Source: a virus. Taken from it: a stretch of 21,025 nt of DNA. The stretch spans positions 1 to 21,025 of the IMG/VR virus record IMGVR_UViG_3300004463_000115; one strand, given 5' to 3'. The notes below the pieces were generated by a model. That model made no database searches. It saw only the letters and a list, made by a program, of their open reading frames with translations, and had not been told where the DNA came from. Below, one piece after another: positions 1 to 21,025 of this stretch. Positions within the stretch are counted from its first letter, which is position 1, and the number at the start of each line of letters is the position of its first letter. The translations under genes and the position numbers were made by a program.

Positions 1-218
1 GAAAGCTGGGTGTTCAGCTGGAAGTTCGCGGTCTGGTCAGCGCCGGAGAAGGTGTTCGCGATGTACGGCATCGGACGCCAGATGGTGTCGTTCGAACGTT
101 CCATACTGCGCTGGTCGGTGGTGTACTTGCGCACGTTGCGCGACAGCACCAGTTGATCGTCGAAACCTTCAAGGATGTCTTCGAACGCTACGCGCTCTTC
201 TTTGGAAAACGAGGACAT
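1..218 (-). CDS. Major capsid (coat) protein, P22 gp5-like, N-terminal part only
   Basis: This is the N-terminal 72 residues of the coat protein; the rest lies beyond the left edge. It would form the icosahedral shell by assembling around the scaffolding protein encoded just upstream. The recognisable signature is a stretch near residues 31-50 (KYT, then SMER, then NDTIWRP), which lines up with the KYT / SMQR / NTIW segment near the N terminus of P22 coat protein as I remember it. The start is the ATG at 216-218, with an AAGGTGA ribosome-binding sequence about 6 bases upstream. It follows the scaffold gene after a 387-base gap holding a good promoter, unlike the overlapping genes elsewhere in this block, consistent with a need for high coat expression. 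Family call is fairly sure; completeness cannot be judged. Confidence 0.85.
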   Translation of the reverse strand, partial: MSSFSKEERVAFEDILEGFDDQLVLSRNVRKYTTDQRSMERSNDTIWRPMPYIANTFSGADQTANFQLNTQL

Positions 219-389
219 GTGAGTCACCTTATGAATGAGAAATTAGTGCGCGGTGTGCGCCGTCTTAACTCATCCATGAAGGCGGATGGGGCCTTTCTTG
301 TTGCGCTGCCTATGTGCTGGCGAGGCATTGAATGGTGCAGTCTTTCCTGCAAGTCACCTATGCGCTTTTTACATCACAGATCCCCGAGG

Positions 390-500
390 CTATCGGCTTT
401 CCTGATGCAGGGCGTCAACCTTTCGGCTTGGTTCGACCTGTGTTCGTTGTGAATGGCCGGTACTGATCTCCGGCTTATCGAACTTGGATGTCTCAGACAC
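390..500 (-). CDS. Small polar hypothetical peptide (36 aa) between scaffold and coat
   Basis: A 36-codon frame begins with GTG (498-500) and ends with TAG (390-392). It is included because it has the same AACTGGAGA ribosome-binding box (505-513, minus strand) found before other first-of-cluster genes in this phage, 4 bases before the GTG. The peptide starts MSETSKFDKP, is polar and charged, and has no membrane segment or recognisable domain. It would be expressed from the promoter at 576-604 together with coat. It could instead be a leader sequence with a chance frame. A further 34-codon frame downstream (ending in the coat ribosome-binding site) lacks a Shine-Dalgarno sequence and is not called. 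Confidence 0.4.
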   Translation of the reverse strand: MSETSKFDKPEISTGHSQRTQVEPSRKVDALHQESR

Positions 501-568
501 GTCGTCTCCAGTTCGTTGCTTGCGATACCACTGAGTTGCCTAGCTCATCAGCCTGAGCATTCATTCAC

Positions 569-604
569 GATTGAAACTATACGGCCCTATTGACTAATTA
601 TCAA
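569..604 (-). promoter_or_regulatory. Sigma70-like promoter driving the coat gene
   Basis: On the minus strand, TTGATA (599-604) and TATAGT (576-581) are separated by exactly 17 bases. Each hexamer matches the consensus at five of six positions, the best promoter match I found in the window. The predicted start is near 569, giving a leader of about 350 bases before coat. It lies immediately after the scaffold stop codon, in the only long gap of the structural block. No regulatory operator is obvious over it. Confidence 0.6.
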
Positions 605-605
605 A

Positions 606-1511
606 TCAGGCTTTCTGCTTCTCTTTCTGCTGGCGGCGATACTGAGTGACCTTGCTGTAGTCACCGGTCTTCTCTGCTTCGGCGCGCAGACGCTCCAGAT
701 TGGAATCGACCGAGCCGGACACTGGCGCACTGCCGCGAACTTTTCCTTCAGGAGCCGGGGCCGACTTGCTCTTTGCTTGAACTTTCAATTGAGTCTCCAA
801 TTTCGCGATTGCGAAGGCGAATTTTACTGCGTCAGTGATGCCGGCCAGTTCTTTAGCCTTTTCCGGGTTCTTGCCGAGAGCATAGACAACCAGCGCTGAG
901 TTGTCGGCGCCTTGAACGATGATGCCTTGTTGAGTGACGCTGAGCGTGCTGAGGACAGTGCTTTCTGCGTCATCAAAGTCGCGCACCTTCAGGCCTTCTT
1001 TGGCCTTGGCGTAGGTGGTCAGGCGGCCTTGCCACTCCTGCTGCTGGATTTCTTTCTGTTTCTGCTCGTCTTCAACAGCCTTGTCGATCTTTAGCTTGCG
1101 CTCCTTCCATTCGTCCAGCTTCTGCTCGAAGGTCTCAGCATCCCAGTCGCAGTCTTCCAGTGTAGGCTTAGGGCCAAGCTCTGGAGCCTTGACGACCGGC
1201 GCAGCTTTAGCAGCTGCCTCCTGCTCAAGCTCACGAATGCGCTTGGCCTGCTCCTTGGTGGTCTTCCGGAGATCCTTCACCCACTTTGGCGCGGTCTTCT
1301 CTTCTTCGTCCTCGACGGGTGGCTTCTCGTCGCCGATGGTTACGATTACGCCGTCATCCTCTTCTTCCTCGGAAGATTCCTCTTCTTCGGATTCAGCCTG
1401 CTCTTCTTCCTGCTCGCCGGCTTCTTCCTCGGCGCCGCCAAGATCATTCCCTTCGCCGTCAGTCTCGCTCATGTAGAAGTGACCAAGCTTGCCATGGACA
1501 AAGAGGCTCAT
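606..1511 (-). CDS. Scaffolding protein, P22 gp8-like
   Basis: This 301-aa protein is predicted to direct procapsid assembly by binding coat subunits and then leave before or during DNA packaging. Its length is essentially that of P22 scaffold (303 aa). Residues about 16-75 are extremely acidic (long Glu-rich runs), the middle is a charged predicted coiled coil, and the last 30 residues form a basic helical segment ending in RRQQKEKQKA, like the coat-binding helix-turn-helix at the C terminus of P22 scaffold. The start at 1509-1511 overlaps the upstream TGA (ATGA) and has GAGGG 6 bases before it; an internal Met at residue 14 lacks a ribosome-binding site. Position between the portal/gp49 genes and coat supports the call; sequence identity to P22 is not claimed. 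Confidence 0.8.
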   Translation of the reverse strand: MSLFVHGKLGHFYMSETDGEGNDLGGAEEEAGEQEEEQAESEEEESSEEEEDDGVIVTIGDEKPPVEDEEEKTAPKWVKDLRKTTKEQAKRIRELEQEAAAKAAPVVKAPELGPKPTLEDCDWDAETFEQKLDEWKERKLKIDKAVEDEQKQKEIQQQEWQGRLTTYAKAKEGLKVRDFDDAESTVLSTLSVTQQGIIVQGADNSALVVYALGKNPEKAKELAGITDAVKFAFAIAKLETQLKVQAKSKSAPAPEGKVRGSAPVSGSVDSNLERLRAEAEKTGDYSKVTQYRRQQKEKQKA

Positions 1512-1876
1512 GCTTTGCCCTCATGCAGGCGCTGCTTCAGTTCGTAGCCCATCAGCGGCCAGATCTTCTGTTCAGCATTCTGGCGGGCGATCTTGCGGCC
1601 CACCTCGGCGTCGAAGTTCTCAGGGCTGGCACAGGCCGACTCACCGGTGACTGTGAAGCCGTTCTTCAGCACCAGCACGCAGAATGTCAGAAGTGCGTAT
1701 GACGTGTTGTGCACATCAGTGCCCTGATAGACATCGTCGTGGTTCCTGTACGCGCCGAGAACACCATCAGCGGCAGTGAAATATGTCTCACCAGCGATGT
1801 TGGCTTGCAGGTCTGCCGGAGTAACGCGCGGCGCGGTCAGGCCTTTTTCTTGAATCTCTTGCTCGATATCGGACAT
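1508..1876 (-). CDS. Gp49-family protein (phage N4 gp49 / Sf6 gene 66 family)
   Basis: This 122-aa protein belongs to a small family widespread in phages and prophages whose function is unknown. The family look is clear: a GLTAPRVTP segment near residue 12, YFTAADGV near 32, then FCVLVLKNGFTVTGESACAS in the middle followed by NFDAEVGRKIAR and a C-terminal IWPLMGYELKQRL. The start ATG (1874-1876) has AGGAG 8 bases upstream; the stop overlaps the scaffold start by four bases, so the two are translationally coupled. It sits between portal and scaffold in the structural operon, so a role in virion assembly is possible but is inference. Confidence 0.8.
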   Translation of the reverse strand: MSDIEQEIQEKGLTAPRVTPADLQANIAGETYFTAADGVLGAYRNHDDVYQGTDVHNTSYALLTFCVLVLKNGFTVTGESACASPENFDAEVGRKIARQNAEQKIWPLMGYELKQRLHEGKA

Positions 1877-1893
1877 TCGTGAATCTCCTTGCT

Positions 1894-1916
1894 CGCCCGG
1901 TTAATCGGCCCGGGCG
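1894..1916 (-). other. GC-rich hairpin between portal and gp49-family genes
   Basis: A perfect 7-bp inverted repeat (CGCCCGG 1894-1900 and CCGGGCG 1910-1916) encloses a 9-base loop. Minus-strand RNA would fold here a few bases before the gp49-family ribosome-binding site... in reverse order, the hairpin lies just downstream of that gene's start on the map and upstream of it only in the other direction, so it more exactly occupies the short gap before the portal stop as read on the plus strand. No T-run follows on the minus strand, so it is not an intrinsic terminator; an RNA-processing or translation-insulating role is only a guess. Confidence 0.35.
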
Positions 1917-1929
1917 GTTGCCGTTTGGT

Positions 1930-4011
1930 TTATGGTCGCGGCGCGTTTGGATCTACCACGACTGCGGTTACGTCTGTTGGCTGAATTTGCTGCATGCCTT
2001 GTTCGAACTTGTCGATGACTTCAAGAGCCTGCTGCTGATGGATCTGATCGACCTTGGCGATTGTCTCAATAGTCTCAGCCTTGGTCTTGTCGGCTGTTGC
2101 CAGGGTGCTGATAGTGTCAGCGCGGGCCTTGACCGCCTTGGCATTCGCCTCTTCGGCTGCTGCCTGCAAGTATAACGTATTGGCATCTGGCTGTGCGTTG
2201 GCCTGAGCTTCGGCAAGTTCCTTGGCCTCTTCCTCGGTAGGTTCGACAACGCCCATGTTGACCAGTTTCTTACGGAAGAACCCGGCAGCCTCTTCGACAC
2301 CCTCACCTTCCATGTTCATCATGGCCATCGCGCCGAGAACCTGAAGCGTCTCAGGATCAGTAGCAATTTTCATCATCTCGATGATCTGGCGGATAGTGCC
2401 GGACTTCTTGCTGCTGGACGATGGGCCGACTTCAACCGCTACATCGAACTTGGCCTTGGACAGATCATTCTCAATGACAGTCATGCCATCAACCATGGCT
2501 GGCCTCATAAGCTCAACGCTGCCGATGTCACCCTGAGCCGAGACAGTCTTCATCTTCCGGCCTTCTTCGATCAGCACGTCTTTTGACATGGACAGCCAGA
2601 TCTCGCCAGAGCGCTTCATGGACTTGGCCATGTTGCTCATGTAGATGAACGTCTGCATACCAAGGCTGTTCTGAACCAGCTCCACTGCCTTCTCTGAGAT
2701 GTTCGCCCGGATCTGCTCACCAGCCTGCGCGTTACCAAGCAGGTCTTGCATGTCCGTCTCTGTGATTTGTAGAAGTGCGGCAAGGGCTGCTGGGATTTCT
2801 GGAGCTTTTGTGTATCCGATTGGCCCAGAAGGCATCGCCTGCCCATTGGCATCTGTTATCAGGTTGGCCAGCAGGTATGGATAGTTCTTGATGTTGTCCT
2901 CAGACCACATCACCTGATGGCCCGCCATTTGCTCCGGCGCGAATATCGGCTTCTCGACCGAGCCAATCGCACTGATCTCGCCCAGCTTGGACAGCTGCAT
3001 GTTCTTCAGGCGCTGGGCATCCTTGGCCAACCGAACGTGCCCCATGCAACGCTCTACGTTGTCAACGAACCAACGCTTTCCGTACATCGGCACGATTGGG
3101 ATGCACTTGCCAGCGATATAGCCGCAGTCCTCCAGCACCTTGCCGCCCGACATGATGTACTTACGGACCTTCTTCGTCTTAATCTTCTTCTCGCGCACCA
3201 GCGAGCTGCCGGTTGCGGTCAGGAAGTCGAGAAGCTCTTCGTCTTCTTCAAAGTCCTCGTCGCGATAGACCTCTTCCTTGCCATCAAGGCCGCGCCAGAT
3301 CTGGATGCGCTCCTTCTTGTCCTCAACCTTGTAGTATTCGGCCACGAACACCACGTCAGGCGTGCACCAGTCGAACTCGGACTGATGGATAGCCTTAGGC
3401 CAAGATGCGGGGTCATCGTCCCACTCAGCCTTATAGGCGCTGCGAGACATGGCTGTCAGCACGTAGCATGAGCGAGCGTCTGCTTTATCCTGGCGCTTGG
3501 CGTTCAGGTCAAAGAACACTGAGCTGTCAGCGTCATAGATCGGCTCGATGAAGATGCGCTGCCGCTCATCCTCTGGATCTTCGTCATCCTCATAGGCTGC
3601 GCGCAGGCGCCATGCACCGAAACCACCACCTACAGCCTCTTCAAAGGCGTTGTCGTAGGCCTCATCGGCGGTGCTTGCCTGCTCATCAGCGCGGTACAGC
3701 CCATCACAGGTATCGGCCAGCTTATCGTTCTCGCTGCCGTCCTTGCTCACGAAGTCGACAGTGATTCGGTTGTTTCGATATTCAGAGATGATGCGGATCA
3801 CTGCAAGGTGGCACTTATTCACCTCGAAGCGCGGCTTATTGGCGAACTGCGTCTCGAGCGGACCTTCCCATTGCGCGCCAGCAATGGAATAAAATCGTCT
3901 GTCTTGGAGTGCCTGCAAGCGTTCGTCTCGCACAGCCGACTGAATATCGTCAAATTCTGCCATAGCATCTGAATGGATACCCGCCAGCCGCTGCTCTTTG
4001 GTGATTGACAT
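1930..4011 (-). CDS. Portal protein, P22 gp1-like
   Basis: This 693-aa protein forms the dodecameric ring at one capsid vertex through which DNA is pumped by the terminase. It is close to P22 portal in length (725 aa). It shows the N-terminal RFYSIAGAQW region followed by NKCHLAVIRIISEYRNNR (about residues 65-82), an acidic central part, and a C-terminal Ala/Glu/Lys-rich helical segment from about residue 595 resembling the helical barrel of P22-type portals. The start chosen is the ATG at 4009-4011 (MSITKEQR), which has AGGA 6 bases upstream and begins one base after the terminase stop; a longer frame to 4098 would overlap terL by 86 bases without a ribosome-binding site. Confident on family and role. 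Confidence 0.9.
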   Translation of the reverse strand: MSITKEQRLAGIHSDAMAEFDDIQSAVRDERLQALQDRRFYSIAGAQWEGPLETQFANKPRFEVNKCHLAVIRIISEYRNNRITVDFVSKDGSENDKLADTCDGLYRADEQASTADEAYDNAFEEAVGGGFGAWRLRAAYEDDEDPEDERQRIFIEPIYDADSSVFFDLNAKRQDKADARSCYVLTAMSRSAYKAEWDDDPASWPKAIHQSEFDWCTPDVVFVAEYYKVEDKKERIQIWRGLDGKEEVYRDEDFEEDEELLDFLTATGSSLVREKKIKTKKVRKYIMSGGKVLEDCGYIAGKCIPIVPMYGKRWFVDNVERCMGHVRLAKDAQRLKNMQLSKLGEISAIGSVEKPIFAPEQMAGHQVMWSEDNIKNYPYLLANLITDANGQAMPSGPIGYTKAPEIPAALAALLQITETDMQDLLGNAQAGEQIRANISEKAVELVQNSLGMQTFIYMSNMAKSMKRSGEIWLSMSKDVLIEEGRKMKTVSAQGDIGSVELMRPAMVDGMTVIENDLSKAKFDVAVEVGPSSSSKKSGTIRQIIEMMKIATDPETLQVLGAMAMMNMEGEGVEEAAGFFRKKLVNMGVVEPTEEEAKELAEAQANAQPDANTLYLQAAAEEANAKAVKARADTISTLATADKTKAETIETIAKVDQIHQQQALEVIDKFEQGMQQIQPTDVTAVVVDPNAPRP

Positions 4012-4012
4012 G

Positions 4013-5365
4013 TTATTTCCTGTTCCAGTGGTTGGCCGTTTGGACTGGCGACGAATCGATTTCTTTTTTGAAGGCCATGATCGGCCATTCATAGGCAATA
4101 CAATATCCGATTGCTGTTGTGATGTGCTGATACTGGTTCTTCTGGTCTTCTTGGAACGTAGAACCTTGCTGCAGTTGAACCGTGGCCAGACCCTTGTCGC
4201 ACCATTTGGCTGTGACTGGATTTACAAACAGGCTTCGATGACCGTCGGCCGTCGCGATCTTTGCCCGAACCGAGTTCTGCCTGTCCTTGATAGCTGGATG
4301 CGATGCCCTAACCCTGCGCTGGAATGTCCAGCCATTGGTGCGCAGCACTCCTTCGATATCAGTGTAGTCAGATGCGTGGCCGTGCTTCTCACCAGCCTGT
4401 CCAGCCGGATCGCCATAGATCAAGACGTTCTTATTCTGGTGATCTTTGAACTTCTCCACGAACTCCAGCGCAGCCTGCTTCGACACAGCGCTAGTAAGCA
4501 CGATCTCATCCAGAAGGTAGAGATCATTCCCTTCGTTGCGCCTGACGCCAATAGCGGAAGATAGAGGTGTGTAGTTCTGGTCATGCATCCATAGCAATTG
4601 CTCGTGAGGCTGGATTGTCTCGGACGTGTGGTTCTCTTTGCTGTAGTCCTCATAGATCCGGCCAGTGGCGCCTACAAAGTCTGCTTCATACTCCTGCTTG
4701 TATTGCTTTGCGCTCATCTGCCGCTTGGCAGCAGCGATTGTTGATGCGGGCAGGATCTCGGAAGACTTCCAGTGAAAGCACTCCCATTCCGGATCGCCAG
4801 CATTCTCTGCGTACTGGGCCATCTCGTAATAATGGTTCAGGCCATCGGGAACGCCAATCAACCAGCACCAGGCTTTATAATCAGGACGAGTGGGGTTGAA
4901 CGTATCGAGAGCTGGCCGGATGTTCGCTTCCCACGCCTCACCCTTGATGTCTGCAATCTCGTCTATCACTCCACCGGACCAGAAGACGCCCTCAATGCGC
5001 TCAGGGCGGTCCAATCCGATCAGCTGAATCTGCGTGCCGTTGTCCATGAAGATGATCAGGTCTGACTCTGAAGGCGGCTTTGCGCATAGGCTCGTCATGC
5101 AGAGCTTCTTCATGTCGTTCCAGTAGATCTTCTTCACTTGGTCGCGAGTAGGGGCGCCAATGAAGTACATCTCTGCCGGGTTCTTCATGGCCATCTTGGC
5201 AACGAATCGTTTAGCGCGCTCAGTCTTTCCAGATCGCCGGCCTGCCGGCACAACAGGGAAGCGCACGCCATTGGCCACAGCCGAGACCAGCCTAGTCTGC
5301 ACTGGGTGATCGATCAGCTTGTACCAGCGGTCAAGTTCACGCTGGGTCTGCAATGACAGGGCCAT
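4013..5365 (-). CDS. terL: Terminase large subunit (packaging ATPase/nuclease)
   Basis: This 450-aa protein is the motor that cuts concatemeric DNA and drives it into the procapsid through the portal. The ATPase half shows a Walker A at residues 40-48 (PAGRRSGKT) and a Walker B at about 131-136 (GGVIDE). The C-terminal half is RNase H-like, with candidate metal-binding acids at D262 (MHDQNY) and D319 (IYGDP); a third acid further on (D333 or D336) is less sure. The start ATG (5363-5365) overlaps the terS stop as TAATG, and its own stop lies one base before the portal start, so TerS-TerL-portal are made together. P22-type phages package by headful, so that mode is likely here but not shown by the sequence. 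Confidence 0.92.
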   Translation of the reverse strand: MALSLQTQRELDRWYKLIDHPVQTRLVSAVANGVRFPVVPAGRRSGKTERAKRFVAKMAMKNPAEMYFIGAPTRDQVKKIYWNDMKKLCMTSLCAKPPSESDLIIFMDNGTQIQLIGLDRPERIEGVFWSGGVIDEIADIKGEAWEANIRPALDTFNPTRPDYKAWCWLIGVPDGLNHYYEMAQYAENAGDPEWECFHWKSSEILPASTIAAAKRQMSAKQYKQEYEADFVGATGRIYEDYSKENHTSETIQPHEQLLWMHDQNYTPLSSAIGVRRNEGNDLYLLDEIVLTSAVSKQAALEFVEKFKDHQNKNVLIYGDPAGQAGEKHGHASDYTDIEGVLRTNGWTFQRRVRASHPAIKDRQNSVRAKIATADGHRSLFVNPVTAKWCDKGLATVQLQQGSTFQEDQKNQYQHITTAIGYCIAYEWPIMAFKKEIDSSPVQTANHWNRK

Positions 5366-5973
5366 TAGTCAGGAAGCCTCTCCGCAATATCGCGCAGCAG
5401 GTCGTCGCTCAGCTTCTTGTCGCCAATCTCGGCATCCAGGCTGTATGCCTGACGCTCAAGAGTGATAAGCGTCTTCAGCGTCTCGGACAGTTCCTTCATG
5501 GTCTTCGTGCGTGAAGGTAGATCAATCACCCTCATGTAAAGATCGTTTCGCTTATCTTGACCGTTGTCATCTTCCGAACGAAGAAGATCGCCAAGCTGGT
5601 CGAAAAGGTCGCGGTTATCCGTTAGGCCTTCTAGCTCATCAAGAAGTTTATTGGTGAGTCGCCGGCTACGGGAGATGTCCCCGCGGTGAGCCATTCTGAC
5701 ATTCACAATAACCTGAGCGCTTGCTTCTACTTCGACTCTTTCTGAAATCTTCTGCTCGGTGCGCACTTCTTTGCGCACCTCTTCTTTGCGCACCAAATCT
5801 TCTGCGCGCTGCTTGATCTTTGCGGAAAGGTCTCGGACCCATGAATCTCTCTTTGCCCGCTTACGGATCGCGCTCTCTGCAACCCCGTGCTTCGTCCCCA
5901 TCTCACGCAGAGTCAGGACGCCGGCCCGGTAATCGATTTCTACGCGGTCCCAATCGATTGATGTCTTGGTCAT
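5365..5973 (-). CDS. terS: Terminase small subunit
   Basis: This 202-aa protein is predicted to recognise the packaging site and regulate TerL. Residues about 18-45 form a helix-turn-helix (LREMGTKHGVAESAIRKRAK), as expected for DNA-binding small terminases, followed by a long charged helical region (about 48-85) and a C-terminal part rich in Leu and acidic residues that would mediate oligomerisation. It is longer than P22 gp3 (162 aa). The start overlaps the upstream stop as TGATG and lacks a strong Shine-Dalgarno sequence, suggesting coupled translation. In P22 the pac site lies inside the small terminase gene; whether that holds here cannot be seen. Position directly before terL is the strongest support. 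Confidence 0.85.
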   Translation of the reverse strand: MTKTSIDWDRVEIDYRAGVLTLREMGTKHGVAESAIRKRAKRDSWVRDLSAKIKQRAEDLVRKEEVRKEVRTEQKISERVEVEASAQVIVNVRMAHRGDISRSRRLTNKLLDELEGLTDNRDLFDQLGDLLRSEDDNGQDKRNDLYMRVIDLPSRTKTMKELSETLKTLITLERQAYSLDAEIGDKKLSDDLLRDIAERLPD

Positions 5974-6287
5974 CAGAACAACTTAGACCAGTTGGAGCCA
6001 ACGACAGCGGCGAAGGCTGCCAGCATGGTCATCCACTGATTCCGGTACATTTTGTTTACGATGTCGAGGATGGGCTTGTTCTGCGCGTTCTCGATCTGGA
6101 TTTCGTGAACATGAAGCTCAATGCCGGCGACTCTGCCATCCACGGCTTCATAGCTTTTCTGCGTGTGGCGAAGCTCTGTCACCAGAACCCTGACCTCCCC
6201 GCAGACATCAGACATCTTGCTCATCAGGCCGATTGTTGCTGCCTTCTGAGCTTGTAGCTCTGCAAGTACGTGCTGTAAATCGCTCAT
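5973..6287 (-). CDS. Coiled-coil protein with C-terminal membrane segment (104 aa)
   Basis: Unrecognised. Residues 1-80 are predicted helical and coiled coil with charged heptads, and the last 20 residues contain a hydrophobic stretch (MTMLAAFAAVVG) followed by NWSKLF, consistent with a tail-anchored inner-membrane protein. This layout resembles small XhlA-type or holin-accessory proteins of phages, but no specific family match is claimed. The start ATG at 6285-6287 is preferred over an upstream TTG (6293) because GAGG lies 7 bases before it. The stop overlaps the terS start. A lysis-related or packaging-related membrane role is possible; no endolysin is present in the window to support lysis. 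Confidence 0.7.
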   Translation of the reverse strand: MSDLQHVLAELQAQKAATIGLMSKMSDVCGEVRVLVTELRHTQKSYEAVDGRVAGIELHVHEIQIENAQNKPILDIVNKMYRNQWMTMLAAFAAVVGSNWSKLF

Positions 6288-6387
6288 GTCCAAGCCTCTT
6301 TATTTTCGAACCATGCCTGATATGTGAGAAAACCAACAGGCTAAAGGATATTAGTATAAGCAGCGCACCTATTTTCCATGCGTCCAA
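6208..6387 (-). CDS. Possible overlapping small membrane protein (59 aa, TTG start)
   Basis: This frame starts with TTG (6385-6387) preceded by a strong AAGGGG 8 bases upstream, and fills the otherwise empty 81-base gap between two neighbouring genes. It overlaps the end of the 121-aa membrane protein gene by 19 bases and the start of the 104-aa gene by 80 bases in another frame. Residues 6-21 are strongly hydrophobic (GALLILISFSLLVF) with a basic segment after it (RHGSKIKR), as in a small single-pass membrane protein; the remaining tail is polar and may be shaped only by the overlapping gene. The rare start codon and overlap keep confidence low. Confidence 0.35.
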   Translation of the reverse strand: MDAWKIGALLILISFSLLVFSHIRHGSKIKRLGHERFTARTCRATSSEGSNNRPDEQDV

Positions 6388-6734
6388 TGCAAGTACCCCT
6401 TTACCAAATTGGCGGCAATGATCGCGTTCACTATTACGTTAATGGTGACGATGTGGCTTAGGAGGTAATCCATATTGAGCATGGATTCTATGGCGAGTGC
6501 GGCAGATGCGGCGGCGCTGACCAAAAGGATTGGCCGACCACCGAACATGAATATCAGCGAGTCAGCTACGGCGATGAAGACAAAGATCATTGCCAGGAGG
6601 GACGAATCAACCACTGTGACGCCGAGCATGGAGGCATTGACTATCGAGAGCAGCAGGAAGTGCGCCGCGATACTGCGGGAGACGGGAATCGCCACCATCA
6701 TGAAGAATAGGCAAAGCCCCAGCTCGGCAGTCAT
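6369..6734 (-). CDS. Multi-pass membrane protein (121 aa), holin candidate
   Basis: Unrecognised by family. The protein is almost wholly hydrophobic, with about four predicted membrane helices (roughly residues 3-17, 22-55 in two blocks, 66-84 and 92-110) and a short basic C-terminal tail ending HWTHGK. Size and topology fit either a holin-like protein or an unrelated phage membrane protein. The start ATG (6732-6734) overlaps the preceding stop as TAATG with no strong ribosome-binding site, implying coupled translation. It is encoded at the head of the terminase/portal block with two further small membrane candidates, which could form a lysis group, but no endolysin or spanin is visible. Confidence 0.7.
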   Translation of the reverse strand: MTAELGLCLFFMMVAIPVSRSIAAHFLLLSIVNASMLGVTVVDSSLLAMIFVFIAVADSLIFMFGGRPILLVSAAASAALAIESMLNMDYLLSHIVTINVIVNAIIAANLVKGYLHWTHGK

Positions 6735-6841
6735 TAGTAAGTGCCCATGCCGTTACGCTTTGAGGACTTCACTTTTGGGAAGAACTCAGACTTCTTCGGC
6801 TGGTTCTTCTTGCCCGCGGGCTTCTTCTTCGTGGCTGCCAT
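6734..6841 (-). CDS. Small Lys-rich protein (35 aa) at head of the structural block
   Basis: A 35-codon gene with a strong AAGGA site 7 bases before its ATG (6839-6841) and a stop that overlaps the next ATG (TAATG). The peptide begins MAATKKKPAGKKNQPKK and ends KRNGMGTY; eleven of 35 residues are Lys, so it is strongly basic and probably binds nucleic acid or a phosphate-rich partner. It is the first gene after the 6895-6918 terminator and therefore opens the structural transcription unit. No family recognised. Confidence 0.7.
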   Translation of the reverse strand: MAATKKKPAGKKNQPKKSEFFPKVKSSKRNGMGTY

Positions 6842-6894
6842 GATGATTCCTTTGGTAGTGGCTATATGGTCATTACATTCTAATGGTTCAAATA

Positions 6895-6918
6895 CGAAAA
6901 AGCCCGTGATCAACGGGC
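6895..6918 (-). terminator. Intrinsic terminator after the 98-aa gene
   Basis: On the minus strand GCCCGT (6918-6913) pairs with ACGGGC (6907-6902) around a 5-base loop, followed directly by TTTTT (6901-6897). The 6-bp GC-rich stem plus T-run is a standard rho-independent terminator. It lies 16 bases past the 98-aa gene stop, separating it from the structural genes, so these need either read-through or a separate start. Confidence 0.85.
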
Positions 6919-6934
6919 ATTAATTCGATATCTG

Positions 6935-7231
6935 TCACTCTTCTGGAGTTGGCTCCTCTGGTGCTGGCTCTACATAGTCCTCGAACATCGAGTAGAACTC
7001 GGCCCGGGGCATCACGGAGATTGATCCCCCATTGACGCTCACTATGTCTCCAGCCTTCACCTCGACATCCGCGCGCCCGAGTATCCCGCTGAACTTGGCA
7101 GAGTTCGACACTACGTCAACGATGAACGCCTGAGCGCCGATGAGTTCGGCAATCTCCATAGCCTGAGCGACTGGCGACGTAGCCTCAATCCCCCGTATCG
7201 CCTTTTCCTTTAGCGTATATAGCGAAATCAT
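6935..7231 (-). CDS. Hypothetical protein (98 aa), acidic C-terminal tail
   Basis: Unrecognised. The N-terminal half is a mixed helix/strand region (MISLYTLKEKAIRGIE), the middle contains short strands with a DIVSVNGGSISVMP segment near residues 62-75, and the last 15 residues are Pro/Glu-rich (PEEPTPEE), probably disordered. The ATG (7229-7231) follows the TAG of the 101-aa gene without a gap and has GAGGGG 6 bases upstream. With the 101-aa gene it forms a two-gene unit bounded on both sides by intrinsic terminators. A virion or accessory role cannot be chosen from the sequence. Confidence 0.75.
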   Translation of the reverse strand: MISLYTLKEKAIRGIEATSPVAQAMEIAELIGAQAFIVDVVSNSAKFSGILGRADVEVKAGDIVSVNGGSISVMPRAEFYSMFEDYVEPAPEEPTPEE

Positions 7232-7537
7232 CTAGAACCCCTCACCCGGCATGATGTGCAGAGAACCACCGCCGGCCGGCGCGATGTAGGAGACGGTATC
7301 GGCATCTTGCGCCTTGGATACCCAGCGCTGAGCGTTCGGCAGGATAGGGTAGTCAGCAACAGATGCCATGGCACCATCAGCAGCGAATGAGATCCGCACG
7401 TAGGTCAGCACAGCAGAAAGGTTCGTGAAGCAAATGGTCTTGCTCCCCTTGCCGATAAGCGACGAAGCGCTGGCAGCACCAGGGGCGACAGTGATGGCCG
7501 TATTGTATGAAGGGGCGAAGCGGGCGTGGACGGTCAT
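7232..7537 (-). CDS. Small beta-rich phage protein (101 aa), possible virion component
   Basis: The start at ATG 7535-7537 (MTVHARFAPS) is chosen because GAGGA lies 8 bases upstream; the frame stays open to 7837 but that extension crosses a terminator and a smaller gene and has no start signal. The protein is predicted to be mainly beta strand, with Ala/Ser/Thr/Gly-rich turns (ITVAPGAASASS), a TNLSAVLTYVRISF strand pair in the middle and a C-terminal GSLHIMPGEGF. Small phage proteins of this look, ending in a Gly-rich hydrophobic strand, are common near head genes and may decorate virions; that is a pattern impression, not a family match. Confidence 0.7.
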   Translation of the reverse strand: MTVHARFAPSYNTAITVAPGAASASSLIGKGSKTICFTNLSAVLTYVRISFAADGAMASVADYPILPNAQRWVSKAQDADTVSYIAPAGGGSLHIMPGEGF

Positions 7538-7556
7538 AGCGGTGATCCTCAGTTTT

Positions 7557-7573
7557 GGTATGGCATATATACC
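7557..7573. promoter_or_regulatory. Inverted repeat GGTAT-N7-ATACC before the 101-aa gene
   Basis: A perfect 5-bp dyad with a 7-base AT-rich spacer lies 20 bases upstream of the 101-aa gene start and just after the terminator. Its TATATA core could serve as a -10 box on the minus strand, but no convincing -35 is seen 17 bases before. It may be an operator for a promoter needed because the terminator cuts off upstream transcription. Weak evidence. Confidence 0.25.
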
Positions 7574-7580
7574 AGAAATG

Positions 7581-7608
7581 AAAAAGGCCAGCTTAGTGGG
7601 CTGGCCTT
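7581..7608 (-). terminator. Intrinsic terminator after the 39-aa gene
   Basis: On the minus strand GGCCAGC (7606-7600) pairs with GCTGGCC (7592-7586) around a 7-base loop, and TTTTT (7585-7581) follows at once. This strong 7-bp GC-rich hairpin ends transcription coming from the leader and 39-aa gene unless it is read through. Confidence 0.88.
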
Positions 7609-7635
7609 CGATCTCACAGGGAACGCATGGTGTGT

Positions 7636-7755
7636 TCAGTATTGTAGGCGTTTCTTGCCGGACCACGCACCCCCCGCAAGACAGAGAAGGCAGGCAATGA
7701 ATGGCTGGCCCCATGCTGCGGCGAAACAGGCGAATACGAAAAGTGCTGTGGTCAT
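7636..7755 (-). CDS. Small Cys-containing membrane peptide (39 aa)
   Basis: A 39-codon gene starts at ATG 7753-7755, 7 bases after an AACTGGAGA ribosome-binding box (7762-7770), and ends at TGA 7636-7638, 28 bases before the terminator. The sequence is hydrophobic from residue 3 to 28 (ALFVFACFAAAW, then PFIACLLCLAGG) with three Cys, then a basic tail KKRLQY, consistent with one or two short membrane segments and the tail in the cytoplasm. It is the only gene between the structured leader and the first terminator. Function unknown. Confidence 0.6.
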   Translation of the reverse strand: MTTALFVFACFAAAWGQPFIACLLCLAGGAWSGKKRLQY

Positions 7756-7890
7756 AGCGATTCTCCAGTTGAATGTTAGGTCCGCACGTGCGGTCTAGGC
7801 GAGCAAGGAATCCATTTCGGTTCGCGTCTTGCTGCATCTTCCTTGGCGTTGGTTGATCTTCCGGCTGAAAATCCCGGTTCCAAACGTCCG

Positions 7891-7934
7891 CTTACGGCGG
7901 CGAGTCAAAGAGCATGGCCCCTTACGAGGGCGAG
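7891..7934. repeat. 14-bp direct repeat, 30-bp period, each in a hairpin
   Basis: CTTACGGCGGCGAG (7891-7904) and CTTACGAGGGCGAG (7921-7934) match at 12 of 14 positions and start exactly 30 bases apart. In each, the TTACG forms the loop of a small stem whose flanks differ yet stay complementary (CCGC/GCGG versus GCCC/GGGC), so pairing is kept while bases change. Confidence 0.55.
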
Positions 7935-7998
7935 GCGGCAGGCCTGGAGAGCTGAGCACTAGGGGAACTCAGCCGCCGGGACCAGCGGCGTTACCTGC

Positions 7999-8034
7999 GT
8001 GATAGATGCTACTGGTCTGGTGTTGCGCTTGCAA
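7999..8034 (-). promoter_or_regulatory. Candidate late promoter at the head of the structured leader
   Basis: Minus strand TTGCAA (8029-8034) and TAGCAT (8006-8011) are 17 bases apart; each matches consensus at four of six. Transcription would begin near 7999, immediately before the first leader hairpin and 10 bases past the ninG stop codon. Its place equals that of the lambdoid late promoter PR'. Confidence 0.4.
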
Positions 8035-8043
8035 GTAGTGCTT

Positions 8044-8607
8044 TCAGTTAGATCTTCTTCGCTCGATTATTCTGCATCGCCTTGTGAAGATAGCCTTCAG
8101 TCGCCTCAGATATTCGATGGAATAACTGGCCGGCTGATTCTGCGTATAGAGCCAATCGACCTTGGCATCACCTATCTTCTGGCGAACCCTCGGCAGGTAT
8201 TCAGAAAGATTTGCGCTTAGGTGCACGTTACAAACACTGCAAGCCTTATGAATATTCCATAGGTTGAACCTGATCGCGGATGCCGAACCTACGGACCTCA
8301 GGTGAGACGCGTGCCATTGACCTTGCCATGTCGACAGCTTATCGCAGCTCACGCAGCCCAAGTGCGCATCACGCAGCCGAACATACTTGTTAACCGCCTG
8401 CTCAGCCTCCTTCAGCCACTTGGCTTTAGGCTTCACCTTCTCCTTCGCAATCCGATGCTCTGCGCGCTCCTTTGCCTCCTTAGCCTTTCGCGCCCTCTCC
8501 TTCCCTGCATTGGTCAGCGCTATGGCGCATGGAACGCCACAGGCTGACTGGAGTGGCCGAGATGGGATGAACTCGGCTCGGCAGGACTTGCACTTCTTTG
8601 ACTTCAT
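8044..8607 (-). CDS. ninG: NinG-like (Rap) recombination endonuclease
   Basis: This 187-aa protein resembles lambda NinG (Rap), a structure-specific endonuclease acting on branched DNA in phage recombination. The N terminus carries a four-Cys cluster (C6, C9, C23, C27), a Lys/Glu/Arg-rich helix follows (35-65), then the conserved KWLKEAEQAVNKYVRLRD. The presumed catalytic zinc region has C85-x2-C88, WHASH (H99, H102), RFNLWNIHKACSVCN (N118, H120, C123, C126), matching the NinG pattern. Length is near lambda NinG (about 200 aa). The ATG overlaps the upstream TGA by four bases and has AAGGAG two bases before it. It is the last gene of the early leftward run, as in lambda's nin region before late control. 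Confidence 0.88.
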   Translation of the reverse strand: MKSKKCKSCRAEFIPSRPLQSACGVPCAIALTNAGKERARKAKEAKERAEHRIAKEKVKPKAKWLKEAEQAVNKYVRLRDAHLGCVSCDKLSTWQGQWHASHLRSVGSASAIRFNLWNIHKACSVCNVHLSANLSEYLPRVRQKIGDAKVDWLYTQNQPASYSIEYLRRLKAIFTRRCRIIERRRSN

Positions 8608-9203
8608 GGCTCCTTGCTCATGGCGGAATCGATTGCGTTGTCTAGATCATCCTCGCTGATCATTACTGCGCATTCCTGATATTTTTCTCCGCGCTGGTCG
8701 AGAATATATATTCCTGCATCGACCTCATCATGGATCGCACCTTGCCTGATCTTTCGATAGCGCTCCGCATCCTTCCGTAGCGATTCTTTCTCAGTTTTCA
8801 ATTGGTGAAGGCTTGCTTCCTGCCTACGGATTCTGGAAGCGGCAGCGAGAAGAACAATTACAAACGGATCGCCGCCTTCCTCACATGCGTTTTCCTGAAA
8901 AGCCTGTGCGTTGTCGACCAGCTCTTTTATAAGGTCTTCCGCCAGCCAATCATGAGGCCCCTTCAACGCTTCGTTCTCGGCCTTGAGCTGGTCGCGCTCA
9001 TTCATCCAATGCAGAGACGCCTCTTCCCACTCCTTGGCGTTCTTTGCGTTACGTTCGTTCTCGGAGATCAATTCGAGAATCTTCCATGGCGTTGTCAGCT
9101 CACTCAATCGATCAAATTTTTCAGAATCAGGCTTTACCTTTCCGTCTCTCATTAGGCTGACGACATAATCAAGCAGGCCTTTAAGTTCGCTGTTATCGCT
9201 CAT
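8604..9203 (-). CDS. Hypothetical coiled-coil phage protein (199 aa)
   Basis: Unrecognised in function. It is largely helical: an N-terminal KFDRLSEL region, a coiled coil about residues 50-85 (ERDQLKAENEALKG), then a KELVDNAQAFQENACEEGG segment and a second coiled coil (about 128-150) running into DAERYRKIRQG, a motif common in small hypothetical proteins of Pseudomonas and enteric phages. The start is ATG 9201-9203 with AGGGG 5 bases before it and a four-base overlap with the previous gene; an upstream GTG adds only two residues. The stop overlaps ninG. Confidence 0.75.
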   Translation of the reverse strand: MSDNSELKGLLDYVVSLMRDGKVKPDSEKFDRLSELTTPWKILELISENERNAKNAKEWEEASLHWMNERDQLKAENEALKGPHDWLAEDLIKELVDNAQAFQENACEEGGDPFVIVLLAAASRIRRQEASLHQLKTEKESLRKDAERYRKIRQGAIHDEVDAGIYILDQRGEKYQECAVMISEDDLDNAIDSAMSKEP

Positions 9204-9409
9204 ATCCACCCCTGATATCTTTTCTCGTAAGAGTCGATTATTCCCCTGGCCTCAGTCATCGATACGCCGCGCCTGATGCTGCCAACTTCTATGCGGGCAA
9301 CCTCCCTCCCTGTCACGGAATGTCTGAAAACCATCAGAAGACCGTTACTGCCGACTAAGCAGGTATCGGTGCAAGACCATTTCCCGAAGAAGAATTCGAT
9401 CAGCCTCAT
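9200..9409 (-). CDS. Hypothetical protein (69 aa)
   Basis: Unrecognised. The start ATG (9407-9409, MRLIEFFFGK) overlaps the stop of the 31-aa membrane peptide (ATGA) and has GGGG just upstream; a longer frame to 9583 runs through two other genes and is rejected. The protein has alternating strands in its first 45 residues and a helical C-terminal part (MTEARGIIDSYEKRYQGWI) of the type seen in small phage proteins that bind other proteins. Two Cys (13, 17). No function can be assigned. Confidence 0.65.
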   Translation of the reverse strand: MRLIEFFFGKWSCTDTCLVGSNGLLMVFRHSVTGREVARIEVGSIRRGVSMTEARGIIDSYEKRYQGWI

Positions 9410-9501
9410 ATCCCCACCGCCAGCGTACCCAACACGCACAGAACGCCAGCAGAGAAGCTGGCAAAGATGATTAGGAGTCGGATTATTGATTGGGTGGTCA
9501 T
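9406..9501 (-). CDS. Single-pass membrane micropeptide (31 aa)
   Basis: A 31-codon gene, ATG 9499-9501 to TGA 9406-9408, overlaps both neighbours by four bases (ATGA at each end), which strongly supports its reality despite its size. GGGAG lies 9 bases before the ATG. After a short polar start (MTTQSIIR) the rest, LLIIFASFSAGVLCVLGTLA, is one hydrophobic helix. Likely inner membrane; function unknown. Confidence 0.6.
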   Translation of the reverse strand: MTTQSIIRLLIIFASFSAGVLCVLGTLAVGI

Positions 9502-9869
9502 GGCATTGATCTCCCGATCTCTGCGGCAGCTCTGACGATTGCTCGGCGAGCAGCTGCATATGTGTCATCGCCGAATTTTTCATTTGCCTCTACAGGCTCA
9601 CCAAGAGATGTCGGCGTGTCGCTTGTTCCTTCGCCCTGAACTCCAACTTCCTCAAATCCACGGTAAAAGCAGATGTCCAAGTGCAATTTTACGGCAAGCC
9701 GAAGCGCATCACCATCGTCTTCCAGTGGATTCCATTTTTGTCCGCGAAGCCCCATGTAAAGCGAAGGCTTTCCTCCTCCAGCACCCACCCATTTCGCATC
9801 GCTATGGATTGGATACCCGGCAGCCTTTGCCGCAAGCCCCAGCAATTCGCGATCTTCTGGAATGCTCAC
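9498..9869 (-). CDS. Phage ABA-sandwich-type hypothetical protein (123 aa)
   Basis: This protein has the features of a widespread small phage family (DUF2591-like, 'phage ABA sandwich'): an N-terminal LLGLAAKAAGYPI helix, a central WNPLEDDGDALRLAVKL (about residues 46-62) followed by LDICFY, and a C-terminal DDTYAAARRAIVRAAAEIG helix. The family's function is unknown. The start is GTG (9867-9869), overlapping the previous stop as GTGA; its own stop overlaps the next ATG. Family assignment is from memory of the characteristic WNPL...DDGDALRLAV signature. Confidence 0.75.
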   Translation of the reverse strand: MSIPEDRELLGLAAKAAGYPIHSDAKWVGAGGGKPSLYMGLRGQKWNPLEDDGDALRLAVKLHLDICFYRGFEEVGVQGEGTSDTPTSLGEPVEANEKFGDDTYAAARRAIVRAAAEIGRSMP

Positions 9870-9958
9870 AGTAACACCGCCAAGCCCACGCCAACGACGA
9901 GCATAACGAGCAGTGAGTAAGCCGCTTGACGCAGGATCAGCTTTTCTAATTCGTTCAT
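9866..9958 (-). CDS. Single-pass membrane micropeptide (30 aa)
   Basis: ATG 9956-9958 lies 6 bases after an AACTGGAGA box (9965-9973), and the stop overlaps the next GTG start. The peptide has a short charged N terminus (MNELEKLILRQ) and a hydrophobic helix to the end (SLLVMLVVGVGLAVLL). It opens the 8044-9958 gene run. Function unknown; too short for family recognition. Confidence 0.6.
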   Translation of the reverse strand: MNELEKLILRQAAYSLLVMLVVGVGLAVLL

Positions 9959-9978
9959 GGTCTATCTCCAGTTTTGGT

Positions 9979-10006
9979 CTGAGCTGGCTTGGTATTGCCA
10001 GCTCAG
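9979..10006. other. Perfect 10-bp hairpin in the gap before the 30-aa peptide gene
   Basis: CTGAGCTGGC (9979-9988) and GCCAGCTCAG (9997-10006) are exact reverse complements around an 8-base loop. In minus-strand RNA the stem ends 5 bases before the AACTGGAGA box. No T-run follows on either strand, so it is not a standard terminator; an RNA processing or stability element is more likely. Confidence 0.55.
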
Positions 10007-10013
10007 TATTCGG

Positions 10014-10292
10014 TCAGATCTGCAATTCAGCGAGCAGTCGATCAAGCTTTCGAGTTTCAGATAGGACGCGATCTGAATAACCCTCAATGCAACCAGCAAC
10101 ATTGCTCAAGGCTCGGCCTACTTGCCCAACGCATTGTTTTTCGCACTCATCTTGAGCGACCAGCAAAGGAGCCAATCGGCTGACCAGCTCTTGGATTCGA
10201 TCCTCCAAGACGCAAATCCCACGAGATAGGCCATCGAGCGCCTCTGGAATATCACGCGGCGGCATAGTCTGGCATTGATTTGATGGGTTCAT
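10014..10292 (-). CDS. Hypothetical helical protein (92 aa)
   Basis: Unrecognised. The start ATG (10290-10292) is placed 6 bases after an AACTGGAGA box (10299-10307); the open frame extends upstream to 10430 without support. The protein is nearly all helix, with heptad-like repeats (ALDGLSRGICVLEDRIQELVSRL and SETRKLDRLLAEL taken in parts), four Cys (7, 27, 50, 54) and an N-terminal Pro-rich lead. It probably forms a helical bundle or coiled coil; partner unknown. Confidence 0.65.
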   Translation of the reverse strand: MNPSNQCQTMPPRDIPEALDGLSRGICVLEDRIQELVSRLAPLLVAQDECEKQCVGQVGRALSNVAGCIEGYSDRVLSETRKLDRLLAELQI

Positions 10293-10309
10293 TAAATTTC
10301 TCCAGTTAA

Positions 10310-10334
10310 GGCGCCGGCCGGTCAGCTCGGCGCC
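10310..10334. other. GC-rich hairpin before the 92-aa gene
   Basis: GGCGCCG (10310-10316) pairs with CGGCGCC (10328-10334) around an 11-base loop. In minus-strand RNA it ends two bases before the AACTGGAGA box of the 92-aa gene. No T-run follows, so it is not a typical terminator. Like the 9979-10006 hairpin it stands directly upstream of that box. Confidence 0.5.
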
Positions 10335-10368
10335 ATTGCAGTGTAGCGCGGAATCGTAGTGGCGTAAA
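10333..10368 (-). promoter_or_regulatory. Weak promoter candidate with the CGTAGTGGCG motif
   Basis: Minus strand TTTACG (10363-10368) and TACACT (10340-10345) are 17 bases apart, four of six matches each. The plus-strand 10-mer CGTAGTGGCG (10355-10364) overlapping the -35 region also occurs exactly in the recT promoter candidate and with one change in the early plus-strand promoter, suggesting a shared operator. It would drive the 92-aa gene and those beyond it. Confidence 0.3.
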
Positions 10369-10710
10369 TCAATCTTTTTGAGAAATCTGCACGGCTTTGG
10401 CGATCTCCGCGTAGGCCGCATATGCCTCATCAGAACTTTCGAACTCCATCACGATTTTGTATCGCCCGCCAGATTGCTCAAGAGTTCTGAACGCCGTCCC
10501 CATAAGCAGACCGATGCTCTTAAGTCCACTCTTGAAGCCGTCGGCATCAGCCGTAGCGAGATCGACGGTAGTGATGCTAGGCGCATGCAGGCTGCGCACA
10601 TCATCCGCCGATAGCCCAATATTCTCGCCCCATACCAAATCGGCTTTAGGCCAGCAGCACGACACGCACTCAGCGCGGTTATGGCCGGGGCATTTCGATT
10701 CATTGCTCAT
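10369..10710 (-). CDS. Hypothetical protein (113 aa) with N-terminal Cys cluster
   Basis: Unrecognised. The start ATG (10708-10710, MSNESK) is 5 bases after a GACTGGAGA variant of the shared box (10716-10724); an open extension to 10812 lies inside the neighbouring gene. The first 25 residues hold a Cys/His cluster (CPGHNRAECVSCCWPK) that could bind zinc, followed by an alpha/beta region with DLATADADGF near residues 51-60 and a C-terminal helix (SSDEAYAAYAEIAKAVQI). It overlaps the upstream 65-aa gene by 11 bases. Confidence 0.65.
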   Translation of the reverse strand: MSNESKCPGHNRAECVSCCWPKADLVWGENIGLSADDVRSLHAPSITTVDLATADADGFKSGLKSIGLLMGTAFRTLEQSGGRYKIVMEFESSDEAYAAYAEIAKAVQISQKD

Positions 10711-10897
10711 GGTTATCTCCAGTCTTGTCGGTGTTTTCGGTTTGTGCTGCTTCGTAGCCAGCCTTGAAGTTCCTGAACCCAGCAGCCAGATCGGCCTTCG
10801 AGTATGACCCATTGCTGAGCCTGAAGGATTTCACGCTATCTGGCGTGCAGTCGTGGCGTTCTGCCCAGCTTATTTCGTAGAGATCGTGGATGGTCAT
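10700..10897 (-). CDS. Hypothetical protein (65 aa)
   Basis: Unrecognised. ATG 10895-10897 overlaps the previous stop by four bases and has GGAGGA 9 bases upstream, which decides the start over a longer frame to 10933. The sequence MTIHDLYEISWAERHDC leads into a SYSKADLAAGFRNFKAGYEA helix, a pattern frequent in small phage proteins, and ends in a polar, acidic tail. Function unknown. Confidence 0.6.
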   Translation of the reverse strand: MTIHDLYEISWAERHDCTPDSVKSFRLSNGSYSKADLAAGFRNFKAGYEAAQTENTDKTGDNHEQ

Positions 10898-11418
10898 TTG
10901 AAAACATCCTCCGAGCGATTGCATGCCGTGCATAGGGTCCGGACCCTGTCATCGAACTCCATCTTCAAAATCATTGGGATCGGCTTAGGTGCCTCAGCGC
11001 TAGGCCATAGCACGCTAGCACAGCACCCACATTCGACATTGGAGCAATTATCTCCTGAACTTTGACCCGATGTACTGCCTTCCGACTTGCGCAACCCTGA
11101 AGACTCCCTGAGAGCCTCAGACAAAAGCTCGGCTGCCGAGCGGTTCGAGAACTCGAAAGCCTGGAGCTTGTTGCGGAGGATGTCGCGCTCTTCAGTCATG
11201 CGCGCCAGCCGGGCCTCCAGATCAACAAACGCCTCGGCTGAATGCTGAGCGCAGCTCACAGTGGATTCATTGATCGTGACCATGGCTTTGCGCAGCGCCT
11301 CGAGGTAGGCCTCCATGGTTGATTCAAAGGTCTCGACTGCCGGAACATCGAAATGGGTTTTCACGATCTTCAGCGCATCATACATCTCGCGCTTCAGCTC
11401 TTCGGTGGTCTTGGTCAT
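10894..11418 (-). CDS. Hypothetical coiled-coil protein (174 aa) with Cys-rich C-terminal part
   Basis: Unrecognised. Residues 1-95 are helical with a coiled coil (DLEARLARMTEERDILRNKL about 66-85). A Ser/Gly linker (about 107-122) separates it from a C-terminal region with Cys pairs (CSNVECGCCASVLW and TLCTAC) that looks like a small zinc-binding fold. The start ATG (11416-11418) follows an AACTGGAGA box (11425-11433) by 6 bases. It heads the sub-run 10369-11418. A DNA- or protein-binding adaptor is plausible but not shown. Confidence 0.65.
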   Translation of the reverse strand: MTKTTEELKREMYDALKIVKTHFDVPAVETFESTMEAYLEALRKAMVTINESTVSCAQHSAEAFVDLEARLARMTEERDILRNKLQAFEFSNRSAAELLSEALRESSGLRKSEGSTSGQSSGDNCSNVECGCCASVLWPSAEAPKPIPMILKMEFDDRVRTLCTACNRSEDVFK

Positions 11419-11442
11419 GGTGGGTCTCCAGTTTCTTGGGGG

Positions 11443-11607
11443 TTATTCAGTCGATTCAAGATGTTCTATCAGTTCATCTCGAACGAGATCTGCAATATCG
11501 TTATCAGTAGGATTATCCTTTCTCATCTCGATATTCAAATACATCGATTCTCGATCTTTGCCATCCTGATAAAAATCGATTGCTATGGTCATTTTCAGAA
11601 TGCTCAT
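11443..11607 (-). CDS. Small acidic hypothetical protein (54 aa)
   Basis: ATG 11605-11607 overlaps the previous stop by four bases and has GGAGAT 6 bases upstream; the stop is TAA 11443-11445. The peptide begins with a strand-forming MSILKMTIAIDFYQDG and a second strand (SMYLNIEMR), then an acidic helical tail (DLVRDELIEHLESTE). Overlap and ribosome-binding site make it very probably real. No family recognised. Confidence 0.6.
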   Translation of the reverse strand: MSILKMTIAIDFYQDGKDRESMYLNIEMRKDNPTDNDIADLVRDELIEHLESTE

Positions 11608-11795
11608 TTCAAAATCTCCGATGCCAGGTTTTGTATTTTTTTCCAGGTTTCTGAGGACGGTCGATCTTCATATGATCTCAGGAGCTTGGCGAGCTGGACG
11701 TCCATGGGAATTCCCATGGACCTGCATTCGCTCACTGTCTTGTGATCCACAACGATAGGCAGCTCTGTTTGGCCGGGGAGGTTTATGGCGGTCAT
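11604..11795 (-). CDS. Hypothetical protein (63 aa)
   Basis: Unrecognised. The gene is joined to both neighbours by ATGA overlaps. It starts with a short strand region (MTAINLPGQTELPIVVDH), then has a helix (VQLAKLLRSYED) and ends in a basic helix (ETWKKIQNLASEILK). No motif beyond this is evident. Confidence 0.55.
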   Translation of the reverse strand: MTAINLPGQTELPIVVDHKTVSECRSMGIPMDVQLAKLLRSYEDRPSSETWKKIQNLASEILK

Positions 11796-12067
11796 GACTT
11801 CACCTTCAGTCCGGCGGCCTCGATGGCATTCCAGCAGCCAACAATCGCATCATGCGCGAAGCTGGGAACGTCAAATTCATCGGCGCTCGGCAGCTCAATC
11901 ACCACCGCCGAGCGCGAGGCCTGCCATGCTGCCCATGCAGTATTCATGTACTGAGTTTCTTCCTCAAAATACCAATCTCCATTTCTCTTTGGCGAGATAT
12001 GAACGCCTTGAGTCGCTGCATCAGCAATAGCCCACGCTTCGAATTCGTTTCGCATCTTGTCGCTCAT
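11792..12067 (-). CDS. Hypothetical phage protein (91 aa), 'AWAAWQAS' type
   Basis: Belongs by look to a common group of small phage proteins of unknown role that carry an EFEAWA start and an AWAAWQASR helix (about residues 44-52) followed by a VVIELP strand. Here the group's features are clear, with a C-terminal AHDAIVGCWNAIEAAGL helix. The ATG overlaps the dnaB-type helicase stop and its own stop overlaps the next gene, so it is co-translated with the replication genes. No reaction can be assigned. Confidence 0.65.
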   Translation of the reverse strand: MSDKMRNEFEAWAIADAATQGVHISPKRNGDWYFEEETQYMNTAWAAWQASRSAVVIELPSADEFDVPSFAHDAIVGCWNAIEAAGLKVKS

Positions 12068-13431
12068 AACTGCATCCCTCTTGATTGACGTCTTGGTTGT
12101 TCTTCCTGCTGTCGCGGCTCTGGCGGCCTCCAGCTAGCATCTAGGTTCACGAATCTGTTGTATTGCCCCTCAAAGCCGACCATTACCGTCTGCGCCTCGA
12201 TATCTCGACCGATGCCGAGGATGATCTCTGCAACCCCCTTGTATTCGCTCTTTGAGTCATAGACCTCATCGCGATAAACAAACATCACGATATCCGCATC
12301 CTGCTCAATCGATCCGCTGTCTCGAAGGTCTGAAGCGATTGGCCGCTTGTTTGGCCGCTGCTCCAGCGCTCGATTGAGCTGGGACAGGAGAATCACTGGA
12401 ACCTGAAGCTCATTGGCCATCAGCTTCGCCTGACGCGTGATCTCGCTGACCTTCTGCAATGTATTCATGCGCGGATCTTCACCATCCAGAAGCCCTAGGT
12501 GATCAATCATCAGCATGTCCAGACCGACCATCCGCTTCTGCCGCCGAGCCATTGCGCGCACTCGGCCAATTGTCAGGCCGGGGCGATCAGAGATGCGGAT
12601 CCCCGATCTCATAGCGATTGCCGAGGCTGCGGATAGCTCACCACTAAACTTTGAACTGGCGGTACCGTCCTTCAAACTGCTCAGCGGGATAGTCCCCTCA
12701 GCCGAAAGGATTCTGTCCATAAGCTGGGTCTTGCTCATCTCCAGGCTGACGATCAGAACCTTCTTCTGCTCACGAATACCGACATGGCGCGCCAATCCCA
12801 TGGCGAACGTCGTCTTGCCCATCTTGGCGCGACCGGCCACGACAATCAGTTGTCCCGGCTTCATGCCGCATACAGCCTCATCAAGCTTCTTGATGCCGGT
12901 ACCTAGACCGTCCATCCGCCCGCCAAGATCTTCACGGCGCTGAAGCTCTTCTACGTGGTCGCGCATGATGTCAGCGATATCCAAAACTTCTGGCGTTGCC
13001 GAATCCGCATCGATAGACAGGACTTCCGCCTGGACTGCCGCGATCTTTTCCGCTGCCGTCTGCGTGCTGAAGGCCATCTCATGGATGTTCTGAGCTGCCA
13101 ACATCAACTGCCGGTCAATCGCCCGCTCACGGATGACATGGGCGTATGACTGCGCGTTTGCCGTTGAAGGTGTGTTGACAGAGATCTGAGCGCAGTACAC
13201 CAGCGCCGACTCTCCGCTCTCCAAAGTACCGATGCTATCGGCCACAGTGATGTAGTCGATATGTTTCCGCTCTGAAGCCAGAGCCAGCACAGCCCGGTAG
13301 ATCTCCGCGTTATCAGGCCAGTTGAAATCCGTGGTTTTCAGATCTGACGACAGAAGGTCGACCAGTTCTGGTTTGTTGATTAGCGCCCCTAGCAGGCCAT
13401 GCTCTGCCTCAAGGCTGTATGGATCACGCAT
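12064..13431 (-). CDS. dnaB: DnaB-type replicative DNA helicase
   Basis: This 455-aa protein is a hexameric 5'-3' helicase that unwinds DNA at the phage fork. The N-terminal DnaB domain begins with DPYSLEAEHGLLGAL. In the RecA-like C-terminal domain are Walker A GRAKMGKT (200-207), the catalytic Glu in SLEMS (231), Walker B LDMLMID (304-310), LLSQLNR (Q351), SDLRDSGSIEQDAD and the Arg near 387 (VYRDE). The start at 13429-13431 is chosen because GGGAA lies 8 bases before and DnaB proteins usually begin directly at this motif; two more upstream starts are possible. It overlaps the O-like gene by 8 bases, the O-DnaB pairing seen in P22-type phages, where an own helicase replaces lambda P. Confidence 0.92.
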   Translation of the reverse strand: MRDPYSLEAEHGLLGALINKPELVDLLSSDLKTTDFNWPDNAEIYRAVLALASERKHIDYITVADSIGTLESGESALVYCAQISVNTPSTANAQSYAHVIRERAIDRQLMLAAQNIHEMAFSTQTAAEKIAAVQAEVLSIDADSATPEVLDIADIMRDHVEELQRREDLGGRMDGLGTGIKKLDEAVCGMKPGQLIVVAGRAKMGKTTFAMGLARHVGIREQKKVLIVSLEMSKTQLMDRILSAEGTIPLSSLKDGTASSKFSGELSAASAIAMRSGIRISDRPGLTIGRVRAMARRQKRMVGLDMLMIDHLGLLDGEDPRMNTLQKVSEITRQAKLMANELQVPVILLSQLNRALEQRPNKRPIASDLRDSGSIEQDADIVMFVYRDEVYDSKSEYKGVAEIILGIGRDIEAQTVMVGFEGQYNRFVNLDASWRPPEPRQQEEQPRRQSRGMQL

Positions 13432-14167
13432 TGTCATAATTCCCGTCAATGACCTTTTTAAAGTTTGCTGGCTTGAAGAACCAATCGAAGCTTGCGGCCT
13501 TCATTCCCAACAAGAAAGGGCAACTCTTGATGTATTCAAAGTACTCAACCCAAAACTCGATGCTCTGAAACCGCTTATCCATTTGCCACCTCAGCCGTAT
13601 TGCGTTCTTCCTAGCATCATCTCGAAGCATCGGCTGTGGAAGATTCGGGAGTATTCGGCTGTAAGCATCGAAAATGTCACCGTATGGAACCGCTGGCGAT
13701 TTAACTCCCTTCTCGGCGCCATCATCCAAACTGGCCTTGGCCGGTTTGCGAAGAAGCTTTTGATCTTCTTCTTGTATTTCTAGTACTTCTTTATTGTGGT
13801 GGCTTGCTGGTTGGTTGCTGGTTGGTTGCTGGTGAATTGCTGGTGAATCAGTTTGGTACTTTGCCCAGTTAGTCACTGTAATTATTGAGAATTTTGACTG
13901 AGATTTGATGGTGATTTGCTGGAGGGTTTCCAGCGACTTCAATGCCATCCTCAGTGTGTGTTCTGACACCCCTATTTGCTGTGCAAATTTGATCCTACCG
14001 AACACCAATTGACCGGCCTCAAGCCTGACAACCTGATGCCCTACCAGTACCTCTCCCGGCTTGTATGACGCCGACAAGATGAGATGCATCCATACGGCCA
14101 GATACTCCGGCTTTGAGGCGATGGCGCTCGTCAGAAGCTTGCGAGATACCTTCACCCATGAAGACAT
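13424..14167 (-). CDS. O-like replication initiator
   Basis: This 247-aa protein is predicted to bind the phage origin and load the helicase encoded next to it. Residues about 50-105 form a winged helix (LVFGRIKFAQQIGVSEHTLR, then MALKSLETLQQITI), as in phage replication proteins of the O/DnaD-like type. A low-complexity Gln/Pro/Ser linker (IHQQPTSNQPASHH, about 112-125) is encoded by the tandem 11-bp iterons, and the C-terminal domain (YGDIFDAYSRILPNLP, about 162 on) ends with SFDWFFKPANFKKVIDGNY, typical of replisome organiser C termini. ATG 14165-14167 is one base from the preceding stop. Role is secure by context; exact family not named. Confidence 0.8.
   Translation of the reverse strand: MSSWVKVSRKLLTSAIASKPEYLAVWMHLILSASYKPGEVLVGHQVVRLEAGQLVFGRIKFAQQIGVSEHTLRMALKSLETLQQITIKSQSKFSIITVTNWAKYQTDSPAIHQQPTSNQPASHHNKEVLEIQEEDQKLLRKPAKASLDDGAEKGVKSPAVPYGDIFDAYSRILPNLPQPMLRDDARKNAIRLRWQMDKRFQSIEFWVEYFEYIKSCPFLLGMKAASFDWFFKPANFKKVIDGNYDNA
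13804..13847. repeat. Four tandem 11-bp iterons: candidate replication origin
   Basis: The plus strand reads TTGCTGGTTGG twice and then TTGCTGGTGAA twice with no spacers, inside the O-like gene. A further partial copy (TTGCTGGAGGG) is at 13916-13926. An AT-rich tract of about 45 bases (13871-13915) lies between. This mirrors lambda ori, where repeats bound by O stand in the O gene beside an AT-rich unwinding region. Confidence 0.7.
13871..13915. other. AT-rich tract beside the iterons, candidate unwinding element
   Basis: About two thirds of these bases are A or T (for example AATTATTGAGAATTTTGA), well above the flanks. It begins 23 bases from the iteron cluster, inside the O-like gene. Such tracts open first in lambda-type origins. 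Confidence 0.45.
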
Positions 14168-14168
14168 A

Positions 14169-14333
14169 TCAAAGCCCCAGTTCGTCGCAAATGCGCTTAA
14201 TCATGGCCTGATACTCAGCCTCGCTTACCCAGCCATTCTTCTCAACGAACTCCCTCTTGCGGCGCTCGTATTCCTGCCACTTAGCTTGGCTGGCCATGCT
14301 GAACTCGACCGTTCTTCCTCTTGAGTCTTTCAT
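14169..14333 (-). CDS. Small helical protein (54 aa) between cro-like and O-like genes
   Basis: ATG 14331-14333 has GGAGGA 6 bases upstream and starts two bases after the stop of the cro-like gene; TGA 14169-14171 is one base before the O-like start. The peptide is charged and helical (AKWQEYERRKREFVEKNG, then SEAEYQAMIKRICDEL). It holds the map place of lambda cII but shows no HTH of that family. Function unknown. Confidence 0.65.
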   Translation of the reverse strand: MKDSRGRTVEFSMASQAKWQEYERRKREFVEKNGWVSEAEYQAMIKRICDELGL

Positions 14334-14335
14334 GA

Positions 14336-14536
14336 TCAGTCCTCCCCGAGAGCAATGAAGTCGCTTACTTTCATGTCGAGAGCATTGGCAAGCTGCTCAA
14401 TGGTCGGGCCTGATGCTGATTGGCTGTTTGCCAGGCGACCGACCCAAACCCTTGTGCACTTCATCTGTTTAGCCAGCTGGGTCTGGTTCAGTCCGCGCTT
14501 TGCCAGCGCCATCTTTAGGCTTTTACCTACGTTCAT
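14336..14536 (-). CDS. Cro-like HTH (XRE-type) transcription regulator
   Basis: This 66-aa protein is essentially one helix-turn-helix domain: LNQTQLAKQMKCTRVWVGRL (about 16-35) is a clear XRE-type HTH, followed by TIEQLANALDMKVSDFIAL. Size equals that of Cro proteins. GAGG precedes the ATG (14534-14536) by 7 bases. It is the first leftward gene after the divergent promoters, so it probably binds operators there and shuts down early transcription. Whether it acts as Cro or as the only repressor cannot be decided, since no CI-like gene is in the window. Confidence 0.85.
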   Translation of the reverse strand: MNVGKSLKMALAKRGLNQTQLAKQMKCTRVWVGRLANSQSASGPTIEQLANALDMKVSDFIALGED

Positions 14537-14562
14537 CTGATGACCTCTTACTACGGTTGGTT

Positions 14563-14598
14563 TCGAGCAACTGTAGACTTGTGCGTGAGCAACGTCAA
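14563..14598 (-). promoter_or_regulatory. Early leftward promoter (PR-like) for the cro/replication run
   Basis: Minus strand TTGACG (14593-14598) and TACAGT (14570-14575) are 17 bases apart, with five and four of six consensus matches. The start would be near 14563, 27 bases before the cro-like gene. Two GAGCAAC copies at 14565-14571 and 14587-14593, 22 bases apart, cover the -10 and the -35/spacer, as expected of operators. Confidence 0.6.
14565..14593. promoter_or_regulatory. Operator candidates: two GAGCAAC sites, 22 bp apart
   Basis: The plus strand has CGAGCAAC and TGAGCAAC centred 22 bp (two helical turns) apart over the leftward promoter. The second lies in an imperfect dyad TTG-N8-CAA (14579-14592). 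Likely targets of the Cro-like protein; inference from position. Confidence 0.4.
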
Positions 14599-14621
14599 CC
14601 GAATTAATTTGCTTTTATCTG

Positions 14622-14657
14622 TTGACGCAGTGGCGCATCCGTCTTAATCTTGGCTCA
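14622..14657 (+). promoter_or_regulatory. Early rightward promoter (PL-like)
   Basis: TTGACG (14622-14627) and TAATCT (14645-14650) are 17 bases apart; the -10 is weak (three of six). It is divergent from the cro promoter and 59 bases before the first plus-strand gene. The -35 and spacer contain TTGACGCAGTGGCGCA, which recurs with two changes before recT (18474-18489). Confidence 0.5.
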
Positions 14658-14685
14658 ACGGAACGAACAACTGGAGAGACAGACC

Positions 14686-14946
14686 ATGCTTACGTCAGCC
14701 CTTCAAAGACGATTCGATCAGATCCTGGCTCATGCCAAAGATCCGAAATATGAGTGCATTGCCCGTGAGCGAATCGCTGCGGCGACAGAGCTGGTTGATA
14801 CAGTTCTGGCCTGCGGGTTGTTGCTACCAGAGGAATGGCGCGCATACCGGGCACAAGTTGAGGCTGCGACGCTGATGATTGGCGCCATTGAACTGAAGCG
14901 CGTTACCGACCTTATCCAAGCCTCGCAGTCAACCACTGGAGAGTGA
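14686..14946 (+). CDS. Hypothetical helical protein (86 aa), first plus-strand early gene
   Basis: Unrecognised. ATG 14686 follows an AACTGGAGA box (14669-14677) by 8 bases; the frame is open upstream but that part holds the promoter. The protein is nearly all helical (ALQRRFDQILAHAKD, RERIAAATELVDTVLACG, PEEWRAYRAQVEAATLM) with no membrane segment. In lambdoid phages this place holds early regulators such as N, but no Arg-rich RNA-binding N terminus is present here. Confidence 0.65.
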   Translation: MLTSALQRRFDQILAHAKDPKYECIARERIAAATELVDTVLACGLLLPEEWRAYRAQVEAATLMIGAIELKRVTDLIQASQSTTGE

Positions 14947-14948
14947 CC

Positions 14949-15179
14949 ATGCGCACCCAAGCCAAGCACTGCACCCGAAAAGAACTGGCCTACCTGTCGC
15001 ACTGGCGCCGGAATGGCTACCTGATCACTATCGATGAGCCGATCCCGCTGAGCACGCTCACGCCGCCTTCGCTGGCAACGCGCAAGCCGATTTTGGATGC
15101 GCTAGTTGGTGGGTTGCTGGTAGTTGTCTGCTTGACGGCTGCTGGCGCATGGCTCGGTAAAGCAGCTGGGATCTACTGA
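14949..15179 (+). CDS. Small protein (76 aa) with C-terminal membrane helix
   Basis: Unrecognised. The first 50 residues are polar and basic (MRTQAKHCTRKELAYLSHWR), then ILDALVGGLLVVVCLTAAGA (about 50-69) forms one membrane helix. ATG 14949 has GGAG 7 bases before it (in a CACTGGAGA box, 14934-14942); a GTG at 14943 overlapping the previous stop is an alternative. The stop overlaps the next ATG (TGATG). Likely a bitopic inner-membrane protein with a cytoplasmic N-terminal part. Confidence 0.65.
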   Translation: MRTQAKHCTRKELAYLSHWRRNGYLITIDEPIPLSTLTPPSLATRKPILDALVGGLLVVVCLTAAGAWLGKAAGIY

Positions 15180-15445
15180 TGATGGCCAGAAAATTCTCAA
15201 GCGAAGTCCTCGACCAAGCCGAGGAAATGCGCGTCAAGGGTGAGAAGTGGATCGTCATTGAAGCGATTCTTGGCGAAGGCGTGAAAGGCGCCGTGTATCA
15301 CCGCAAGCACGTCGGCTATGTGGCTGAGTACCGCGAGCCGGAAGAGATCCAGGCCGCATTGATGGCCTGGAACGGACTAGGCGACAAGCAAAGCTTTCTC
15401 GATGGCTGGACCAATCGGGCTAAGCGGGAAAAGGTGTTTAAGTGA
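15179..15445 (+). CDS. Hypothetical protein (88 aa), HTH-like N-terminal half
   Basis: Unrecognised. SSEVLDQAEEMRVKGEKWIV (7-26) followed by IEAILGEGVKGAVYHRKH has the spacing of a resolvase- or MarR-like helix-turn-helix, so DNA binding is possible; the C-terminal half is helical (EEIQAALMAWNGLGDKQSFL) and ends basic. The ATG overlaps the previous stop and the stop overlaps the next GTG. Confidence 0.6.
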   Translation: MMARKFSSEVLDQAEEMRVKGEKWIVIEAILGEGVKGAVYHRKHVGYVAEYREPEEIQAALMAWNGLGDKQSFLDGWTNRAKREKVFK

Positions 15446-15582
15446 ACTGGATCTACATTGGTGATCGCAAGCTAGAGCCAGATGACGACGACGAACCCGA
15501 AGACGGACTGACCGACGCCGAGCGCCGGCAGAAAGCCTTCGACGATTTTGATCCGCCTGATGCGGAGTTTGGAGATTTGTGA
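15442..15582 (+). CDS. Small very acidic protein (46 aa)
   Basis: GTG 15442-15444 overlaps the previous stop (GTGA) and has AAGG 7 bases before; the stop TGA 15580-15582 overlaps the next ATG. After MNWIYIGDRKLEP comes an Asp/Glu cluster (DDDDEPEDG), a short helix and an acidic tail (DDFDPPDAEFGDL); about one third of the residues are acidic. Small acidic early phage proteins are often inhibitors or DNA mimics; nothing specific shows that here. Confidence 0.6.
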   Translation: MNWIYIGDRKLEPDDDDEPEDGLTDAERRQKAFDDFDPPDAEFGDL

Positions 15583-15761
15583 TGCCGACAATTACTGAGA
15601 TTGAAAAAGAATTGGATTGGACTGAAGAGCAGGCATCGATGTGCGGCTGCTATATGCGTGAAGAGCCTTGCCACAATTGCTGGTCATTGGGGTGGAGGTT
15701 GGGAGCGGAAGATGTGGTCGATGATAAACAACAAGCTGGAGATGGCCAGTGCACTTCCTGA
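15582..15761 (+). CDS. Small Cys-rich protein (59 aa), possible zinc ribbon
   Basis: ATG 15582 overlaps the previous stop (TGATG) with GGAG 7 bases upstream. Four Cys in two pairs (CGC at about 21-23, CHNC at about 31-34) could bind one zinc ion; the N terminus is a helix (TEIEKELDWTEEQASM). The 3' end overlaps the following membrane peptide gene by 13 bases. No family recognised. Confidence 0.55.
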   Translation: MPTITEIEKELDWTEEQASMCGCYMREEPCHNCWSLGWRLGAEDVVDDKQQAGDGQCTS

Positions 15762-15865
15762 TCTACGCCGCCGCCTGCTGGCCAGTTGTGGCCTTTCTGC
15801 TGGTAGCGGCGATATGCCGGGCGGTTCACAAATCTAAATTGCGGGATGAGGGGTTTTTGGCATGA
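15749..15865 (+). CDS. Single-pass membrane micropeptide (38 aa, GTG start)
   Basis: GTG 15749-15751 follows GGAG by 8 bases (in AGCTGGAGAT, similar to the shared box). One hydrophobic helix covers residues 3-24 (FLIYAAACWPVVAFLLVAAI), then a basic tail RAVHKSKLRDEG. The stop overlaps the next ATG by four bases. The chain of overlaps and the membrane helix support it; the rare start codon limits confidence. Confidence 0.5.
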   Translation: MHFLIYAAACWPVVAFLLVAAICRAVHKSKLRDEGFLA

Positions 15866-16041
15866 GCGCACGTAAAGATTTCGAAGAGTTCTGCCGACGG
15901 ACAAGGCCGCCAATGGCAACCCATCGCCAGCAGTTTGGGTCAGGCCCTTATTGCTGGACAACAACTCAGGCCGCATGGAGGGCATGGCAGTACCTTTATA
16001 AGCAAAATAACCCAAGCCAGAAAACCGCAAAGTCCAGCTAA
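15862..16041 (+). CDS. Small aromatic, basic protein (59 aa)
   Basis: ATG 15862 overlaps the previous stop and has GAGGGG 8 bases upstream; stop TAA 16039-16041. The N-terminal half is basic (SARKDFEEFCRRTRPP); the middle has QFGSGPYCWTTTQAAWRAWQ, a Trp-rich helix like that of many small phage hypothetical proteins ('AAWxAW'). Unknown function. Confidence 0.6.
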   Translation: MSARKDFEEFCRRTRPPMATHRQQFGSGPYCWTTTQAAWRAWQYLYKQNNPSQKTAKSS

Positions 16042-16083
16042 CCGCCCCGCCGATTTATCCAACATGATTCAGGAGATAGGAAG

Positions 16084-16485
16084 ATGAGTGAAGTTTTAGT
16101 GAAAGACCTGCATGAATTTCTTCAAACGACAGCGGCAAAGCAGAATCTGGAGTTGTCGACTGACCGGGATATCTGGAAGGTCGAAGCGGAACGCATGACA
16201 TCTGGCTATGACGCCGCCCAATCCGAGCTAGCCGCGCTGCGGGAAGAGCTGGCCGACCGCTGTGAAGTAATCGCCATGAAAGGCCGCGAAGTCATTGAGG
16301 CGCAAACAGCTGTAACTGGATGGGCTGCCAAATGCAAAGCCGCCGAGCAGCGGAATGCGGCTATGGCTGCGCTACTGCGTCGATCAAATCCCGGTTACGA
16401 TCAGGATTTTAAAGTGTGGTGGAATGAGCGCGCCACAATTCTACTTGATTGCACCAAACCCACCGAATCGGGAGCAAGCGAATGA
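16084..16485 (+). CDS. Coiled-coil hypothetical protein (133 aa)
   Basis: Unrecognised in function. The start ATG follows AGGAGATAGGAAG, a good ribosome-binding site. A long helix with coiled-coil character spans about residues 25-95 (SELAALREELADRCEVIAM in its middle), then a compact C-terminal part (NPGYDQDFKVWWNERATILL). Such proteins recur in early regions of Pseudomonas and enteric phages. The stop overlaps the next ATG. Confidence 0.7.
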   Translation: MSEVLVKDLHEFLQTTAAKQNLELSTDRDIWKVEAERMTSGYDAAQSELAALREELADRCEVIAMKGREVIEAQTAVTGWAAKCKAAEQRNAAMAALLRRSNPGYDQDFKVWWNERATILLDCTKPTESGASE

Positions 16486-17159
16486 GCAGTAAAATTGATC
16501 GCGTGCCAAAAAGCGTTCACGGTTGCCCGGACCGAAAGAATGGAGAAGGCCTTTGGATGGTTACATGGAGGATTGACGGGCTGACTCATCACTCACGTGC
16601 ATCAAACGTCTGGTCCGGCGTGAAAACTCGATGCTCAGTCGGGACCATGGCCCATGTCAAAGGCCCGTCATACATCGGCGTAACCAACGGCTTTGCCGAC
16701 TTCCAAGAGTTTGCTGAGTGGTGCAACGAGCAGCCTGGATACATGAACCGTGACCACAAGGGGATGATCTACGAGATCGACAAAGATCTTCTGATCCCAG
16801 GCAACAGGGTCTACCGGCCTGACGCCTGCTCCTTTGTTCCGCGCCGGATCAATTCTCTGTTCACTTCATCAAAGGCCGTTCGCGGGCCGCTTCCAGTTGG
16901 CGTTTCATTCCATAAAAGCCGTGGCAAGTTCAGCGCGTATTGCAACACTGGTTCGCGAATGAAATACCTTGGCCTGTTCATGGGGCCAATGGAGGCGCAT
17001 CGCGCTTGGCAAATAGAGAAGGCTGCTGTCGTAAAAGACGCTGCGGCTGAATACGAGCTAAGCGCTGGCGCTAATCACCGCGTGGTTGCCGCCCTGATCC
17101 GCAAAGCAAATTCAATTCTGGAAGACGCCGAGTGCTTCCGCGAAACAGTCGAGGTTTAA
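16482..17159 (+). CDS. AP2-domain phage protein (225 aa), HNH-endonuclease-related
   Basis: The N-terminal half has the pattern found in phage HNH/AP2 proteins: VWSGVKTRC, PSYIGVTNGFADFQEFAEWC, YEIDKDLLIPGNRVYRPDAC and FVPRRINSLF. Residues about 135-180 are an AP2/ERF-type DNA-binding domain (GVSFHKSRGKFSAYCN, then YLGLF and EAHRAWQIEKA). An intact His-Asn-His catalytic centre is not seen, so nuclease activity is doubtful. ATG 16482 overlaps the previous stop, preferred to the longer frame from 16449. Such genes are often mobile homing types; here it is fitted in the operon by overlap, suggesting a settled gene. Confidence 0.7.
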   Translation: MSSKIDRVPKSVHGCPDRKNGEGLWMVTWRIDGLTHHSRASNVWSGVKTRCSVGTMAHVKGPSYIGVTNGFADFQEFAEWCNEQPGYMNRDHKGMIYEIDKDLLIPGNRVYRPDACSFVPRRINSLFTSSKAVRGPLPVGVSFHKSRGKFSAYCNTGSRMKYLGLFMGPMEAHRAWQIEKAAVVKDAAAEYELSAGANHRVVAALIRKANSILEDAECFRETVEV

Positions 17160-17657
17160 ATGGACAATCGAGATAACGAACTCGCCGAACTGCAAGCCAC
17201 CATCGCCCAGCTTCGAATCGACCTTAGTAATCAAACTGAGCTGACCAAGCAGGCCGACTATCACGCATCAATTCGTGGTCGGCGCATAGCCGATTTGCAG
17301 TCTGAAATCGAGCGGCTGAAGGGTGGGCAGGGGGAGCCGGTGGCGTATGCCTACAAGGTTTATGTGCACTCCACGGGAATCGGGATGGTTTGGCGCGACA
17401 AGGTCGAGCGGGAAGCTCCGGACACTGAAGCAGTGGAAGTTAAGGACCTATCCCCGCTCTACGCCTCGCAGCCCGCTCCGGTATCGGCCATCAATGAAAA
17501 TGCAGCATTCGAAGATTGGCGAAAGGAGCAGATTTCATCCCTTGTGCGGATGGGGTATCCGGACGCGGCCAAGGCCTTTCGTGATCTAGGATCGGTGCAA
17601 TGGGCTGGATGGCAAGCCCGAGCCTGCCTCGACAAGGTCAAGGAGCTGAATCAATGA
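17160..17657 (+). CDS. Hypothetical phage protein (165 aa), coiled coil plus GEPVAYAY-type domain
   Basis: Residues 1-55 form a coiled coil (ELAELQATIAQLRIDL; ADLQSEIERLKGG). Then QGEPVAYAYKV and LSPLYASQPAPV give the pattern of a group of hypothetical phage proteins of unknown role; the C terminus has AFEDWRKEQ and VQWAGWQARACL, another common phage motif. ATG follows the previous TAA directly. Function unknown. Confidence 0.7.
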   Translation: MDNRDNELAELQATIAQLRIDLSNQTELTKQADYHASIRGRRIADLQSEIERLKGGQGEPVAYAYKVYVHSTGIGMVWRDKVEREAPDTEAVEVKDLSPLYASQPAPVSAINENAAFEDWRKEQISSLVRMGYPDAAKAFRDLGSVQWAGWQARACLDKVKELNQ

Positions 17658-18139
17658 CCAGCAAGCGCCATATAGAGGCGCGATGGGGCGTCGAATTCTG
17701 GCGGCTTGTGGCTGACTTTGCCGACCAAGGATTGACCCGCAGCGACACCGCTAGGGCGCTTGGTTATCGAGTCGACAGCTTCAGCAAGACTCTGGCTAAT
17801 AATCCGGGGAAAGATCCGTTCGATGCCTTCATAATCAGTATTCGATACCTGAATGAAACTGGGGAAACGCTGAAGACAGCGCTAGAAAGAATGGCATCAG
17901 AAGATCGCACATGGGGGTATGCGGCCAGACAAACTGGTTACGCGGACGGCCATACGCTGAAGCGCGCGGCAATCTCAAGGGGATGGGATATCGGCCTGTC
18001 ATCGACTATCGGCAGGCCGAGAATCAATCGGCATGAGAGGCCAAAAGAAACGCCATTCACGACTGGCTGGCCGAGCTGGGCTCAGATCTACGAGATGGGT
18101 CCGACGCCGCAGGGAACTAACCGGAGCGCACAAAAATGA
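17654..18139 (+). CDS. Putative DNA-binding protein with two HTH-like segments (161 aa)
   Basis: Start ATG 17654 overlaps the previous stop (ATGA), rejecting the longer frame from 17600. Two segments fit helix-turn-helix spacing: GLTRSDTARALGYRVDSFSK (about 26-45) and TWGYAARQTGYADGHTLKRA (about 87-106). The C-terminal 45 residues are Pro/Arg-rich and likely extended. It could be a regulator of the early operon or a replication-related DNA-binding protein. No named family. Confidence 0.6.
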   Translation: MTSKRHIEARWGVEFWRLVADFADQGLTRSDTARALGYRVDSFSKTLANNPGKDPFDAFIISIRYLNETGETLKTALERMASEDRTWGYAARQTGYADGHTLKRAAISRGWDIGLSSTIGRPRINRHERPKETPFTTGWPSWAQIYEMGPTPQGTNRSAQK

Positions 18140-18477
18140 GCAACATTGATATCGACGCGCTGAATGCTGAAGTCCAGATGGCCCAGCAGTCAGGCCGTAA
18201 GATGTGCATGGTTCCGATTGGCGAGCTGACTTCGCTCCTAATGCGAGCCTGTGAACTCCAGAAGATCCAGGAACTTGTTCCATTCAAGATCGGCTACTGC
18301 TGCCCTGAAGACGTGCACAAGATGATGCAGGGCGATCTGCATCAGGTCGGGATTCGCCGCAGGAAGGGATCGAAGTACCGCATCGAGGTTCGCGTCCAGT
18401 CGCTGCCGAGCGGGAGGAAGGACCGCGAGACTGTCCTAGATATGAAAGCCATTGCCGATGCAGCACAACCCGCTTGA
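18136..18477 (+). CDS. Hypothetical protein (113 aa)
   Basis: Unrecognised. Four-base overlap with the previous gene. N-terminal helix (DIDALNAEVQMAQQSG), then a strand-helix (CMVPIGELTSLLMRACEL), a central CCPEDVHKMMQGDLHQVGIR and a basic RRRKGSKYRIEVRVQSL strand region suggesting nucleic-acid contact, and a short C-terminal helix. It is last before the recT promoter candidate; its stop overlaps the -35 of that promoter. Confidence 0.65.
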   Translation: MSNIDIDALNAEVQMAQQSGRKMCMVPIGELTSLLMRACELQKIQELVPFKIGYCCPEDVHKMMQGDLHQVGIRRRKGSKYRIEVRVQSLPSGRKDRETVLDMKAIADAAQPA

Positions 18478-18509
18478 CGTAGTGGCGAACGTAGTTCAGA
18501 ATTAGACCA
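18474..18509 (+). promoter_or_regulatory. Promoter candidate for recT-exo-ninB, copy of the early control motif
   Basis: TTGACG (18474-18479) and CAGAAT (18497-18502) are 17 bases apart, five and four of six consensus matches. The first 16 bases, TTGACGTAGTGGCGAA, match the early rightward promoter (14622-14637) at 14 of 16. It stands in the only gap of the second half of the operon, 35 bases or so before the recT start. Confidence 0.5.
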
Positions 18510-18537
18510 AGAAACACGACTAACTGGAGATAGACTG

Positions 18538-19473
18538 ATGTCAACTGAATTAGCCACAATCACCAGCGACATCTACGGGACACGCGATTCTTTCGCCTCA
18601 GTCCTGACTGATCGCTCGCTGAACTTCGAGCGCGAGGCTGAATTCGCACTTCAGACAATCGCCGGCAATGCCTACTCGATCAAGATCGCCATGGGCAATC
18701 GCCAGTCTGTGGCCAATGCTGTGACCAACATCGCAGCTATTGGCATTAGCCTGAACCCTGCGAAGAAGCAGGCCTATCTGGTTCCGCGAGACGGGAAGAT
18801 CTGCCTCGACATCAGCTATATCGGCTTGATGGATCTGGCCATGGCTACTGGCTGCATCCGCTGGGCCCAAGCTGAACTGGTCTACAGCTCCGACAGCTTC
18901 ACGCTGAACGGATTCGACAAGCCGCCTACCCACTCATACAACCCATTCGCCAAAGAGCGCGGCGAGGTCGTTGGCGTCTACGTGGTAGTCAAGACCGATG
19001 GTGGCGACTATCTGACCGAGACCATGAGCATCGACGAAGTGAATGCAATTCGAGACCGGTCAACAGCCTGGAAGTCGTACAAGGCCAAAGGCACTTCCTG
19101 CCCATGGGTAACAGATCCGGGCGAGATGGCCAAGAAGACCTGCGTCAAACGTGCGTACAAGTTCTGGCCGAAGACCGAGCGTCTTGAACAAGCCATTCAC
19201 CATCTGAACACTGATGGCGGCGAAGGTCTGGCTAATCTGTCGTCCAACGCAATCAGCGACCTCGGCGAAACATGGGTTCAGCGTGCCAGCCAGTGCCAAA
19301 CCCCTGAGGAACTGAAGGCAGTTTGGTCTGAAGGTCTCATGGCGATCAAGGCGGCGAAGGATATGGCTGCATACAGCCAGTTCAAAGCCTTCGTCGAGAA
19401 GCGAGGCGAACACCTGAGGGCGAGCACTCAGCCTGTAATCGAAGGCGAACTGGTTGAAGGTGAAGACGAATGA
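18538..19473 (+). CDS. recT: RecT-family single-strand annealing protein
   Basis: This 311-aa protein binds single-stranded DNA made by the exonuclease encoded next to it and anneals it to complementary strands (Red/RecET-type recombination). RecT family features: NAVTNIAAIGISLNPAKKQA (about 60-79), YLVPRDGKICLDISYIGLMD (80-99), then GEVVGVYVVVKT, and DPGEMAKKTCVKRAYKFWPK (about 191-210). The C terminus is acidic (EGELVEGEDE). Length is usual for the family. ATG follows an AACTGGAGA box (18522-18530) by 7 bases and the stop overlaps the exonuclease start. Confidence 0.92.
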   Translation: MSTELATITSDIYGTRDSFASVLTDRSLNFEREAEFALQTIAGNAYSIKIAMGNRQSVANAVTNIAAIGISLNPAKKQAYLVPRDGKICLDISYIGLMDLAMATGCIRWAQAELVYSSDSFTLNGFDKPPTHSYNPFAKERGEVVGVYVVVKTDGGDYLTETMSIDEVNAIRDRSTAWKSYKAKGTSCPWVTDPGEMAKKTCVKRAYKFWPKTERLEQAIHHLNTDGGEGLANLSSNAISDLGETWVQRASQCQTPEELKAVWSEGLMAIKAAKDMAAYSQFKAFVEKRGEHLRASTQPVIEGELVEGEDE

Positions 19474-20237
19474 TCGTTATCGAGTGTGAACAAGGTAGCG
19501 AACAATGGCACCAAGCAAGGGCTGGATGCATTACAGCCAGCATGTTCAGTATCGCCAGATCAAAGGTTGGCGCCCTTGACGAAAAGCAGCAGGCCTATGT
19601 TTCAGCAATTCTGCGCGGAGCTGAAGAGAAGAAGGCTATGGAGATAGCCGGATACAAGGCGCCTCCAAAGGCAGAATCTGTTCGCCTTGCATTGGAAGGG
19701 GAACCAGTCGGAACACCTTCTACCGCCGCGCTCAATTATGCGTTCAGCCTTGCTGTCGAGCGGATCAGTGGAAAGCCATTAGACGAAGGATTTGAAACAT
19801 GGGCCATGCGTCGTGGAAATGAGCTTGAGCCAGTGGCGCGCATGGAGCATGAAATTCAGAGCGGCCTTTTCATCAAGAGGGCTGGGTTCATCACTACTGA
19901 TGATGGAATTTTTGGCGCGAGCGCTGATGGACTTATCGGCGATGATGGAGGCAGCGAATACAAATGCTTTGTCTCGCCAGAGAAGGTCCGATCCTTCCAT
20001 ATCGACAACGATGTCAGCGACGTTATTGATCAGGTTCAAGGGTGCATGTGGCTGAGCGGTAGGAAGTTCTGGCATATCGGCCTGTATTGCCCAGCCCTAG
20101 AGCCAGTCGGCAAACAATTGTGGTGGCGAGAATTCAAGCGCGATGACGACTACATCGAAAACCTTGAATCCGATCTTTGGCAATTCAAGCTTCTGGTAGA
20201 CAAATACGAGGCTGCTCTTCGAGGGAAGAAGGACTAA
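19470..20237 (+). CDS. Lambda-type (YqaJ) exonuclease
   Basis: This 255-aa nuclease degrades one strand of double-stranded ends, making substrate for RecT. YqaJ-domain signs: EQWHQARAGCITAS at 11-24, an MRRGNELEP motif with E118/E120, the metal-binding GASADGLIG (D153), EYK (E163 and K165) and the Gln of DQVQGCMW. These match the PD-(D/E)xK centre of lambda exonuclease (226 aa). The four-base overlap with recT means coupled translation. Confidence 0.9.
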   Translation: MIVIECEQGSEQWHQARAGCITASMFSIARSKVGALDEKQQAYVSAILRGAEEKKAMEIAGYKAPPKAESVRLALEGEPVGTPSTAALNYAFSLAVERISGKPLDEGFETWAMRRGNELEPVARMEHEIQSGLFIKRAGFITTDDGIFGASADGLIGDDGGSEYKCFVSPEKVRSFHIDNDVSDVIDQVQGCMWLSGRKFWHIGLYCPALEPVGKQLWWREFKRDDDYIENLESDLWQFKLLVDKYEAALRGKKD

Positions 20238-20239
20238 CC

Positions 20240-20635
20240 ATGGACTTCCGCCTAAGCAACGAATCCGACCGAGCGCGCCTTATGGGTTATCTGGCCGGCT
20301 TGGACCTGAGTAAGCCTATGTCGGTGTCTGTCAACGACGAGAAGCGCAGCGACGCCAGCAACAGGCGCATGTGGGCGATGATGCGCGATATCGCCAAGCA
20401 GGTCGACTGGTACGGACAGAAGCTCAAGGATGAGGATTGGAAGCACATCTTCAGCGCCTCAGTCGAGAAGCAGCGCGCGGTACCAGGGCTTGACGGCGGC
20501 TTTGTTGTCCTCGGCCTGTCCACTCGCAAACAGTCACAGCGCTGGTTTTCAGACATGTTCGAGGTGATGGAGGCGTTCGCTGCTGAGCGCGGCGTGAAAT
20601 GGACGCAGCAGGATCACTGGAATGGGAGGTATTGA
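20240..20635 (+). CDS. ninB: NinB-like recombination mediator (lambda Orf family)
   Basis: This 131-aa protein resembles lambda NinB/Orf, which binds single-stranded DNA and helps load recombination proteins in place of RecFOR. Family signs: NRRMWAMMRDIAKQVDWYGQ in the middle (about 47-66), EDWKHIFSAS, then VPGLDGGFVVLGLSTRKQS and FAAERGVKW near the end. ATG 20240 has AAGGA 6 bases before; a longer frame into the exonuclease gene is rejected. In lambda, ninB is in the rightward nin run; here it is joined to recT-exo, a functional grouping. Confidence 0.88.
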   Translation: MDFRLSNESDRARLMGYLAGLDLSKPMSVSVNDEKRSDASNRRMWAMMRDIAKQVDWYGQKLKDEDWKHIFSASVEKQRAVPGLDGGFVVLGLSTRKQSQRWFSDMFEVMEAFAAERGVKWTQQDHWNGRY

Positions 20636-21025
20636 TGAATGAGCTGGCTCTTTTCGCAGGCGCTGGTGGCGGAATTCTCGGCGGCCACCTCTTGGGATGG
20701 CGCACCGTCTGCGCCGTTGAGCGTGATGCCTACGCAGCACAAGTTCTGGCGCAACGACAAAACGATGGAGCCCTCCCAACTTTCCCGATTTGGTCTGACG
20801 TGTGCAGTTTTAACGGAATCCCATGGCGCGGACTTGTTGACGTGGTTTCGGGCGGATTCCCGTGTCAGGACATATCAGCTGCCGGGAATGGTGCGGGAAT
20901 TGACGGATCTCGATCGGGGCTATGGAGTGAAATGGCGAGAATCATCGGCGAGGTACGACCTAAACACGTCTTCGTGGAAAACTCACCTCTGCTTGTGGGA
21001 AGAGGACTTGCCGTGGTCCTCGGTG
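20635..21025 (+). CDS. DNA (cytosine-5)-methyltransferase, N-terminal part only
   Basis: The first 130 residues of a C5-cytosine methyltransferase; the target-recognition part is past the right edge. Motif I ALFAGAGGG (5-13) binds S-adenosylmethionine, motif IV GGFPCQDIS holds the catalytic Cys, and motif VI is FVENSP. The ENSP / RGL / VVLG form is typical of phage-encoded enzymes. The ATG overlaps the ninB stop (TGATG). It probably modifies phage DNA against host restriction; sequence specificity cannot be told. Confidence 0.88.
   Translation, partial: MNELALFAGAGGGILGGHLLGWRTVCAVERDAYAAQVLAQRQNDGALPTFPIWSDVCSFNGIPWRGLVDVVSGGFPCQDISAAGNGAGIDGSRSGLWSEMARIIGEVRPKHVFVENSPLLVGRGLAVVLG

Follow-up and report, generated by a model that had tools for sequence, protein, structure and literature searches.

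Which factor allows RNA polymerase to pass from the late promoter into the structural genes of a lambda-like phage if no Q gene is in place? Lambdoid phages use the Q protein together with a qut site at the late control position. The textbook example of a phage RNA which alone makes RNA polymerase ignore terminators is put of phage HK022, which serves the early genes and suppresses termination in cis via the zinc-binding domain of the beta' subunit. A sequence-only reading of the window (the whole stretch of 21,025 nucleotides analysed here) had proposed that the non-coding leader behind ninG may be an RNA-based antiterminator, and we have followed up this proposal by comparing the leader with those of related phages.

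Results

Late control region of the window

The NinG gene, encoded on the minus strand, is followed by a non-coding gap of about 288 nt, which extends from the end of NinG at 8044 to the start of the next small ORF at 7755, as had already been read from the sequence, then by small ORFs and finally by the terminase genes (4013..5973), the earliest recognised late genes of the window (Table 1). The stretch from 8034 to 7938 contains a sigma70-like promoter and, behind it, a three-way-junction RNA. The promoter agrees with the consensus in 8 of 12 positions and was therefore overlooked by a 9/12 scan; the transcription start predicted from it falls where the closing helix of the RNA begins. Both strong terminators that had been claimed to precede the structural genes are present, at 7609-7583 and 6918-6902, each with a T run behind it. 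The folding energy of the whole 287-nt leader is not better than that of dinucleotide shuffles (z +1.15), so that folding of the entire leader is uninformative and the evidence for structure consists of the covariation in its first ~65 nt. A blastn search of the leader against phage records returned 0 matches, the relatives being recovered through patterns and models; no Rfam family exceeded the gathering threshold on the window, and a relaxed Rfam threshold yielded only chance-level matches on the leader.

Table 1. Features of the late control region of the window, listed in the direction of transcription, and of RNA genes in related leaders
Feature	Position	Strand	Remarks
NinG/Rap endonuclease gene	8044..8607	-	phrog_171, E 3e-74; last early gene ahead of leader
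Sigma70-like, pR'-like late promoter	8006..8034	-	TTGCAA (8034-8029), 17-nt spacer, TAGCAT (8011-8006); best-scoring site there
Conserved three-way-junction RNA	7938..7998	-	starts at ~+1 to +4 of predicted transcript; models R1/R2, covariation, isolated-core fold
Closing helix, 5' arm GCAGG	7994..7998	-	pairs with 7938-7942
Hairpin 1, CGCCG-CTGGTCC-CGGCG	7974..7990	-	conserved YTGGTC loop, variable stem; compensatory changes, permutation
Hairpin 2, GCTGAG ... CTCAGC	7951..7973	-	5/7 pairs changed on both sides
Closing helix, 3' arm CCTGC	7938..7942	-	inside conserved CTCCAGGCCTGC; pairs with 7994-7998
Two GC-rich hairpins with 17-nt repeat at 30-nt spacing	7888..7934	-	variable module; otherwise only in L137
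Remnant AACCAACGCCAAG of second conserved leader motif	7842..7854	-	full form CAACCAACGCCAAGTGCCCGCANATGCGG
Intrinsic terminator 1 (tR'-like)	7579..7609	-	
Intrinsic terminator 2	6898..6918	-	
Terminase small subunit gene	5365-5973	-	phrog_1206 and phrog_2 cover the terminase pair
Terminase large subunit gene	4013-5365	-	phrog_1206 and phrog_2 cover the terminase pair
tRNA genes between element and terminator	L038:3072-3147, L122:5742-5816, L154:6088-6163		also L184, L206, L217, L232, L241
abiF RNA (RF03085) in late leader	L137:4554-4587	+	just ahead of terminator
abiF RNA (RF03085) in late leader	L206:202-235	-	just ahead of terminator
abiF RNA (RF03085), L205 record	G013:C1:7284-7320	-	below gathering score

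Relatives of the element

About 20 relatives were collected, all from Pseudomonas-type phages and including the Pseudomonas phages PfAn1 and HU1. Two of the loci that encode a related terminase, L038 and L039, share short stretches identical to the leader, and the pattern GCAGGTN{30,55}CTCCAGGCCTGC derived from this sharing, when run on viral contigs, retrieved L119, L122, L123 and L137 and subsequently, by blastn, PfAn1. The downstream string AACCAACGCCA...AGTGCCCG, a search which set no condition on promoter or element, led to L171, L175, L179, L182, L184, L191, L194 and L196, and phage HU1 was recovered by blastn with the downstream leader string as query. A pattern combining promoter, GCAGG and TTGGTC added L205, L206, L215, L217 and L232, in which the promoter is present by construction of the search pattern. 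Scanning with the hairpin-2 loop plus the 3' motif gave 0 new members and 13 chance hits, none of which scored with model R2. The strict pattern produced 13 hits in 84,980 species genomes, 0 of them with promoter or structure, and R2 gave 0 hits in 369 gammaproteobacterial genomes (run without a positive control); as judged from these scans, prophages show no evident copy of the element. It is also absent from NinG relatives in general, no second copy was detected at the early PL/PR region of the window and PfAn1, and no description of the element was found in the literature.

The upstream neighbour in nearly all scanned members is a NinG, RusA-like or RuvC-like Holliday-junction resolvase, separated from the element by zero to two small ORFs, and the terminases encoded downstream belong to unrelated families. 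The association with resolvases of three unrelated families and with unrelated terminases indicates that the element is maintained independently of its neighbours. Neither a CI repressor nor an integrase is annotated in PfAn1 or phage AH02, and these two phages therefore look virulent.

Structure and covariation of the first 65 nucleotides

In the commonest layout, the helix GCAGG...CCTGC encloses two hairpins, the first with the YTGGTC loop and the other with a loop that contains TTCACGGCT in most relatives, a sequence lost in the window. A different hairpin comes first and the TTGGTC hairpin second in L171, L179, L182 and L206; HU1, L191 and L196 exhibit only the hairpin-2 type, L184 is divergent, and AH02 contains a reduced form with the TTGGTC hairpin only, located behind a TATAAT sequence. 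Most of the isolated cores, including that of the window, fold alone into a three-way junction.

Covariation among homologous leaders, the check set by the earlier reader, was indeed found. When nine sequences were aligned by fitting to the model, 95.1% of the cells were paired versus 82.4% in shuffles and 10 of the 16 pairs were changed on both sides, values reached by 0 of 500 shuffles; controls with slid partners showed at most 51% pairing. Because this alignment was fitted to the structure and hence is biased in its favour, the arms were also permuted as a separate test. With hand-chosen arms, the 12 distinct stems of hairpin 1 form 44 of 48 pairs, compared to a permutation mean of 28 (0/200000), and the nine stems of hairpin 2 gave a permutation p of 1.5e-5. 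If the arms were chosen by rule and the permutations were granted equal freedom, the corresponding value for hairpin 1 in 17 members was 2/100000. Compensatory changes occur in all four modelled pairs of hairpin 1, and in the closing helix in one pair only (ACAGG/CCTGT in L194), its remaining pairs being invariant. The first ~65 nt of the leader are a conserved, covarying RNA. The earlier description of the leader as structured holds for this part, but not for the leader as a whole or for its later hairpins, which are not conserved.

The promoter is part of the same arrangement. Within the 60 nt preceding the element, the highest-scoring sigma70-type site keeps its -10 position in 20/21 members, which substantiates the candidate at 8006-8034 picked from the sequence alone, and a TTG -35 sequence is located at 17 or 18 nt from the -10 in all members but AH02 (TAGTTT). 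Accordingly written, TTG-N20/21-TANNNT stands 6-8 nt ahead of the element in the relatives, including those recovered via the unrelated downstream motif. The promoter spacers, compared by eye, differ between members except for close relatives.

Terminators and variable downstream modules

A strong intrinsic terminator is present 118-1316 nt downstream of the element in 21/21 members and in 0/21 of the upstream regions (up to 1.5 kb); shuffles give about 0.02. The element forms the constant first part of the leaders and everything after it varies, which identifies the rest as cargo. In the window, the repeat at 30-bp period, formerly given as 14 bp, consists of copies of 17 nt (7888-7904 and 7918-7934) with 82% identity. 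It is shared with L137 alone, and the repeat and the downstream hairpins were rejected as parts of the conserved element.

The full form CAACCAACGCCAAGTGCCCGCANATGCGG of the second leader motif is present in L038, L122, L171, L175, L178, L183, L184, L191, L194, L241 and L242. It is very conserved, often followed by GTCTTTATC, and recurs in many phages with differing upstream sequence, including the 91-kb phage Touem01, in which the motif is followed by a long non-coding stretch (L242:3050-3560) with several tRNA fragments resembling T-arms; in PfAn1, the motif forms a terminator. Upstream of the motif in L176, L187, L189, L192 and L195, another structured element with apparently paired arms occurs as AGCCCCTCCACACCCATTGCTCCGAGCTGGGAGTGCTGCAGGGGCT or variants of it, in the same type of leader and ahead of tRNAs. 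Two further hairpin types recur in the leaders, namely GGCCC-ACGATAC-GGGCC in L171, L182, L184, L206, L215 and L168, and CTCGGAGCC...AAAAATTCCGAGG in L137, L194, L196 and L205; both are apparently exchangeable modules.

Genes for tRNAs (Asn, Met, Gln, Thr, Ala) are inserted between element and terminator in several leaders, and abiF RNAs were found in those of L137 and L206 and in the L205 record (Table 1). No Abi_2 protein was found in these three records, and the leader abiF RNA is possibly a decoy against the host AbiF defence. Shortly after terminator 1, a -10-like sequence, TGGTATATAT, occurs at 7574-7565 (minus strand), with -10-like sequences at the same place in L196, L241, L122 and L232; in several members, the -35 position lies inside the terminator stem (TGGGCT-17-TATNNT). 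These sequences may be weak promoters, with scores mostly within the background.

Absence of known Q families

The view that the window lacks a Q gene agrees with the family searches, which recognise known families and would miss novel antiterminator proteins: PF06530 and PF03589 were found in 0/20 and phrog_79 in 0/21 of the element-bearing records. These counts rest on the three families named, PF06323 having been left out because its control was silent, and apply to records of which about half measure 36-43 kb, three are complete genomes, and many are fragments. Family scans of selected proteins named no N-like protein, although short N peptides would be missed by them.

Among 35 larger records that encode a related NinG or terminase, 3 carry a Q-like gene and none has the element at a convincing score. 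Element-less phages with 75-81% identical terminases encode Q between the resolvase and the late genes. L046, with a terminase 81% identical to that of the window, has the order NinG, Q, TTGATC-17-TATTGT and terminator, again without the element, and L055 shows resolvase, Q and endolysin without the element. The Q-bearing P. aeruginosa phage YA3 is likewise arranged as NinG, Q, PR' and tR' (PMC7326022). As judged from gene order, the slot holds either Q or RNA, with the element occupying the Q/pR' slot; the Q-bearing relatives being few, this alternation should be regarded as a pattern rather than a statistic.

Discussion

The best explanation of the locus is a late control region without Q, in which the element would act as a cis-acting antiterminator RNA; we assign this reading a probability of about 0.5. 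The wider proposal, that a new RNA family has replaced Q as late antiterminator in lambda-like, apparently virulent Pseudomonas phages and that the nascent RNA alone suffices, is more tentative and falls somewhat short of even odds. The idea of an RNA-based antiterminator is strengthened by the late slot, the covariation, the location at the 5' end, the terminators and the lack of a recognisable Q. The RNA is not of the put family, and the repeat and later hairpins are unconserved. In the proposed mechanism, a constitutive-type sigma70 promoter at the ninG end would start a transcript whose first ~65 nt are predicted to fold as a three-way junction. The nascent RNA would stay on the elongating polymerase, as put does, and the polymerase would thereby resist the intrinsic terminators before the structural genes, so that the RNA would perform the function of Q in cis, presumably without a phage protein. 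A terminator stands between the late genes and the one late promoter that is conserved, and hence must be passed. The distance between element and terminator varies too much for alternative pairing, which points to a lasting modification of the polymerase, as with put, and to processive antitermination rather than a local attenuator. Against this reading, it is not obvious how late timing would arise if promoter and antiterminator are both constitutive: in the absence of control at the promoter, the element would be active as soon as infection begins.

The closest functional parallel is put RNA (putL, putR), which is ~70 nt long, located directly behind PL in the case of putL, and active without a phage protein (PMC9378689). 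The element shares with it this approximate length, two adjacent stem-loops, the position directly behind a promoter, terminators downstream and the lack of a known dedicated phage protein. It differs in its closing helix, as no helix encloses both stem-loops of put (PMC9378689), and in its YTGGTC and TTCACGGCT loops. In addition, put serves early operons of a phage which has Q, whereas the element is placed at the late promoter of phages without Q. A search of HK022 (27.0-40.75 kb, filters off) with R2 gave no match (best 9.3 bits, E 0.5), and membership in the put family was rejected on this result and the different architecture. From these comparisons, we infer a different RNA family which would be put-like in function.

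The locus resembles the Q/qut/pR'-tR' region of lambda in its slot after NinG, its sigma70-like promoter and a terminator followed by late genes, the terminator of the lambda Q system also being a few hundred nt downstream. Unlike that system, the element-bearing phages contain a structured RNA instead of a PF06530, PF03589 or phrog_79 gene, and the spacer between -35 and -10, where Q binds, is not conserved among them. RNA hairpins near the 5' end which act on downstream terminators are also known from lambda nut/boxB, the LoaP dual hairpin and Bacillus EAR; nut requires N, the LoaP RNA requires a NusG paralogue, and EAR is a Bacillus-type element. The element shares with these the 5'-proximal hairpins ahead of terminators, and it matches no Rfam family.

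Members also carry tRNAs and abiF RNA in this leader, which may therefore be mainly an RNA-gene operon. According to this unlikely but best-surviving alternative, the leader would be a stand-alone operon of non-coding RNAs (tRNAs, abiF RNA, hairpins), with the element serving as a stability or processing cap or as a functional, e.g., anti-defence, RNA, and the late genes would use other promoters. The tRNA genes in many leaders, the abiF RNAs without an Abi_2 gene, the terminator directly behind these RNAs and the weak -10-like sequences after some terminators fit such an operon, as do the sRNAs which Stx phages make between PR' and tR' (PMC7873438). However, the element always comes first behind the promoter while the rest varies, the slot is that of Q, and the post-terminator promoters mostly score within background. 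The StxS leader RNAs likewise are short RNAs between late promoter and terminator (PMC7873438), but are by-products of Q control, while the element occurs in phages without Q. We know of no conserved three-way junction in StxS leaders.

Slightly less plausible still is a nut-like site, at which a phage protein, for example an N-like peptide that is small and arginine-rich or a novel factor of the Q type, would read the YTGGTC and TTCACGGCT loops and modify the polymerase together with the RNA. The loops are conserved and the stems vary, as is seen when proteins read hairpins; proteins of the N type are short and divergent, and several unknown early genes are available, with phrog_4029 next to the resolvase in the window, PfAn1 and L205; a protein factor would also supply the late timing. 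Speaking against it, no candidate regulator shared by the members was found and the recognised Q families are missing; AH02 retains only the TTGGTC hairpin, and HU1 and L196 only hairpin 2. A DNA-level site (a Q-binding element, a cos/pac packaging site or a recombination boundary with inverted repeats) would suit the location between modules and near terminase genes, but is very improbable given the unconserved promoter spacer, the unrelated terminases of the members, and stems varying with compensation around fixed loops, which points to RNA rather than a DNA-bound palindrome.

If the antiterminator reading is true, an RNA unrelated to put can take over from a protein at the late switch, and a second independent RNA would be at hand for comparing the means by which nascent RNA keeps non-enteric polymerases from terminating. 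It raises the testable question of late timing without Q, and the element would represent a portable read-through element for Pseudomonas.
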